Positions 1-64,000 of a DNA stretch of 64,000 nt are shown in pieces. How positions within the stretch are numbered: the stretch's first letter is position 1; the number at the start of each line of letters is the position of its first letter. Source of the DNA: Mesorhizobium sp. Root102 (lineage in GTDB: Bacteria; Pseudomonadota; Alphaproteobacteria; Rhizobiales; Rhizobiaceae). The translations under genes and the position numbers were made by a program. The notes under the pieces are model-generated. The model had not been told where the DNA came from and searched no databases. It saw only the letters and a list, made by a program, of their open reading frames with translations. The stretch spans positions 186,001 through 250,000 of the forward strand of contig NZ_LMCP01000002.1 of the NCBI RefSeq assembly GCF_001425625.1. The letters run 5' to 3'.

Positions 1-921
1 AACATCTTTACGCGCGCCGACAAGGTGCTGACCGAGCTCGAAGGCTTCACCAAGGACGTTCGCGGTCCGCTGACGCAGACCGTGCAGAATGTGCAGACCT
101 TCTCGGATGCGCTGGCCAAGAATTCGGACGGCATCGACAAGTTCCTGTCCGCGGCCAGCACGCTGGCGGATGAGCTGAAAGGCGTTTCCGGCAAGCTCGA
201 TGGCACGCTGAAGGCAGCCGAAGGCCTTCTCAATGCCGTCGACAAGGACAAGATCAAGAGCATTGTCGCCAATGTCGATACGGTGACTGGGAACCTCAAG
301 GAGACTTCGAAACAGCTCGACGGCGTGATCAAGAATGTGGATACCGCGGTTGGGTCCGTCAACGATTTCGCCAAGCAGACGCAAGGCACGCTGGCCAAGG
401 TCGACGGCGTGCTCGACGGCATCGATCCGGCGCAGGTGCGCACGGCGCTCGCCAATATCCAGAAGGCCAGCAAAAACGCCGACAAGGCCGCCGCCGATAT
501 CGCAGAGGTGACCGGCAAGTTTGCCAACAGGGCCGACGACATCGACCAGACGATCAAGGATGCCAAGCAACTGGCGCAACGGCTCAACGACGCTTCGGTG
601 CGTGTCGACGGCATCCTCGCCAGGGTCGACACCTTGCTCGGGTCGGGGCAGGCCGACGGCGTGATGGCCGATGCCAGGGCGACGCTGAAATCGTTCAAGC
701 AGGTCGCCGACACGCTGAATTCGCGCCTTGGCGTCATCACCGACAATCTGGCGCGCTTCTCGGGCCAGGGGCTTTCGAATGTCGAGGCGCTGGTGCAGGA
801 CAGCCGCCGTTCGATCAGCCGCATCGAGGAGGCGGTGACCGATCTCAGCCGCAATCCGCAGCGCATCCTTTCGGGTGGCGATGGCGAGGTTCGGCAGTTC
901 GATGGCAGGGCGCGGCGTTGA
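1..921 (+). CDS. MCE/MlaD-family protein, C-terminal part (5' end cut off)
   Basis: The reading frame is open from the first base, so the N-terminus and the MCE (MlaD) domain itself lie outside the window. The visible ~306 residues are a long helical region with recurring Leu/Val/Asp spacing (DGVL, VDTLLGSG, VDTVTGNL), as in the C-terminal helical part of MlaD/MCE substrate-binding proteins that form the periplasmic component of ABC-type phospholipid transporters. The following gene encodes an ABC-transport auxiliary lipoprotein, the usual partner, which supports the call. The permease and ATPase genes would be expected just upstream. The family is inferred from the tail and the context, not from the MCE domain. 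Confidence 0.75.
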   Translation, partial: NIFTRADKVLTELEGFTKDVRGPLTQTVQNVQTFSDALAKNSDGIDKFLSAASTLADELKGVSGKLDGTLKAAEGLLNAVDKDKIKSIVANVDTVTGNLKETSKQLDGVIKNVDTAVGSVNDFAKQTQGTLAKVDGVLDGIDPAQVRTALANIQKASKNADKAAADIAEVTGKFANRADDIDQTIKDAKQLAQRLNDASVRVDGILARVDTLLGSGQADGVMADARATLKSFKQVADTLNSRLGVITDNLARFSGQGLSNVEALVQDSRRSISRIEEAVTDLSRNPQRILSGGDGEVRQFDGRARR

Positions 922-1000
922 CTTCGGCGTCGGCGCGCCCCAAGAACATGAGCCGCGAAAGCGGGTCGATCTTACGATCCGGGGACAACGGGGACCGCGC

Positions 1001-1609
1001 GTGAAGTCTGTGTGGGTGAAAACGGGCGGGTTGACATCGGCTGCGGCACTGCTTGCCCTGACGCTGGCCGGCTGCGCGGCGTTGGGCGGCAAGCCCGCGC
1101 CGCTCGATACGTTCGAGCTGTCGGCGCCTTCGGTCGACGCGCATGGCCACAGCCGCCGCCAGATCCTGATCGCGCAGCCGTCGGCGCTCAAGGCGCTGGA
1201 CAGCCAGAACATCGTCATCAAGCCATCGGATCGCTCGATCCAGTATCTCAAGGGTGCGCAATGGGCCGACCGGCTGCCGCTGATCGTGCAGGCGCGGCTG
1301 GCCGAGACGTTCCAGCGTTCGGGCAGCTTTGCCGGTGTCGGCAAGCCGGGTGAGGGCCTGGCGATCGACTATCAGGTGATCGTCGAGATCCGATCCTTCG
1401 AGGTGCGCGTCGACGGCGGCGAGCATGCCGAGGTCGATCTGTTCGTGCGCATCCTCAACGACCGCAATGGCGAGGTGCGTGCTTCCAAGAGCTTCACCGC
1501 ATCCGCGCTCGTTTCGGGCAGCGGCAATCCCGCCTATGTCAGCGCACTCGACAACGCGTTCGGCGATGCCGCCAAGCAGATCGTGGGCTGGACGGATTCG
1601 GTCATCTGA
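1001..1609 (+). CDS. ABC-type transport auxiliary lipoprotein (PqiC/DUF330-like)
   Basis: A 202-residue exported lipoprotein. From the GTG at 1001 the product starts with a short basic segment, a hydrophobic stretch and the lipobox LAGC with Cys25. The open frame extends upstream to 875, but that would bury the signal peptide inside the protein and overlap the MCE gene; GGGGA lies just before the GTG. The body, with LDTFELSAP near the N-terminus and QYLKGAQWADRLP in the middle, matches the auxiliary lipoproteins that accompany MCE/Mla-type ABC transporters and are thought to link the inner-membrane complex to the outer membrane. It follows the MCE gene by 79 bp and is the last gene of that operon, ended by the terminator at 1717-1744. 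Confidence 0.8.
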   Translation: MKSVWVKTGGLTSAAALLALTLAGCAALGGKPAPLDTFELSAPSVDAHGHSRRQILIAQPSALKALDSQNIVIKPSDRSIQYLKGAQWADRLPLIVQARLAETFQRSGSFAGVGKPGEGLAIDYQVIVEIRSFEVRVDGGEHAEVDLFVRILNDRNGEVRASKSFTASALVSGSGNPAYVSALDNAFGDAAKQIVGWTDSVI

Positions 1610-1716
1610 TTTCCGTAAAGGCTTGATCGCACAGCACTTGTGACAGCGCTGATGCCCGAGGCACTGCGACGGGCGCCGCGCCGCAGACGTGCCAACAGCA
1701 CAAATCGGTCGAAATG

Positions 1717-1744
1717 AAAAAGGCGGGAAATTTCCCGCCTTTTT
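1717..1744. terminator. Bidirectional Rho-independent terminator
   Basis: A perfect 28-base palindrome: a GGCGGGAAA arm and its complement TTTCCCGCC, preceded by five A and followed by five T. It lies between two convergent genes, the MCE-operon lipoprotein and the giant coiled-coil gene, and can serve both strands. Confidence 0.85.
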
Positions 1745-1765
1745 GTTTGTTGCCCTATCGGCTGA

Positions 1766-4700
1766 TCAATGCAGGCGGCCACTTGCATGGGCCAGCATGG
1801 TGTAGACTTTGCCGGTGTCCGAGGTCAGGTAGGTCTGCGCCATGATGTTGTCGCGGTCGTTGCGCGAGACATCCTTGAGCAGCTTCTCGAAATCGTCGCA
1901 GTAGCGGTCGACGGCGGCGCGGAACTCGGCTTCCGCCTGATACTTGCGGCGGATCTCGTCGAACGTCTGCTGGCCCTTCAGCGTGTAGAGCCGTCTTGTG
2001 AACACGTCACGCTCACCGCGCCGGTAGCGGTTCCACAACTCGATCGAAGCATCGTGGTCGATGGCCCGCGCGATATCGACAGAGAGCGAGTTCAGCGATT
2101 CCACGACATGCAGTGGCGAACGCTGCGCAGGTGCCGCGCGCGGCGCTTCAGCGGGCGCTGCGGGAGCTGCCGACCTCAGGTCCTCGTCGTTCGACGCCGC
2201 GGTCAGGAGATCACGCACCCAGCCGCCTTGCGGCGTGCGTGTATCACCACGCTGGCGCGGTGCCGCCTCGGCCGGACGCTCAAGGTCGAGCGTGCCGCGC
2301 AGTGCAGGGCCGCCCAATGGCGCCTGAGGCGTGCGCAGCTCCGGCTGCGGAGCCGGTGCGCGGCGCGCCGGCTCGGCAGCGCGTGCGGCCGGCGCTTGCG
2401 GCGCCGGACGCAGATTGCGTGGCTCGGACCCATCGCCGCCGCGGCCGGACTTGGCAACGATGTCCGAAAGCTCTTTCAAGGCGTTGATCTGCTCGGAAAC
2501 GGCGCGGCGGATGGCCGAGGTCGATTCCTTGGCCTCTTCCGGCATCTCGATGACGCCCTTCTTGAGCTCGGCGCGGGTGAGATCAAGTTCGCTCTTGATC
2601 GAGCCCGCGGTGCGCCGCATCTCCTCGGTCGCATCGGCGAAGCGCTTGGTTGCCGAATCGACGACGTCGGTGATGGCGTTGCGGATCTTGTCGGCCGACT
2701 CCATCGTCTTGCCTTCGGCGTTCTGCAGCGTCTGGCCAACGAGATTTTCGAACGAGCGCATGACCCTTTCGAGATCTTCCGACTTCTTGACCAGGCCGAC
2801 GGCGAGATCCTCGAGCGTCGACTGCCGTTCGAGCGTGTGTTCGAGGTTGCTCTGGGCCGAGCTCAACAAGTCCGAAGCGCTGGACAGCAGCCGGCTGTGT
2901 TCGTCGAACTTGGTGGCGATCGAGGCGACCTCACGCAAGGTGGACGACGATAGTTCCGTCAGCCTTGTCGTGTTCGAATCGACCAGTCGCGCCGAGCTGG
3001 CGAAGGTCTGCGCGGCCTTCTCCGTGGTGGCGGCGAAGCTTTGCGTGCTGCCGCTCAGGCGTTCATCGACCTGGCCGAGATTGACCGCGGCCTGCTCGAT
3101 CAGCTGACCGAGCTGCGAGCTGGACTTGGTCATGCGGCCGATGAGGTCGGCGACGCTATCGGACAGCGACGAGCGGGCGCCTTCGACCGCCGACAAGGTC
3201 TCGGCGGTGCGGCTGGCAAGCGCGTCGACAAGTGCGGCATTTTGGCTGCGCAGCTTCTCGGTGGCGCGTTCGGTGACCTCTTCCATGCTCCTTTGCAGTT
3301 CCGAGCCGCCCTGGGCGAAGCGTTCGACCAAAGGCCGTGCGGTTTCGTCGAGGATCTTCGACATTTCGGCCGAACGCGCCGCGAGCATGGTGTTGAGTTC
3401 GCGGGTGTTGGCGCCGATCGTCTTGGCGGCATCGTTGGTGCTCTGGCCGATATGCTGGCCAACCGCGGTGAACGTCTCCGCGATCACATTGGCGCGCGAG
3501 ACGAGTTGCGCCTCGGCATTCGACACCTGCTCGTTGAGCTTCTGGCCCATCGTCTCGGCCGTATGGGCGAGGCGGTTCTCAACGCCTGAGACCTGCTCTT
3601 CGACGCGGGCGGCCGCAGCCGCCGCGCTCGATGCGAGCCGCTCGTCAGCGCCGGTAAGCGCCTGCTCGATTTCGCGGGCATGCACGGCCATCTCCTGGCC
3701 GGTCCGCCTTGCGCGTTCGGCGACCCTTTGCTCGGTATCGGCAAAGGCGCCGACAATGGTCTCGGCATGCTCGCCGATCGTCGTGGTGCTGTTGGCGATG
3801 CGCGATACCAGACGCTGATCGGCATCATCGAAGATGCGGCCGATTTCCGAGGCACGGCTCGACAGTGCTTCCGAGCCTTCGGCGATGCGCGAGACCAGTT
3901 GCTGGTCGGCGGCATCGAAGATGCGGCCAAGGTCCGACGCGCGCGCGGCAAGCGCTTCGGCCGATTCGCCGATGCGCATGCCGAGCCGCTGGTCGGCGCC
4001 TTCGAAGTTGCGCAGGATGTCGCCGGCACGCGCGGCCAGCGACTGGGCCGTTTCGATGGCGCGGGCGACCAGCTTCTGGTCGGCGGCATCGAACGTGCCG
4101 GCAATCTCGCTTGCACGAGCTGCCAGATGGTCGGCGGTGTCCTGGGCCCGGGCGGTCAGCTGATCGGCGGTCTCCTGGGCGCGGGCGGCGAGCTTCTGGT
4201 CGGCCATGTCGAAGGCGCCGGCGATCTGGCTGGCACGGGCGGCCAGCTGATCCGCTGTTTCATGAGCGCGGGCCAGCAGCGAGCTGGATGTATCGTCAGC
4301 GCGGGCAAGCAAGGCGTTCGACGTATCTTCCGCACGGGCGTGCAGGCGACGGTCGGCGTCCTCGAACGTGCGGGCGATGTCTTCGGCCCGCGCCAGCAGG
4401 GCCGCAGAGGTCTGCTCGGCGCGCTCGGCGATCTTGCGGTCGGCGTCGCTGAACGCAGCGCCGGCCTGCTCATGCAGCGTGCTGGTGACTTCCAGCACCT
4501 TTTCGCGCAGGGCGCCGGCGACAAACACAGCGCTCTTCTCGAGCACGCCGCGGATGTTGTCGACACCTGTTGAAAGCGCACGCTCCATGGTGCCGGCGCG
4601 CTCCTCGATGATGCCGGTCTGACGGCTGAACGCCTGCTCGATCTTTTCGACATCCCCGGCGATTGCCGCGGAGATATCGGTGCTCCTGGCGGCGATCTGA

Positions 4701-7700
4701 TCGATATGGCCCGACAGCGAGCGGTCGACGTCCCTGCGGGTCTCAGCGAGCTTGCCGAGATCCTCTTCCAGCGCGCGGGTCAGCATATTGCGACCTTCGG
4801 ACAGCTTGCCGACATGTCCGGCAATGACGTCGTCGATCTCGCTGCGGCTTTCGGTGAGCTTCTGCAGATCAGCTTCCAGGGCGCGTTTGAGGATGTCGCG
4901 GCCCTCGGCCAGTTTCTCCACCTGACCGGCGACCAAACCGTCGATGCTGGAGCGGCTTTCGGCCAGCTTGGCCAGATCGGCTTCCAGCGCGCGCTTGAGA
5001 ACGTCGCGGCCTTCGGCGAGCTTCTCGACCTGGCCGGCGACCAGACCGTCGATGCTGGAGCGGCTCTCGGCCAGCTTGGCGAGATCGTCCTCGAGTGCCT
5101 TCGACAGGGTCGAACGCTCCTGGACAAGCCTTTCCGCGTGGCTGTTGACAAGGCCGCCGACGTTCTCGAGGTCGGCCTCGAGTGACCTCGACAGTGTCGA
5201 ACGATCCTGGGCGAGCCGTTCGGAATGGCTGTTGATCAGACCGCTGACGTTTTCGAGGTCGGCCTCAAGCGCTTTCGACAGCGTCGAACGATCCTGGACG
5301 AGCCTTTCGGAATGGCTGTTGACCAGGCCGTTGACGCTTTCGAGATCAGCCTCGAGCGCCCGGGCGAACTGTGCCCGGTCATCGACCAGTTTCTGCGACT
5401 GGTCGGCAATGGTCCCCTTGATCGCATTGAGGTCGGCTTCCAGAGCGCGCCGCAGGATGTCGCGGCCTTCCGCCAGCTTCTCGACCTGGCCGGCAACCAG
5501 CCCATCGATGCTGGAGCGGCTGTCGGCAAGCTTGGCGAGGTCGTCCTCAAGGGCCTTGGAAAGGGCGGAGCGATCCTGAACCAGCTTGTTCATGTGGTCG
5601 GCGATGACACTGTTCACATTCTGCAGGTCGGTTTCCAGCACCCGCGAAAGCTGCCCGCGATCCTCGGCCAGCTTTTCCGACTGGCTGGCGATGACACCCT
5701 TGATCGTGTTCAGATCGGATTCCAGCGCGCGCTTGAGAATATCGCGGCCTTCCGCCAGCTTCTCGACCTGACCGGCGACCAGACCGTCGATGCTCGAACG
5801 GCTTTCGGCCAGCTTGGCAAGGTCGGCTTCAAGGGTCTGCGACAGCAGGCTGCGGTCCTCGGCCAGCCGTCCCGAATGGCTTTCGATCAGGCCGCGTATG
5901 CCGGACAGATCGTTGTCGAGCGAATGGGAAAGCTGCGTGCGGTCCTCCGCCAGTTTGGCGGAATGGGTTTCAATGAGGCTCTTGATGCCGATTATGTCGT
6001 TTTCCAACGCCTTGGCGAGCACGGCGCGGCCCTCGGCGATCTTTTCCACCTGACCGGCGACGAGACCGTCGATGCTGGCCCGGCTGTCGGACAGTTTGCC
6101 GAGATCTGCTTCCAAAGCGCGCGACAGGATGTTGCGGCCCTCGGCGAGCTTCCCGACGTGCCCGGCAACCATTTCGTCAATGATCGTACGAGCTTGCACC
6201 AGTTTTCCGGAGTCTTCGTTCAAGGCAGTGGAGAGCCTGTTGCGGCCCTCTTCCAGCCTTTCGAGATGGCTGCCGAGCGACGCATCTATGGCTGCCCGCG
6301 ATTCATTGACCTTGCGCAGGTCCTCTTCGAGAGCGCGCGAGATCAGGCTACGGCCTTCGGCCAGCTTCTGCACCTGGTTGGTCACCGCCGCATCGATGCC
6401 GGCGCTGCCCTCGGCGAACTTCGCCAGGTCGGCCTGCATCGCCTCGGCCATGCGCTCGCGGCTTTCGGACAGCTTCCTGCTGTGGTTCTCGACGGCTTCC
6501 TCGATGCCGACGCGGGCGTCGGCGAGCCGCTGGATGTCGCTGTCGAACGAACGCGACACGACGTGACGGGCAGCTTCCATGCGCCCGGCGAAGTCGCTGG
6601 CGCGGGCTTCGAGCATGGAGGAGGTCGAGGTGACGATGTCGGCCATGTCGGCGCCGATCTGGGTCTTGCCCTGATCGATCATCGCCGACAGGGTATCCTT
6701 GCTCTCGGCAAAGGTATGGGCGATTTCGCGGGCGCGCTCGACCAGCGTCTCGTTGATCTGGCGGGCGCGGGCCTCGAGTGCCGCATTGAGCTTCTGCGTT
6801 CCGGTGTCCAGCGCCTCGGCGCGGGTCTGGAATTCGCTGATCAGCGCCTGGCCGCGTTCGGCGAGTGTCCGCTCGATGCCGTTGAGGCTGGCCTCGAATT
6901 CGGAATTGAGGGTGCGCGCGGCACCGCCAAGCAGCGACACCATGCCTGTGGTGCGATCGTCGAGCAGATCGGTCAACGACCGCGTCAGGCCATCCGTGGT
7001 GTCCGTCAGCTTGGCAATGCGGGTGTCGAGAAGGCTGGCGAAGGCCTCGCCCGAGGTCGACAGACGGTCGGTGATCGAATCGAGCCGGCCTTCGACCGAA
7101 TCGAAGATCGACATCGAGCTTTCGTTGATGCGGTCGATCAGCGTGTCGCCGGAATTGGTGATCGTCATCGACAATTTGGTCGATGCATTGAGGATCGAGT
7201 CACGGATGATGTCGGAGGCGGCGCCGATCTCGTCCTTCAGTGTCTCGTGCGCACCGGTGATCGAGGCGCGGACGCGCTCGGCATGGGTGACGACGGCTTC
7301 GCGCTCGCTGCCGAGTCCGTCGACGAGCGAACGGATACGGGATTCATTCTCGGAATAGGAGCGTTCGATCTGGTTGACTTCGCTGTGGACCAGCGTTTCC
7401 AGCTCGACGGCGCGGGCAAGCGTGCGTTCAATGCCTTCGCCCATGGCCGCGACCTCGCGACGAACAGCCTGGCCGATCATCATGACGCGATCCTGGGCAA
7501 GGTTTTCCGGCTCGGTCAGGCGAAAGGCCACTTCGGTCATCGACTGGGCGGCGATGCGCATTTCCTGGGCGCGGCGAATCATTGCCGCGAAGGCCCAAAA
7601 CAGGATGACGGGCACGATCGCCGCGACGGCGAGGCCGATCAGCTCCGGACGGGCAAGGAACTGGTCGAGCGTACGGATTCTCCAGATGCTCGGTCCGAAA

Positions 7701-8143
7701 AGGAGGTTGGCCAAGCCGCCGGCGCCGGCGAACCAGGCGAGCGAAACGAAGGCAACCACCCAGTAAATGGTGTTCGAGGCACGCCTGTTGAGGGTGTGCA
7801 GAAGCGTCTTGTAGTCCTTCTGGCGATCGTCATTGGCCGGCGCGAAACCCGCGGGCTGGGCGCCATTGCGTGATTCCACGGGGCGCAACTCGGCAGGCTT
7901 GGCCTTTGGCGCGGGTTTTGCGGCCTGGTTCTGATTGACCACGGGCTCTGGCTTCTGATTGCGTCCCTCGCGCGCCAGCTCATCGGCGGCCTGGGATATC
8001 TGCGCTTCCAGATCCTCCATCGAAGCCGCGATGTCGAGGTCGCCGCTGCCGACATCATTGCTGAGGTCGAGATCGAGCGCCTTTTCCAGTTCCCTGGCTA
8101 CATCGCTGTCGAGAGTTCTCGTCGTCGTTGGTTTCTTTGCCAT
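1766..8143 (-). CDS. gpr: Giant coiled-coil membrane protein, GPR/RgsE-like polar growth protein
   Basis: A 2125-residue protein. The start is placed at the ATG at 8143 (MAKKPTTTRT); the frame runs 117 bases further upstream without a convincing start. Order of parts: acidic N-terminus (1-120), two membrane segments at about 125-147 and 166-188, then about 1500 residues of nearly continuous helix rich in Ala, Glu, Ser and Arg, including 29/36-residue repeats (574-1129), a Pro/Ala-rich linker near 1940-2000, and a compact conserved C-terminal domain ending LAHASGRLH. Size and layout agree with the Agrobacterium Growth Pole Ring protein (about 2115 residues, apolipoprotein-like helices) and its Sinorhizobium homologue RgsE, which organise polar growth. 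That identity is inferred from architecture; no alignment was run. Confidence 0.75.
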   Translation of the reverse strand: MAKKPTTTRTLDSDVARELEKALDLDLSNDVGSGDLDIAASMEDLEAQISQAADELAREGRNQKPEPVVNQNQAAKPAPKAKPAELRPVESRNGAQPAGFAPANDDRQKDYKTLLHTLNRRASNTIYWVVAFVSLAWFAGAGGLANLLFGPSIWRIRTLDQFLARPELIGLAVAAIVPVILFWAFAAMIRRAQEMRIAAQSMTEVAFRLTEPENLAQDRVMMIGQAVRREVAAMGEGIERTLARAVELETLVHSEVNQIERSYSENESRIRSLVDGLGSEREAVVTHAERVRASITGAHETLKDEIGAASDIIRDSILNASTKLSMTITNSGDTLIDRINESSMSIFDSVEGRLDSITDRLSTSGEAFASLLDTRIAKLTDTTDGLTRSLTDLLDDRTTGMVSLLGGAARTLNSEFEASLNGIERTLAERGQALISEFQTRAEALDTGTQKLNAALEARARQINETLVERAREIAHTFAESKDTLSAMIDQGKTQIGADMADIVTSTSSMLEARASDFAGRMEAARHVVSRSFDSDIQRLADARVGIEEAVENHSRKLSESRERMAEAMQADLAKFAEGSAGIDAAVTNQVQKLAEGRSLISRALEEDLRKVNESRAAIDASLGSHLERLEEGRNRLSTALNEDSGKLVQARTIIDEMVAGHVGKLAEGRNILSRALEADLGKLSDSRASIDGLVAGQVEKIAEGRAVLAKALENDIIGIKSLIETHSAKLAEDRTQLSHSLDNDLSGIRGLIESHSGRLAEDRSLLSQTLEADLAKLAESRSSIDGLVAGQVEKLAEGRDILKRALESDLNTIKGVIASQSEKLAEDRGQLSRVLETDLQNVNSVIADHMNKLVQDRSALSKALEDDLAKLADSRSSIDGLVAGQVEKLAEGRDILRRALEADLNAIKGTIADQSQKLVDDRAQFARALEADLESVNGLVNSHSERLVQDRSTLSKALEADLENVSGLINSHSERLAQDRSTLSRSLEADLENVGGLVNSHAERLVQERSTLSKALEDDLAKLAESRSSIDGLVAGQVEKLAEGRDVLKRALEADLAKLAESRSSIDGLVAGQVEKLAEGRDILKRALEADLQKLTESRSEIDDVIAGHVGKLSEGRNMLTRALEEDLGKLAETRRDVDRSLSGHIDQIAARSTDISAAIAGDVEKIEQAFSRQTGIIEERAGTMERALSTGVDNIRGVLEKSAVFVAGALREKVLEVTSTLHEQAGAAFSDADRKIAERAEQTSAALLARAEDIARTFEDADRRLHARAEDTSNALLARADDTSSSLLARAHETADQLAARASQIAGAFDMADQKLAARAQETADQLTARAQDTADHLAARASEIAGTFDAADQKLVARAIETAQSLAARAGDILRNFEGADQRLGMRIGESAEALAARASDLGRIFDAADQQLVSRIAEGSEALSSRASEIGRIFDDADQRLVSRIANSTTTIGEHAETIVGAFADTEQRVAERARRTGQEMAVHAREIEQALTGADERLASSAAAAAARVEEQVSGVENRLAHTAETMGQKLNEQVSNAEAQLVSRANVIAETFTAVGQHIGQSTNDAAKTIGANTRELNTMLAARSAEMSKILDETARPLVERFAQGGSELQRSMEEVTERATEKLRSQNAALVDALASRTAETLSAVEGARSSLSDSVADLIGRMTKSSSQLGQLIEQAAVNLGQVDERLSGSTQSFAATTEKAAQTFASSARLVDSNTTRLTELSSSTLREVASIATKFDEHSRLLSSASDLLSSAQSNLEHTLERQSTLEDLAVGLVKKSEDLERVMRSFENLVGQTLQNAEGKTMESADKIRNAITDVVDSATKRFADATEEMRRTAGSIKSELDLTRAELKKGVIEMPEEAKESTSAIRRAVSEQINALKELSDIVAKSGRGGDGSEPRNLRPAPQAPAARAAEPARRAPAPQPELRTPQAPLGGPALRGTLDLERPAEAAPRQRGDTRTPQGGWVRDLLTAASNDEDLRSAAPAAPAEAPRAAPAQRSPLHVVESLNSLSVDIARAIDHDASIELWNRYRRGERDVFTRRLYTLKGQQTFDEIRRKYQAEAEFRAAVDRYCDDFEKLLKDVSRNDRDNIMAQTYLTSDTGKVYTMLAHASGRLH
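4757..6424 (-). repeat. Tandem 36- and 29-residue coding repeats in the giant coiled-coil gene
   Basis: About 17 consecutive modules can be read by eye, each ending in a variant of ALEADL. Long modules have 36 residues (SRSSIDGLVAGQVEKLAEGR core) and short ones 29 (INSHSERLAQDRSTL core). In order from the N-terminus: 36,36,36,36,29,29,36,29,29,36,29,29,29,29,36,36,36. Five long copies share the core IDGLVAGQVEK almost unchanged, suggesting recent duplication or gene conversion. Confidence 0.85.
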
Positions 8144-8415
8144 GCCTTCGCTACCCTGTACTAGCTGCCGCGGGCTTATAATTTTGTTTGTCGTACCACG
8201 CGCAGGAGGCTGAAAATGGACCCCTCGTATCGTAATGACACAGGGGGGTAAAGAAAACATGCATTCCGCGAGATACGTAAAACTTTAAATATAGGGTTAA
8301 CGCAACCGTGATTTGGGCGCCGTTTTGGCAACATTTTTCCGGGCCATTCATTAACCCGTTGTCCATTGGATTCGCCTAGGCTTTTTGGGCGATCGAAGAA
8401 ACGGAGTTCGAGTTC

Positions 8416-8784
8416 ATGCGTGGCGAAAGCGGCATTGCCTTCTCAATGCCCGGAGGCGACGTATCCGGACCTAGGCGGTCACGGCCGGTCGATTTGGCAC
8501 ACCTTGCCCGCCAGACCATGGGCGACCGCAGCCTCGAGCAAGAGGTGCTGGCGCTGTTTGTACAACAGGCGCTGTCGGTGCGCGACAAAATACTGGATGC
8601 CGACATCAAGGACCGGCTTCTGCTGGCGCATGGGCTGAAGGGTTCGGCACGGGGTGTCGGTGCCTTTGCCATCGCCGATTGCGCCATCGAGATCGAGCAC
8701 CGGCCGGAAGACAACCAGACGCTCAGGCGGCTCGGCACGCTGATCGACGAAGTGCGCGATTTCATCGCCGCCATCAGTCGCTGA
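8416..8784 (+). CDS. HPt (histidine phosphotransfer) domain protein
   Basis: A 122-residue single-domain phosphotransfer protein. The motif AHGLKGSARGVGA carries the expected phospho-accepting histidine, His72, followed by the small-residue turn typical of HPt four-helix bundles. A non-conserved N-terminal tail of about 25 residues precedes the fold. HPt proteins shuttle phosphoryl groups between hybrid kinases and response regulators in the cytoplasm; no kinase or regulator is adjacent, so the partner cannot be named. The start ATG has GGAG ten bases upstream. It is divergent from the giant coiled-coil gene across a 272-bp gap. Confidence 0.85.
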   Translation: MRGESGIAFSMPGGDVSGPRRSRPVDLAHLARQTMGDRSLEQEVLALFVQQALSVRDKILDADIKDRLLLAHGLKGSARGVGAFAIADCAIEIEHRPEDNQTLRRLGTLIDEVRDFIAAISR

Positions 8785-8896
8785 ATCCCACGCCAAACCC
8801 GGTTTGCGGAAATACGTCACGGAGCGACGCTTTCGCGCGGCAGTTGACTTGCTCGCCGGAGTGATTATCTCGGCTGAGACTCCCTTCAGGTGACAA

Positions 8897-9217
8897 ATGA
8901 CCAAGCTGACTTTCATCGCCCATGACGGCACACATTTCGACATGGACGCCGAGAACGGCTCGACGGTGATGGAGAACGCGATTCGCAACGCCGTGCCCGG
9001 GATTGAGGCGGAATGCGGCGGTGCCTGCGCCTGTGCTACCTGTCACGTCTATGTCGACGAAGCATGGACGGCTGAAGTCGGCGAGCCGGAAGCGATGGAA
9101 GAAGACATGCTGGACTTCGCCTACGACGTCCAGCCGAACTCACGGCTGTCGTGCCAGATCAAGGTGCGCGACGCGCTGGACGGTCTCATTGTGCGGGTGC
9201 CCGCCCGCCAGGGCTGA
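8897..9217 (+). CDS. 2Fe-2S ferredoxin, adrenodoxin type
   Basis: A 106-residue electron-transfer protein. Cys40, Cys46, Cys49 and Cys86 follow the adrenodoxin pattern C-x5-C-x2-C-xn-C within [12 protein letters not shown] and LSCQIKV; Cys44 is an additional cysteine in the loop. Length and the acidic segment before the last cysteine ([10 protein letters not shown]) are usual for the bacterial ISC-type or FdxB-like ferredoxins. AGGTGA precedes the ATG. The ferredoxin-NADP reductase gene follows 183 bp downstream, separated by two palindromic repeats, so the two may function as a redox pair, although no isc genes are present here to fix the pathway. Confidence 0.9.
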
Positions 9218-10435
<1,218 letters not shown>

Positions 10436-10437
10436 GG

Positions 10438-10474
10438 CGCGTCGCTTTGCATCGAATTCAGTCGACGCGTTTTA
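10438..10474 (+). terminator. Possible terminator after the reductase gene
   Basis: A 7-bp perfect stem (CGCGTCG/CGACGCG) with an 18-base loop is followed by TTTTACGTCTTTT. It is weak because the loop is long and the T-run is interrupted. It sits directly after the stop codon and before the convergent MFS gene. Confidence 0.4.
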
Positions 10475-10483
10475 CGTCTTTTG

Positions 10484-11959
10484 TCAGTCGGCCAACACTG
10501 GAGCTTCTGGACGGCCGCGCAGCGGCTTTTCCGGCATCATCACGAGCGCGACGAGCGCCATGACCAGCATCGCGGCCGCGGCAAAGAAGATCATCGCGAA
10601 TGCCAGTGCCTCGACGGTGGTGCTGGTCGCCTGGGTGCCTTCTCCGGCAAGCGGCAGGCCGTAGCCGAGCGCGACCGCACCAAGGATGGCGACGCCAAGC
10701 GCGCTGCCCAAAGAGCGAAGGAAGGTCAATACGCCGGTGGCGACGCCCAGATGGGCCTGATCGACGGCATTCTGAACCGACACGGTGGCAACCGGAAATG
10801 TCGTGCCGCTGCCCAGGCCGATGCAGGTCGTCAGAATCTCGACGATCAGCAGCGAAGCATGTCCCGCCACAAGGCTGAGTATGCCGAGGCACAGGATGGC
10901 GAAGGTCACCCCTATCATCGCGATCCGCTTGTAGTGAACGAACCGGGAAATCGTGCGGCCGCTGAATGTCGCGCCCGCAACGGTACCGAGCATGAGCCCA
11001 AGCATGGCGGTTCCCGATTCACTGGCCGAAAGCCCGAGGATGGACTGCAAGTAGACCGGCAGGTAGACCGCGAGCCCGATATTGGCGGCCTGCAGCAGGA
11101 ACAATGACAACGTGCCGGCAAGGACGATCGGGTTGCCAAGCACTTCGAGCGAGATCAGCGGTTCGGCCGCGCGCAGCAGCCGCAACGCAAAGGCGCTCCA
11201 GATGACCGCTGAACAGGCGAGCAGCCCGAAGATTTCGCGTGACAGCCATGGATATTCGCTGCCACCCCAGTTCAACGCCAGCAACAGCAAGGCGGTGGCC
11301 GCGACGAGCAGCAACGCACCGAGGCCGTCGATGCGATGGTGTTTTGCAGCGATCGGCAGCTTTCTCAGCGGCTTGTTGATGATGGCCATGGCGAAGAGAC
11401 CAAGCGGAATGTTGATCCAGAAGATCAGCGACCAGTGGAGATGCTCGGCGAAGGTGCCGCCCAAAAGCGGGCCTGCGATGCTGGCGACCGCCCAGGTTCC
11501 CGCGATCCAGGCCGAGTAGCGCGCGCGCTCGCGCGGCGGCACGAGGTCACCGATCACGGTCTGTGCCAGCGCAAACAGGCCGCCGCCACCGGCGCCCTGA
11601 ATCGCGCGGCCGACGATCAGGATCAGCATGTTAGGCGCCATGGCGCTAACCAGGGAACCGGCAAGGAAGATGAGAATTGCGGCGTAAATCGTTGGCCGGC
11701 GACCATAAACGTCCGATATCTTGCCATAGAGCGGCGCCATCGCGGTGGCGGTCAACAGGTAGCCGGTCACGATCCAGGGCAGATATTCAGCATGGCCGAG
11801 CAGGCGAGCCATGGTCGGCATCGCTGGCGCGACGATGGTCTGGTCAAGCGCGGCCAGGAGCATTGACAAGAGTACGCCACCGATGATGGCGTTCTTTTCG
11901 CTTTCGCTGAGAGGCGCGTCGGTCTTCACCACGGTCTGACTATCGACAGCCTGGTCCAT
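10484..11959 (-). CDS. MFS drug-efflux transporter, DHA2 (14-helix) family
   Basis: A 491-residue inner-membrane proton antiporter. The N-terminus has LAALDQTIVAPAMPT, the usual first-helix motif of EmrB/QacA-type pumps; motif A is GKISDVYGRRP in the loop after helix 2 and motif C is SIAGPLLGG. Hydrophobic segments are enough for 14 helices. Members of DHA2 export toxic organic compounds; the substrate cannot be read from sequence. No membrane-fusion partner (EmrA type) is adjacent. A palindrome at 12066-12083, about 110-125 bp upstream of the start, could be a repressor site. Confidence 0.85.
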   Translation of the reverse strand: MDQAVDSQTVVKTDAPLSESEKNAIIGGVLLSMLLAALDQTIVAPAMPTMARLLGHAEYLPWIVTGYLLTATAMAPLYGKISDVYGRRPTIYAAILIFLAGSLVSAMAPNMLILIVGRAIQGAGGGGLFALAQTVIGDLVPPRERARYSAWIAGTWAVASIAGPLLGGTFAEHLHWSLIFWINIPLGLFAMAIINKPLRKLPIAAKHHRIDGLGALLLVAATALLLLALNWGGSEYPWLSREIFGLLACSAVIWSAFALRLLRAAEPLISLEVLGNPIVLAGTLSLFLLQAANIGLAVYLPVYLQSILGLSASESGTAMLGLMLGTVAGATFSGRTISRFVHYKRIAMIGVTFAILCLGILSLVAGHASLLIVEILTTCIGLGSGTTFPVATVSVQNAVDQAHLGVATGVLTFLRSLGSALGVAILGAVALGYGLPLAGEGTQATSTTVEALAFAMIFFAAAAMLVMALVALVMMPEKPLRGRPEAPVLAD

Positions 11960-12065
11960 GATCGTTCATCCGTAAGCTTGCGATTTGACCGGCGCTGTTC
12001 AGCCGTTCCGGTCCTTTGACCGTCTTGATCGCATTGGCGTTTTGAACTCGCGCTGGCGAGCCTGA

Positions 12066-12083
12066 TATATGTCGTCCCATATA
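12066..12083. promoter_or_regulatory. Palindromic operator candidate upstream of the MFS pump
   Basis: A perfect inverted repeat, TATATG-TCGTCC-CATATA, in the gap between the MFS gene and the DUF922 gene. Its spacing and symmetry suit a dimeric TetR- or MarR-type repressor, but no such regulator gene is nearby, so the function is a guess. Confidence 0.35.
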
Positions 12084-12165
12084 GGCCGATTTCGACAGGG
12101 GCTCGAAAGTTTTTCAAAGCTGGCACTACGCTTCGGCGAATTTGGCTTCGTCAGTTCGAGTGCGT

Positions 12166-12807
12166 TCAGGCCGGTGGCCGTTGGCCGCTGCCGATGCGCT
12201 CCATCCGGTAGCGCAGCAGCCTCAGGATGCGGCTTTCGAAATTGGCGCTTTCGACACGGTCGAACTGGATCTGGGCCCGGTCGTGCTTGGCAAGAACGGC
12301 CGCGGTGATTGCGGCGGCTTTGGCTTTGGCGGCGTCGCAGTTTTTTTGCGGGTAGGTGGCCTTCAGGGCCTTCTCGAGTTCGCCGCCATGGTTCTTGGCG
12401 ATCTCGACATGGCGCTCCTCATGGCGCTTGATGTCGGCGGACAGCGTATCCCAGAACAACTTGACATCGGCATCGGCCTTGCGCGGGCGGCGCCACTCGG
12501 GAAGGATCACCTTCACCTTGACGGTCACCACAGCGTCGGCGATCCGGCAGGAGTTCGATGTCTGCGCATAGCTGATACGGGTGGTGAAGGCCATCTGGGT
12601 GGCGCCCGGGTGTCGCGCGCCCGTGCTTTTCACCTCCGGTCCGCGTTTGGAAAGCTGTGCCTCGATGTCTTCCAGCGTACTGCCGCCAATAGCGAAGTAG
12701 CTGTACGTCTTGACGAGATTGGCCGCACCCGCCGGGAGCGGGGTCACGGCGAGCAGCAGCGCGCAAGCCAAGGATTGTTTCATGCCAGGCATGGATCGTT
12801 TCATCAT
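12166..12807 (-). CDS. DUF922-family exported protein, predicted zinc protease-like
   Basis: A 213-residue secreted protein. The start at 12807 (MMKRSMPGMKQS) gives a signal peptide with probable cleavage after AGA/AA; GAAGAGG lies eight bases upstream. The open frame continues to 12891 but would put extra residues before the signal. The central motif RHEERHVE, with the HExxH arrangement HEERH, is the hallmark of DUF922, a family predicted to be Zn-dependent peptidases. A YSYFAIGG segment at the mature N-terminus and a C-terminal Ala/Lys-rich helix are also usual. It is transcribed away from folP. Activity is inferred only from the motif. Confidence 0.75.
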   Translation of the reverse strand: MMKRSMPGMKQSLACALLLAVTPLPAGAANLVKTYSYFAIGGSTLEDIEAQLSKRGPEVKSTGARHPGATQMAFTTRISYAQTSNSCRIADAVVTVKVKVILPEWRRPRKADADVKLFWDTLSADIKRHEERHVEIAKNHGGELEKALKATYPQKNCDAAKAKAAAITAAVLAKHDRAQIQFDRVESANFESRILRLLRYRMERIGSGQRPPA

Positions 12808-12890
12808 GTTGCCTCTTCGACCACCTTGCGTTACGGCCGTTGCCGGCGCAACGGAATTGATCCGCCAGGGATCACACATGGTGACGAGCA

Positions 12891-13742
12891 ATGACGGCTA
12901 GGCGATGGCAGTTGGCGCATGGACGCCATCTCGACCTTGGCGGCAAGGCCGTGGTTGTCGGCATCCTCAATGTCACGCCCGACAGCTTTTCCGACGGCGG
13001 CCTGTTCGACGCCGCCGAAAAAGCGCTGGTCCAGGCACGGCGCATGATCGGGGAAGGGGCGCTGGCCGTCGATGTCGGCGGAGAATCGACCCGCCCAGGT
13101 GCTGCCGCGGTGTCGGCCAGCCAGGAACAGGCCCGCATCCTGCCGGTGATCGAAGCGCTGGCGAGCACCAAGGAGGTGCTGATTTCGGTCGACACCTATC
13201 GCGCCGACACCGCCCGGCTTGCGGTTGCCGCCGGCGCGCATATCGTCAACGATGTCTGGGGCTTGCAGCGCGAACCCGACATTGCGCGTGTCGCGGCCGA
13301 TACCGGCGCCGGGCTTGTCATCATGCATACGGGGCGAGATCGCCAGAAGCTGCCGGACGTGATTGCCGATCAGCTGGCGTTCCTGCGGAAATCGCTCGAA
13401 ATCGCCCACCAGAACGGCGTTGCCGACGATCATATCGTGCTCGATCCCGGATTCGGCTTCGCCAAGGAGACGGCGGAGGAAAATCTCGACCTGATGGCGC
13501 GCTTTTCGGAGCTGCATACGCTCGGCTTGCCGCTGATGGCTGGAACGTCTCGAAAACGCTTCATCGGCACGGTCACGGGTCGCGATGCGGCCGACAGAGG
13601 TGTTGGAACAGCGGCGACCAGCGTCATCTTGCGGCTCAAGGGCGCCGATCTGTTTCGCGTCCACGATGTCGCATTCAACGTGGACGCATTGGCACTCGCG
13701 GATGCTATGCTGGCACGTCAAACCGACCGGGCGAGAAACTGA
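12891..13742 (+). CDS. folP: Dihydropteroate synthase
   Basis: Condenses p-aminobenzoate with hydroxymethyl-dihydropterin pyrophosphate to form dihydropteroate in folate synthesis, in the cytosol. The 283-residue product has the family signatures GILNVTPDSFSDGG near residue 24 and VDVGGESTRPGA near 62, with DVWG (HIVNDVWGLQ) and DPGFGFAK further on and the C-terminal RVHDVAFNVDA. Length is normal. It is the first gene of folP-folB-folK: folB starts 3 bp after its stop, so the three are likely co-transcribed. Sulfonamides target this enzyme; no unusual residue is obvious. Confidence 0.96.
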   Translation: MTARRWQLAHGRHLDLGGKAVVVGILNVTPDSFSDGGLFDAAEKALVQARRMIGEGALAVDVGGESTRPGAAAVSASQEQARILPVIEALASTKEVLISVDTYRADTARLAVAAGAHIVNDVWGLQREPDIARVAADTGAGLVIMHTGRDRQKLPDVIADQLAFLRKSLEIAHQNGVADDHIVLDPGFGFAKETAEENLDLMARFSELHTLGLPLMAGTSRKRFIGTVTGRDAADRGVGTAATSVILRLKGADLFRVHDVAFNVDALALADAMLARQTDRARN

Positions 13743-13745
13743 GCG

Positions 13746-14105
13746 ATGTATGTCATCCGTATGAAGAACTGCGCTTTCTTTGCCCGGCATGGCGTGCTGG
13801 ACGAGGAGGAGAGGCTCGGCCAGCGCTTCTACGTCGATGCCGCTCTCACCGTTGATCCCGGCCGGGCGCTTGTCGAGGATTCCATCGAGGATACCGTCAA
13901 CTACGGCATTGCGTTCACGGTGATCGAAAAGATCATCACCGGGCAGCGCCGTTTTCTGATCGAGTCCCTGGCGCTCGAAGTGGCCCGGGCGCTAACCGCG
14001 CGTTTTCCGCAGATCAAGAAAGCCGAGATCACGGTGCGCAAGCCGAATGCCCCGGTGCCCGGCGTGCTCGATTACGTCGAGGTGACCGTTGTCTGGCCCG
14101 AATAG
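13746..14105 (+). CDS. folB: Dihydroneopterin aldolase
   Basis: Converts 7,8-dihydroneopterin to 6-hydroxymethyl-dihydropterin and glycolaldehyde. The 119-residue product has FFARHGVLDEEERLGQRF near the N-terminus, containing the active-site Glu, the segment DTVNYGIAF in the middle, and ITVRKPNAPVPG near the C-terminus with the conserved Lys. The length is typical of the octameric aldolases. It sits between folP (3-bp gap) and folK (17-bp overlap). Confidence 0.95.
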   Translation: MYVIRMKNCAFFARHGVLDEEERLGQRFYVDAALTVDPGRALVEDSIEDTVNYGIAFTVIEKIITGQRRFLIESLALEVARALTARFPQIKKAEITVRKPNAPVPGVLDYVEVTVVWPE

Positions 14106-14601
14106 CACGGTCTATCTCAGCCTTGGCGGCAATCTTGGCGACCCGGCGAAATCGATGGGTGCGGCGCTGCGCATGCTGGATGCCGACGCTCATACGCGTA
14201 TCACCGGCGTCTCTTCGCTCTATCGTACGCCGCCCTGGGGCAAGCTCGATCAGCCTGACTTTCTCAACGCGGCTGCGGCAATCTCCACCGGACTTGCACC
14301 GCGCGCCTTGCTCGACCTCTGCCTCGATGCCGAACGCAAGCTGAAGCGGGTGCGCGAGGAGCGCTGGGGGCCGCGACTGATCGACATCGACATTCTGGTG
14401 TTCGGCGACCGCGTCATTCACGAGACCGGGCTGGAGGTGCCGCATCCGCGCATGCTGGAGCGCGCCTTCGTGCTGGCGCCGCTGGCCGAGATCGCGCCCG
14501 ACCTGGTTGTCGGTGGCCGCAGCATCACGGACCGGCTGGTCTCCGTCGACACGTCCGGCATCGAGCGCTTGTCGTCCGGCCGGGACTGGTGGCTGGCCTG
14601 A
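14089..14601 (+). CDS. folK: 2-amino-4-hydroxy-6-hydroxymethyldihydropteridine pyrophosphokinase (HPPK)
   Basis: Transfers pyrophosphate from ATP to hydroxymethyl-dihydropterin, supplying the substrate for FolP. The 170-residue product has YLSLGGNLGDP at the N-terminus, SSLYRTPPWG, and the HPPK signature RWGPRLIDIDIL near 86 with its metal-binding Asp pair, then VPHPRMLERAFVL. The start is the TTG at 14089, which overlaps folB by 17 bases; no ATG or GTG earlier than the conserved YLSLGG is available. The overlap suggests translational coupling within the fol operon. Confidence 0.94.
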   Translation: MSGPNSTVYLSLGGNLGDPAKSMGAALRMLDADAHTRITGVSSLYRTPPWGKLDQPDFLNAAAAISTGLAPRALLDLCLDAERKLKRVREERWGPRLIDIDILVFGDRVIHETGLEVPHPRMLERAFVLAPLAEIAPDLVVGGRSITDRLVSVDTSGIERLSSGRDWWLA

Positions 14602-14627
14602 TTTCTGGATGAGGCGGCAGCCGAACT

Positions 14628-15173
14628 TCAGCCCGAGAATCCGCCGCCTTCCAGGAACGTTTGCTCCTGCGGCGTGGTTTCGCGGCCAAGCATTTTGTTT
14701 CGGTGCGGAAAACGACCGAAATTCTGAATGATATCACGATGTTCGACAGCATACTTGAGATAGGGTTCGGCCCTGGCCCGCGTCAGCTCGACCGAAATGT
14801 CCTGGTCGGCGAGCAGTTCGGAATGCTCGTATGGCAGGTAGAGGAAGACGCGGATTTCTTCCTCGAGCGCCAGATCATGGCCGGCCGCGATCGCCTTGGC
14901 GGCAAAATATCTAGCGAGCGGGTCGGTCGCGTACATGTGGCCGGTGCCGCGAAAGCAGTTGCGCGGGAACTGGTCGAGCAGGATCATCAGCGCCAGCGCA
15001 CCTTCGGCATGCTCCAGCCAGCCGTCGCATTCACGCCGCGCAGCGGCGTAGTGCAGATCGAGAAAGCGCTCGCGGAAGTCGGCATCGAATGCCTCGTTCT
15101 TCTCGAACCAGGCATCCTCGCCGGCATCGCGCCAGAATTTGGTGACCGACAGGGCTCTGCTGTCCAATTCCAT
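14628..15173 (-). CDS. DUF924 family protein
   Basis: A 181-residue cytosolic protein with no signal or membrane segment. Recognisable family features are VTKFWRDAGEDAWF at the N-terminus, LALMILLDQFPRNCFRGT in the middle and YLPYEHSE in the second half; these belong to DUF924, a helical tetratricopeptide-like fold of unknown function. It converges on folK with 26 bp between stops and lies 14 bp downstream of the Kef-type antiporter gene on the same strand, so it may share its transcript. Confidence 0.85.
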   Translation of the reverse strand: MELDSRALSVTKFWRDAGEDAWFEKNEAFDADFRERFLDLHYAAARRECDGWLEHAEGALALMILLDQFPRNCFRGTGHMYATDPLARYFAAKAIAAGHDLALEEEIRVFLYLPYEHSELLADQDISVELTRARAEPYLKYAVEHRDIIQNFGRFPHRNKMLGRETTPQEQTFLEGGGFSG

Positions 15174-15187
15174 GCCTGATTCCTTGC

Positions 15188-17023
15188 TCAGTCGGCGGGT
15201 TCGGATTTGTGCAGCACGCCCGCGGTCTCTTCGTTGAGCGCCTGACCAGGGCGGCGCGGCGTGGAGAGCGGTGTCGGAATCGGCGTGCCGATATTGCCCC
15301 TCAGGAAGCGCTGTCCGGCGCGAATGCCTTCGGCGAGCTGGGTTTCGAAGCGGTCGGTGTCGCGGCGTCTGACGTCTTCGATCGTTTCAGCCACGTCTTC
15401 GGGATCGACACCCAGCGATTCCAGGGCCGAGCCGCCGAAAACAAGGGCAGATTCGAAGGTTTCACGCAGTTGGTAATCAACGCCGGCGCGAATGAGCTGC
15501 AGCGCGGTACCACGATCGAAAGCGCGTGCCAGCACGGTGAGCAAAGGAAACTCAGCCTTGACGAGTTCCGCGATGCGGACGGCGGCATCGGCCTTGTCGA
15601 CGCAGATCAGCACGGCGCGCGCCCGGCCGGCGCCGGCGGCATGCAGGATATCGAGCCGCGTGCCATCGCCATAGTAGACCTTGAAGCCGAAATCGGCCGC
15701 CGCCTGGATCATTTCGACATCATTGTCGATGATCGAGACGTCGATGCCGCGCAACAGCAGCGGCTGGCTGGCGATCTGGCCGAAGCGGCCGAAACCGATG
15801 ACCAGCACGCTACCGGTCAGGCCATCGGCGACATCGACGCCGTCGAGCGACTGCTCGTCGCGCGGCGTCAGATAGCGCAACGCGATGATCGCCAGTGGCG
15901 TCAGTACCATGGAGATGATCACGATCGCCGTGAGCGTCGCGTTGGCGTTGCCGTCGATGATGCCGACCGCCGCGGCCGCCGAATAAAGGACAAAGGCGAA
16001 TTCGCCGCCCTGCGCCATGAAGACCGCGCGCTCCAGTGCTTCGCGGTGGCCGGTTTTCAGGATGCGGGCGACGATGTAGATGCCGAACGCCTTCATCACC
16101 ATGTAGGCGACGACATAGATGGCGATCAGCCGCCAGTTCTCGACCACCACATGCAGGTCGAGCGACATGCCGACGGCAAGGAAGAACAGGCCGAGCAGGA
16201 TGCCGCGGAAAGGTTCGATGTCGGCTTCGAGCTGATGGCGGAAGGTCGATTCGGACAGCAGCACGCCGGCCAGGAATGCGCCCATCGCCATCGACAAGCC
16301 GCTGAGCTGCATGGCGAGCGCAGATCCGAGAACGACCAGAAGTGCTGCCGCCGTCATCACCTCGCGGGCACGGGCATCCGCCAGGATGCGGAAGAACGGA
16401 TTAAGCAGATACCGGCCGGCCACCACCAGGCCGACGATCGCGGCGAGGCCGATGCCAACCTCGGTCAGCCGCTCCGAAAGGCTGGTGTCAGCGCCACCGG
16501 GCGCCAGGAACGCGATCAGGGCCAGCAGCGGCACGATTGCCAGGTCCTCAAGCAGCAGCACCGACACGATGCGCTGGCCTTTTGGCGCAGCGATTTCGCC
16601 GCGTTCCTCGAGAAGCTGCATGACGATCGCGGTCGAGGTCAGCACGAAGCCGGCGCCGGCGACGAAGGATTGCGCGATTGGAAACCCTCCCGCCACGCCG
16701 ACACCGGTCAGCAGCAGCGCGCAGACGCCGACCTGCAGCGCGCCGAGGCCAAAGATCTCGCTGCGCAGGCTCCACAGCCGCGACGGCTGCATTTCCAGCC
16801 CGATGATGAAGAGGAACATCACCACGCCGAGCTCGGCGACATGAAGAATGGCTTCCGATTCGGAAAAGACGCGGAGGCCGAAAGGGCCGATGACCACGCC
16901 TGCGGCCAGATAGCCGAGGATCGAGCCGAGGCCCATCCGCTTGAAGATCGGAACGGCGACGACGCCGGCCGCAAGCAGCGCCACCACTTGAACCAGATCG
17001 CTGCTCGATGCCTCTACCGCCAT
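15188..17023 (-). CDS. CPA2 monovalent cation:proton antiporter with RCK domain (KefB/KefC-like)
   Basis: A 611-residue inner-membrane protein. The start at 17023 (MAVEASSSDLVQVV) places the first helix at the N-terminus, as in the family; the open frame extends to 17188 with non-conserved residues. About 13 hydrophobic helices fill residues 1-390, followed by a cytosolic RCK/TrkA-N nucleotide-binding domain from about 400 (VLVIGFGRFGQIAS, then the acidic YYGDGTRLDILHAAG loop). Such proteins exchange K+ or Na+ for H+ and are gated through the RCK domain. No KefF/KefG-like oxidoreductase is adjacent, so glutathione gating cannot be claimed. It is divergent from the small exported protein at 17271. 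Confidence 0.9.
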   Translation of the reverse strand: MAVEASSSDLVQVVALLAAGVVAVPIFKRMGLGSILGYLAAGVVIGPFGLRVFSESEAILHVAELGVVMFLFIIGLEMQPSRLWSLRSEIFGLGALQVGVCALLLTGVGVAGGFPIAQSFVAGAGFVLTSTAIVMQLLEERGEIAAPKGQRIVSVLLLEDLAIVPLLALIAFLAPGGADTSLSERLTEVGIGLAAIVGLVVAGRYLLNPFFRILADARAREVMTAAALLVVLGSALAMQLSGLSMAMGAFLAGVLLSESTFRHQLEADIEPFRGILLGLFFLAVGMSLDLHVVVENWRLIAIYVVAYMVMKAFGIYIVARILKTGHREALERAVFMAQGGEFAFVLYSAAAAVGIIDGNANATLTAIVIISMVLTPLAIIALRYLTPRDEQSLDGVDVADGLTGSVLVIGFGRFGQIASQPLLLRGIDVSIIDNDVEMIQAAADFGFKVYYGDGTRLDILHAAGAGRARAVLICVDKADAAVRIAELVKAEFPLLTVLARAFDRGTALQLIRAGVDYQLRETFESALVFGGSALESLGVDPEDVAETIEDVRRRDTDRFETQLAEGIRAGQRFLRGNIGTPIPTPLSTPRRPGQALNEETAGVLHKSEPAD

Positions 17024-17270
17024 GCCGCCATTCCGCTCGTTCGAGGACCGATTCCGATTTTCGGGTTTGTGTGACAAGGGGCGAGGATAGGGGCTTCGGC
17101 GGGCATCGAACAGCCCGAATCCGGATCGCCGGCGATGTTGCAGGCGCGATACACAAGTTGACACCGCGAACACGTTGCATCTTGCCACAATCGAAGGCTA
17201 AGGACGCTCGGCTTCGGCCATTGGAGGGTGAGCGACGATCAAGTTGCGCCCTTTTGAGGAGTTGACTGAC

Positions 17271-17537
17271 ATGAAGAAGTTTTTGTTTGTTGCCGTCGGC
17301 CTGGCGGTGCTTGCCGGTTCGGCTTGCTCGAAGGCACCTGAGTGCACGGCGGAGATCGCGACCAAGAAGGCGCAGGACATGGCAGCCGCGCTGCAGGAAG
17401 CGATCACCAAGGACCCGTCCAAGGCGGCTGATCTGACCGCCAAGGTCCAGGCGGTGACAACCAAGTATCAGGGCGCCACGACGTTGGCCGACGCCTGCAA
17501 GGCCTATGACGAAGTGACGGCCGCGATCAAGGGCTAA
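17271..17537 (+). CDS. Small exported protein of unknown function
   Basis: An 88-residue product starting at the ATG at 17271, with GAGGAG ten bases upstream. It begins with a classic signal sequence (MKKFLFVAVGLAVLAG) ending near GSAC; the Cys after GSA could be lipidated, but the lipobox is poor, so it may be either a lipoprotein or a periplasmic protein. The mature part has two further Cys (in PECTAEI and ADACKAY) about 60 residues apart that could form a disulfide, and is otherwise an Ala/Lys-rich helix. I do not recognise the family. It is followed by a strong terminator and is probably monocistronic. Confidence 0.75.
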   Translation: MKKFLFVAVGLAVLAGSACSKAPECTAEIATKKAQDMAAALQEAITKDPSKAADLTAKVQAVTTKYQGATTLADACKAYDEVTAAIKG

Positions 17538-17563
17538 GCGCCTGATTCTACCGGTTCAAACGA

Positions 17564-17592
17564 GGCGGCGACCGTTGGGTCGCCGCCCTTTT
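17564..17592. terminator. Rho-independent terminator
   Basis: A perfect 9-bp stem, GGCGGCGAC/GTCGCCGCC, with a 6-base loop is followed by CTTTTATTT. It serves the small exported protein gene on the + strand. It lies between convergent genes. Confidence 0.85.
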
Positions 17593-17603
17593 ATTTGAGT
17601 TGT

Positions 17604-18158
17604 TCAGTTCGGCGCGATGGAGCCGACTTCGACGGCGTCGACGCGCTTCAGGCTCATGCCGATCACCGGCACCAACTGGTCGTCGACGCGCACGGCAATG
17701 GTCACCGTCATCGAATTGTCGTCGGGGATGCGAGCCTGCATGACGCCGCGCAACTGGTTGCGGTTGATGGTGAAGACCACCTTGCGGGCATCGACCACGT
17801 TGCCACCGATGATGTCGAGGCCGGAACCGGTCGCGCCACCCATGAAGCTGCCCTTGTAGCCCTCGCGGCCCTTGCGCTCGATCTTGGCCGACATCTGCTG
17901 GGTGAACATGCCGACCCGGCAGCCGCCGTCGAGCGACATGCCGACCTTGCCGCCCGGTGTCGAGCCGGTGAAGCTGCAGTTGAACTTGGTGCCCTTGTAC
18001 TTGCCGGCGACGATTTCGCCGGGACCGATCCATTTCCCTTCGGCCGACTGGAAGAATTGCTTGTCCGGCTCCGCAGCGGAGGCCGCTCCGGCAATGCCGA
18101 CAAATGCTGTGATCACGGTTGCCAAGGGCAGAACGCTGGATAGTATTACACTTTTCAT
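17604..18158 (-). CDS. Periplasmic protein of unknown function
   Basis: A 184-residue exported protein. The start at 18158 (MKSVILSSVLPL) gives a signal peptide cleaved near ASA/AE at about residue 28; the open frame runs to 18278 but those residues are unlike a protein start. The mature part is predicted beta-rich, with alternating Gly and polar residues (KFNCSFTGSTPGGKVGM, GSFMGGATGSGLDIIGG) and two Cys that could pair. I recognise no named domain. It converges on the small exported gene at 17271 and is 135 bp from the ycjF stop upstream. Confidence 0.7.
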   Translation of the reverse strand: MKSVILSSVLPLATVITAFVGIAGAASAAEPDKQFFQSAEGKWIGPGEIVAGKYKGTKFNCSFTGSTPGGKVGMSLDGGCRVGMFTQQMSAKIERKGREGYKGSFMGGATGSGLDIIGGNVVDARKVVFTINRNQLRGVMQARIPDDNSMTVTIAVRVDDQLVPVIGMSLKRVDAVEVGSIAPN

Positions 18159-18293
18159 CGACGACACCCGGCAACAAAGAGGCTGTTTGGAACCCGTCTG
18201 ACCATGAACAAGATTGGTTAATGCTTCGTCACTGCGCGGCCGCCGCAAGGCAGTCCGGTGACAATTCCGAAGGTCCAACCGCTCCAGCCCGGC

Positions 18294-19403
18294 TCACTTG
18301 CCGGACGGGGTTGTTTCACCATCTTTCCTGGTTGCAAACGATGTCAGTGCCGAGAGGAAATCGCCTAGTCCGGGACGCCTCGCGGCGCTGAAGGGCAGGG
18401 GGCGCGCCGTCTCCATCGCCGCGATGCCGATGCGCGCCGTCATCATACCGTTGACGACGCCCTCGCCAAGCTTGGCCGAAAGGCGCGCCGCCAGGCCGTG
18501 GCCGACGATCTGCTGGACGAAACTGTCGCCGACCGCGATCGAGCCGGTAACCGCCAGATGCGCCAGCACGCTGCGCGCCAAGCGGAAGAAGCCCAACGTT
18601 CCCGGCCGTCCGCCATAGAGCTCCGAGAGGCGGCGAATGAGCCGCCCGGCCTCGAACACGACATAGGCAACATCGACAAGCGCGCGCGGGCTAACCGCCG
18701 TCACCAGCGAGACGCGTTTAGCGGCCTCGAGAATCATTATCTTTGCCCTCGCATCGAGGGGGCCTAGAATTTCAGCCTCGGCCAGGCGCACGAGATTGCC
18801 GCCGTCGATGATTTCACCGCGCAGTTCGGCCAGCGCGCGCCGGCCGGCCGCGGTCTCGGGTTTGGCCGCGACAAAGGCCGACAGTTCGTCGACGACCGAT
18901 TGTGCCGCCTTGGGATCGTCACGCGCGATCGCATCGAGTGCCCGCTTCTGCAGTTTTTCGACCTCGGCTAGGCGGGCGATGGCCAGAAATTCGCGAATCA
19001 GGATCACCACAAGCGCCAGCACGGCGATGGCGGCCATGCCCGCGGCCAGCCAGCCCAGCCATTCGGCGCGCGCAAAGAGGTCGCGTATGAGCTGGTCGGT
19101 CCACAGGCCGACAGCCAGCGAAACCAGCACGCCGAAGGCGCCGAAGAAGATGCTGCCGAGCAGCGAGCGTTTTTTGGGGGCGATGGTCGGTGGCGGCTCG
19201 GCGGCGATGATGTCGGGCTCGTCGAAGACGTCGACTTCCGCCGGTATGACCGTCGCGACATCGGTCTTCATCGTGCGGGGTTTGCGCTGGGTGTCTGGCT
19301 GGACACGGGTACCGGCCTGGGCATGGCGCTGCTCAGGGGGCTCCTGTCTCGGTGTGGCTTCCGGCTCGATGCGGAATGCCGCCGGCTTGCGGGGCGCGGT
19401 CAT
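18294..19403 (-). CDS. YcjF family inner-membrane protein (TIGR01620/DUF697)
   Basis: A 369-residue protein with a polar, Pro-rich N-terminal 75 residues, two strong transmembrane segments at roughly 82-105 and 115-138 (LLGSIFFGAFGVLVSLAVG and an Ala/Leu/Ile-rich one), and a C-terminal soluble part with two further weakly hydrophobic stretches, as in YcjF/DUF697. The function is unknown; in E. coli the gene pairs with ycjX in a heat- and envelope-stress-linked operon. The ATG overlaps the stop of ycjX by 4 bases (ATGA), which fixes the start and indicates coupled translation. Confidence 0.88.
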   Translation of the reverse strand: MTAPRKPAAFRIEPEATPRQEPPEQRHAQAGTRVQPDTQRKPRTMKTDVATVIPAEVDVFDEPDIIAAEPPPTIAPKKRSLLGSIFFGAFGVLVSLAVGLWTDQLIRDLFARAEWLGWLAAGMAAIAVLALVVILIREFLAIARLAEVEKLQKRALDAIARDDPKAAQSVVDELSAFVAAKPETAAGRRALAELRGEIIDGGNLVRLAEAEILGPLDARAKIMILEAAKRVSLVTAVSPRALVDVAYVVFEAGRLIRRLSELYGGRPGTLGFFRLARSVLAHLAVTGSIAVGDSFVQQIVGHGLAARLSAKLGEGVVNGMMTARIGIAAMETARPLPFSAARRPGLGDFLSALTSFATRKDGETTPSGK

Positions 19404-20878
19404 GCCAGATGATCTCCGATCAGGAACTGCAAGGCACGGTCGAGCCTGATGTGCGGCAGCGACAGCGTAACGCCTTCGACCGTGCGTTCGAGCTTTGGTG
19501 GACGGAAACGGACGAAGCGGATTGCCGGGTCCGCGGAGTCCTGCCTGCGATCGGCTCCCGAAATATCGAAAACCGCGTCAATATTCTCCGGTAAGTCACC
19601 GGGAAATATGGCTGTTTCCGTCTTTCCATCAAAGGTTTCGCCGTTGATCTTCTCGCTGGCGATCGGCGTGCCGATGATGACGGGAAGCGTCTCCCGGCCT
19701 TGCTTGACGGTGCCTTCGCGTGTTGCGCGCACCGCTGCCAAGGCGACCACATCGACATCGGCGCCGGTGAAGTTCGCTCGCGCCACGGCGCGGTCGGCAA
19801 GCCGCCGCACGATCGCCTGCAAGCGGTCATGGCTTTCGTGGTGCAGGTGGTCGGCTTTGGTCGCTGCAACCAGTATGCGGTCGATGCGCCGCGAGAACAG
19901 GTCGGTAAGGAAGCTGCCCCGGCCGGGGCGGAAACAGCCGAGGATCTCGGTCACCGCGCGCTCCAGGTCGGCCATGGCGCCGGGGCCGGCGTTCAGCGCC
20001 TGCATGGCGTCGATCAGGACGATCTGGCGATCGAGGCGGGTGATGTGTTCGCGGAAGAAGGGTTTGACGACATGCGTCTTGTAGGCCTCGTAGCGCCTGT
20101 CCATCATGGCGTGCAGCGACCCTGGGCGCGGACGCCTGTCGCCAATCCCGGCCAGGGGCGCGAAGGTCAATGCCGGCGAGCCTTCGAGATCGCCGGGCAT
20201 CAGGAAGCGGCCGGGCGGCAAGGTCGAAAGCGCCCGCTCGTCGAGCTTGCACGCCTTCAGATAGGCGGCGAAGCTCTCGGCCAGCCGGCGCGCCGTCATC
20301 TCGTCGGGATCGGCGTTCGGGTCGATCTCCGCCGACATCGCCCGCCAGGCCAGCGACAGGTCCTCGCGCACCGGCAGAACAGCCATTTCGAAGGCTTCGT
20401 GCGAAAAATCGGCGAAGGATTTGCCGAGCAGCGGCAGATCGAGCAGCCATTCGCCGGGATAATCGACGATATCGACCGACAGTCTGCCTGAGGAAAACAT
20501 GCGGCTCCAGCCGGAGGCCGATTCATATTCGATGGTCAGCCGCAGTTCCGAAATGGCGCGCGTCGAATCGGGCCAGGCGCGGTCGTTGACCAGGGCGGCG
20601 ATGTGATCCTCGTACTGGAAGCGCGGCACGGCGTCGTCCGGCTGCTGCTCGAGGAAGGCGCGGGCGATGCGCCCCGATTTCTGCGCCTCGAACAGCGGCA
20701 GGCGCCCGCCATGGATCAAATTGTGGACAAGGGCCGATATGAACACCGTCTTGCCGGCGCGGGACAATCCGGTCACGCCGAGGCGCAGCGATGGGGAAAA
20801 AAGCCCGGTGGCGCGGCCCGATAGCGTGTCGAGGGCAATCCTCGCCTCGTCGGTGAAGGTGGTCAGCGATGATGCCAA
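19400..20878 (-). CDS. YcjX family P-loop GTPase-like protein (DUF463)
   Basis: A 492-residue predicted nucleoside-triphosphatase. The Walker A motif GLSRAGKT lies at residues 37-44 and IVDYPGEWLLDLPL gives the Walker B/G3 region. The C-terminal end has VRFRPPKLE and a hydrophobic QFLIGDHLA tail. I place the start at the TTG at 20878; a TTG at 20923 is possible but has no ribosome-binding site at usable distance, and no ATG is available. YcjX proteins are stress-induced and of unknown role, almost always paired with YcjF as here. The gene is preceded by sixA by 63 bp, making a probable sixA-ycjX-ycjF operon. Confidence 0.88.
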   Translation of the reverse strand: MASSLTTFTDEARIALDTLSGRATGLFSPSLRLGVTGLSRAGKTVFISALVHNLIHGGRLPLFEAQKSGRIARAFLEQQPDDAVPRFQYEDHIAALVNDRAWPDSTRAISELRLTIEYESASGWSRMFSSGRLSVDIVDYPGEWLLDLPLLGKSFADFSHEAFEMAVLPVREDLSLAWRAMSAEIDPNADPDEMTARRLAESFAAYLKACKLDERALSTLPPGRFLMPGDLEGSPALTFAPLAGIGDRRPRPGSLHAMMDRRYEAYKTHVVKPFFREHITRLDRQIVLIDAMQALNAGPGAMADLERAVTEILGCFRPGRGSFLTDLFSRRIDRILVAATKADHLHHESHDRLQAIVRRLADRAVARANFTGADVDVVALAAVRATREGTVKQGRETLPVIIGTPIASEKINGETFDGKTETAIFPGDLPENIDAVFDISGADRRQDSADPAIRFVRFRPPKLERTVEGVTLSLPHIRLDRALQFLIGDHLA

Positions 20879-20941
20879 AACATGCTCTCTCGGACTTCGG
20901 TCCGTCCGATATAGGCTCTGCAACCTGGCTTTGAAATGGCT

Positions 20942-21445
20942 TCAGAGGTCGGCCGGCGTCAGGAACGCTTCGAGATAGCCGGCGCGCTGGGCGGCTTTTG
21001 CGAGGTCACCGTCGAAGCGGATGACCGCCAGGCCCGAGGTCGGGAACCCATGGTTGAGCGTGGCCCGCGCCGTCTCGTCGCCGTCGCCCGAAACTGCCAT
21101 GGCAAGATCCTCCGTCATCGGGTTGTGGCCGATGACCAGTAATGAACCCACCCCGCCATTGTCCCTGATAAGGTGGAGGTAGCCGGCCGCGTCCGAGCTG
21201 TAGAGCGTGTCGAAGAACAGGACCTGGCCGGTGTCGGTCTGGCCGGCCAGGCCTTCCAGCGTCTCCTTGGCGCGTTTGGCGTTGGAGCACAGCGTCAGGT
21301 CCGGAACATAGAACCGGGAGCGCATGGCGGCGCCCATCATTTCGGCATCGGCGCGGCCGGATGCATCGAGCGGGCGATCGAAATCGCGCATGCCGGGCAG
21401 CGCCCAGCCAGCCTTGGCATGTCGCAACAGATAAAGCCTGCTCAC
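20942..21445 (-). CDS. SixA-like phosphohistidine phosphatase
   Basis: A 167-residue member of the histidine phosphatase (phosphoglycerate mutase-like) superfamily. The N-terminal LYLLRHAKAGW contains the catalytic RHG-like RHA motif (Arg8, His9), a second Arg lies in SNAKRAKETL, and the second active His is in VIGHNPMTEDLA. In E. coli SixA dephosphorylates HPt domains such as NPr of the nitrogen phosphotransferase system. An HPt protein is encoded 13 kb away in this window, but no link is shown. It is the first gene of the group leading to ycjX and ycjF. Confidence 0.87.
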   Translation of the reverse strand: MSRLYLLRHAKAGWALPGMRDFDRPLDASGRADAEMMGAAMRSRFYVPDLTLCSNAKRAKETLEGLAGQTDTGQVLFFDTLYSSDAAGYLHLIRDNGGVGSLLVIGHNPMTEDLAMAVSGDGDETARATLNHGFPTSGLAVIRFDGDLAKAAQRAGYLEAFLTPADL

Positions 21446-21779
21446 CCAACCTCCGAATGCCGAAGCCTTCCAGGATTAGCCACGAGAACGGCGTTGCGCA
21501 CAATGGCCCGTGTTCTTCGAACACAGCGAATCACCATGCTGCGGCGCCGCAAAAGGCGCTTGTGCATCGGCCCGAGGATCACGGTCGATCTTCGGAAAGC
21601 ATGTTTCGCCGGATCCAAAGTGTCGCAGCGTAGTTTGGTAACAAAGCGACCGTACGCTGCTGCAAAGGCGCGCGCCGGTGCACATTAACAATTGCGTGAG
21701 ACAGCGGCCGATTGCGCTTGTGCAGGCGTCGGGCGACGAATATATAGGCCCGAAATTTGGGGCAGTTTGGGTGAGTCGA
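21446..21779. other. 334-bp divergent intergenic region, sixA/dksA
   Basis: No coding sequence is convincing here. It should hold divergent promoters for sixA and dksA. A 15-base perfect inverted repeat, GTGTTC-TTC-GAACAC, lies at 21510-21524, 65 bp upstream of sixA; its symmetry suits a dimeric regulator. It is not the direct-repeat SOS box used in this group. No sigma-70 promoter is clear enough to call. Confidence 0.4.
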
Positions 21780-22196
21780 ATGAACGACATCGTTACCGCC
21801 GATTACGTACCCTCCGAAGACGAGCCGTTCATGAACGAGCGGCAGAAATCCTACTTCCGCTCAAAGCTCGTCACCTGGAAGAATGACATATTGCGCGAAG
21901 CGCGCGAAACACTGGAAATCCTGCAGCAAGAGAACGCCAACCACCCCGATCTGGCCGATCGCGCCTCTTCGGAAACCGACCGCGCCATCGAACTCAGGGC
22001 CCGCGACCGTCAGCGAAAGCTCATTGCAAAGATCGATTCCGCCCTGCAGCGCATCGACGAAGGCACCTACGGCTATTGCGAGGAGACCGGCGAGCCGATC
22101 GCGCTGAAGAGGCTTGATGCGCGTCCGATCGCGACGTTGTCGATCGAAGCGCAGGAGCGGCATGAGCGCCGCGAAAAAGTCTACCGCGACGACTGA
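21780..22196 (+). CDS. dksA: DksA-type RNA polymerase-binding regulator, reduced zinc finger
   Basis: A 138-residue cofactor expected to act in the secondary channel of RNA polymerase with ppGpp. The coiled-coil tip DLADRA (Asp57, Asp60, Ala62) matches the D-x-x-D-x-A tip that is essential in E. coli DksA. The C-terminal globular domain keeps the fold-defining sequence YCEETGEPI-LDARP-LSIEAQ, but only Cys100 remains of the four zinc ligands (the others are Thr103, Ser121, Ala124). The start is the ATG at 21780; a GTG nine bases upstream is an alternative and the open frame reaches 21678. The gene ends at a strong terminator and is probably monocistronic. Confidence 0.9.
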   Translation: MNDIVTADYVPSEDEPFMNERQKSYFRSKLVTWKNDILREARETLEILQQENANHPDLADRASSETDRAIELRARDRQRKLIAKIDSALQRIDEGTYGYCEETGEPIALKRLDARPIATLSIEAQERHERREKVYRDD

Positions 22197-22247
22197 GGGG
22201 CAAGGCCGGCAGTGCGCGGCCAACCGTCACGAGCGACGTTGATTTTG

Positions 22248-22273
22248 AAATGGCCGGTTTTCCGGCCATTTCT
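22248..22273. terminator. Rho-independent terminator after dksA
   Basis: A 10-bp perfect stem (AAATGGCCGG/CCGGCCATTT) with a TTTT loop and a trailing TCTG. The stem includes T/A ends, so it could work on both strands between dksA and the convergent fliO-like gene. Confidence 0.7.
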
Positions 22274-22400
22274 GTTGGCGCGGCATTCATCCGTTCAAGG
22301 CGCACGAAATCCACAAGCCCTTCACGTACGGGCCTTCCGAAAGGTGGTTCGGCAGCCAAACCATTGAGATTTTCGCGTGGGATAGCGACTCGGCGGCCGC

Positions 22401-23150
22401 TTATCGCTTCTGGCTGGAGAGCTCGCCGAGAAGCTTGGTCATTTCATCATCGAGCGACTGCGGCGCCTTCGCCACCGGTTTGCCCACCGGGCCGCCCGAG
22501 CGGGGCTGGTCGAGCGACACTTCGAGTTCCCTCATCAACGTGTCGTCGATGCTGTCCTGCACAGGTGGAGGCGGTGGCGCGGGCCGGACGACATTGGCAT
22601 TGGCGGACCCATAGGCGGGCAGCGGCGTGACATTGGTCGGCTGGTAGCTTTGCGTCGCCGGCTTTGGCGCAGGTGCCGGTGCCGGCGCTATTTGGCGCGG
22701 GCGGGCGGGCGGCGCGGTGCTCACCGGCTGCGGGGCGGGTGCCTGTCTTGCCAGCGGTGGAGCGGGTTGCTGCGGACGCGGCCTTGCCGCTGGGGCCGCG
22801 GCGGCCGGCACCGGCTGCAAGCCGCCGTCTCCGGTCAATGCCGGACGGCGTAGCGCCGAAAGACGGATATCGCGCTCGACGACGACGTCGGTCGGGCCGC
22901 CGATCAAAAGCAGGTGCTCGATGTCGTCGCGGCGCACCAGCACCAGCCGGCGATGGCTGTCGACGGCGGTTGCATCCATGACGGCCAGCCGCGTTTTGCG
23001 GTTCCGGCCGCCGGCAACGAATGTTCCGAACGTCAGATTGCGCACCAGCTTGACGATGACGAGAACGATGACCAGCAGGACAAGCGCCGCAAACGTCCAT
23101 AACAGTGCTGCGGCATAACCAGGACCCGCCACGCTATCCAGCCATTGCAT
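22401..23150 (-). CDS. FliO-like protein (flagellar export apparatus family)
   Basis: A 249-residue protein with one transmembrane helix at about 13-36 (an Ala/Leu/Val-rich run ending IVKLVRN), a small conserved domain at 45-100 (VMDATAVDSHRRLVLVRRDDIEHLLLIGG) and a long Pro/Ala-rich tail. This arrangement is that of FliO, which helps to assemble the FliPQR export gate; the LVRRD-HLLLIGG pattern is its best signature. The rest of the flagellar genes are not nearby, which is unusual, so assignment as a functional FliO rests on the domain alone. It is divergent from cckA. Confidence 0.7.
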   Translation of the reverse strand: MQWLDSVAGPGYAAALLWTFAALVLLVIVLVIVKLVRNLTFGTFVAGGRNRKTRLAVMDATAVDSHRRLVLVRRDDIEHLLLIGGPTDVVVERDIRLSALRRPALTGDGGLQPVPAAAAPAARPRPQQPAPPLARQAPAPQPVSTAPPARPRQIAPAPAPAPKPATQSYQPTNVTPLPAYGSANANVVRPAPPPPPVQDSIDDTLMRELEVSLDQPRSGGPVGKPVAKAPQSLDDEMTKLLGELSSQKR

Positions 23151-23373
23151 CGGTTACCCCTGATTGCCCTTGGAAGTGACGCGACACTAGACCGTTGCGG
23201 CGGGCCACCGCAAGTTGCGTTTCACGCTGGTGAACAGCTAGAAAAACTCCGAAGGCCGCAAGACATGATTTTTATCCGACATTTGCCGCCCAGGCCTTTT
23301 CCGGACTAGGAGAATGTGATTCAACCCGCTAGGGGCGGGTGTCGGAACACCGGAATTCACGAGCAGGGGGCAT

Positions 23374-25947
23374 ATGGCCAAGGAAGCGCGCGGCGATTTC
23401 TATCCGGTACCGATCGTCGACCAGAATACACGACCGGGCGCGGTCACCCGGCTTATCATTTTCATCGTCGTTCTGACGGGGGCGGCGATCGTCTTCGGCC
23501 TGTTCCGCGAGCGCCTCGGCGATCCCTTCCTGCTCGGCATGCTCGGCGTGCTGGCGATGATCGGCGTCGGCTTCCTGTTTGCCACGGCCATTGGCTTCGT
23601 GCAGGTCACGCCGCGCTCGACAGGTGACGAACTGTCGAAGTCCTTTGTCGATTCGATGTCGCAGGGTCTTCTCGTCACGGACACCAAAGGCCGTGTCGTC
23701 TACGCCAATCGCGCCTATGCCGACATGACCGGAGCGTCGTCGGCCGCCGACCTGAAGACGGTCGAGGGGTTGCTCTCGGATGTCCCCGAGGCTTCGGTGA
23801 CGATCTATCGCCTGGCATCCGGCCTGCGCGACGCCCAGCCGGGCGATGGCGAGTTTCGGCTGGCACAGTCCATTCGGCCCGGCGCGGAGCCCGGCGCCCG
23901 CTGGTACAGGGCGCGGGCGCGCACCTTCAACGTTCCGGGCCAGCGGCTGCCGATGCTGGCCTGGCAGTTGGCCGACATCTCGCAGGAGCGGGCCGAGCAG
24001 GAGCGTTTCTTCCTCGATCTGCAAAAGGCGATCGATCACCTCGACCACGCGCCGGCCGGCTTCTTTTCGGCCGACCAGGAGGGCCGCGTCACCTACATCA
24101 ACGCCACGCTCGCCGAATGGCTGGGCATCGACCTCACCAGCTTCACGCCTGGTGCCGTCTCCCTGGCCGAAATCGTGGCCGGCGACGGCATGGCGCTGGT
24201 CCGCTCGGTCAAGGCCGACCCCGGCACGACACGCAACGCGGTGATCGATCTCGATTTGACGACCATGACGGGCGAGGCGCTGCCGGTGCGGTTCATGCAT
24301 CGCGTTTCGGCCAGCCGCGAAGGCCTCAACGGGCCGACGCGCACGATCGTCCTCAACCGCACGCAAGGCGAGGACTCCTCGGCCGATTTGCGGGCCTCGG
24401 AAGTGCGCTTCACTCGCTTCTTCAACTCGACGCCGATGGCGATAGCCGGCGTTGACCACAACGGGCGCATCCTGCGCACCAATGCGCCGTTCCTGTCGCT
24501 GTTTTCAGCCGTCGTCGATCGTGACGCTGTCGATCGCCGCGTGCGGCTCGACACGGTGATCCATGAACGCGACCGGCCGGCCTTTGCGGCTGCCTTCGAA
24601 AAAGCGCAGCAGCGGCAGGCCGACATCGAGCCGATCGACACGCTTCTGCCCGGCAACGAAGAGCGACACATCCGTTTCTACGTCAACGCGGTCGCCGACG
24701 GCACCGGCGGCGAGGGCGCCGAGGAGTCGGCCATCGTCTACGCCGTCGAGACGACGGAGCAGAAGGCGCTCGAAGGGCAGATGGCGCAAAGCCAGAAGAT
24801 GCAGGCGGTCGGCCAGCTTGCCGGCGGCATCGCGCACGATTTCAACAATGTGCTGACCGCCATCATCATGGCGTCGGACCTTTTGTTGACCAACCACCGT
24901 CCGTCGGACCCGTCCTTCCCCGACATCATGAACATCAAGCAGAACGCCAACCGGGCGGCTTCGCTGGTGCGGCAACTGCTGGCCTTCTCGCGCAAGCAGA
25001 CATTGCGGCCGGAAGTGCTCAACCTGACCGACGTGCTCGCCGATCTCAGGATGCTGCTGGCCCGGCTGGTCGGCAACGACATCAAGCTGAAGGTCGACCA
25101 TGGCCGCGACCTGTGGCCGGTCAAGGTCGATATCGGGCAGTTCGAGCAGGTGGTGGTCAACCTTGCGGTCAACGCGCGCGACGCAATGCCGGCGGGTGGC
25201 GATCTCACCGTGCGCACCCGCAATGTGACCGCCGAGGAGTGCAAGGCCTTTTCCTATCGCGAACTCGCCCCGGCGGACTATGTCGTGGTCGAAGTCGAGG
25301 ACACCGGCAGCGGCATCGCGCCCGACGTGCTGAAGAAGATTTTCGAGCCCTTCTTCACCACCAAGGAAGTCGGCAAGGGCACCGGCCTCGGCCTGTCGAT
25401 GGTCTATGGGATCATCAAGCAGACCGGCGGCTTCATCTTCTGCGATTCCGAAATCGGCAAAGGCTCGACTTTCCGCATTTTCCTGCCACGTCATATTGCG
25501 GAAGCAAGAAAAGCAGGCGAGCCCGACGATGTGCCGGCAGCGCCGGCGAAGGTCGCCGATGCGGCCAAGGATCTGTCGGGCTCCGCCACGGTGCTGCTCG
25601 TCGAAGACGAGGATGCCGTGCGCATGGGCGGCATGCGGGCGCTGACTTCGCGCGGTTACACCGTGCACGAGGCATCGTCGGGTGTGGAAGCGCTGGAAGT
25701 GTTCGAGGCGCTGGGCGGCAAGGTCGACATCGTCGTTTCCGACGTGGTGATGCCGGAAATGGACGGACCGACGCTGCTTGGTGAGTTGCGCAAGCGTCAG
25801 CCAGATATCAAGTTCGTTTTCGTGTCGGGCTATGCCGAGGACGCATTCGCCAGAAACCTGCCGGCCGACGCGCATTTCGGCTTCCTGCCAAAGCCGTTCT
25901 CACTCAAGCAACTGGCGACGATCGTCAAGGACGTGCTGGAGTCCTAG
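23374..25947 (+). CDS. cckA: Hybrid sensor histidine kinase CckA
   Basis: An 857-residue cell-cycle kinase that, in alphaproteobacteria, feeds phosphate through ChpT to CtrA and CpdR. Two transmembrane helices lie at about 26-44 and 52-76, followed by PAS-type sensor domains, the DHp helix with [18 protein letters not shown] (phospho-accepting His488), the ATPase domain ([12 protein letters not shown], then [20 protein letters not shown]) and a C-terminal receiver with Asp790 in [12 protein letters not shown]. The order and the H-box are diagnostic for CckA. In Caulobacter this kinase controls CtrA activity from the cell poles. The ATG is preceded by GCAGGGGG. Confidence 0.94.
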
Positions 25948-26034
25948 AATTTCCCTATGTTCTTTCCTTGCACAATGCCGTGACAACGCCATGATTGGGG
26001 GGTGAAACGGCAGGCGGGCTTGGGGGAGCAGCGA

Positions 26035-26745
26035 TTGACGCCACACAACGAAGCAGACAAGGGCGACTACGCCGACACAGTGTTGTTGCCGGGTGATCCG
26101 CAGCGCGCTGAGTGGATGGCGCAAACGTTTCTGGAAGCGCCGCGCTGCATCAATCGCCGCCGCGGCGCGCTTGGCTTCACCGGACTGTTTGGCGGCAAAC
26201 CCGTCAGCATTCAGGCGACGGGCATCGGCGTTTCATCGTTTCTGATCTATGCGCATGAATTGCTGGACCATTTTGGTGCGCGAACGTTGATCCGCACCGG
26301 CACCTGCGGCAGCCTGACCGCCAAGGCAAAACTGCGCAGCCTTGTCATCTCGCGATCGGCACAGGCGGAGAGCGCCCAGAGCGGTCAGGTTTTCGGCCTT
26401 TATGGACCCGCTGGGCCGGATCCGGCGCTTCTCGCCTGTGCGCTGGCCAAGGCGGCAGAACTTGGCATCGACCATCATGTCGGCCTGACGGTGTGCAGCG
26501 ACATCTTCTATCATCCTGAAGGGCGGGTCCGCTTTGCCGATGCGCAGGCAGAAGGAGCTCTGGCCGTGGATATGGAAACCAGCGCACTCTATCGCATATC
26601 AGCGCATTTCGGAGCTCGTGCGCTGTCGATGTGTGTCGTGGTCGACAACATCGAGACCGGTGAAGTGACCGATTATTCCGAACGCCAGGCGCTTTTCACC
26701 GACATGAGCCGTCTGGCGCTCGCTGTTGCGGCAGAAGCGGCCTAG
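26035..26745 (+). CDS. deoD: Purine nucleoside phosphorylase, DeoD type
   Basis: Cleaves purine (deoxy)nucleosides with phosphate to base and (deoxy)ribose 1-phosphate. The 236-residue product starts at a TTG (TPHNEADKGDYADTVLLPGDP) aligned with the DeoD N-terminus, with GGGGGAG seven bases upstream; the GTG at 26002 has no spaced ribosome-binding site. Conserved elements include the substrate-site His and the LLPGDP, RGALGFTG, TGTCGSL and VDMETSALY motifs; the catalytic-region Asp is present in VVVDNIETGE, and SERQALF keeps the conserved Arg. It converges with the RHH gene, with stops overlapping by 4 bp. Confidence 0.92.
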   Translation: MTPHNEADKGDYADTVLLPGDPQRAEWMAQTFLEAPRCINRRRGALGFTGLFGGKPVSIQATGIGVSSFLIYAHELLDHFGARTLIRTGTCGSLTAKAKLRSLVISRSAQAESAQSGQVFGLYGPAGPDPALLACALAKAAELGIDHHVGLTVCSDIFYHPEGRVRFADAQAEGALAVDMETSALYRISAHFGARALSMCVVVDNIETGEVTDYSERQALFTDMSRLALAVAAEAA

Positions 26746-27047
26746 GCGGCTTCGCGCTTCAGCGCCATCTGCTCGTCCATATCAGGTCGGTGGCCGCGCA
26801 GGTAGAGTGCGCAGGTGGTGCGCAGCATCGATGCAAAGTTCGGAATGGCGCCGTTGATCTCGATGGCTTCGTCATAAAGCTTCGAGATGAATTTTGGCGT
26901 CGTCAAACCCTGGTTTTCGGCGATTTCGTCCAGCAATGCCCAGAATGTCGCTTCAAGCTGGATGCTGGTCGAGTGGCCGTCGATGCGAATCGACCGGTTG
27001 ATCTGGCGATAGCCTTCGGGATCCTGGCCCGCAAATACTCTGCACAT
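26742..27047 (-). CDS. Ribbon-helix-helix domain protein (RHH_4 type)
   Basis: A 101-residue protein. The start at 27047 (MCRVFAGQDPEGY) has GGAGG seven bases upstream; the open frame reaches 27122 but that prefix is unlike the family. The first 75 residues, with RSIRIDGHSTSIQLEATFWALLDEIA, match the short RHH_4 proteins widespread in alphaproteobacteria, whose N-terminal MCRVFA is typical. They are presumed DNA-binding or adaptor proteins of unknown target. The rest (about 60-101) is helical with a Cys. The 3' end overlaps the convergent deoD stop. Confidence 0.82.
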   Translation of the reverse strand: MCRVFAGQDPEGYRQINRSIRIDGHSTSIQLEATFWALLDEIAENQGLTTPKFISKLYDEAIEINGAIPNFASMLRTTCALYLRGHRPDMDEQMALKREAA

Positions 27048-27255
27048 CCGACAAACCTCCCATGCTTGTTGGTCTTGGGTGGACGGGCCTGAAGTCTGAT
27101 ACTGCTTGACCTGTCCCCACATGCATTCTCGGGTAAAATTGCCGGTCCGGCAATCGGACTTTCGTCCCGTTCACGGTTCCGGGCGTGGTAACCGGCTGCC
27201 ACCACCTTTTTCCCGCGCCGCGCATAATCGCCTCCACCCCACCGCGGAGACTGAT

Positions 27256-27651
27256 TTGGCCAAGGCGATCCACAGCATGATCCGAGTTCTCGACGAGGCC
27301 CGATCCGTCGATTTCTACAGAAATGCCTTCGGGCTCGATGTCGCCGACAGGCTGGACTTCGAGACATTCACGCTCATTTACCTCAGCAACGCCGAGACAG
27401 GGTTCGAACTCGAACTGACCGTGAACAAGGATCGGCAAGAGCCTTACGCGCTCGGCGACGGCTACGGTCACCTCGCGGTCTCGGTCGTCGATCTCGACAG
27501 CGAACATGACCGTCTCGGCGCGCTCGGTCTCAACCCGAAGAAGATCGTCGAGTTCAACCGCGACGGATCGCTGATCGCCCGTTTTTTCTTCATCGAGGAT
27601 CCGGACGGCTACAAGATCGAGGTTCTGCAACGCGGAGGTCGATTCAAATAG
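27256..27651 (+). CDS. VOC-family protein, glyoxalase I-like
   Basis: A 131-residue vicinal-oxygen-chelate protein. The start is the TTG at 27256 (AKAIHSMIRVLDEARSVDFY), with GGAGA upstream; an ATG at 27277 is possible but removes the first conserved strand. The metal-ligand pattern of the fold is visible as His (HSMIRV), Glu (FELELTVNK), His (GHLAVSV) and Glu (YKIEVLQ), as in lactoylglutathione lyases. The usual substrate would be the methylglyoxal-glutathione hemithioacetal, but this remains unproven. It is 81 bp upstream of the dehydrogenase pair, possibly the same operon. Confidence 0.78.
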   Translation: MAKAIHSMIRVLDEARSVDFYRNAFGLDVADRLDFETFTLIYLSNAETGFELELTVNKDRQEPYALGDGYGHLAVSVVDLDSEHDRLGALGLNPKKIVEFNRDGSLIARFFFIEDPDGYKIEVLQRGGRFK

Positions 27652-27732
27652 GAGACATAGAAACCGCACCGGCAGGCGCGGCGCCAGCAACGGCACTTTC
27701 AAGAGTGCACATAGCAAGCAGGGAGGAATAAA

Positions 27733-28263
27733 ATGGTCACGATCTATGACGCAAAGCCTGGGCTTTCACGTCGCGAGCTCCTCAAACGCGGTGGCATCGG
27801 CGCGCTGCTCGTCATCTCCGGCAGCGCCGTCATCAGCCCCGAACATGCCTGGGGGCTCGAGACATCGGCGCTCAAGCCTGAAACCATGGCGACGCTGATC
27901 CAGATGGCGCGCGACATCTATCCGCACGATCAGGTTCCCGACAAATATTACGCCATTGCGGTGAAGGGTCATGACGAGCAGGCCGGCAAGGACGCCCCCT
28001 ATAAGGGGATGATCGAAGAGGGCATCGCCGACCTCGACAAGAAGTCCGGCGATGGCGGCTATCGGGGTCTCGGCTGGGAGGACCAGCGCGTCGGCGTGCT
28101 GAAGCAGATCGAGGCGACGCCATTCTTCCAGGCCATCCGTGGCGGCCTCGTCGTCGGCCTCTACAACCAGAAAGAGGTGTGGCCGATCTTCGGTTACGAG
28201 GGCGAGTCCTATTCCAAGGGCGGCTACATCGCGCGCGGTTTCGACGACATCGAGTGGCTCTGA
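27733..28263 (+). CDS. Tat-exported small subunit of a GMC dehydrogenase (gluconate dehydrogenase subunit 3-like)
   Basis: A 176-residue secreted protein. Residues 12-18, SRRELLK, form a twin-arginine motif, followed by a hydrophobic stretch and a probable cleavage after HAWG near residue 41, so it is exported folded. The mature part (LIQMARDIYPHDQVPD, GYRGLGWEDQRVGVL, YNQKEVWPIFGYEG) resembles the small subunit of membrane-bound gluconate, sorbitol and fructose dehydrogenases. The large catalytic subunit is encoded 45 bp downstream and lacks its own signal, so this subunit probably carries it through the Tat pore. The usual cytochrome c subunit is not found nearby. Confidence 0.85.
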   Translation: MVTIYDAKPGLSRRELLKRGGIGALLVISGSAVISPEHAWGLETSALKPETMATLIQMARDIYPHDQVPDKYYAIAVKGHDEQAGKDAPYKGMIEEGIADLDKKSGDGGYRGLGWEDQRVGVLKQIEATPFFQAIRGGLVVGLYNQKEVWPIFGYEGESYSKGGYIARGFDDIEWL

Positions 28264-28308
28264 GCCCCGTCGTTCCTGAACCGCAAACAGAAATCATGGG
28301 AGGAAACC

Positions 28309-29880
28309 ATGGCAGCTTCATTTGATCTGAACAACGACGGCGTGGTCGTCATCATCGGCTCGGGCGCCGGCGGCGGCACACTCGGCAACGAACTCGCCCA
28401 GAAGGGTGTCGACGTCGTCATCCTGGAAGCCGGCGCGCGCCACGAATATGAGGATTTCATCAATGACGAGTGGGGTTCGTTCGCCCAACTCGCCTGGACG
28501 GACAAGCGCACCACGTCCGGCGACTGGCGTGTGGCCAAGGATTTTCCGAACCTGCCGGCCTGGATCGTCAAGTCGGTTGGCGGTTCGACCACGCATTGGG
28601 CCGGAGCCTCGCTGCGCTTTCAGGAGCATGAGTTCAAGACACTGTCGACCTACGGCAAACTGGAAGGCGCCAATCTGCTCGATTGGCCGATTACACTGGC
28701 CGAAATGGAGCCCTACTACGCCAAGGCCGAAGCCAAGATGGGCGTCACCGGCACCAATGACTGGCCGCGGTTGCCGGGCAACAACAACTTCAAGGTGCTG
28801 AAGGCCGGCGCCGACAAGCTCGGCTACAAGGAATGCCACACCGGCAACATGGCGATCAACTCGGTCGATCGTGATGACCGCATGTCCTGCCAGCAGACCG
28901 GCTTCTGCTTCCAGGGCTGCAAATGGGGCGCCAAATGGTCGACGCTTTACACAGAGATCCCCAAGGGCGAGGCGACAGGCCATCTCGAAGTCAGGCCGAA
29001 CGCCATGGCGATCAAGATCAACCACGACGCTAGCGGAAAGGTGACCGGCGTCGTCTATGCCGACAAGGACGGCAAGCTGCAGGAGCAGAAGGCCCGCATC
29101 GTGGCCGTTGCCGGCAACTCGATCGAAAGCCCGCGCCTGCTGCTCAATTCGGCGTCGGGCAAATTCCCCGATGGGCTTGCCAACTCGTCGGGGCAGGTGG
29201 GCAAGAACTATATGCGGCACACCACCGGCTCTGTCTACGCCATCTTCGACAGACCGGTGCACATGTATCGCGGCACCACCATGGCCGGCATCATCCGCGA
29301 CGAGGCGCGTCATGATCCGTCCCGTGGGTTCGTGGGCGGCTACGAATTCGAGACGCTGTCGCTCGGCCTGCCGTTCATGGCCGCCTTCCTCGATCCCGGC
29401 GCCTGGGGCCGCTCGTTCACCACCGCACTCGATCACTACGACCACATGGCCGGCCTGTGGATTGTCGGCGAGGACATGCCGCGCGCGGAGAACCGCATCA
29501 CGCTGCATGCCGACGAGAAGGACGCGCACGGCATGCCGATCGCCGACGTGCATTTCGACGACCATCCGAACGACACCGCGATGCGCAACCACGCCTACAA
29601 GCAGGCGACGGCGCTCTATGCGGCAGTTGGTGCCACGCGCACCTTCCCGACGCCGCCCTATCCGTCGACCCACAATCTCGGCACCAACCGGATGAGCGAG
29701 AAAGCGGCCGACGGCGTCGTCAACAAGCACGGCCAGGCGCACGACATCAAGAACCTGTTCGTGTCGGACGGCAGCCAGTTCACCACTGGAGCTGCCGAAA
29801 ACCCAACCCTGACGATCGTGTCGCTGGCGATCCGCCAGGCCGACTACATCGCCGCGCAGATGTCGGCAAAGACGATTTGA
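28309..29880 (+). CDS. GMC-family flavin dehydrogenase, large subunit
   Basis: A 523-residue oxidoreductase. The FAD-binding Rossmann motif VVIIGSGAGGGTLGNELA starts at about residue 14, with the acidic end ILEAG; C-terminal THNLGTNRMS and NPTLTIVSLAIRQADY are the GMC substrate/FAD-site segments. The cysteines Cys194, Cys200 and Cys204 follow C-x5-C-x3-C, the spacing of the 3Fe-4S ligands in bacterial FAD-glucose dehydrogenase. No signal peptide is present, consistent with export together with the Tat-tagged small subunit encoded upstream. Substrate (sugar, sugar acid or polyol) cannot be told. A bidirectional terminator follows. Confidence 0.88.
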   Translation: MAASFDLNNDGVVVIIGSGAGGGTLGNELAQKGVDVVILEAGARHEYEDFINDEWGSFAQLAWTDKRTTSGDWRVAKDFPNLPAWIVKSVGGSTTHWAGASLRFQEHEFKTLSTYGKLEGANLLDWPITLAEMEPYYAKAEAKMGVTGTNDWPRLPGNNNFKVLKAGADKLGYKECHTGNMAINSVDRDDRMSCQQTGFCFQGCKWGAKWSTLYTEIPKGEATGHLEVRPNAMAIKINHDASGKVTGVVYADKDGKLQEQKARIVAVAGNSIESPRLLLNSASGKFPDGLANSSGQVGKNYMRHTTGSVYAIFDRPVHMYRGTTMAGIIRDEARHDPSRGFVGGYEFETLSLGLPFMAAFLDPGAWGRSFTTALDHYDHMAGLWIVGEDMPRAENRITLHADEKDAHGMPIADVHFDDHPNDTAMRNHAYKQATALYAAVGATRTFPTPPYPSTHNLGTNRMSEKAADGVVNKHGQAHDIKNLFVSDGSQFTTGAAENPTLTIVSLAIRQADYIAAQMSAKTI

Positions 29881-29943
29881 GCCGACAAATCACCGCCCCG
29901 ACGGTCGGGGTGACGTGGAATTCCAGTGTCCTCCCTGACCGCC

Positions 29944-29977
29944 AGGCGGAACGCGTAACGCGCGTTCCGCCTTTTTG
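29944..29977. terminator. Bidirectional Rho-independent terminator
   Basis: A near-perfect hairpin with AGGCGGAACGCG and CGCGTTCCGCCT arms around a short loop is followed by TTTTTGT. It separates the GMC dehydrogenase and the convergent PhoX gene. Confidence 0.85.
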
Positions 29978-29984
29978 TCTGGGG

Positions 29985-31898
29985 CTAGGCGCCGACCGGC
30001 TGCCCGTCCTTGCGGCGGATGGCGACCACGGAAGGTCGCGGCAGTTGACCATCCCTGAAGTCGGGCCATAGCGTCTGTGCCTTGTCGAGTGTCTCGGCGT
30101 CTTCGGCCGGGTGCTGGACCGACAGGAACAAGGTCGTGCCGTCCGGCGTGAAGCAGGGGCCGGTCGCCTCCGCGCCATGCGGGCAGGTGAACAGCAGTTT
30201 CGGCAGGCCGCGCGCCGGGCCTTCGGTGTCGACGCCATAGACGCCGTCCGGCAGGTCGAAATCATTGGCCCCGTCGGTCGCCACCCAGAGGCGGCCAGCC
30301 GGATCGAAGGTGATGTTGTCGGGGCAGACGAACCAGCTATTGTCTGACGTGTCCGGGTGGAAGGTGGCTCCGACTGCCGCGTCCTTCGGGTTGCCGCAAA
30401 GCACGAACAGATCCCAGGCATATTTGTCGGCCGTGTGGTCGGCGTCTGCGCCGCGTCCACCCGGCGCGATCAGCTCGACAATGTGGCCCCAGAGGTTTTC
30501 CGGACGCGTGTTGGCCGGATTGACTTTCGACTGGTCGCGTTTCTTGTTCTTGGTCATCACCGCATAGACGCGGCCGGTCACCGGATTGGTCTCGATGTCC
30601 TCGGGGCGGTCCATCGGCGTCGCCCCCAGTGCATCCGCTGCGAGCCGTGTTTTCAGCAGCACTTCGGCCTGGTCGGCAAAGCCATTTTCAGCCGTGAGCT
30701 TGCCTTGGCCGTGGACCAGCGGCAGCCAGGTCATGGAGCCGTCGGCGTCGTAACGGGCAACCGAAAGCACGCCGTCATCCAGCAGGCTGTTGCCGGAGGC
30801 CGGCTTGGCAGGATCGTAGGCCTTGTTGGAGACGAACCGGTACATGTATTCGAAATAGTCGTCGTCGCCCATGTAGACGACGATGCGGCCATCCTTGTTG
30901 AGGACGACCGTGGACGCTTCGTGCGACATGCGGCCAAGGGCCGTGCGCTTCACCGGCTTCGAAGCCGGATCGTAGGGGTCGATCTCGACCACCCAGTCGA
31001 AGCGGTTGGCCTCATTCGGCTCCTTGTCGAGATTGAAGCGATCATGGAAACGGCCACGACCATAGATGTCGGAGCCATCGAAGTCATAGCGATCAAGAAT
31101 GTCGGCGGTCGGCGCCTTCTTTGGGTCGCCGCCGAACAGGTCGGAAACGCCTTCCTCGCAGGTCAGCACGGTGCCCCAAGGAGTGAAGCCGCCGCTGCAA
31201 TTGTAGCTGGTGCCGAGCACCTTCGTGCCGGTCGCGTCGGCAGATGTCTTCATCAGTGCGTGGCCGGCAACGGGGCCGGAAACGGTCATTTCGGTGTTTG
31301 CCGTGATGCGGCGGTTGAGCGGGCTGTCCTCGACGATGCTCCACTTGCCGTCCTTCAGCAGCACTTCGACGATCGAATGACCCATGGCGGCCATGCCGAG
31401 GTCAACCTGCTCCTTGCTCATCGTCTTGCCGGCGTCATCCTCGGTCATGCCGGGAAACATGACATTGGGCGAAATGTACTCGTTGTTGACGCAAAGCAGG
31501 CCGTGATCGGAATTCACCGTACCTTTCGGCAATGGCAGGAAGGCGATGTAGTCGCATTTGTAGCCGAAGCGCTTTTCCTGCTCGTCGGCAACGACCTTGT
31601 TGCCGTCGAATTCCGGCAGGCCGGCGACAAGCGGGTCACCCCAGCGTGCGACGATCGTGGTCTCATAGCCTTCGGCGGCCGCATGGGTCTTGTCGTAGAC
31701 GCGCTTCAGTTCGGGAAAGCCGAGCGTCGAAAGCGCTGCCGCGGCATGTGTTTCACCGGCAAACAACGAACCGACAAAGCTGCCGCCGGCAATCAGCGCA
31801 CCGGATGCAAGGCTGCCTTTCAGGAGGGCCCGGCGCGACACGCGCTCGGCGATGACGTCGCGAATGACAGGGGAGGAAGAAGACGGGGAGTTGGCCAT
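29985..31898 (-). CDS. phoX: PhoX-type Ca2+-dependent alkaline phosphatase (DUF839)
   Basis: A 637-residue secreted phosphomonoesterase that releases phosphate from organic esters. A Tat signal, SRRALLK (residues 21-27), precedes a hydrophobic segment and an AHA-type cleavage site near 50. Family features are visible throughout: ARWGDPL and NNEYISPNVMF near the N-terminus, the repeated beta-propeller blades with GDDDYFEYMYRF, PEDIETNPVTGRVY, and WVATDGAN near the end. Length is normal. Such enzymes use calcium and iron rather than zinc and are usually induced by phosphate starvation; I could not find a convincing Pho box, so regulation is open. Confidence 0.9.
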   Translation of the reverse strand: MANSPSSSSPVIRDVIAERVSRRALLKGSLASGALIAGGSFVGSLFAGETHAAAALSTLGFPELKRVYDKTHAAAEGYETTIVARWGDPLVAGLPEFDGNKVVADEQEKRFGYKCDYIAFLPLPKGTVNSDHGLLCVNNEYISPNVMFPGMTEDDAGKTMSKEQVDLGMAAMGHSIVEVLLKDGKWSIVEDSPLNRRITANTEMTVSGPVAGHALMKTSADATGTKVLGTSYNCSGGFTPWGTVLTCEEGVSDLFGGDPKKAPTADILDRYDFDGSDIYGRGRFHDRFNLDKEPNEANRFDWVVEIDPYDPASKPVKRTALGRMSHEASTVVLNKDGRIVVYMGDDDYFEYMYRFVSNKAYDPAKPASGNSLLDDGVLSVARYDADGSMTWLPLVHGQGKLTAENGFADQAEVLLKTRLAADALGATPMDRPEDIETNPVTGRVYAVMTKNKKRDQSKVNPANTRPENLWGHIVELIAPGGRGADADHTADKYAWDLFVLCGNPKDAAVGATFHPDTSDNSWFVCPDNITFDPAGRLWVATDGANDFDLPDGVYGVDTEGPARGLPKLLFTCPHGAEATGPCFTPDGTTLFLSVQHPAEDAETLDKAQTLWPDFRDGQLPRPSVVAIRRKDGQPVGA

Positions 31899-32018
31899 GG
31901 TGTCTGCCTCTCAAGGTGGATGGGACGGCGCACCGCTGCCTATCCAGCTTCGGCAACATCCAGATGACATGAGAGACGGGCAGGCCACTGAGGCGGCGGC
32001 TGTTGCCCAGGGAATCGG

Positions 32019-32441
32019 CTACTGGCTGTTTCCCCTGGTGCAGGTCGAGGCGGTGAAGGCGCCGTCGGGTTGCTTCATGATGATGTCGAAGGAGGGCGCG
32101 CTCTGGCCGTCCAGCGTTGCCTGGGTCAGCGACAGCGAGTTGCCGCCGGCGGTATAGCCGCCGAGCGGTCCCAGCCAGGAGATCACGCCGTTTGCGTCCA
32201 TTTGATAATTGTACCCCTGCTGCGCGGTGCCGAAGGTGCCAAGGCCGGTGTAAATTGGGCCGCTATAGACGTTCCCCTTGATGGTGATGTCGCCGAGGTT
32301 GAGGAACATGCCGAGCAGGTAGACCTCGCAGTGATAGATGCCGTCGGGCATCTTGCCGTCGCTAAAGTTGGCTCGTGCGGTCCCGGTTGCTGCCGCCAGA
32401 ACCAGTATGCCGATGGAAATGCGTGAAATGCCTAAAGCCAT
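32019..32441 (-). CDS. Secreted protein of unknown function
   Basis: A 140-residue exported protein. Starting at 32441 (MALGISRISIGILVL) gives a signal peptide cleaved near ARA/NF at residue 24. The mature part has Gly, Ser and Tyr-rich segments (GYNYQMDANGVISWLGPLGGYT) and three Cys, one near the mature N-terminus in YHCEVY and one near the end in STCTRG, that could form a disulfide. I recognise no domain. The upstream 313-bp gap is shared with the urea operon in the opposite direction. Confidence 0.65.
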   Translation of the reverse strand: MALGISRISIGILVLAAATGTARANFSDGKMPDGIYHCEVYLLGMFLNLGDITIKGNVYSGPIYTGLGTFGTAQQGYNYQMDANGVISWLGPLGGYTAGGNSLSLTQATLDGQSAPSFDIIMKQPDGAFTASTCTRGNSQ

Positions 32442-32694
32442 GACGTCGCTCGGTTGGGGAACGAGCTTGCCCCATTTTTGCACTGCGCCGCAACACCGGT
32501 CGTCTGCGACACGCCTATAAAGATCAAAATCTAGGCATTTTGCCAAAATGGGCGAAAATTAGGCAATCATCGGGCATGCTGCGCAAATTTCTCTCAATCA
32601 AATTTTGACCGGCCTTCTTTATTTTTATAAGGCTAATATTTCAAGCTGCTGATAATGCTGGATTATTCGTTTCCCTTCGGCATCACCAAGGCGA

Positions 32695-32712
32695 TTGGCA
32701 TGGGGGTTGCAT
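32695..32712 (+). promoter_or_regulatory. Sigma-54 promoter upstream of urtA
   Basis: TTGGCATGGGGGTTGCAT matches the sigma-54 consensus TTGGCAyN5TTGCAT, with the invariant GG (32697-32698) and GC (32709-32710) 12 bases apart. The predicted start of transcription is about 32722, leaving a leader of about 33 bases before the urtA ATG. This is expected for nitrogen-controlled urea uptake under NtrC. I could not identify NtrC half-sites with confidence. The rest of the 313-bp gap (32442-32754) has an AT-rich block at 32600-32640 and no gene. Confidence 0.85.
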
Positions 32713-32754
32713 TGTAGTGTTGCGGTGCAATCAACCAGCTTGGGAGTCTGTAAT

Positions 32755-34065
32755 ATGAGGGGTAATTTCTCGACCATAACAAAAATCTTTTCGGCGAGCG
32801 TGGTTGCCGCCGGCCTGTTGTTCGCTGCGCCCGCCAAGGCTGCCGACGACACGATCAAGGTCGGCATTCTCCATTCGCTGTCGGGGACCATGGCGATTTC
32901 GGAGACGACTCTGAAGGACGCCATGCTGATGCTCATCGACGAGCAGAACGCCAAGGGCGGCCTGCTCGGCAAGAAGCTCGAGGCGGTCGTCGTCGATCCG
33001 GCTTCCAACTGGCCGCTGTTTGCCGAAAAGGCGCGCGAGCTGATCTCCAAGGACAAGGTCGCGGCGGTGTTCGGCTGCTGGACCTCCGTGTCGCGCAAGT
33101 CGGTGCTGCCGGTGTTCTCGGAGCTCGACAACATCCTGTTCTATCCGGTCCAGTATGAGGGCGAGGAGAGCGAGCGCAACGTGTTCTACACGGGTGCGGC
33201 GCCGAACCAGCAGGCAATCCCGGCTGTCGACTATCTGATGAGCGAGGATGGCGGTTCGGTGAAGCGCTGGGTGCTGGAAGGCACCGACTACGTCTATCCG
33301 CGCACCACCAACAAGATCCTCGAGGCCTATCTGAAGGCCAAAGGCGTCGCGGCGGAAGACATCATGGTCAATTACACGCCGTTCGGCTTCTCCGACTGGC
33401 AGACCGAGGTTTCGGCGATCAAGAAGTTCGGTTCGGCCGGCAAGAAAACCGCCGTCGTCTCGACCGTCAATGGCGACGCCAACGTGCCGTTCTACAAGGA
33501 ACTCGGCAACCAGGGCATCAAGGCCGAGGACATCCCGGTCATGGCCTTCTCGGTCGGCGAGGAAGAGCTTGCCGGTCTCGACACCGCGCCGCTGGTCGGC
33601 CATCTCGCCGCCTGGAACTACTTCGAGAGCGTCGACACGCCCGAAAACAAGAAGTTCATCGCCGACTGGCACAAGTTCATCAAGAACGACAAGCGCACTA
33701 CCAACGACCCGATGGAAGCCCACTATATCGGCTTCAACATGTGGGTGAAGGCGGTCGAGAAGGCCGGCACCACCGATCCGGACAAGGTCATCGACGCCAT
33801 GATCGGTGTGTCGGTGCCGAACCTGACCGGCGGCTATTCGACGATGATGCCGAACCACCACATCACCAAACCGGTGCTGATCGGTGAAATCCAGGCCGAC
33901 GGCCAGTTCGAAACCGTGTCGCGCACACAAGGCCTGGTGATGGGCGACGAGTGGTCCGACTATCTGCCCGACTCCAAGGACCTGATCTCCGATTGGCGCG
34001 CGCCTCTGTCCTGCGGCAACTTCAATGTCGCCACCGGCAAGTGCGGCGGCAAGGGCACGAACTGA
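32755..34065 (+). CDS. urtA: Urea ABC transporter, substrate-binding protein
   Basis: A 436-residue periplasmic protein that binds urea for the UrtBCDE transporter. Start at 32755 (MRGNFSTITKIF), GGGAG upstream; the signal peptide is cleaved near AKA/AD at residue 29. The mature part shows the type I periplasmic fold of branched-chain/amide transporters: IKVGILHSLSGTMA, FGCWTSVSRKSVLPV, PVQYEGEE and YIGFNMWVKAVEKAG, all typical of UrtA. Length is normal. It is the first gene of urtABCDE behind a sigma-54 promoter; a strong hairpin follows before urtB. Confidence 0.95.
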   Translation: MRGNFSTITKIFSASVVAAGLLFAAPAKAADDTIKVGILHSLSGTMAISETTLKDAMLMLIDEQNAKGGLLGKKLEAVVVDPASNWPLFAEKARELISKDKVAAVFGCWTSVSRKSVLPVFSELDNILFYPVQYEGEESERNVFYTGAAPNQQAIPAVDYLMSEDGGSVKRWVLEGTDYVYPRTTNKILEAYLKAKGVAAEDIMVNYTPFGFSDWQTEVSAIKKFGSAGKKTAVVSTVNGDANVPFYKELGNQGIKAEDIPVMAFSVGEEELAGLDTAPLVGHLAAWNYFESVDTPENKKFIADWHKFIKNDKRTTNDPMEAHYIGFNMWVKAVEKAGTTDPDKVIDAMIGVSVPNLTGGYSTMMPNHHITKPVLIGEIQADGQFETVSRTQGLVMGDEWSDYLPDSKDLISDWRAPLSCGNFNVATGKCGGKGTN

Positions 34066-34108
34066 TCCTCCCCGGGCTGGACCGTCAGATCCATGCCCAT
34101 GACCGCGC

Positions 34109-34141
34109 GCGTCCGGACGGCTTCCTCCGCCGTCCGGACGC
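34109..34141 (+). other. Intercistronic hairpin urtA-urtB
   Basis: A perfect 13-bp stem (GCGTCCGGACGGC/GCCGTCCGGACGC) with a 7-base loop lies between urtA and urtB, without a T-run. It is best read as an mRNA stabilising or partial-termination structure, which would give more UrtA than membrane components, as is common for binding proteins. Confidence 0.7.
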
Positions 34142-34173
34142 CCAATTCAACCTTCAAGGGGTAACAGAAGCCG

Positions 34174-35787
34174 ATGACCATAATCCGCGCGGGCTTGACG
34201 CTGTTGTTCCTGCTGGCGACGCTGTCGTCATCGGGCGCTGGCGAGGCCGATCTGCGCGGCATCATCGCCAAATTCGCGACGGCCAAGGGTTTTTCGGAGA
34301 TCGGAGCCGTCGTCCACGAACTGGCGGCTGCCGGCGATCCGGCGGTGGAGCGGCCGCTTGCGGCATTGGCCGACGGCAACCTCTATGTCCGCAAAGTCGA
34401 TTCCCTGGTGTTTGTCGGCAAGGAAGCGGGCGAAGGCGTCCAGCTTCTCGACCCGCTGAACGGCGAGGCATCGGGCGAGGCGGCCAAGAACGACATCACC
34501 AAGATCAAGGTCAACAACACGCTGCGCCGCGTCATCCGCGATGCGTTGGGCACGCTGACGCTTGGCGCCAAGGACCCGGCAGGGCGTATTGCCGCCGCCG
34601 ACACCATGTTCAAGACGCCTGATGCGGCAAACATCGGGCCGCTCGATACGGCAATCGCCAGCGAGAGCGTGGCCAGCGTCAAGGCTCTGCTCGAACAGGC
34701 CCGTGCCGCTTCAGTTCTTGTCTCGGATCGGCCTGAAGCCGACAAGCTGGCTGTCATCGCGCTGATCGGCGCGCGTGGCGACCGTGATGCTGTCTCCCTG
34801 CTCACGTCTGTCGAGGCGAATTCCGCGGACGCGGTCAAGCAAGCCGCGACAGCCGCGATCGGCAACATCAATTCGACGCTGGCCTTCTGGGATGCCGGGC
34901 AGAACATCTGGTACGGCATTTCATTGGGCTCGGTGCTGCTGCTGGCGGCGATCGGGCTTGCCATCACCTTCGGCGTCATGGGCGTCATCAACATGGCGCA
35001 TGGCGAGATGGTCATGCTGGGCGCCTACACGACCTTCGTGGTCCAGCAGGTGATCCGTACGTCTTTTCCGGACCTGTTCGACTGGTCGCTGGTCATCGCG
35101 CTGCCGCTCGCCTTCCTGGTCTCCGCTCTGGTCGGCCTGATCATCGAGCGCGGCGTCATCCGCTTCCTTTATGGGCGGCCGCTGGAAACACTGCTGGCGA
35201 CATGGGGCGTTTCGCTGATCCTGCAACAGGCTGTGCGCTCGATCTTCGGGCCGACCAACCAGGAGGTCGGCAACCCCTCGTGGATGTCGGGCTCGTTCAA
35301 TATCGGCCAGCTTGCGATCACCTGGAACCGTCTGTGGATCCTGGTTTTCGCGCTCACCGTGTTCGCGGTGCTGCTCTATGTGATGAAGCGCACGCCGTGG
35401 GGCCTGCAGATGCGCGCCGTCACCGCCAACCGGCGCATGGCCGCCTCGATGGGCATCAGGACGCCGTGGGTCGACGCGCTGACCTTCGCGCTCGGCTCCG
35501 GCATTGCCGGCATTGCCGGTGTCGCGCTCAGCCAGATCGACAATGTCTCGCCCAATCTCGGCCGCGGCTACATCATCGACAGCTTCATGGTCGTCGTCTT
35601 CGGTGGTGTCGGCAATCTGTGGGGCACGCTGGTCGGCGCGTTCTCGCTCGGCATCGTCAACAAGTTCCTTGAGCCTTACGCCGGCGCGGTACTCGGCAAG
35701 ATCGTCGTGCTGGTGCTGATCATCCTGTTCATCCAGAAGCGCCCGCGCGGCCTGTTCGCGCTCAAGGGCAGGGCGGTGGAAGCATGA
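34174..35787 (+). CDS. urtB: Urea ABC transporter, permease UrtB
   Basis: A 537-residue inner-membrane protein. An N-terminal signal-like helix (LLFLLATLSSSGAG) is followed by a periplasmic domain of about 200 residues with HEAT-like repeats, seen in UrtB but not in LivH, and then by a membrane domain of LivH type from about 250 (AAIGLAITFGVMGVINMAHGEMVMLGAYTTF) to the end. AMGI-type conserved segments (ASMGIRTPWVDALTFALGSGIAG) are in place. It has a 4-base overlap with urtC, indicating coupled translation. Confidence 0.94.
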   Translation: MTIIRAGLTLLFLLATLSSSGAGEADLRGIIAKFATAKGFSEIGAVVHELAAAGDPAVERPLAALADGNLYVRKVDSLVFVGKEAGEGVQLLDPLNGEASGEAAKNDITKIKVNNTLRRVIRDALGTLTLGAKDPAGRIAAADTMFKTPDAANIGPLDTAIASESVASVKALLEQARAASVLVSDRPEADKLAVIALIGARGDRDAVSLLTSVEANSADAVKQAATAAIGNINSTLAFWDAGQNIWYGISLGSVLLLAAIGLAITFGVMGVINMAHGEMVMLGAYTTFVVQQVIRTSFPDLFDWSLVIALPLAFLVSALVGLIIERGVIRFLYGRPLETLLATWGVSLILQQAVRSIFGPTNQEVGNPSWMSGSFNIGQLAITWNRLWILVFALTVFAVLLYVMKRTPWGLQMRAVTANRRMAASMGIRTPWVDALTFALGSGIAGIAGVALSQIDNVSPNLGRGYIIDSFMVVVFGGVGNLWGTLVGAFSLGIVNKFLEPYAGAVLGKIVVLVLIILFIQKRPRGLFALKGRAVEA

Positions 35788-37016
35788 TGTCAGGACGCTT
35801 CTTCGCCGCGGGCGCTGACCGTCGCATCGCCATCACGATCTTCATCCTGCTGGCGGTGGCCATCATTGTGCCGCTGCTGAACCTGGCTGTTTCGCCGGCC
35901 AACGCCTTCTATGTGCCATCCTACATCGTCGCGCTGACCGGCAAATATCTCTGCTATGCGCTGCTCGCTCTGGCGCTCGATCTTGTCTGGGGCTATTGCG
36001 GCATTCTCTCGCTTGGCCACGGCGCCTTCTTCGCGCTCGGCGGCTATGCGATGGGCATGTATCTGATGCGCCAGATCGGTTCACGCGGGGTCTATGGCAA
36101 TCCCATCTTGCCCGACTTCATGGTGTTCCTGAACTACAAGGAATTGCCGTGGTTCTGGTATGGCTTCGACCATTTCTGGTTTGCCGGCCTCATGGTGCTC
36201 GCGGTGCCTGGCCTGCTGGCTTTCGTCTTCGGCTGGTTCGCCTTCCGCAGCCGCGTCACCGGAGTCTATCTCTCCATCATCACCCAGGCGATGACTTATG
36301 CGCTGCTGCTTGCCTTTTTCCGCAACGACATGGGTTTCGGCGGCAACAACGGCCTGACCGATTTCAAGGACATTCTGGGCTTCAACGTGCAGGCCGACGC
36401 GACCCGCTCGGCACTGTTTGCCGCCAGTGCCGTCACGCTGGCGCTCGCCGTCTTTGTCACCTGGGCCATCGTCGGCTCCAAATACGGCAAGCTGCTGATG
36501 GCGGTACGCGACGCCGAGAGCCGCACGCGCTTTCTTGGCTGGCGGGCGGAGAATGTAAAGCTGTTCGCCTTCACCGTCTCGGCCGTCATGGCCGGTATTG
36601 CCGGCGCGCTTTACGTGCCGCAAGTCGGCATCATCAACCCCGGCGAGTTCGAGCCGGCCAATTCGATTGAAGTCGTCGTGTGGGCCGCCGTCGGCGGGCG
36701 CGGCACCATTGTCGGACCGATCATCGGTGCGCTGCTGGTCAATGCCGGCAAATCCTGGTTCACCGGCGTGCTGCCGGAATTCTGGCTGTTTGCATTGGGC
36801 GGGCTGTTCGTCGCCGTCACGCTTTTGCTGCCCAAGGGCATCATCGGCATGTGGGATTCCTGGCGCGGCAACGCCAGGGCGTTGCGAGCAGCCTCGATTG
36901 CCGAGGAAGCAGGCACCGATGCCGACGTTCCGCCGCCGGCGAAAATCGCCCGCGGCGCGGCGAGAAAGCCCGGCGACTGGTCCGCATCCCGCCCCGAACC
37001 GCAGCCGGCGGAGTGA
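35784..37016 (+). CDS. urtC: Urea ABC transporter, permease UrtC
   Basis: A 410-residue inner-membrane protein of the LivM family. Multi-helical from about residue 15 to 370, with LALDLVWGYCGILSLGHGAFFALGG near 70-95 as the family signature and GIAGALYVPQVGIINPGEFEPANS before VVWAAVGGRGTIVGPIIGALLV. The C-terminal 45 residues are a cytosolic tail rich in Pro and Ala. Overlaps urtB and ends 6 bp before urtD, consistent with a single operon. Confidence 0.94.
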   Translation: MMSGRFFAAGADRRIAITIFILLAVAIIVPLLNLAVSPANAFYVPSYIVALTGKYLCYALLALALDLVWGYCGILSLGHGAFFALGGYAMGMYLMRQIGSRGVYGNPILPDFMVFLNYKELPWFWYGFDHFWFAGLMVLAVPGLLAFVFGWFAFRSRVTGVYLSIITQAMTYALLLAFFRNDMGFGGNNGLTDFKDILGFNVQADATRSALFAASAVTLALAVFVTWAIVGSKYGKLLMAVRDAESRTRFLGWRAENVKLFAFTVSAVMAGIAGALYVPQVGIINPGEFEPANSIEVVVWAAVGGRGTIVGPIIGALLVNAGKSWFTGVLPEFWLFALGGLFVAVTLLLPKGIIGMWDSWRGNARALRAASIAEEAGTDADVPPPAKIARGAARKPGDWSASRPEPQPAE

Positions 37017-37022
37017 GCGGCC

Positions 37023-37769
37023 ATGTCAAAGTCGAACACCATCCTCTATCTCGACGGCGTCTCGGTTTCCTTCGACGGTTTTCGCGCCATCAACAATCTG
37101 TCGCTGGTGCTCGACAAGGGCGAGATGCGCGCCATCATCGGCCCCAACGGCGCCGGCAAGACGACCATGATGGACATCGTCACCGGCAAGACGCGGCCCG
37201 ACGAGGGCGAGGTGTTCTTCGACGGCCAAGTCGATCTCACCAAGCACGATGAAGCCGAGATCGCCATGATGGGCATCGGCCGCAAGTTCCAGAAGCCGAC
37301 CGTCTTCGAAAGCCACACGATCGAGGAAAACCTGATGCTGGCACTGAGGGGGCCGCGCTCGATCTTCCCGGCGCTGTTCCATCGCCGCTCGGCTGCCGAA
37401 GCGCGGCAGATCGACGATATCCTTGGCATCATCCGGCTTGGCGACAAACGCGACCAATTGGCGGCCAATCTCAGCCATGGACAAAAGCAGTGGCTCGAGA
37501 TCGGCATGCTGCTGGCGCAGGATCCGAAGCTGCTGCTGGTCGACGAGCCGGTCGCCGGCATGACCGACGCCGAGACCGAGGAAACCGCACGGCTACTCAA
37601 GGACATCGCGCGCGACCATTCGGTCATCGTCGTCGAGCATGACATGCATTTCGTGCGCGAGCTCGGCGTCAAGGTCACCTGCCTGCATGAGGGCTCGGTG
37701 CTTAGCGAAGGCACACTCGATTTCGTCTCGGCCGACGAGCGCGTCGTCGAAGTCTATCTGGGGAGATGA
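37023..37769 (+). CDS. urtD: Urea ABC transporter, ATP-binding protein UrtD
   Basis: A 248-residue ATPase of the LivG type. Walker A is GPNGAGKTTMM near 40, the signature motif appears as LSHGQKQWLEIG, Walker B as LLLVDEPVAGM, and HDMHFVREL holds the switch histidine. These are all intact, so the protein should hydrolyse ATP in the transporter heterodimer with UrtE. The variant signature LSHGQ instead of LSGGQ is usual in UrtD. Starts 6 bp after urtC. Confidence 0.95.
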   Translation: MSKSNTILYLDGVSVSFDGFRAINNLSLVLDKGEMRAIIGPNGAGKTTMMDIVTGKTRPDEGEVFFDGQVDLTKHDEAEIAMMGIGRKFQKPTVFESHTIEENLMLALRGPRSIFPALFHRRSAAEARQIDDILGIIRLGDKRDQLAANLSHGQKQWLEIGMLLAQDPKLLLVDEPVAGMTDAETEETARLLKDIARDHSVIVVEHDMHFVRELGVKVTCLHEGSVLSEGTLDFVSADERVVEVYLGR

Positions 37770-37838
37770 GCATGGTCTGGCGGGTTCAATTCCATCGCTT
37801 CGATCTGTCGTTTCTCCGGTTCTGGAGAAGGCGCTGAC

Positions 37839-38534
37839 ATGCTCGAAGTTTCTGATGCCACGCTGCACTACGGCGCCGCCCAGGCGCTGCGCGGCGTGTC
37901 GCTGAAGGCCGGCGCCGGCAAGATCACCTGCGTGCTCGGCCGCAACGGCGTCGGCAAGACCAGTTTGATGAGATCGATCGTCGGCCACCACCGGCTGACG
38001 AGCGGAAGCGTTGCCTTCGAGGGGAAGGCGCTCGACCGGAGCGCGGCGTATGACCGCGCCCGGTCGGGCATCGCATTCGTGCCGCAGGGCAGGGAGATCT
38101 TTCCGCTGCTCACGGTGCGGGAGAACCTGGAATCAGGCTTTGCGCCGCTGAAGCGCGCCGACCGCAACATTCCGGCGCATGTCTTCGAATTGTTCCCGGT
38201 GCTCAAGCAGATGCTCGGCCGCCGTGGCGGCGACCTCTCCGGCGGCCAGCAGCAGCAGCTCGCCATCGGCAGGGCGCTGGTGATGCGACCGAAACTGCTG
38301 GTGCTCGACGAGCCGACCGAAGGCATCCAGCCGTCGATCATCAAGGATATCGGCCGCGCCATCCGCTATCTGCGCGACCAGGCCGGCATTGCCGTGCTCT
38401 TGGTCGAACAGTATCTCGACTTCTGCCGCGAGTTGGCCGACGAGGTCAACATCATGGACCGTGGCGTGATCGTCCATACCGGTCCGGCGGAAGATCTCGA
38501 CAGGGCGGATGTCCGCAAGTTCCTGACGGTGTAG
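37839..38534 (+). CDS. urtE: Urea ABC transporter, ATP-binding protein UrtE
   Basis: A 231-residue ATPase of the LivF type. GRNGVGKTSLMRS is Walker A, LSGGQQQQLAIGRALV the signature, LLVLDEPTEGIQPSI the Walker B, and VEQYLDFCREL replaces the switch histidine with Gln as usual for UrtE/LivF. The start is the ATG at 37839, 69 bp after urtD, the only sizeable gap in the operon. UrtE is the last gene of the operon; no urease gene follows in the window. Confidence 0.95.
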   Translation: MLEVSDATLHYGAAQALRGVSLKAGAGKITCVLGRNGVGKTSLMRSIVGHHRLTSGSVAFEGKALDRSAAYDRARSGIAFVPQGREIFPLLTVRENLESGFAPLKRADRNIPAHVFELFPVLKQMLGRRGGDLSGGQQQQLAIGRALVMRPKLLVLDEPTEGIQPSIIKDIGRAIRYLRDQAGIAVLLVEQYLDFCRELADEVNIMDRGVIVHTGPAEDLDRADVRKFLTV

Positions 38535-38811
38535 AATCGGCGTCGGACTTCAGTTGACGGTCCCAAGTCATTGGCAAGTCCAATATTTATCAGATCCAGC
38601 CTTCCGCGTCACTGGCGCAGCATCGGCTGCGTGCTAGTCTTTCCCTTGGCTTTTGTGAGTCGGCCGCTTCCGTTTCAGTCTGGTTGGTTGCAGATAGAGG
38701 GAAGGTGCAGGCTCCAGCCGGCAAGTTCCACGCAAGCAAGGCTTCCTAGCTTCCCTCCTGCGATCTGTTTGTCGTTCAAACGCGTTTGGGCACACAGGCT
38801 AAGGGACAGCC

Positions 38812-38988
38812 ATGGAACGTTACGTCGAGGACTACCAGAAGCGGCGGCTTACCGAACGTGTCGACATCATCGCCGCCATCAACATCTTGAGATCACAGGG
38901 CTGCGAATACGACGACCTGATCGAGGAGATCACCAAGGTCTTCTATGTCGACCTGGATGCCTTCAATGAAATCGTCATGGCGGCATAG
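38812..38988 (+). CDS. Small conserved-looking protein of 58 residues
   Basis: A 58-residue ORF starting MERYVEDYQKRRLTER and ending NEIVMAA, with AGGGAC seven bases upstream of the ATG. The composition is that of a real protein: amphipathic, charged, with two predicted helices (about 3-30, 35-55) and one Cys, and no low-complexity run. It is predicted cytosolic. It lies 277 bp after urtE and 49 bp from the convergent diguanylate cyclase stop. I do not recognise a family with certainty. Confidence 0.7.
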   Translation: MERYVEDYQKRRLTERVDIIAAINILRSQGCEYDDLIEEITKVFYVDLDAFNEIVMAA

Positions 38989-39037
38989 GAGCCGCCTTCG
39001 CGCATCCCGATCATAGCAACGGCATCGATGCGCGCGG

Positions 39038-40189
39038 TCAGCTTGCGCGCCGGAATGGAGAGGCGGTGACGCGGTTGCGGCCGCCGCGCTTGGCGGCATA
39101 GAGCGCCTTGTCGGCGGCGCTGAGCACCTTGTCGAAGCTGAGACCCTCCTTGGTGCCGAAGGCAAATCCGGCACTGACCGTGCACGTCAGTGAACCCATC
39201 TCGGTTTCGATGCAACGCGCGGCAAAAGCTGCCCGTATGGCCTCGGCGGTGGCTTCCACCGTTTCGGGCAAGGTCCGCTTCAGCACCAGCGCGAATTCCT
39301 CGCCGCCCATGCGTGCGGCGACGTCGGCCGGGCGAAGATTGCCGGCGAGTTCCCTGGCGAACACCTTCAGCACTTCATCGCCGGCGGCATGGCCGAATTC
39401 GTCGTTGATGGCCTTGAAGCTGTCGAGGTCGAAGACAACCACGGCCGTGAAGGCGCCGACCGGGGCATCGCCGTGCAGGTCGAACAGGGCTCGGCGGTTG
39501 AGCAGGCCTGTCAGCGGGTCGGTCAGCGCATTGTGGCGGTGATGCCTGGCTAGGCGCCCCTGATTGAGCGCCAGGGAAAGCGCTCCGATACCGGTCATGC
39601 TGGCGATGACGATGATGAGGCTCAGCTCCTCGGCCCAGTTGCTGGGCGCATGACCAAGGATCAGCTTTCCATCCCAGACAAGAACCATGGCGCACAGAGC
39701 GAAGGACGTGGCCGTGGCCGAGTAGAGCCCGGTGATGCCGATCGTCAGGGCAGGGGCTTCGTCGCGGCCTTTCCAGTATTCGAGCGCCGTTGCGAACAGA
39801 AGCAATGCGGCGAAGGCGTTTTCGAACATGAAGCCCAGCCCGTCGTAGCCAAGAGCCATGGGGGGCAACGTCACAACCAGCGAAATGGTGCTGCCAAGCA
39901 CCGTCCGCTGCATCGGCGAGCCGCCGGTTCTGAACTGGTAGGCGGCGCCCAGCATTGTCGAAAAACCGAGCAGGAGGAAAGCCAGCGTGGCGATGCCCAG
40001 CAGGCGCCCGGGCATGTCGATATAGGCGTCATAGACGAAAATATCGCCGACCACGAACGCCAGGCTGATCGCCCATGTCAGCAGGAACTTTTCCGAGCGA
40101 GCGGTCAGCCACATGCCAAACAATGTCAGGCTCAGGCAGGCGGCGGAAAAGCCGACAGCCAGCAGAAGTGAAGTGTAGTCGAGCGACAT
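39038..40189 (-). CDS. Membrane-bound diguanylate cyclase (GGDEF)
   Basis: A 383-residue enzyme predicted to make cyclic di-GMP. The start at 40189 (MSLDYTSLLLAVG) has GAGGGG six bases upstream; the frame extends to 40255. Six or seven transmembrane helices occupy about 1-195, with no periplasmic domain of any size, so it may sense membrane or small-molecule signals. The GGDEF domain follows, with NALTDPLTGLLNRRA and a catalytic GGEEF in ARMGGEEFALV. Five residues before it, RPAD matches the product-inhibition I-site RxxD, so feedback control by c-di-GMP is expected. Confidence 0.9.
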   Translation of the reverse strand: MSLDYTSLLLAVGFSAACLSLTLFGMWLTARSEKFLLTWAISLAFVVGDIFVYDAYIDMPGRLLGIATLAFLLLGFSTMLGAAYQFRTGGSPMQRTVLGSTISLVVTLPPMALGYDGLGFMFENAFAALLLFATALEYWKGRDEAPALTIGITGLYSATATSFALCAMVLVWDGKLILGHAPSNWAEELSLIIVIASMTGIGALSLALNQGRLARHHRHNALTDPLTGLLNRRALFDLHGDAPVGAFTAVVVFDLDSFKAINDEFGHAAGDEVLKVFARELAGNLRPADVAARMGGEEFALVLKRTLPETVEATAEAIRAAFAARCIETEMGSLTCTVSAGFAFGTKEGLSFDKVLSAADKALYAAKRGGRNRVTASPFRRAS

Positions 40190-40345
40190 GCCCCTCGTTT
40201 CCTTGCCGGCGACGGTTCCAGCTCTGCAACTTGACGTGCCGGATTCATGCAGCAAGGAAGTGTCGATAAGGTTACGATGACGCTGAATACGCCACGATCA
40301 AGCGCCTTGCTACGTGCAAAACGCATAGGAGACGCGCTTTGCTCG

Positions 40346-41152
40346 TTAGTCTGTCACGCGCTTCATCAGCGCCATGGCGCCGAACGGCGCGCGTACCTTG
40401 CCCTCGGTGATGAAGTAGACGAACACGTCGCGCGGCTTGACCGGCGCCTCGGTCGACGGATCGGCACGTCGGAGATCGGCGGGCACCTTGCCTTCCGCCC
40501 AGGTCTTGGCGCGTGCCGCCCATTCATCGAGGCCTTTCGGCGTGTAGCAATCGGGATTGTCGTCACTGCCGGTCTGCAGCCGGGCATAGATGAAATCGCC
40601 GGTGACGTCGGCGATGTCAGGATATTTGGCATGATCGGCATAGACGATCGCGACCTTGTACTTGCGCGCGAGTGCGGCGAATTCCGGCACGACAAAACTG
40701 TCGTTGCGCGCCTCGACCGCATGGCGCAGCGCAACGCCGTCCTGCTTTTCCGGCAGCAGTTTCAGAAAAGCCTCGAAATCGTCGGGATCGAATTTCTTGG
40801 TCGGCGCGAACTGCCACAGGATCGGTCCGAGCTTTTCGCCGAGCGCGGCAACGCCGGAGCCGAGGAAACGCATCATCGACTCGCCGGCCTCGCCGAGCAC
40901 GCGGCGGTTGGTGACGAAGCGGTTGCCCTTTAGCGCATAGACAAAACCGTCCGGCGCCTCGCTGGCCCATTTGACGAAGGTCGGCTCCTTGAAGCTGGAG
41001 TAATAGGTGCCATTCACCTCGATGCTCGGTACCTGCCGAGTGGCGTAGTTCAACTGCTTGGCCTTGGAAAGCTTGTCGGGATAGAAGGACGTATCCCACG
41101 GCTCGAACGTCCAGCCGCCCATGCCGGCGCGGATTGTTCCCGATGTGCTCAT
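40346..41152 (-). CDS. DUF72 family protein
   Basis: A 268-residue protein. Of two close ATG codons, the second (41152, MSTSGTIRAGMGGWTF) is preferred because GGGAGG lies seven bases upstream of it but abuts the first (41158). DUF72 features are IRAGMGGWTFEPWDTSFYP at the N-terminus, YATRQVPSIEVNGTYYS, PILWQFAP and AVEARNDSFVVPEF, which outline a TIM-barrel-like fold. The family (YecE-like) has unknown function. It follows GNAT by 24 bp on the same strand. Confidence 0.87.
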   Translation of the reverse strand: MSTSGTIRAGMGGWTFEPWDTSFYPDKLSKAKQLNYATRQVPSIEVNGTYYSSFKEPTFVKWASEAPDGFVYALKGNRFVTNRRVLGEAGESMMRFLGSGVAALGEKLGPILWQFAPTKKFDPDDFEAFLKLLPEKQDGVALRHAVEARNDSFVVPEFAALARKYKVAIVYADHAKYPDIADVTGDFIYARLQTGSDDNPDCYTPKGLDEWAARAKTWAEGKVPADLRRADPSTEAPVKPRDVFVYFITEGKVRAPFGAMALMKRVTD

Positions 41153-41176
41153 TGTCATCCTCCCGAGTTCCGAAAA

Positions 41177-41641
41177 TCAGGCCGTTTCATCGCCCGGTTT
41201 TGCCATGTCGACGAGTACCCATCCTGGCCGGTAGGGATTGGGCCGGCGACCCGTTTCGTGGAAACCGTAGGCCAGATAGAGTGCGATGTTCCGCTCCATC
41301 CTGGCGTTGGTGTAAAGCCGCACCTCGGGCAGGCCCCACAGGCGCGTCTGTGCGTCCGCGTGTTTCAGCAACGCAATGCCCAAGCGTTTGCCCTGAAAGT
41401 CAGGGGAGACGGCGACGGAAAAGATCATCGCGTGATCGTCATGCCGTTCCAGTGTGAGCAGTCCGGCAAGTTCGCTGCCGCTCTCGAGAAGCCAGACCTC
41501 GCCGAGCGCGATGCGCGGCGCATAGTCCTCGGTGACCGGGATCGGCGGTGTGCCGAACATCGCGGTGTACGGTGCATAGGCCGCTTCCGTCAGCGAGACG
41601 ATGGTTTGGAGATCACCGGCAAGCGCTCTTCTGATTGTCAT
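41177..41641 (-). CDS. GNAT family N-acetyltransferase
   Basis: A 154-residue protein with the GNAT fold: motif A is VAVSPDFQGKRLGIALLKHA around residues 75-95 (the Q-x-x-G-x-A-like pyrophosphate loop appears as QGKRLGI), followed by VRLYTNARMERNIALYLAYGFHETGR, the usual B motif. The substrate is unknown. It shares orientation with uvrA upstream (32 bp) and DUF72 downstream, so the three may be transcribed together. Confidence 0.88.
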   Translation of the reverse strand: MTIRRALAGDLQTIVSLTEAAYAPYTAMFGTPPIPVTEDYAPRIALGEVWLLESGSELAGLLTLERHDDHAMIFSVAVSPDFQGKRLGIALLKHADAQTRLWGLPEVRLYTNARMERNIALYLAYGFHETGRRPNPYRPGWVLVDMAKPGDETA

Positions 41642-41673
41642 TCAAAAGCTCCAGGCGCCAACCGGTCCGATCA

Positions 41674-44595
<2,922 letters not shown>

Positions 44596-44745
44596 CGCCG
44601 GTCGCCGCCTCAGAGTCTGGAATTTCCTGGAATGGCGGGTTTTCCCGGCCATCCCCTATGTAGGTAGTTTTGCCGCCACGTCGAGAGACGCCACAATTCC
44701 CGACAAAGCGTTTAACCGTCTTTCGCATGAACGGGCAAGCGGAAA

Positions 44746-44760
44746 GAACAAAGGCCGAAC
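44746..44760. promoter_or_regulatory. Alphaproteobacterial SOS (LexA) box upstream of uvrA
   Basis: GAAC-AAAGGCC-GAAC, read on the other strand as GTTC-N7-GTTC, matches the LexA direct-repeat site described for Rhizobiales. It lies about 150 bp upstream of the uvrA ATG and faces the gene. Confidence 0.82.
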
Positions 44761-44829
44761 ACGCTCCTGACAAAGCTGTGCAAAAACTGACTTGCACGTA
44801 ACCTCCCAGCGATCACATTTTTCGGTAAC

Positions 44830-45217
44830 CGGCTATTGATGGTTGACGTCCCCGACTCAGGGGAGCAGACTCCAGCAGTCAACGAAGCCGGCCGTCTTTC
44901 GATGGCCTCGCCGCCCAGAGGCGGCCTGCGAGACGCCGCAGGCATTCGCGATTTGTGCTTCGGGACAACAATGTCGCAACGGACACAGGAGCGGAGCTAT
45001 GACGCCACCGGATCGTCCCCTCGGGTTCCAGTTGTCACTGGAGCCGCAGCAGGCATAAGTGCCAGGGTTTAGCGTTTGCGCCACCCGACAAACCGTGACC
45101 TGCCATATCCCACAAAAATCAGAGACTGCTAGTCGGATCGTCGGCTGAATGCCGCGGTGCATCCGAAATCAAACGCCGGCAGTACACTCCCGGTAAAATT
45201 GGATTTGAGATCCAAAA
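44830..45217 (+). ncRNA. Candidate structured transcript between uvrA and the 99-residue gene
   Basis: A 719-bp gap (44596-45314) has no convincing long gene. On the + strand this stretch is dense in potential hairpins, for example a 9-bp stem at 45024-45045 (GGTTCCAGT/ACTGGAGCC, loop TGTC) and CGCC/GGCG and CCTGC/GCAGG pairs at 44908-44942. A long terminator hairpin at 45218-45256 then follows. It could be a small RNA or a leader with a short ORF. I checked for tmRNA, RNase P, SRP and 6S landmarks and did not find them. The low score reflects absence of a promoter I could name. Confidence 0.35.
44999..45058 (+). CDS. Possible 19-residue small ORF within the structured gap
   Basis: ATG at 44999 is preceded by GGAGCGGAG at suitable distance and encodes 19 residues (MTPPDRPLGFQLSLEPQQA). 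A hairpin overlaps its second half, so a leader-peptide role is conceivable, but no regulated gene follows on the strand and the match to a ribosome-binding site could be chance. Confidence 0.25.
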   Translation: MTPPDRPLGFQLSLEPQQA

Positions 45218-45256
45218 GGCCCCGACCGTTTGCGCAAAGCACGGCGGGGCCGTTTT
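45218..45256. terminator. Strong bidirectional terminator
   Basis: A stem GGCCCCG/CGGGGCC extended by CCGT/ACGG, with AAAA before and GTTTTTA after. It can end the 99-residue gene (stop at 45315, minus strand) and, on the plus strand, whatever is transcribed from the preceding gap. Confidence 0.8.
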
Positions 45257-45314
45257 TATGTGCGGATTGTCTTGTTGGCGATAGGCGCAACGCAGCACGC
45301 GCTGGCACGCACTG

Positions 45315-45614
45315 TCAGTGGCGCGGCAGCCCGATTGAGCCGGCGCCGACATCGACGGTGATGCTGCCGGAAATCCTGACATCCGTATTGCCGATCTTGA
45401 ACTGGCCATTGCCGCTGCCGGGAAACGCGTCGTCGGGTTCGGGCTGGGGAGCCGGCTTGGCGATGCGATAGTCGCCGGTCACGCCGGGCATAGCGTCTTT
45501 CTGCGCCGGCGAACTGTCTTCGGCAAGTGCCGTGCCGCTCACGAGGCCGGCAAAAGCGAGCACCACGACGGCGATGACGCGGCGCAATGGTCTGGACGGA
45601 TGAGTGTCGGTCAT
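45315..45614 (-). CDS. Small exported protein of unknown function
   Basis: A 99-residue product starting at 45614 (MTDTHPSRPLRR). A basic N-terminus and a hydrophobic stretch ending at TALA/ED (about residue 32) form a signal peptide. The mature part is acidic, Pro-rich, then has GNTDVRISGSITVDVGAGSIG at the C-terminus, which looks like a single beta-hairpin. There are no Cys. I recognise no family. The open frame continues to 45665 without a better start. Confidence 0.65.
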   Translation of the reverse strand: MTDTHPSRPLRRVIAVVVLAFAGLVSGTALAEDSSPAQKDAMPGVTGDYRIAKPAPQPEPDDAFPGSGNGQFKIGNTDVRISGSITVDVGAGSIGLPRH

Positions 45615-45704
45615 CTCAGGACTATAGTGACGTGCCGGCGACGGGACCAGAACCGGCATCGTCAAATCTTCGACAACCGGCAGGAGCCGGATAGGGCCCT
45701 GGCT

Positions 45705-46310
45705 TCATGCCGCCTTTTTTCGCGTGTCGAAAACATGGTCGACGATGCCCCATGCCTGGGCCTCTCGGGCCGTCATGAAGTGATCGCGGTCCAGCGTGCG
45801 CTCGACCTCATCATAGGTGCGGCCGCAATGCTGCGCGTAGAGTTCAGCCATGTGCCGCTTCGTCTGGCCGATGCGCTCGGCATGGCGCTGGATGTCGGAG
45901 GCCTGGCCCTGGAACCCGCCCAGCGGCTGATGCAGCAGGATGGTGGCGTTCGGCAGGGAAATCCGGCGCCCCGGCGTGCCTGCCATCAGCAGGAATGAAG
46001 CCATCGAGGCGGCGAAGCCCATGCACACGGTCGACACCGGGCAACTGATGTACTGCATCGTGTCGTAGATGGCGAAGCCGCTGGTCACCACGCCACCCGG
46101 CGAGTTGATGTAGAGCGAGATCTCCTTGTCGGGATTGTCCGATTCCAGCGACAGCAGCTGTGCGCAGACCAGCGCCGAGATGTCGTCGTTGATCTCGCCG
46201 TTGATGAAGACGATGCGCTCGCGCAACAGACGTGAAAAGATGTCGAAGGCACGTTCGCCGCGGCTCGATTGCTCGATCACCATCGGCACCAGACTGGCAA
46301 GGCCGCTCAT
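45705..46310 (-). CDS. ClpP-family serine protease subunit (paralogue)
   Basis: A 201-residue ClpP-like peptidase. The start at 46310 ([20 protein letters not shown]) matches the usual N-terminus; the frame reaches 46343. The catalytic Ser sits in [11 protein letters not shown], the His in [16 protein letters not shown] and the Asp in [10 protein letters not shown]. The family is sure, but the main housekeeping clpP normally lies beside clpX, tig or lon and none is here, so this is likely one of the additional ClpP copies known in rhizobia. It shares direction with SRPBCC and ArsR genes upstream (22-bp gap), an unusual operon context. Confidence 0.9.
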
Positions 46311-46332
46311 TTTATGTCTCCGTTGTTGTCGC

Positions 46333-46842
46333 TCAGGCTGCACGCAGCAAGAGGCGAGGCGTGTTTGCGGCGATTGGCTTGCGTGAGTTGTTTGCGTCGA
46401 GCGAAAGCCGGCAGCCGGCGCCGGTCATGGCAATTGCGGGCATTGCCGTTCGGGCGAAGCCGTCATGGACGATGCGCAGATGCGTGCCACCGGAAACGGT
46501 GCGGGCGAGCGTGAAAGTGACAATGCTGTCCAATGGGCTGTCGAGCGGATCCTGCCGCGCGCCATCGCCTGGCTGCGAGCGCTCCCGCCAGGAATAGCGC
46601 AACAGCCGTTCGGGCTCGGCGTCGAGGATTTCGCATTCGATCGGCGCATCCGGACCGGTGAAGGCAAAACGATTGCCGATTTCCGGCCTGATGTCGTTCG
46701 GCATCATCCAAGCGGCGAGCAGCTCGGGTATGGTTAGAGCCCGCCAGACCTTTTCCGGCGGCTCGGCAAGGTCGTACTCGAATTCGATCGCATCCGGCTC
46801 GTCGCTTTGGCTCTCGTTGGTCTTTGATCTCGCCTTCTTCAT
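46333..46842 (-). CDS. SRPBCC/AHSA1 domain protein
   Basis: A 169-residue protein with a charged N-terminus, then [28 protein letters not shown], the start of an Aha1-like START domain, RLLRYSWRE and a C-terminal HLRIVHDGF. The family binds hydrophobic ligands in a deep cavity; the ligand is unknown. Its ATG overlaps the stop of the ArsR gene by 4 bp. ArsR-SRPBCC pairs are common in bacteria; the regulator often senses the same kind of compound. Confidence 0.83.
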
Positions 46843-47153
46843 TGATCCATGTCCTTCAAAACCGCCTTCAGCCTTTCGATGCGTTCCGGCCAGAAGGTCC
46901 GGTAGCGTTCGATCCAGGAGAGCAAGGGGGCGAGCCCCTGCGGATCGGCGCGGTAAAACGCGTTGCGGCCCGCACGCCGCTCGACCACCAGGCCGGCGCC
47001 GCGCAGCACCGCCAGATGCTGCGACACCGCCGGCTGCGACACCGTCATGCCGGTGCGCAATTCCGACACGCTCATCTCGCCAGCGGCGAGCCGCTCAAAG
47101 ACGGCGCGGCGCGTCGGGTCGGCCAGGGCTCGGAAAATCTCTGCTTCGATCAT
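46839..47153 (-). CDS. ArsR/SmtB-family transcriptional regulator
   Basis: A 104-residue winged-helix repressor. The start at 47153 (MIEAEIFRALADPTRRAVFERL) is preferred to the TTG at 47159. The recognition helix is VSQPAVSQHLAVLRGAGLV around residues 38-56, and RRAGRNAFYRAD forms the wing. No metal-binding CxC or HxxH is present, so sensing of arsenic or zinc is not indicated. It belongs to the group found next to SRPBCC proteins and probably controls its own operon (ArsR-SRPBCC-clpP paralogue). Confidence 0.87.
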   Translation of the reverse strand: MIEAEIFRALADPTRRAVFERLAAGEMSVSELRTGMTVSQPAVSQHLAVLRGAGLVVERRAGRNAFYRADPQGLAPLLSWIERYRTFWPERIERLKAVLKDMDQ

Positions 47154-47263
47154 GACCAAAGCATAAGTCTACACTTATTGATTTGGCAAGCGCTCTTTTC
47201 GAACCCATATGAGGGCTTCAGATGTTGCTGCCATTCCTTGACAATAAGCGGGCATGCAGATAA

Positions 47264-47278
47264 GAACGAAAAGGGAAC
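47264..47278. promoter_or_regulatory. Alphaproteobacterial SOS (LexA) box upstream of ssb
   Basis: GAAC-GAAAAGG-GAAC, a direct repeat with 7-base spacing, lies about 100 bp before the ssb ATG. It has the same form as the box at uvrA and suits LexA repression of ssb. Confidence 0.8.
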
Positions 47279-47379
47279 AAAAACCTTGTGGGTAAAGGCA
47301 GCCATGGCAGGCGGCTGACGTCCGCAGCCTGTAAGGTGCTGCGACAAAAATTTGTTTCAGATGAGCGCGGAGAAATATC

Positions 47380-47907
47380 ATGGCGGGTAGCGTCAACAAG
47401 GTCATTCTGGTCGGTAACCTCGGTGCGGACCCGGAAATCCGCCGGCTGAACTCGGGCGAGCCGGTCGTCAACATCCGCATCGCGACGTCGGAAAGCTGGC
47501 GCGACAAGAATTCCGGCGAGCGCAAGGAAAAAACCGAGTGGCACAACGTCGTCATCTTCAATGAGGGCATCGCCAAGGTGGCCGAGCAGTATCTGAAGAA
47601 GGGCATGAAGGTCTATGTCGAGGGCCAGCTGCAGACGCGCAAATGGCAGGACCAGACGGGCGCCGACAAGTACACGACGGAAGTCGTGCTGCAGAAATTC
47701 CGTGGCGAGCTGCAGATGCTCGACGCGCGCGGACAGGGTGAGGGCGGCCAGGTCGGCGGCTACGCCGGTGGCGGCAGCAGCCGTGGTTCCGATTTCGGCC
47801 AGTCAAGCCCGAGCGAAAGCTTCAATCGTGGCGGCGGCGGCAACGCTCCGAGGGGCGGCGGTGGCGGCGGTTCGTCGCGTGAACTGGACGACGAGATCCC
47901 GTTCTGA
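47380..47907 (+). CDS. ssb: Single-stranded DNA-binding protein
   Basis: A 175-residue SSB that coats single-stranded DNA in replication, recombination and repair. The OB-fold has [18 protein letters not shown] at the N-terminus, [24 protein letters not shown] and [24 protein letters not shown]. The linker from about 115 is Gly-rich with Ser/Asn, and the C-terminus DDEIPF is the acidic tip that recruits partner proteins. uvrA lies 2.8 kb away with several genes between them. Confidence 0.96.
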
Positions 47908-47949
47908 TCGCAACGGCAGATGCTATTTTGGCTTAAGTCAGAAATTTTA

Positions 47950-47983
47950 CCCCGAGAGTCCCTCATGGACTTTCGGGGTTTTG
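47950..47983. terminator. Rho-independent terminator after ssb
   Basis: CCCCGAGAGTCC pairs with GGACTTTCGGGG (one G-U) and is followed by TTTTG. It lies 43 bp after the ssb stop. Confidence 0.85.
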
Positions 47984-48041
47984 CATAGTCGAATTGAACG
48001 CCGACTTGGCGATCAACGAAATACGGCGAAGGACGAATTCG

Positions 48042-48503
<462 letters not shown>

Positions 48504-48512
48504 GACTGCCGT

Positions 48513-49142
48513 TCAGCCCGCCATCAGCGCCTTGATGCCGTCGGCGACGAACTGCACGGCAAGTGCGGCCAGGATGACGCCGAGCAGCCGGGTCAGGATC
48601 GAGCGGCCGGTCTGGCCGAGGATGCGGTCGATGCGTTCCGACAGCACGAACACCAGATAGGTGATGGCGAGGCAGACGAAGATGATGCCGACCAGCGCCG
48701 CCTGCGCGGCAAAGCCCTGGAACGAGCCGGAGAGCAACACAGTCGCCGAAATGGCGCCCGGGCCTGCAATCAGCGGGATTGCCAGCGGGAAAGCGGCGAT
48801 GTTGTGGATCATGTCCTTGGTGATGGCGACGTCGCCGATCTTCTCCTTGCGGTCCTGCCGGCGCTCGAACACCATTTCGAAGGCGATGAAGAACAGCAGG
48901 AAACCGCCGGCGACGCGGAAAGCTGGCAGCGTGATGCCGAACACCGACAGGATCGAGGCGCCGGCAACCGCAAACAGCGCCATCACCAGGAAACCGATGA
49001 TCGAGGCGCGGACGGAGACCTGCTGGCGCTCTTCGCGGTTCATGCCGCGCGTCACGGCGAGGAACAGTGGCGCCAGGCCGGGCGGATCGATGGTCACGAG
49101 AATGGTGACGAAGGCGTTGAACAGGCTGTCGAAACTCGGCAT
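48513..49142 (-). CDS. MarC/NAAT family membrane protein
   Basis: A 209-residue protein with six hydrophobic segments and short loops. NAFVTILVTIDPPGLAPLFLAVT at the N-terminus, AFPLAIPLIAGPGAISATVLL in the middle and RLLGVILAALAVQFVADGIK at the end are the MarC signature segments. The function is uncertain; despite the name, MarC is not a multidrug exporter, and some relatives transport amino acids. It lies between the OsmC gene (convergent, across the tandem repeat) and the VOC gene. Confidence 0.92.
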   Translation of the reverse strand: MPSFDSLFNAFVTILVTIDPPGLAPLFLAVTRGMNREERQQVSVRASIIGFLVMALFAVAGASILSVFGITLPAFRVAGGFLLFFIAFEMVFERRQDRKEKIGDVAITKDMIHNIAAFPLAIPLIAGPGAISATVLLSGSFQGFAAQAALVGIIFVCLAITYLVFVLSERIDRILGQTGRSILTRLLGVILAALAVQFVADGIKALMAG

Positions 49143-49232
49143 CTCTGACCCTCCAGCCGGGCCGCGCCCGTACCAGGATATTGGTAGAGCAAAGCCCGTT
49201 CGGTGGGAACTGTCAGGACAGCGAAACCGGGT

Positions 49233-49610
49233 TTAACCGGCAGCGCCGCAATAGGCCTCGATGCGATAGCCGTCCGGGTCGACGACAAAGGCTGCATAGT
49301 AGTTGTCGCCATAGTCGGCGCGCAGGCCCGGTGCGCCATTGTCTCTGCCGCCTTCGCGCAGAGCGCCGGCATGGAAAGTGTCGACGCTGGCCCGCGTTGG
49401 TGCGGCGAAGCAGAAATGCAGGCCGGATTTGTCGTCCGACGGCACGGGCCGAGCCGCCTCGTTCACCCACAACACGACGTTTTGAGCGCCATAACCAAGC
49501 GAACCTGGCGACTGGCTGAGACAGGTGTAGCCAAGCGGCCTCAGCGCGGCATCATAGAAGCGCTTGGCGGCGGCGGCGTCGCAGACACCGATCGAGATAT
49601 GATCGAACAT
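49233..49610 (-). CDS. VOC-family protein (glyoxalase/bleomycin-resistance fold)
   Basis: A 125-residue metal-dependent-fold protein. The start at 49610 (MFDHISIGVCDAAAAKRFYD) has GGAG ten bases upstream; the open frame runs to 49691 but overlaps the upstream gene. The ligand pattern is seen in FDHISIGV (His), LHFCFAAP (His), and YRIEAYCG (Glu). The cyclic fold is that of proteins often annotated as glyoxalase or dioxygenase. It follows the 178-residue hypothetical protein by 32 bp and probably belongs to the same transcript. Confidence 0.8.
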   Translation of the reverse strand: MFDHISIGVCDAAAAKRFYDAALRPLGYTCLSQSPGSLGYGAQNVVLWVNEAARPVPSDDKSGLHFCFAAPTRASVDTFHAGALREGGRDNGAPGLRADYGDNYYAAFVVDPDGYRIEAYCGAAG

Positions 49611-49642
49611 GATTTTCTCCATTGTTACAATATCTTGCGGTG

Positions 49643-50179
49643 TCATCTTGCTTTCGCTCGTTGCGCCAGGAACTCGACTTCCAGCCGCCATGTCGCGCCG
49701 TCGTCGTGCGAGCGCTCGCCGAGCCAGCGGAAGCTGCCTTCGGTGATGCGGGAAAAACTCCAGCGCACCGATGTACCAGTGCCGTCGGCGCCCACTTGCA
49801 CGATCGTGTCGCCCTCGGCGCGGCCGAGCTGGCGGCTAAAATACTGGTTGCGCGGGTCGCTCCAGAAGATGTGCCAGGCATCCGCGCCGGGATCGTAGAC
49901 GCGCAGCGTCGTGCCATAGAAAGTCCATTTGCCGAGCGAAGGCTGGGAGCCAGCGTCCCGCGCGGGCAGGATCCAGACATCCTGGATGGCCCGGCCTTCC
50001 AACACCCAGCCGAAATGCACCTCGCCACGCCCGGTCAGCACCGTGCCGTCCTCGAGATGGCGCGAGGCGTCGAACGTCCAGGCGCCGACGAAGCGGCCGT
50101 AGAGGCTCAGTTTTTCAGCAAGCCCTTCTGCTGGTCCGGAGCTGTGCAGGGCTTCGGCAAACGAGGATTGGTCGAACAT
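49643..50179 (-). CDS. Conserved hypothetical protein, DUF1579/lipocalin-like
   Basis: A 178-residue cytosolic protein. Residues 28-160 show a beta-rich pattern (LYGRFVGAWTFDASRHLEDG, GRGEVHFGWVLEGRAIQDVW, WTFYGTTLRVYDPGADAWH, FRWLGERSHDDGATWRLEVEF) that resembles DUF1579/THAP4-like beta-barrels and may bind a hydrophobic or heme-like ligand. This is inference; I cannot assign function. It is divergent from the AraC-type regulator with an 85-bp gap and followed by the VOC gene. Confidence 0.65.
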   Translation of the reverse strand: MFDQSSFAEALHSSGPAEGLAEKLSLYGRFVGAWTFDASRHLEDGTVLTGRGEVHFGWVLEGRAIQDVWILPARDAGSQPSLGKWTFYGTTLRVYDPGADAWHIFWSDPRNQYFSRQLGRAEGDTIVQVGADGTGTSVRWSFSRITEGSFRWLGERSHDDGATWRLEVEFLAQRAKAR

Positions 50180-50264
50180 GGTTCCGGTCTCTTGTTGTCA
50201 GGAGACCGAGAGCAGTAGGCGGTGACGGGGTTCAGGGCTTGGGAAAAATTGCTATATTCCGGTC

Positions 50265-51107
50265 ATGACAGCGACCACGCACACGCTCGCATCCGGACCC
50301 GGCTGGCACGTGACGGATGTGATCTGCACGGCCGGCGCCGGCGACCGGCCGTTCGAGGAAGCGCATCAGGATTTCTGCGTCGCTGCGGTCACCAGCGGCA
50401 CGTTCCGCTACCGTGCCCAACAAGGCACGGCGATGCTGGCGCCCGGCGCGCTCCTGCTCGGCAATCCCGGCACATGTTACGAATGCGGGCACGAGCATGG
50501 CAGCGGCGACCGTTGCCTCTCGTTCCATTTCGGTCCGTCCTACATGGAACGGATCGTGGCTGGCGTATCGGGCGCCAGGAAGCTGGCTTTCGAGGCGCCC
50601 CGGCTGCCGCCTTTGCCGGTCCTGGCGCCACTGCTGGCCGAGGCGGAAACCGCGCGCGATGTGGCCGACAACGGCGCCTTCGAGGAACTTTCCCTGCGCA
50701 TGGCCGGAGCTGCCGTGGCTACAGCCTCTGGTGCTACGCATGCCAGGGGCGCACCAAGCCGTCGCGATCAGAAACGGGTTGCCGAGGCCGTACGGCGGAT
50801 CGAACTGGACGCCGACGGATCGGTCTCGCTTTCGGCGCTTGCCGATGAAACAGCGACCAGCCCCTACCATTTCCTGCGCATCTTCCGGCAGGTCGCGGGC
50901 ATGACGCCCTATCAGTTCCTGCTCAAGACGCGGCTGCACAGGGCCGCGGTGCGGCTGCGCATGTCTGACGATGCGATCTCGGCGATCGCCTTCGAGGCCG
51001 GCTTCAACGATCTGTCGACCTTCAACCGTCGCTTTCGGCGGATCATGGGGGAGACGCCGGGCCAGTTTCGCACCCGCCGTGGCACACCGGCCGTTCCCGT
51101 CTCGTGA
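50265..51107 (+). CDS. AraC-family transcriptional regulator
   Basis: A 280-residue regulator. The N-terminal half is a cupin-like sensor with a short Cys-rich segment (NPGTCYECGHEHGSGDRCLSF), and residues about 170-275 are the two-HTH AraC DNA-binding domain with AVRRIELDADGSVSLSALADE, SPYHFLRIFRQVAGMTPYQFL and AIAFEAGFNDLSTFNRRFRRIMG. Divergent placement suggests it controls the hypothetical/VOC gene pair. A Cys/His-rich sensor segment raises the possibility of metal or thiol sensing, but this is unproven. Confidence 0.9.
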   Translation: MTATTHTLASGPGWHVTDVICTAGAGDRPFEEAHQDFCVAAVTSGTFRYRAQQGTAMLAPGALLLGNPGTCYECGHEHGSGDRCLSFHFGPSYMERIVAGVSGARKLAFEAPRLPPLPVLAPLLAEAETARDVADNGAFEELSLRMAGAAVATASGATHARGAPSRRDQKRVAEAVRRIELDADGSVSLSALADETATSPYHFLRIFRQVAGMTPYQFLLKTRLHRAAVRLRMSDDAISAIAFEAGFNDLSTFNRRFRRIMGETPGQFRTRRGTPAVPVS

Positions 51108-51309
51108 ATCGGCCCAGTGCTCGCAAAGGCAGTCACGCAGGCTTTTGCCTCAGTGCGGCGAAAACCGCCTTGGCCATATCGTCGCAATCAGTGGTATCCA
51201 TTTGAAATTACCACCAAAAATGACACTGGAAAAATGCCCGACATGTTGGAGTTTCAGTCTTGCTTCCTATATAAGCACCAAGTGATTCCTGATTAGATTG
51301 TGATCCGAT

Positions 51310-54114
51310 TTGACCGACCAGAAGACACCGCGCGGCGCCGACGACGGCCCCACCGGCATCGAGCCGATATCCATCGTCGAGGAGATGCAGCGTTCCTATC
51401 TCGATTACGCCATGAGCGTGATCGTCAGCCGCGCGCTGCCCGACGTGCGCGACGGTCTGAAGCCGGTGCATCGCCGCATTCTCTTCGCCGCCCATGAGAG
51501 CGGTTACCACTGGAACCGCAAGTATGTGAAGTCGGCGCGTCCGGTAGCCGACGTGATGGGTAAATACCATCCGCATGGCGACGCTTCCATCTATGACGCC
51601 TTGGTGCGCATGGCGCAGGACTGGTCGCTGCGCGTGCCGTTGATCGACGGACAGGGCAATTTCGGCTCCATCGACGGCGATCCGCCGGCGGCGATGCGCT
51701 ACACGGAAGCGCGGCTGACCAAGGTCGCGCACGAGCTTCTGGAGGATATTGACAAGGATACTGTCGATTTCCAGGACACTTACGATGCCTCGGGCAGCGA
51801 ACCGAAGGTTCTGCCGGCACGTTTTCCCAATCTTCTGGTCAACGGCTCGGGCGGCATCGCCGTCGGCATGGCGACCAACATCCCACCGCACAATCTCGGC
51901 GAAATCTGCAACGGCGCGATCGCCATCATCGACAATCCGGCGATCGACCTGCCGGCGCTGATGGAGATCATCCCGGGGCCGGATTTCCCGACCGGCGCCA
52001 TCGTGCTTGGCCGTTCCGGCATCTACAGCGCCTATTCGACCGGCCGCGGCTCCATCGTCATGCGCGGCAAGGTCAACATCGAACAGCGTGGCAACGACCG
52101 CGAGTCGATCATCATCACCGAAGTTCCCTACCAAGTGAACAAGTCGTCGATGATCGAGAAGATGGCTGAACTGGTGCGCGACAAACGCATCGAGGGCATT
52201 TCCGACATTCGCGACGAGAGCGATCGCCAGGGCTACCGGGTCGTCATCGAATTGAAGCGCGACGCGGTTGCCGACGTCATCCTCAACCAGCTCTATCGCT
52301 TCACGCCGCTGCAGACCTCTTTCGGCGCCAATATGGTGGCGCTGAATGGCGGCAAGCCGGAACTGCTGACGCTGACCGACATGCTGAAGGCGTTCGTCAC
52401 CTTCCGCGAGGAGGTGATCACCCGGCGGACGAAATTCCTGCTGCGCAAGGCGCGCGACCGCGCCCATGTGCTGGTCGGTCTCGCCATCGCCGTCGCCAAC
52501 ATCGACGAGGTCATCAAGCTGATCCGCACCGCGCCGGATCCCCAGACGGCGCGCGAGCAGTTGATGGAGCGGCGCTGGCCCTCCGGCGACGTCGAATCGC
52601 TGATCCTTCTGATCGACGATCCGCGCCATCGCATCAACGAGGACGGCACCTACAATCTGTCCGAGGAGCAGGCGCGCGCCATCCTCGAACTGCGCCTGCA
52701 GCGCCTGACCGCTCTTGGCCGCGACGAAATCGCCGATGAGTTGAACACGATCGGCGCCGAAATCATTGATTATCTGGACATTTTGTCTTCCCGCGCGCGC
52801 GTCCAGCAGATCGTCAAGGACGAGCTTGCCGCCGTGCGCGACGAGTTCGGCACGCCACGCCGCACCGAGCTCACCGATGGTGGGGCGGACATGGAAGACG
52901 AGGACCTGATCCAGCGCGAGGACATGGTCGTGACGGTGAGCCATTCCGGCTACATCAAGCGCGTGCCGTTGTCGCTCTACCGGGCGCAGCGCCGCGGCGG
53001 CAAGGGCCGCTCCGGCATGTCGACCAAGGAAGAGGATTTCGTCACCCGGCTGTTCGTGGCCAACACGCACACGCCGGTGCTGTTTTTCTCCTCGCGCGGC
53101 ATCGTCTACAAGGAAAAGGTCTGGCGCCTGCCGATCGGCAATCCGCAGTCACGCGGCAAGGCGCTGATCAACATGCTACCGCTGGAGCAGGGCGAGCGCA
53201 TCACCACCATCATGCCGCTGCCCGAGGACGAGACCAGTTGGGGCGATCTCGACGTGATGTTCGCCACCACGCGCGGCACCGTGCGCCGCAACAAGCTTTC
53301 CGACTTCGTCCAGGTCAACCGCAACGGCAAGATCGCCATGAAGCTGGAGGAGGAGGGCGACGAGATCCTCGGCGTCGAGACCTGCACCGACAATGACGAC
53401 GTGCTTCTGACTGCCAGTTCCGGTCAGTGCATCCGCTTTTCGGTCGGCGACGTGCGCGTCTTCCAGAGCCGCAACTCGGTCGGCGTGCGCGGCATAACCA
53501 TGGCCGAGACCGACCGCATCATCTCGATGTCCGTGATCGAGAATGTCGATGCGCCGCCAGCCGAGCGCGCGGCCTATCTCAAGCGGGCGGCGGCCGAACG
53601 GCGGCTTGCCGCCGGAATCGCTGCCGGCGAAGAGGAAGAGATCGCGCTGACCAATGAAGAGGTTGGCGAGGAGACCGAGCTTTCCGACGAGCGCTACGAG
53701 TTCCTCAAGGCTCATGAGAAGTACGTGCTGACGGTGACCGAATTCGGCTACGGCAAGCGCTCTTCGTCCTATGATTTCCGGCTGACCGGACGCGGCGGCA
53801 AGGGCATCCGCGCCACCGACGTCTCGAAGGTAGCCGAGATCGGCCGGCTGGTGGCGACGTTCCCGGTCGGCAATGACGACCAGATCATGCTGGTATCGGA
53901 TGGCGGCACCGTCATCCGGGTTCCGGTCAACGGCATCCGTTTCGCCAGCCGCGCCACCAAGGGCGTGACCATCTTCAACACGGCTGAAGGTGAAAAGGTG
54001 GTTTCGGTCGAGCGGATCTCGGAACCGCAATCGGACGAAGAAAGCGAAGAGACGGTCGAGGGCGCTGTTGATGCCGCTGCGGCGCCGGATGCTGGTCCGG
54101 AGGGGACCGACTAA
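51310..54114 (+). CDS. gyrA: DNA gyrase subunit A
   Basis: A 934-residue type II topoisomerase subunit. It starts at TTG ([12 protein letters not shown]). The catalytic Tyr131 lies in [10 protein letters not shown]; the quinolone region has [15 protein letters not shown], with Ala92 at the position of E. coli Ser83 and Asp96 at Asp87. The GyrA-box QRRGGKG distinguishes it from ParC. The C-terminal beta-pinwheel contains a long acidic, Ala-rich insert (about residues 765-795), as in other alphaproteobacteria. Length is greater than the E. coli protein because of this and the N-terminus. Confidence 0.97.
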
Positions 54115-54184
54115 GTCCGGCACCCAGGTTTTGACATGGCAACGCCCGGCCCATCGGCCGGCGCGGCAGCACGTTTAGGCTTTA

Positions 54185-54337
54185 TCAGTAGTGGCGATAC
54201 GGCTTGCGGGGGCCGAAGCCTTCGAAGCGCTTGGTGTTTGCCTTGACGCGGACGCGTTGTGCCTCCTGATGCAGCCCAAATACGGTGGCGATCAGCATGG
54301 CGACGGTCATTGCGGTGGCGAGCATGTAGATCAGCAT
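54185..54337 (-). CDS. Small membrane protein of 50 residues
   Basis: Reads MLIYMLATAMTVAMLIATV at the start, one transmembrane helix, then a basic tail (RVRVKANTKRFEGFGPRKPYRHY). AGGAG lies eight bases before the ATG. The composition fits a single-pass inner-membrane peptide with a positive cytosolic tail. It lies between gyrA (convergent) and coaD (divergent). I cannot give a function. Confidence 0.65.
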   Translation of the reverse strand: MLIYMLATAMTVAMLIATVFGLHQEAQRVRVKANTKRFEGFGPRKPYRHY

Positions 54338-54531
54338 GTGCGTGTTCTCCTGCGCCTAACAACGGATAGATGGGATTTTGGTTTCATCTTATTAAGGTGC
54401 AACCTAGTGAACGCTGCGTGAAGGCTTCGTGATCAGCGTGTTCATCTGTCGTTCATGCGCCGGAAAAGGTTCACGGCCGGCGCGCCAATCGGATTTGCCT
54501 TTGCGAGAGAGGCTCGCTAGAAGCACCTGCC

Positions 54532-55032
54532 ATGACTGAACGCATCGCCCTCTATGCTGGCTCCTTCGACCCGCTGACCAACGGCCATCTCGATGTGCTG
54601 AAGGCGTCGCTGGCGGTGGCCGATATCGTTTATGCGGCGATCGGCATCCATCCGGGCAAGCGACCGCTGTTTTCCTTCGAGGAGCGGGTGAAGCTGATCG
54701 AGACGGCGACGAAGGCGGAATTCGGCAGCGACGGCGCCCGCATCAAGGTCGTCGCCTTCGACGGGCTGGTCATCGAGGCGGCCAGGAAGCAGGGCGCCTC
54801 GATCATGATCCGCGGCCTGCGTGACGGCACCGATCTCGACTATGAGATGCAGATGGCCGGCATGAACGAGACCATGGCGCCTGAACTGCAGACGGTTTTT
54901 CTACCCGCCAGCCCTTCCGTGCGCACCATTACCGCCACACTTGTCCGGCAGATTGCCTCGATGGGAGGCGACATCCGCCCCTTCGTGCCGGCGGCTGTCG
55001 CTGGCGCGCTCACCGCCAAATTCAAGAAATAA
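54532..55032 (+). CDS. coaD: Phosphopantetheine adenylyltransferase
   Basis: Joins ATP to 4'-phosphopantetheine to form dephospho-CoA, the fourth step of coenzyme A synthesis. The 166-residue product has [19 protein letters not shown] at the N-terminus (the H-x-G-H type nucleotidyl-transfer motif appears as NGHLD), the substrate segment [21 protein letters not shown], and the C-terminal [14 protein letters not shown]. Length is standard. It is followed by a pair of cyclophilin genes on the same strand. Confidence 0.95.
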
Positions 55033-55048
55033 GACCCCGGAGACAGAT

Positions 55049-55636
55049 ATGCAGCTGAAAAAGCTCGCCTCGTTCCTCGTTGTGCTTGCCGGTCTTGTGA
55101 CCGCGTCGGTCTCGGCTTTCGCCGCCGACCCGGAAAACACCATGATCATCACGCTGAAGGACGGCGACGTCACCATTGCGCTGAGGCCCGATCTCGCGCC
55201 CAAGCACGTCGCCCAGATCAAGAAGCTGGTGCGCCAGGGCGCCTATGACAACGTCGCCTTTCACCGCGTCATCGACGGCTTCATGGCGCAGACCGGCGAC
55301 GTCAAGTTCGGCAATATGAAGAAGGGTTTCAGCGCCGAGGCCGTCGGCACCGGTGGTTCCGATCTGCCCGACCTGCCGGCCGAATTCTCGCAGACCGAAC
55401 ACTACAAGCGCGGCGTGGTCGGCATGGCCCGCTCGCAAGACCCCAACTCCGCCAATTCGCAGTTCTTCATCATGTTCGCGCCGGCGCCGCCGCTCGATGG
55501 CCAGTACACCATCGTCGGCAATGTCGTCAGCGGCATGGAGCTGGTGGACCACATCAAGAAGGGCGACCAGGCGGACAACGGCACGGTCAGCGACCCGGAC
55601 CGGATGATCAAAGTGCGCATCGCCGCCGACAAATAA
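55049..55636 (+). CDS. Periplasmic peptidyl-prolyl cis-trans isomerase (cyclophilin type)
   Basis: A 195-residue exported cyclophilin. The start at 55049 (MQLKKLASFLVVLAG) gives a signal peptide cleaved after AFA at about residue 25; the longer frame from 54941 lies inside coaD. FHRVIDGFMAQTGD, FIMFAPAPPLDGQYTIVGNVVSGMELV and ANSQFF are catalytic and fold motifs (the active Arg is in FHRV). It follows coaD by 16 bp and precedes a second, cytosolic cyclophilin by 27 bp, a duplicated pair that covers two compartments. Confidence 0.92.
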   Translation: MQLKKLASFLVVLAGLVTASVSAFAADPENTMIITLKDGDVTIALRPDLAPKHVAQIKKLVRQGAYDNVAFHRVIDGFMAQTGDVKFGNMKKGFSAEAVGTGGSDLPDLPAEFSQTEHYKRGVVGMARSQDPNSANSQFFIMFAPAPPLDGQYTIVGNVVSGMELVDHIKKGDQADNGTVSDPDRMIKVRIAADK

Positions 55637-55663
55637 CTCTGTTTTCTCAAAAGGATATCTGAC

Positions 55664-56176
55664 ATGGCCGAAATCAAGGACCGCGAGAACGCGCTCATCA
55701 TGGAAACGACCAAGGGGAAGGTCGTCATCGAACTTTTCCCCGACCTGGCGCCCGGCCATGTCTCCCGCATCAAGGAACTGGCCCGCGAAGGCGCCTATGA
55801 CGGCGTGGTCTTCCACCGCGTCATCGAGGGCTTCATGGCGCAGACCGGCGACGTCAAGTTCGGCAATTCCTCGAAACCGACATTTGCTCCATCCCGCGCG
55901 GGCATGGGCGGCTCAGAAAAGCCGGACCTAAAGGCTGAATTCTCCAACGCCAACCATGGCCGCGGCACCTGCTCGATGGCCCGTTCGCAGAACCCGAACT
56001 CGGCCAATTCGCAGTTCTTCATCTGCTTCGACGATGCCGCCTTCCTCAACCGTCAGTACACGGTCTGGGGCCAGGTCATCGAAGGCATGGACAATGTCGA
56101 CAAGATCAAGCGCGGCGAGCCGGTGCAGGACCCCGACAAGATCGTGTCGCTGAAGGTCGCGGCCGACGTCAAGTAA
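55664..56176 (+). CDS. Cytosolic peptidyl-prolyl cis-trans isomerase (cyclophilin type)
   Basis: A 170-residue cyclophilin without signal peptide. FHRVIEGFMAQTGDVKFGN, ARSQNPNSANSQFFICF, and YTVWGQVIEGMDNVDKIK align with the periplasmic paralogue upstream over the whole domain. It probably arose by tandem duplication. The usual active Arg and Phe/Gln residues are present. It speeds proline isomerisation in protein folding. Confidence 0.92.
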   Translation: MAEIKDRENALIMETTKGKVVIELFPDLAPGHVSRIKELAREGAYDGVVFHRVIEGFMAQTGDVKFGNSSKPTFAPSRAGMGGSEKPDLKAEFSNANHGRGTCSMARSQNPNSANSQFFICFDDAAFLNRQYTVWGQVIEGMDNVDKIKRGEPVQDPDKIVSLKVAADVK

Positions 56177-56188
56177 GGGTAATCGACA

Positions 56189-56638
56189 ATGATGGGCGTC
56201 GTCTGGTCGCTTCTCGGCATCCTGTCCGGCGCCTTCATTGCCATTCAGGCGCCGATCAATTCGCAGCTGGCGCGCGGCCTGGGTCTCCCGGTCGCGGCGG
56301 CTGCGTTTTCGTTCCTGTCGGGCGCGCTCGTGCTCGGCATCATCTCCGTTGCGGTGGTGAAGCTGCAAGGCATCTCGCTCGACTGGAAAGCGCCGGCGCC
56401 CTGGCTGTTCGTGGCTGGCGGCATGCTCGGCGGCTTCTATGTCACGCTGTCGACGATTCTCACGCCACGCATTGGCGCCGCCGCGCTGATGGCGTTTCTG
56501 GTCGCCGGCCAGTTGCTGGCTGGCATGCTCATCGACCGCGTCGGCTTCCTCGGCGTCGCGGTGCGTGAAATCTCGCTCGGCCGCGTCGCCGGCGCGGTGC
56601 TGCTGCTGGCGGGAGCGCTGCTCGTCCGGCTCTACTGA
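56189..56638 (+). CDS. DMT-family-type membrane protein (YdcZ/DUF606)
   Basis: A 149-residue inner-membrane protein with five hydrophobic helices ([33 protein letters not shown], and others) with [13 protein letters not shown], typical of DUF606. The family is half the length of EamA transporters and probably works as a dimer. The transported substrate is unknown. The TGA stop overlaps the ATG of queA (TGATG). Confidence 0.87.
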
Positions 56639-57726
56639 TGCGCGTCGATCTCTTTGACTTCGACCTGCCGGAGGAGCGCATCGCGCTTCGTCCAGCAGAG
56701 CCCCGCGACAGCGCCAAGATGCTGGTGGTCAAACCCGGCGAAGGGCTGGACGACCGCGGGGTTGGCGACCTGCCATCCTTGCTGAGGGCCGGCGACGTAC
56801 TGGTGTTCAACGACACCAAGGTCATTCCGGCGCAGCTCAAAGGCATCAGACGGCGCGGCGAGGCGGCGGCGCAAGTCGAGGCCACGCTGCACATGCGCAT
56901 GGCGCCGGACCGCTGGCTGGCCTTCATGCGGCCGGGCAAGCGCATCGCCGCAGGCGACCGCATCCATTTCGGCCATGACGGCAATTCCTGTTTCCTCGGT
57001 CAGCTCGACGCCACCGTGATCGAGAAAGGAGAGGGCGGCGAGGCGCTGCTCGGCTTCGACCTGTCGGGACCTTTCCTCGACGAGGCGCTGCATGCGGTCG
57101 GCCACATTCCGCTGCCGCCCTATATCGCTTCGAAGCGCGACGACGACGAACGCGACCGCGCCGACTACCAGACCATCTATGCCCGGGAGGAAGGCGCCGT
57201 CGCGGCACCGACAGCAGGCCTGCATTTCACGCCGGAGCTTTTTGCAGCGCTTGACGCCAAGGGCATCGAACGCCGCTTCGTCACCTTGCATGTCGGCGCC
57301 GGCACGTTCCTGCCGGTGAAGGCGGACGACACCGCCGACCACAAGATGCATGCAGAGACCGGTTCGGTCAGTGAGGCCGCTGCGGACGCCCTGAATGCCG
57401 CAAGAGCAAGGGGCGGGCGCATCGTTGCTGTCGGCACGACCTCGCTGCGCCTGCTGGAGAGCGCCGCCCTGGCAGATGGCACGCTCGCCGAATGGTCCGG
57501 CCCGACCGACATCTTCATAACGCCCGGCTATCGCTTTCGCACCGCCGACATGCTGATGACCAATTTCCATCTGCCGCGCTCGACGCTGTTCATGCTGGTT
57601 TCGGCCTTCAGCGGCCTCGACACGATGCGTGCGGCCTATGCGCATGCGATCGAGAACCGCTACAGATTCTATTCCTATGGCGACGCAAGCCTGCTTTTTC
57701 GGGCGGAGACGAGCGATGGACGATGA
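56638..57726 (+). CDS. queA: S-adenosylmethionine:tRNA ribosyltransferase-isomerase
   Basis: Adds the ribosyl-derived ring to preQ1 at the tRNA wobble base, forming epoxyqueuosine. The 362-residue product has [22 protein letters not shown], the family N-terminus, [36 protein letters not shown] and the C-terminal [18 protein letters not shown]. Length is normal. It is coupled to the upstream membrane-protein gene and overlaps the following 89-residue gene by 11 bp, then tgt follows, making a queuosine operon. Confidence 0.95.
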
Positions 57727-57985
57727 TCTCGAGAGCCTGGACCGCGATGCCCTGATCGCGGAGGTGAAAAAACTGCGCGCCGGCATTCGCCAGCATCGCG
57801 ATGCGACCGGCCATGATCTGTGCTGGCATCACCCCGATCTGTGGGACCTTCTGCCGGAAAAAACCGAACCGGCAATCGCCGTGCCACCCTGGCCCAAATT
57901 CATGCGCGGCTGCATCCACTACCGCCAGTCGCTCGACAAGCAGGCACCGGGCGCTCCGGTCCACGACAAGGAATTCAATGGCTAA
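57716..57985 (+). CDS. Small protein of unknown function between queA and tgt
   Basis: An 89-residue product ([20 protein letters not shown]). Residues 1-30 form a charged helix and the rest has [16 protein letters not shown], then [13 protein letters not shown], with two Cys and several His that could bind a metal. It overlaps queA by 11 bp and tgt by 8 bp, so it is translated with them. I do not recognise the family; co-location suggests a link to queuosine or to tRNA. Confidence 0.72.
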
Positions 57986-59108
57986 GCCGTTCAGCTTCAA
58001 GGTTCTGGCGACTGACGGCAAGGCGCGGCGCGGTGTGATCGACATGCCGCGCGGTGAAATCCGCACGCCGGCCTTCATGCCGGTCGGCACCGGCGGCACC
58101 GTCAAGGCGATGTATATGGACCAGGTGCGCGGTGTCGGCGCCGACATCATCCTGGGCAACACCTACCATCTGATGCTGCGGCCCGGCGCCGAGCGCGTGG
58201 CGCGGCTCGGCGGCTTGCACGAATTCGCCCGCTGGCCGCATCCGATCCTGACCGACAGCGGCGGCTTTCAGGTGATGTCGCTGTCGAAGCTGAGAAAGCT
58301 GACCGAAAAGGGTGTCACCTTCCGCTCGCATATAGACGGCGCCGCCTACGAGATGTCGCCGGAGCGCTCGATCGAGATTCAAGGATTGCTCGATTCCGAC
58401 ATCCAGATGCAGCTTGATGAATGCACGGCGTTGCCGGCTGAGACGAAGGAGATCGAGCGCGCCATGGAGTTGTCGCTGCGCTGGGCCGAGCGCTGCAAGA
58501 CGGCGTTCGGCGACCAGCCGGGCAAGGCGATGTTCGGCATCGTGCAAGGTGGTGACAATGCAGCGCTGCGGGTGCGTTCGGCGCAGGCGCTGAGCGCGAT
58601 GGAACTGAAGGGCTATGCCGTTGGCGGCCTTGCCGTTGGCGAGCCGCAAGCAGTGATGCTCGAAATGCTCGACATCACCTGTCCGGAACTGCCAGCAGAC
58701 AAACCGCGCTATCTGATGGGCGTCGGCACGCCGGACGATATCCTGAAATCGGTGGCGCGCGGCATCGATATGTTCGACTGCGTTATGCCGACGCGGGCCG
58801 GCCGGCACGGTCTTGCCTATACAAGGCGCGGCAAGGTCAATCTGCGCAACGCCCGCCATGCCGACGATCCGCGCCCGCTCGATGAGGAAAGCGACTGCCC
58901 GGCCGCCCGGGACTATTCGCGCGCCTATCTGCATCATCTGGTGCGCTCGCAGGAAGCGCTTGGCGCCATGCTTTTGACGTGGAACAACCTTTCCTACTAC
59001 CAGAAACTGATGCAGGACATCCGCGCCGGGATCGAGGCCGGCACCTTCGAGGCGCGCGGCGCAGAAATCACCGAGGGCTGGGCGAGGGGCGATATCCCGT
59101 TGCTGTGA
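57978..59108 (+). CDS. tgt: tRNA-guanine transglycosylase, zinc-site-degenerate
   Basis: A 376-residue enzyme exchanging guanine 34 for preQ1. The start at 57978 ([19 protein letters not shown]); the open frame to 57801 is upstream coding. Catalytic Asp lies in [10 protein letters not shown], and the nucleophile Asp in [14 protein letters not shown]. The zinc site C-x-C-x2-C...H is replaced by Ser305, Cys307, Ala310 and Asn336 (E. coli C302, C304, C307, H333). The rest of the C-terminus ([13 protein letters not shown]) is conserved, so the protein is not a broken copy. Overlaps the previous gene by 8 bp. Confidence 0.94.
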
Positions 59109-59112
59109 GGCC

Positions 59113-59532
59113 TCAGGTGCTGAGCGAATTCGACGCGCGCAGGCTGCAGCCGGTGATCTGGAATGTGCCGTCGGGCTGTTGCTGCAACGTGTAGACGGCC
59201 TCGTAGTCCTTGCCGTCGGGGCCGACGATCAGCACCTGCTGGACGATCGAACCCGGAGCCGTCTCCTCGACCTTGCCGAAGGAATAGGTCCGCGGCCTGC
59301 GCACCGGCGGGTAGCCGTTTGCCACCATGTTCATGAAGGCGTCGACGGTCGGGAAAATCCGTTTCACATTCGGGGCGGCGAAGCTGTAGGCAGTGACGCC
59401 GTCATTGGCGATGAGGGCCTTCAACTGACCGTCAATGACGGACTGTCCTGCCTTGATCTCGGCATCACCGCCGAATGCCAACGACGCGCAGAGGAATGGA
59501 ACGACTGCGAATGCGAAAAAGGCGCGGCGCAT
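59113..59532 (-). CDS. DUF4864-family exported protein
   Basis: A 139-residue secreted protein. The signal sequence is MRRAFFAFAVVPFLCASLAFG, cleaved near residue 21. IDGQLKALIANDGVTAYSFAAPNVKRIFP and FMNMVANGYPPVRRPRTYSFG are the DUF4864 landmarks; YTLQQQPDGTFQITGCSL ends the domain. The function is unknown. It converges on tgt, with 4 bp between the stops. Confidence 0.85.
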   Translation of the reverse strand: MRRAFFAFAVVPFLCASLAFGGDAEIKAGQSVIDGQLKALIANDGVTAYSFAAPNVKRIFPTVDAFMNMVANGYPPVRRPRTYSFGKVEETAPGSIVQQVLIVGPDGKDYEAVYTLQQQPDGTFQITGCSLRASNSLST

Positions 59533-59827
59533 GGCCTGTCTCCGTTGTCCCGCGAAATATCCTCAAAAACAGTGCTGTCCGAGGACGCATCATAACATAC
59601 GCTTGGCAGCGCATTGCGGTTTCAGCGATTGCGATTATTCGCCAGCGCGGGGTACGCCGGCCCTAGCGGTCGGCGGCAGGCTGTTCAAGCGCGGCAGGCC
59701 GGTGGCAGAGCTGCAAGAGGTGGTAGCCCAGGTCCGAGCCGGCTGAGCATTCATTCCAGCGCTTGAAAGCCCGCCTCCAGTCTGCCAGAAGGGCCGCTTG
59801 GACTTGGACGTTTAGCGGGACGAAGCC

Positions 59828-60064
59828 ATGAAGGCGTTTTTCGTGCAGATCAAATGCGAGCTCGGCAAATCCTATGAGGTTGCCAGCGCGCTTGCCGATG
59901 CCGAGATCGCCTCGGAAATCTACTCCACTGCCGGCAACTACGATCTGCTCGCCAAATTCTATGTCGACGACGAGGAAGATGTCGGCCATTTCGTCAACGA
60001 AAAGGTGCAGATTCTCCCCGGCATCAAGGACACGTTCACCGTGGTAACGTTCCGCGCCTTTTAG
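59828..60064 (+). CDS. Stand-alone Lrp/AsnC effector-binding domain protein
   Basis: A 78-residue protein consisting only of the regulatory (RAM/AsnC_trans_reg) domain: AFFVQIKCELGKSYEVASALAD, STAGNYDLLAKFYVDDEEDVGHFV, and IKDTFTVVTFRAF. There is no HTH. Such short proteins are found widely and are thought to oligomerise and bind small ligands or to associate with full-length Lrp proteins. It is monocistronic. The 295 bp upstream (59533-59827) contain no clear gene. Confidence 0.88.
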   Translation: MKAFFVQIKCELGKSYEVASALADAEIASEIYSTAGNYDLLAKFYVDDEEDVGHFVNEKVQILPGIKDTFTVVTFRAF

Positions 60065-60234
60065 TCATCGGGCACACTTGCTCGGCCACGAGGCAAAGCC
60101 TGATCAAGTCATATTTCGGCTGCCTCAATTTTAGGCAGCAGCAACATACTGATCGCCCGCATCTCCCAAATCACCGATTACGCTTGATTTTCTCAGGCTA
60201 CGCCAGTGAAATGGCGTCACAGGGGAGTAGGCGA

Positions 60235-61647
60235 TTGGCAGCGTTCGATGAAATGCTTCCGGAAGTCTCCGGATTGAGAAGACCGTATTCGGCTTATGAT
60301 CGCTGGCTGAAGGAGCAGGATCCGGCCAGGTTGACCGAGAAGATGCAGGACGCCGAACGCGTCTTCCGCAAGACCGGCATCACCTTCGCCGTCTACGGCG
60401 AGCAGGAAGCCTCCGAACGCCTGATCCCGTTCGACATCGTTCCCCGCATCATTTCAGGCAATGAATGGCGCCGCCTCACGCAAGGCATCGAGCAGCGCGT
60501 GCAGGCGCTGAACGCTTTCCTCGACGATATCTACCATCGCCAGGAGATTCTGCGGGCAGGGCGCGTTCCCAGTGAGTTGATCGCCAGGAACGAGGCATTC
60601 CTGCCGGAAATGATAGGGGTCAGGCCGCCGGCCGGCGTCTACACCCACATCATCGGCGTCGACATCGTCCGCATTAGTGAGGACGAATTCTACGTGCTGG
60701 AGGACAATGCGCGCACGCCGTCGGGTGTCTCCTACATGCTGGAGAACCGCGAGACGATGATGCAGCTGTTTCCCGAGCTGTTCCAGAAGATCAAGGTGCG
60801 GCCGGTGGAAAACTACCCGCAGCTTCTGCGCCAGTCGCTGGCGGCGGTGCGGCCGCAAAGCACCAAGGGCGCGCCGACCATTGCGGTGCTGACGCCCGGC
60901 AGCTTCAACTCCGCCTATTTCGAACACGCCTTCCTCGCCGACCAGATGGGCGTGCAGTTGGTCGAGGGCCAGGATCTGCGTGTCGTCGATGGCCATGTCG
61001 CGATGCGCACGACCGAAGGCTACAAACAGATCGACGTGCTCTATCGGCGGGTGGACGATTCTTATCTGGACCCGCTGACGTTTCGGCCGGACTCGGCGCT
61101 TGGCGTGCCTGGCATCATGGATGTCTATCGGGCCGGCAACATCACCATCGCCAATGCGCCGGGCACCGGTATCGCAGATGACAAGGCGATCTATTCCTAC
61201 ATGCCCGAGATCATCGAATTCTACACCGGCCGCAAGGCGATCCTCGGCAACATTCCGACCTGGCGCTGCTCGGAGCCGGACAGCCTGAAATACGTGCTCG
61301 AACACATCGACGAGCTGGTGATCAAGGAAGTGCATGGTTCCGGCGGTTACGGCATGCTGGTAGGGCCGGCGGCCACCAAGAAGGAATGCGAGACATTTGC
61401 CAAGAAACTGGCGGCAAAACCTTCGAATTACATCGCCCAACCGACACTGGCCCTGTCGACATGCCCGATCCTTACGGAAAAGGGGCTGGCGCCACGCCAC
61501 GTCGATCTCAGGCCTTATGTGCTGGTCTCCGATCGCATCCAGATCGTGCCCGGCGGGCTGACCCGCGTCGCGCTCAAGGAAGGCTCGCTGGTGGTCAATT
61601 CCTCGCAGGGCGGCGGTACCAAGGACACATGGGTGCTGGATGACTGA
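60235..61647 (+). CDS. Circularly permuted ATP-grasp protein (DUF404/DUF407)
   Basis: A 470-residue predicted peptide ligase. I choose the TTG at 60235 (AAFDEMLPEVSGLRRPY), with AGGGGAG eight bases upstream; an ATG at 60211 is possible. GVDIVRISEDEFYVLEDNARTPSG contains the conserved acid-Asn catalytic segment, and LVIKEVHGSGGYGMLVGP a Lys and Gly-rich ATP loop, consistent with an ATP-grasp fold with permuted order. This family forms amide bonds in unknown peptides. It is the first of four genes here (ATP-grasp, alpha-E, transglutaminase, Anbu). Confidence 0.9.
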   Translation: MAAFDEMLPEVSGLRRPYSAYDRWLKEQDPARLTEKMQDAERVFRKTGITFAVYGEQEASERLIPFDIVPRIISGNEWRRLTQGIEQRVQALNAFLDDIYHRQEILRAGRVPSELIARNEAFLPEMIGVRPPAGVYTHIIGVDIVRISEDEFYVLEDNARTPSGVSYMLENRETMMQLFPELFQKIKVRPVENYPQLLRQSLAAVRPQSTKGAPTIAVLTPGSFNSAYFEHAFLADQMGVQLVEGQDLRVVDGHVAMRTTEGYKQIDVLYRRVDDSYLDPLTFRPDSALGVPGIMDVYRAGNITIANAPGTGIADDKAIYSYMPEIIEFYTGRKAILGNIPTWRCSEPDSLKYVLEHIDELVIKEVHGSGGYGMLVGPAATKKECETFAKKLAAKPSNYIAQPTLALSTCPILTEKGLAPRHVDLRPYVLVSDRIQIVPGGLTRVALKEGSLVVNSSQGGGTKDTWVLDD

Positions 61648-61668
61648 TTTTCATTTGAAGGTTCTTGT

Positions 61669-62610
61669 ATGCTTTTAGGCCGCACCGCCAACGGGCTTTA
61701 CTGGATGAACCGCTACATCGAGCGGGCCGAGAATATGGCGCGGCTGGTCGATGCCGGCCTCCGCATGGCGCTGACTCGTACCCAGAGCGCCTCGGAAGAG
61801 TGGAATTCGGTGCTGCTCAGCGCTGGTTCCGACGTCACCTTCAGCCAGAAATATTCTGACTATACCGCCGCCAATGTCGCCGACTTCCTGTTGCGCGACA
61901 CGTCGAACCCGTCGAGCACGATGTCGTCGATCGAGACGGCCCGCAACAATGCCCGCATGGTGCGCACCGCGCTGACGCGCGAAACCTGGGAAAGTATCAA
62001 CGAAGCCTGGATGGCGCTGAAGCGGATGCTGGCCAGGCCGATCGACGAGCGCGACCTGCCCAGCGTGCTCGACGCGATCAAGCGCGAGACGGCGCTGATC
62101 CGCGGCTCGTTCTACGGCACCATGCTGCGCAACGAGATCTTCGACTTCTCGCAACTCGGCACCTATGTCGAGCGCGCCGACAACACGGCGCGCATCCTCG
62201 ACGTGAAATACTACGTGCTCCTGCCGTCGATCTCCTGGGTTGGCTCGACGCTCGACAACTACCAGTGGGAATCGATCCTGCGTTCGGTCTCGGCGCATCG
62301 TTCCTACCGCTGGGTCTATGACGCCGATTACAAGCCGACCAACATTGCCGACTATCTGATCCTCAATGTTCGCATGCCGCGTTCGCTGACCTTCTGCTAT
62401 CGCTTCCTGTCGGAGCATCTGAAATTCCTCGGCGACGATTACGGCGAGCGCCATGCCTGCCACGCAACGGCCGAAAAGACGCAGACAATGCTGAGAGCCG
62501 GGTCGATCAAGGATATTTTCGATACTGGCCTGCATGAATTCCTGGCCAAGTTCATTCGCGACAACACCAAGCTCGGCGACGAAATCGCACAAGATTACCG
62601 GTTCAATTGA
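61669..62610 (+). CDS. Alpha-E domain protein (DUF403)
   Basis: A 313-residue all-helical protein with LLGRTANGLYWMNRYIERAENMARLVDAG at the N-terminus, ARMVRTALTRETWESINEAWM, and YVERADNTARILDVKYYVL; the repeated E-R-A-[DE]-N motifs are the alpha-E hallmark. The family is always found with ATP-grasp and transglutaminase genes and has no known activity. It starts 21 bp after the ATP-grasp gene. Its stop codon lies inside the palindromic repeat at 62609. Confidence 0.92.
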   Translation: MLLGRTANGLYWMNRYIERAENMARLVDAGLRMALTRTQSASEEWNSVLLSAGSDVTFSQKYSDYTAANVADFLLRDTSNPSSTMSSIETARNNARMVRTALTRETWESINEAWMALKRMLARPIDERDLPSVLDAIKRETALIRGSFYGTMLRNEIFDFSQLGTYVERADNTARILDVKYYVLLPSISWVGSTLDNYQWESILRSVSAHRSYRWVYDADYKPTNIADYLILNVRMPRSLTFCYRFLSEHLKFLGDDYGERHACHATAEKTQTMLRAGSIKDIFDTGLHEFLAKFIRDNTKLGDEIAQDYRFN

Positions 62611-62657
62611 GCATGATCCTGAGAAGTGGGAATCGGTTTTCGGATAAGATCATGCTC
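62609..62657. repeat. Palindromic intergenic repeat, GCATGATCC type, in the Anbu cluster
   Basis: Perfect 10-base inverted ends, GAGCATGATC and GATCATGCTC, flank a core with AAGTGGGAATCGG. It includes the last bases of the alpha-E gene (TGA) and ends 17 bp before the transglutaminase start. I recognise it as a dispersed Mesorhizobium-type repeat; the outer ends are like those at 9342-9385. Confidence 0.75.
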
Positions 62658-62674
62658 ACAAACGGAAAAAAAGC

Positions 62675-63469
62675 ATGCGGCTGAAGATCACCCACCGGAC
62701 CGAATACCGCTACGACGCACCGGTGCACTATCTGTTGCAGCGGCTGCGGCTGCTTCCGGTCAGCGGATCGACGCAGACCGTTCTGTCCTGGGCGCTGGCC
62801 ATCGAAGGCGCGCGCGAAGAGGTTCACTTTGTCGACCATTTCGGCAATGACACAAGGCTGTTGAGCGTCGAGGGCGAGCGCGACTTCATCACCGTGGAAG
62901 CATCAGGCGAAGTGGTGACGCGCGACACCGCGGGTGTCTCGGGACCACACCAAGGCTTTACGCCGCTCTGGCTGTACAGCCATGAAACACCATTGACGAC
63001 GGTCGGCAGCGGTGTTCGCGAACTCGCTGCATCGGTCGGCAAGGGAACCGACATCGAAAGGCTTCACCGGCTGATGGCTGTCATTGGCGAGCGCGTTGCC
63101 TACACGCCCGGCACCACCAATGCGACGACGCCGGCGGAGCAAGCCTTGGCGCTCAAGACCGGTGTCTGCCAGGATCACACCCATATCTTTGCCGCCGCGG
63201 CGCGCGCCATGGGCTTTCCGGCCCGCTATGTCAGCGGCTATCTGATGCTGGATGCGACGGTCGAGCAGGCTGCAAGTCACGCCTGGGCCGAAGCGCATGT
63301 TTCTGGTCTCGGCTGGGTTGCCTTCGATGCCGCCAATGGCATTTCGCCTGACGAGCGCTATGTAAAGGTGGCAACGGGCCGCGACTACCGCGACGCCACG
63401 CCGGTGTCGGGAATTCGGCTGGGACAGGCGGAAGAACAGCTTGCGGTCACCGTCACGGTGGAGCAGTAA
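62675..63469 (+). CDS. Transglutaminase-like cysteine protease family protein
   Basis: A 264-residue cytosolic protein. The N-terminal domain starts LKITHRTEYRYDAPVHYLLQRLRLLP, usual for this group. The catalytic triad appears as Cys165 (TGVCQDHTH), His202 (ASHAWAEA) and Asp218 (AFDAANG). It could act as a peptidase or amide-forming enzyme. It follows the alpha-E gene after the palindromic repeat and precedes the Anbu gene, the standard order of this cluster. Confidence 0.92.
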   Translation: MRLKITHRTEYRYDAPVHYLLQRLRLLPVSGSTQTVLSWALAIEGAREEVHFVDHFGNDTRLLSVEGERDFITVEASGEVVTRDTAGVSGPHQGFTPLWLYSHETPLTTVGSGVRELAASVGKGTDIERLHRLMAVIGERVAYTPGTTNATTPAEQALALKTGVCQDHTHIFAAAARAMGFPARYVSGYLMLDATVEQAASHAWAEAHVSGLGWVAFDAANGISPDERYVKVATGRDYRDATPVSGIRLGQAEEQLAVTVTVEQ

Positions 63470-63489
63470 TCCTTCGCAAGATTGCTGCC

Positions 63490-63594
63490 AGAGCGATTCA
63501 TCGTTTCAAGGAAACGCCGAACCGCTCTATCCCTTTGTTTTAACGCAATTCCGGACGGAAAACCGCTTCACACTTTTCCTGGAATTGCTCTAGA
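63490..63594. repeat. Palindromic intergenic repeat, AGAGCG type
   Basis: Two hairpin halves: AGAGCGATTCATCGTTTC paired with GAAACGCCGAACCGCTCT, then an AATTCC/GGAATT-flanked half ending TTGCTCTAGA. The pattern matches a common Mesorhizobium intergenic element I know by sight. It ends 9 bases before the Anbu ATG, so it could affect translation. Confidence 0.7.
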
Positions 63595-63603
63595 AGAGAT
63601 TCC

Positions 63604-64000
63604 ATGACTTATTGCGTTGGCCTGAAGATCGATCGCGGGCTCGTGTTCATGTCGGACACGCGCACCAATGCCGGTATGGATTCGATTTCCACCTTCCGCA
63701 AGATGCATATCTGGGAGCAGCCGGGCGAGCGCGTCATCGTTTTGATGTCGGCGGGCAACCTGGCGACGACGCAGGCGGTGGTCAGCCTGCTCGACGAACG
63801 CACCAAGGCAATTGCCGACCGTCACGCCACCCTTCTGGAGACGCCGTCGATGTATCAGACGGTGCGGCTGGTCGGCGATACGGTCAAGGAGGTCATCGCC
63901 AGTTCGTCGCCTGCGGGCGAGAAGGCGGATTCCTACTTCAATGCTTCCTTCATCCTCGGCGGCCAGATCAAAGGCAGCGAGCCGCGCCTGTTCATGATCT
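63604..64000 (+). CDS. Anbu proteasome-like protease, N-terminal part (cut by window end)
   Basis: The first 132 residues are present and the frame is open at the window end. The start MTYCVGLKIDRGLVFMSDTRTNAGMD matches the Anbu/proteasome-beta fold, where Thr2 becomes the N-terminal nucleophile after Met removal. STFRKMHIWEQPGERVIVLMSAGN continues the first strands and SAGNLATTQAV the usual helix. Anbu is an HslV relative of unknown substrate, genetically tied to ATP-grasp, alpha-E and transglutaminase proteins, all of which precede it here. It follows 9 bp after a repeat, with AGAAGAG as ribosome-binding site. Confidence 0.9.
   Translation, partial: MTYCVGLKIDRGLVFMSDTRTNAGMDSISTFRKMHIWEQPGERVIVLMSAGNLATTQAVVSLLDERTKAIADRHATLLETPSMYQTVRLVGDTVKEVIASSSPAGEKADSYFNASFILGGQIKGSEPRLFMI

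Follow-up and report, generated by a model that had tools for sequence, protein, structure and literature searches.

GPR of Agrobacterium (Atu1348) and RgsE of Sinorhizobium (SMc00190) are important organisers of polar growth in the Rhizobiales. The protein as described has about 2,100 amino acids, with two N-terminal transmembrane helices and a helix of about 1,700 residues, carries apolipoprotein-like matches and is present Rhizobiales-wide. Polar localisation has been reported for the Agrobacterium and Sinorhizobium homologues. Published work describes foci arranged in a ring at the growth pole, a requirement for rod shape and a set of interactions, and deletions of the apoA-IV-like domains impair function. 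In the published view the rod is a chain of apolipoprotein-like domains; the Agrobacterium protein was proposed to be a lipid-organising, apolipoprotein-like rod, possibly folded back upon itself. The GPR literature gives apolipoprotein domains with two predicted coiled coils of 21 residues, and the RgsE literature apolipoprotein domains, SMC-like coiled-coil regions and the term 'repeat-containing'. These descriptions contain no rod of 11- and 18-residue units. Our literature search found no paper joining 'growth pole ring' or 'RgsE' with 'hendecad'; among the papers searched, 'coiled coil' accompanies 'growth pole ring' in one (PMC8262873).

The window, the whole stretch of DNA analysed here, is 64,000 nucleotides from Mesorhizobium sp. 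Root102 (contig NZ_LMCP01000002.1, positions 186,001 to 250,000). It holds a minus-strand gene (8143..1766) whose product begins MAKKPTTT. A script seeking a MAKK start found one at the same place in 54 of 80 named loci, which makes a longer open reading frame from 8260 less likely. The gene and the parts of its product are these:

1766..8143, minus strand: gpr/rgsE homologue, 2,125 residues (open reading frame, PF01442 near-match, literature on homologues)
7574..7771, minus strand: two predicted transmembrane helices, residues about 125–190 (Kyte-Doolittle)
6428..7555, minus strand: first rod part with 11-residue periodicity, residues 197–572 (top lags, period)
4652..6427, minus strand: module array of 18-residue units A and B and 11-residue unit C, residues 573–1164 (TRF, autocorrelation, parse)
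3644..4465, minus strand: second array of 11- and 18-residue units, residues 1227–1500 (top lags 29, 40 and 11)
2453..3643, minus strand: last rod part, residues 1501–1897 (periodicity)
2117..2452, minus strand: Pro/Ala-rich linker, residues 1898–2009 (sequence)
1769..2116, minus strand: conserved helical C-terminal domain, residues 2010–2125 (genome matches, AF2)

Kyte-Doolittle windows of 19 residues reach at least 1.6 at starts 126, 129–131 and 162–174. The rod is about 1,650–1,700 residues of helix almost without proline, with three prolines between residues 197 and 1900. An AF2 model of residues 541–1176 (single sequence, monomer) is helical at 616 of 636 residues and is taken only as weak support for helicity, its confidence being low (pLDDT 65, pTM 0.22); three low-confidence breaks near residues 681–687, 872–878 and 1038–1041 could be hinges. 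The C-terminal domain is matched in 98/99 genomes of the genus, 119/121 of the family and 142/150 of the order, nearly always once. Its AF2 model, built with 32 close sequences, consists of helices only (mean pLDDT 68.8) and matched no PDB fold at E<=0.001. Pfam and NCBIfam scans of the protein returned nothing above any curated cut-off. The protein resembles GPR and RgsE in size, transmembrane helices, long helix and presence throughout the Rhizobiales, and it has PF01442-like matches just under the cut-off. By this architecture and distribution, set against the published descriptions, it is taken to be the Mesorhizobium homologue of GPR/RgsE, in agreement with an earlier note on this DNA that had called it a polar-growth-type protein.

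The same note had read residues 574–1129 as modules of 36 and 29 residues. Autocorrelation, TRF and a parse of the array all recover these lengths, with the boundaries shifted by one residue, and both are indeed one more than a whole number of heptads and one heptad apart. Autocorrelation of residue identity over residues 540–1160 gives top lags of 94 (z 19.6), 36 (18.8) and 29 (15.7), with lag 18 at z 8.7. TRF on the DNA finds periods of 108, 87, 54, 33 and 120 bp, that is 36, 29, 18, 11 and 40 residues. Residues 573–1164 parse with zero leftover into 11 A, 17 B and 8 C units (592 residues), the last pair, from residue 1129, being degenerate. A 36-residue module is A+B (18+18) and a 29-residue module C+B (11+18), residues 573–1128 comprising nine of the former and eight of the latter (556 residues). 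When consensus units were taken from the first half, they covered 278 of 296 residues in the second, scoring 92.6, against a highest score of 9.7 in 300 shuffles. A super-repeat of 94 residues (36+29+29) accounts for the top lag:

5258..6103, minus strand: three successive 94-residue ABCBCB frames, residues 681–774, 775–868 and 869–962 (parse, lag 94)

Neighbouring frames are identical at 53/94 and 68/94 positions for the two pairs. Among 27 18-mers, positions 4, 11 and 15 are hydrophobic in all 27 and position 8 is Arg in 26; Asp occupies position 18 in 17/17 B units. The 18-residue unit is five turns, a heptad plus a hendecad, and the 11-residue unit three turns, so the grammar is not one of heptads. 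Almost all 18-mers place an Arg within the hydrophobic stripe, an uncommon feature in a buried core and one that speaks against pairing of the chains. Residues 210–560 have top lags of 11, 22, 40 and 33.

In hydrophobicity, residues 574–1129 peak at a period of 3.615 with power 84.9, against 0.3 at 3.5 and a maximum of 10.1 in 200 shuffles; on the Eisenberg scale the values are 17.1 at 3.615 and 0.1 at 3.5, with a shuffle maximum of 11.0. The period is 3.645 in residues 210–540 and about 3.64 in residues 1501–1897, where a weaker second peak lies at 3.555. By the same method a coiled coil of SMC from the same genome gives 3.51 and 3.495, and apoA-IV 3.665. That the array departs from a plain heptad coiled coil, as the earlier note held, is borne out by these periods. 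Its further claim of a seam drifting steadily between modules is not: the seam advances by about 100 degrees per 36 residues in a heptad frame only, and at 100 degrees per residue its phase is near flat along runs of 36-mers, each 29-mer shifting it by about 20 degrees. Read in units of 18 and 11 residues, the modules show an unbroken register, the very observation named in advance as contrary to the drift. The 94-residue super-repeat returns in phase within 1 degree at 3.615, a result that is in part circular, the period having itself been fitted to the array. An undistorted alpha-helix has 3.63 residues per turn. We infer that the hydrophobic stripe, with its repeat of 3.62 residues, runs almost straight along the rod.

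Of five long modules said to be nearly identical, four are so:

5714..5821, minus strand: near-identical long module, residues 775–810 (pairwise identity)
5432..5539, minus strand: near-identical long module, residues 869–904 (pairwise identity)
4976..5083, minus strand: near-identical long module, residues 1021–1056 (pairwise identity)
4868..4975, minus strand: near-identical long module, residues 1057–1092 (pairwise identity)

These share 33–35 of 36 residues pairwise, whereas the fifth, at residue 681, shares only 26–27 with them. The DNA of the four is 82–91% identical, with 8–15 synonymous and 1–3 nonsynonymous codon differences per pair, so the copying behind them is not very recent.

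Every one of the 130 anchored GPR rods has its period peak at 3.615–3.670. In windows of 150 residues, 3,212 of 3,426 peak at 3.58–3.70 and 46 at 3.46–3.54. Under another definition of the rod, two of 111 proteins have a summed peak below 3.60 (L138, a piece of 223 residues only, 3.580; L175, 3.565). The strongest repeat lag has the form 11a+18b in 130/130 anchored rods, a form shared by 32 of the 95 lags tested. Among 40 rods from the wider order this lag is a multiple of 11 in 38, and among 46 Mesorhizobium-like rods in none; hendecad seam periodicity is present in relatives, and the rod in the window mixes 11-mers with 18-mers. On a quick tree of 121 rows the label of 18 versus 11 needs seven changes, at least four of them forced by starred branches, so we claim no single origin for the 18-mer.

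Module arrays of relatives differ by unit and by super-unit. The suggestion that the array varies in length holds between species, with 13–28 B units in the 46 Mesorhizobium-like rows, and rod length between anchors spans 411–2,766 residues over the 130 rods. The 23 distinct lengths among Mesorhizobium-like rods concentrate at period 3.615 (R=0.93), a value equalled by 0/300 random sets. For the wider set of order and family the concentration (0.315) does not exceed that expected by chance (81/300), and with all rods pooled it is 0.40 at 3.61 (0/300). Gaps outside the arrays, a small sample in which some events overlap, are of 4, 40, 62, 66, 80 and 124 residues, each no more than about 50 degrees from a whole number of turns at 3.64, together with three of one residue. 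Whole-turn steps in length may be explicable by recombination alone between units that are already whole turns.

We consider the rod protein to be, probably, a very long and nearly untwisted coiled-coil scaffold of the growth pole, its chain association being a conjectural part. Under a competing account, which we hold to be rather unlikely, the helix is genuinely of the apolipoprotein kind: amphipathic and lipid-binding, it would fold on itself and order the membrane lipids of the growth pole. PF01442 matches the window protein over 10 stretches with 87.7 bits (E 1.1e-24), narrowly missing the curated cut-off of 90, and apoA-IV is the sole PDB sequence match at E<=0.01 (E 0.003). Against apoA-IV the real rod scores 84.5 raw, above all 200 rods permuted within hydrophobic and polar classes, and 16.8 after composition correction, above 190 of 200 and reached by the other 10. 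The permuted rods themselves retain a mean raw score of 52.9 (corrected −7.2; full shuffles 3.7 raw), and the likeness is therefore in part one of pattern alone. ApoA-IV too has an 11/3 stripe, about as narrow as that of GPR, so width does not separate them, and the hydrophobic moment of the GPR rod (0.34–0.36) falls between SMC (0.26–0.27) and apoA-IV (0.40). The apolipoproteins A1, A4 and E have 22-residue repeats punctuated by proline, and basic residues flank both edges of their hydrophobic face. No proline-punctuated 22-residue repeats were found in the window rod, which has one proline in 1,577 residues against 8 in 223 of apoA-IV; the 130 rods together have 126 in 187,416, the highest being 18 per 1,000 (L176) and the next 2.4. 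Lys and Arg do lie on both sides of the stripe in the window rod (fractions 0.30 at 40 degrees and 0.44 at 260), whereas in 32 hendecad-type relatives they keep to one edge (0.18–0.28 at 280–320 degrees, 0.02–0.06 at 40–80). Charge asymmetry was accordingly dropped as a criterion of membership. Net charge is negative, at −4 to −6 per 100 residues. A lipid discriminant gives 0.02–0.08 for GPR, −0.07 to 0.05 for SMC and 0.30 for apoA-IV, a weak point since apoA-IV itself falls below the threshold of 0.68. The damage done by the published domain deletions fits a lipid-binding rod.

A helix of heptad type, with a seam that turns between successive modules so that its binding faces form a spiral, has the advance of the seam in the 3.5 frame and the 7n+1 lengths in its favour. 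This candidate was rejected on the periodograms with their SMC control; power at 3.5 is negligible, the 18- and 11-residue units tile without leftover and 0/130 anchored rods are heptad overall, so that we find it scarcely credible. Another reading is that the number of modules is neutral, the array growing and shrinking by recombination with no functional effect, which is compatible with a scaffold and which we regard as possible though somewhat doubtful. The wide range of rod lengths, variation by unit and super-unit and the loss of length phase across the order would agree with it; the four copies have, however, kept their protein identity despite many synonymous differences, and gaps outside the array tend to whole turns in the small sample, three of one residue apart. 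At the opposite pole, GPR might be a phase-locked molecular ruler that uses its rod length to fix one of the dimensions of the growth-pole ring, an idea we think distinctly improbable. If true, the rod would change by 8 or 10 whole turns at a time (about 4.4 or 5.4 nm) and leave the stripe unrotated. Rings would be wider or lie farther from the tip in species with longer rods (fully extended, the range is about 60 to more than 400 nm), and chains would be staggered in steps of 18 residues by the periodic Arg and Asp positions of the seam.

As a coiled-coil scaffold, GPR would be a membrane-anchored cytoplasmic protein of two transmembrane helices, a helical rod, a flexible Pro/Ala linker and a C-terminal helical domain. 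Its chains would pair along the hydrophobic stripe, and the long coiled coil so formed, with hardly any twist, may keep the machinery of polar growth at the new pole. Units of whole turns would allow rod length to evolve while the stripe keeps facing its partner. The present sequences show the family match by architecture and distribution, the grammar of units, the periodicity and, among close relatives, length steps of whole turns. The polar ring, the role in shape and the interactions are presumed to apply in Mesorhizobium by analogy with the published homologues, while chain association, straightness and scaffold mechanics there are conjectural.

The 36/29/94 array of 18-residue units sets Mesorhizobium and its near relatives apart within GPR/RgsE. 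ApoA-IV shares with the GPR rod an 11-residue amphipathic periodicity and a narrow stripe and differs in its proline punctuation; from exchangeable apolipoproteins the 32 hendecad-type relatives differ in having basic residues on one edge, whereas the window rod has them on both sides. The heptad coiled coil of the SMC type is likewise a long helical rod, but with a period of about 3.5 against 3.62 in GPR. Scy and FilP form a tip-growth scaffold. An N-terminal DivIVA-like domain did not show up in the window protein: a Pfam scan gave no DivIVA match at E<=1, with filters that may drop weak matches. According to PMC9858780, Scy is a cell-division scaffold whose rod of more than 1,000 residues is almost all hendecads. 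All anchored relatives examined have the non-heptad grammar, which favours a coiled coil of great length and almost no twist, a design also reported for Scy, over a chain of apolipoprotein-like domains. Scy and FilP of Streptomyces and other Actinobacteria, members of a DivIVA-like superfamily, resemble GPR as scaffolds, and Scy also in its hendecad rod; GPR differs in its transmembrane helices and larger size, and we take the likeness as convergence.

From its N to its C terminus, the gpr product comprises two transmembrane stretches, a helical rod almost devoid of proline, a Pro/Ala linker and a C-terminal domain that is conserved.

8143..1766, minus strand: gpr open reading frame, 2,125 aa, start MAKKPTTT
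3644-4465, minus strand: second array of 11- and 18-residue units, aa 1227-1500, repeat lags 29, 40 and 11
1769-2116, minus strand: C-terminal domain, 116 aa

A script searching for a MAKK start at the gpr start position found one at 54 of the 80 named loci. As published, the architectures of Agrobacterium GPR (Atu1348; 2,115 aa; PMC8262873) and Sinorhizobium RgsE (SMc00190; 2,089 aa; PMC7327166) match that of the gpr product; the likeness is one of architecture, judged by published description. RgsE has already been termed repeat-containing, with coiled-coil regions (PMC7327166). The C-terminal domain is matched in 98 of 99 genus, 119 of 121 family and 142 of 150 order genomes, nearly always as one copy, and in 31 other named rows its identity to the window's copy is 88-98%. 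When a modest-quality model of this domain was compared with PDB folds, nothing matched at E<=0.001.

The 36- and 29-residue modules described in the earlier note are present at aa 573-1128 (nine and eight, respectively), with their numbering shifted by one residue. Both are composite, the longer being A + B and the shorter C + B, where A (LAKLAESRSSIDGLVAGQ) and B (VEKLAEGRDILKRALEAD) are 18-residue units and C (LENVSGLINSH) has 11 residues. Residues 573-1164 parse into 11 A, 17 B and 8 C units with zero residues left over, the final pair (from 1129) being degenerate. Templates from the first half covered 278 of the 296 residues in the second (score 92.6; 300 shuffles <=9.7), the top repeat lag is 94 (36+29+29), and TRF on the DNA detected the modules plus 54-, 33- and 120-bp periods. 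Near-identity of five long modules, also proposed in that note, holds for four, which have 33-35 of 36 residues in common pairwise; the fifth, at 681, has only 26-27 in common with them. Codon differences per pair among the four are 8-15 synonymous and 1-3 nonsynonymous; their resemblance reflects protein constraint rather than very recent copying. The units of the second array, outside the stretch originally delimited, begin mostly ARA or SRA.

Eighteen residues make five helical turns (3.60 residues per turn) and 11 make three (3.667). Hydrophobicity along aa 574-1129 repeats every 3.615 residues, at a normalised power of 84.9 compared with 0.3 at 3.5 and at most 10.1 in 200 shuffles; on the Eisenberg scale the values are 17.1, 0.1 and 11.0. 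The rod end (aa 1500-1880) has an additional weaker peak at 3.555. By the same method, SMC from this genome has a period of about 3.5 (one arm 3.505-3.51; the other 3.465 whole and 3.495 in summed windows), unlike the gpr array, and human apoA-IV has one of 3.665. In a heptad frame the seam rotates by ~100 degrees every 36 residues; with 100 degrees assigned to each residue, it stays almost level across 36-mers and shifts ~20 degrees per 29-mer. Because 3.63 residues make up one turn of an undistorted helix (PMC9858780), the 18/11 mixture runs almost straight. The steady drift of the hydrophobic seam from module to module that had been expected is therefore a product of the heptad frame. By our arithmetic, using the usual relation, the supercoil would wind several times more gently than in a heptad coil.

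Positions 4, 11 and 15 are hydrophobic in all 27 18-mers and position 8 is Arg in 26; Asp occupies position 18 in 17/17 B units and position 12 in 10/10 A units. On a helical wheel, Arg 8 lies inside the hydrophobic stripe and Asp 18 on its edge. Speculatively, these Arg and Asp residues may form inter-chain salt bridges that fix stagger.

Relatives comprised the 80 named loci listed out of 576 confirmed (59 labelled Mesorhizobium, including the first 26 in the list) and 40 order loci chosen for long open frames (39 families; 142 matching genomes), together giving 111 complete ORFs, plus 20 of 119 matching family genomes. Both end anchors of the rod were present in 130 of 132 proteins, window included; loci L095 and L138 were left out. 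All 130 anchored rods have a summed-window hydrophobic period of 3.615-3.670; with rods delimited by proline content, two of 111 fell below 3.60 (L138, 3.580; L175, 3.565). Windows of 150 residues, 3,426 in all, peak at 3.58-3.70 in 3,212 cases and at 3.46-3.54 in 46. In 130/130 rods the dominant repeat lag can be written as a sum of 11s and 18s, as can 32 of the 95 lags tested. Of the 40 order rods, 38 have a multiple of 11 as this lag (exceptions L147, 80, and L151, 40), and all 46 Mesorhizobium-like rods have 29, 36 or 94. On these lags, hendecads seem to be the shared grammar, with the 18-mer as a dialect of Mesorhizobium and its near relatives. When 121 distinct rows were placed in a quick tree, the unit label clustered, yet seven changes were required, and labels of short rods are noisy.

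Module number varies between species, where the earlier note had suggested variation between strains: the 46 Mesorhizobium-like rows hold 13 (L103) to 28 B units and the window 19, counts that mostly include one stray distal match, and their arrays differ by AB, CB and ABCBCB. The 23 distinct Mesorhizobium-like rod lengths are concentrated at a period of 3.615 (R=0.93; 300 random sets <=0.63), a phase tied to the repeat mechanism, since recombination of whole-turn units suffices for whole-turn steps. None of 300 random sets equalled the window plus 80-locus set (42 lengths, R=0.68 at 3.61) or all rods (94 lengths, R=0.40 at 3.61). Order and family lengths alone show no phase concentration above chance (R 0.315, matched by 81/300 random sets). 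In a small sample of gaps outside the arrays, where some entries are overlapping versions of one event, the N part had seven gaps of 4 residues and one of 80, and the C part five of 40, four of 62, one of 66, three of 124 and three of 1; apart from those of one residue, every gap is no more than ~50 degrees away from a whole number of turns at 3.64. Large expansions occur in L098, a Mesorhizobium (28 B units), L118, an Oryzicola (36), and L192, a member of the family whose open frame spans 3,392 aa. The GPR frame of L095, a Mesorhizobium MAG, is just 1,552 aa long and retains few module units, through frameshift, misassembly or real truncation.

The rod may be a coiled coil or an apolipoprotein-like helix. 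PF01442 scores 87.7 bits on the gpr product, slightly under its cut-off of 90, and the one PDB sequence to match at E<=0.01 is apoA-IV (E 0.003). The raw apoA-IV score of 84.5 drops to a mean of 52.9 (best 80.5) on permutation within hydrophobic and polar classes and to 3.7 on full shuffling; the composition-corrected score is 16.8 against a permuted mean of -7.2, with 10/200 permuted rods reaching the real value. Since permuted rods keep much of the score, the likeness is partly, though not wholly, one of pattern. The rods are nearly free of proline (126 in 187,416 residues over 130 rods versus 8 in 223 of apoA-IV), and 32 hendecad-type rods carry K/R on a single edge of the stripe, whereas apoA-IV carries it on both. 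The window's own rod, however, resembles apoA-IV in having K/R on both sides. GPR rods have a stripe at least as wide as that of apoA-IV. On sequence, we favour a coiled coil as the more probable of the two.

Two gene pairs flank gpr.

8416-8784, plus strand: Hpt phosphotransfer protein, Pfam match over cut-off
8897-9217, plus strand: 2Fe-2S ferredoxin, Pfam match over cut-off
25-921, plus strand: helical protein, DUF948 match and sub-cut-off Mce4-type match
875-1609, plus strand: ABC-type transport auxiliary lipoprotein

The Hpt and ferredoxin genes lie immediately upstream of gpr on the opposite strand. Among 39 order loci with both gpr ends, 30 have an Hpt match and 36 a ferredoxin match, always in this arrangement; a divergent control region common to the Hpt side and gpr may link GPR to a phosphorelay. 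The DUF948 and lipoprotein genes lie tail to tail with gpr and have matches at 11 and 12 of 40 order loci, respectively. Their annotation suggests an MCE lipid-transport operon, whose position next to a protein supposed to be apolipoprotein-like could be coincidental.

A 200-nm ring made up of six GPR foci sits close to the growth pole tip, and both rod shape and the placement of peptidoglycan synthesis require GPR (PMC8262873). In a two-hybrid test RgsE interacts with TolQ and RgsA, and more weakly with RgsS (PMC7327166). We infer that membrane-anchored GPR chains pair along the near-straight seam, giving a rod of up to ~250 nm (~1,670 residues x 0.15 nm) that would hold growth factors and whose length could be adjusted in steps of ~4.4 or 5.4 nm with seam orientation kept. 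The GPR/RgsE family is already known; order-wide hendecad GPR rods, the 18/11 dialect and whole-turn length steps did not turn up among the open-licence papers searched. The closest analogue is Streptomyces Scy, whose rod is described as exceeding 1,000 residues with hendecads almost throughout (PMC9858780). Because a Pfam scan found no DivIVA match at E<=1 in the gpr product, we take its likeness to Scy as convergence.
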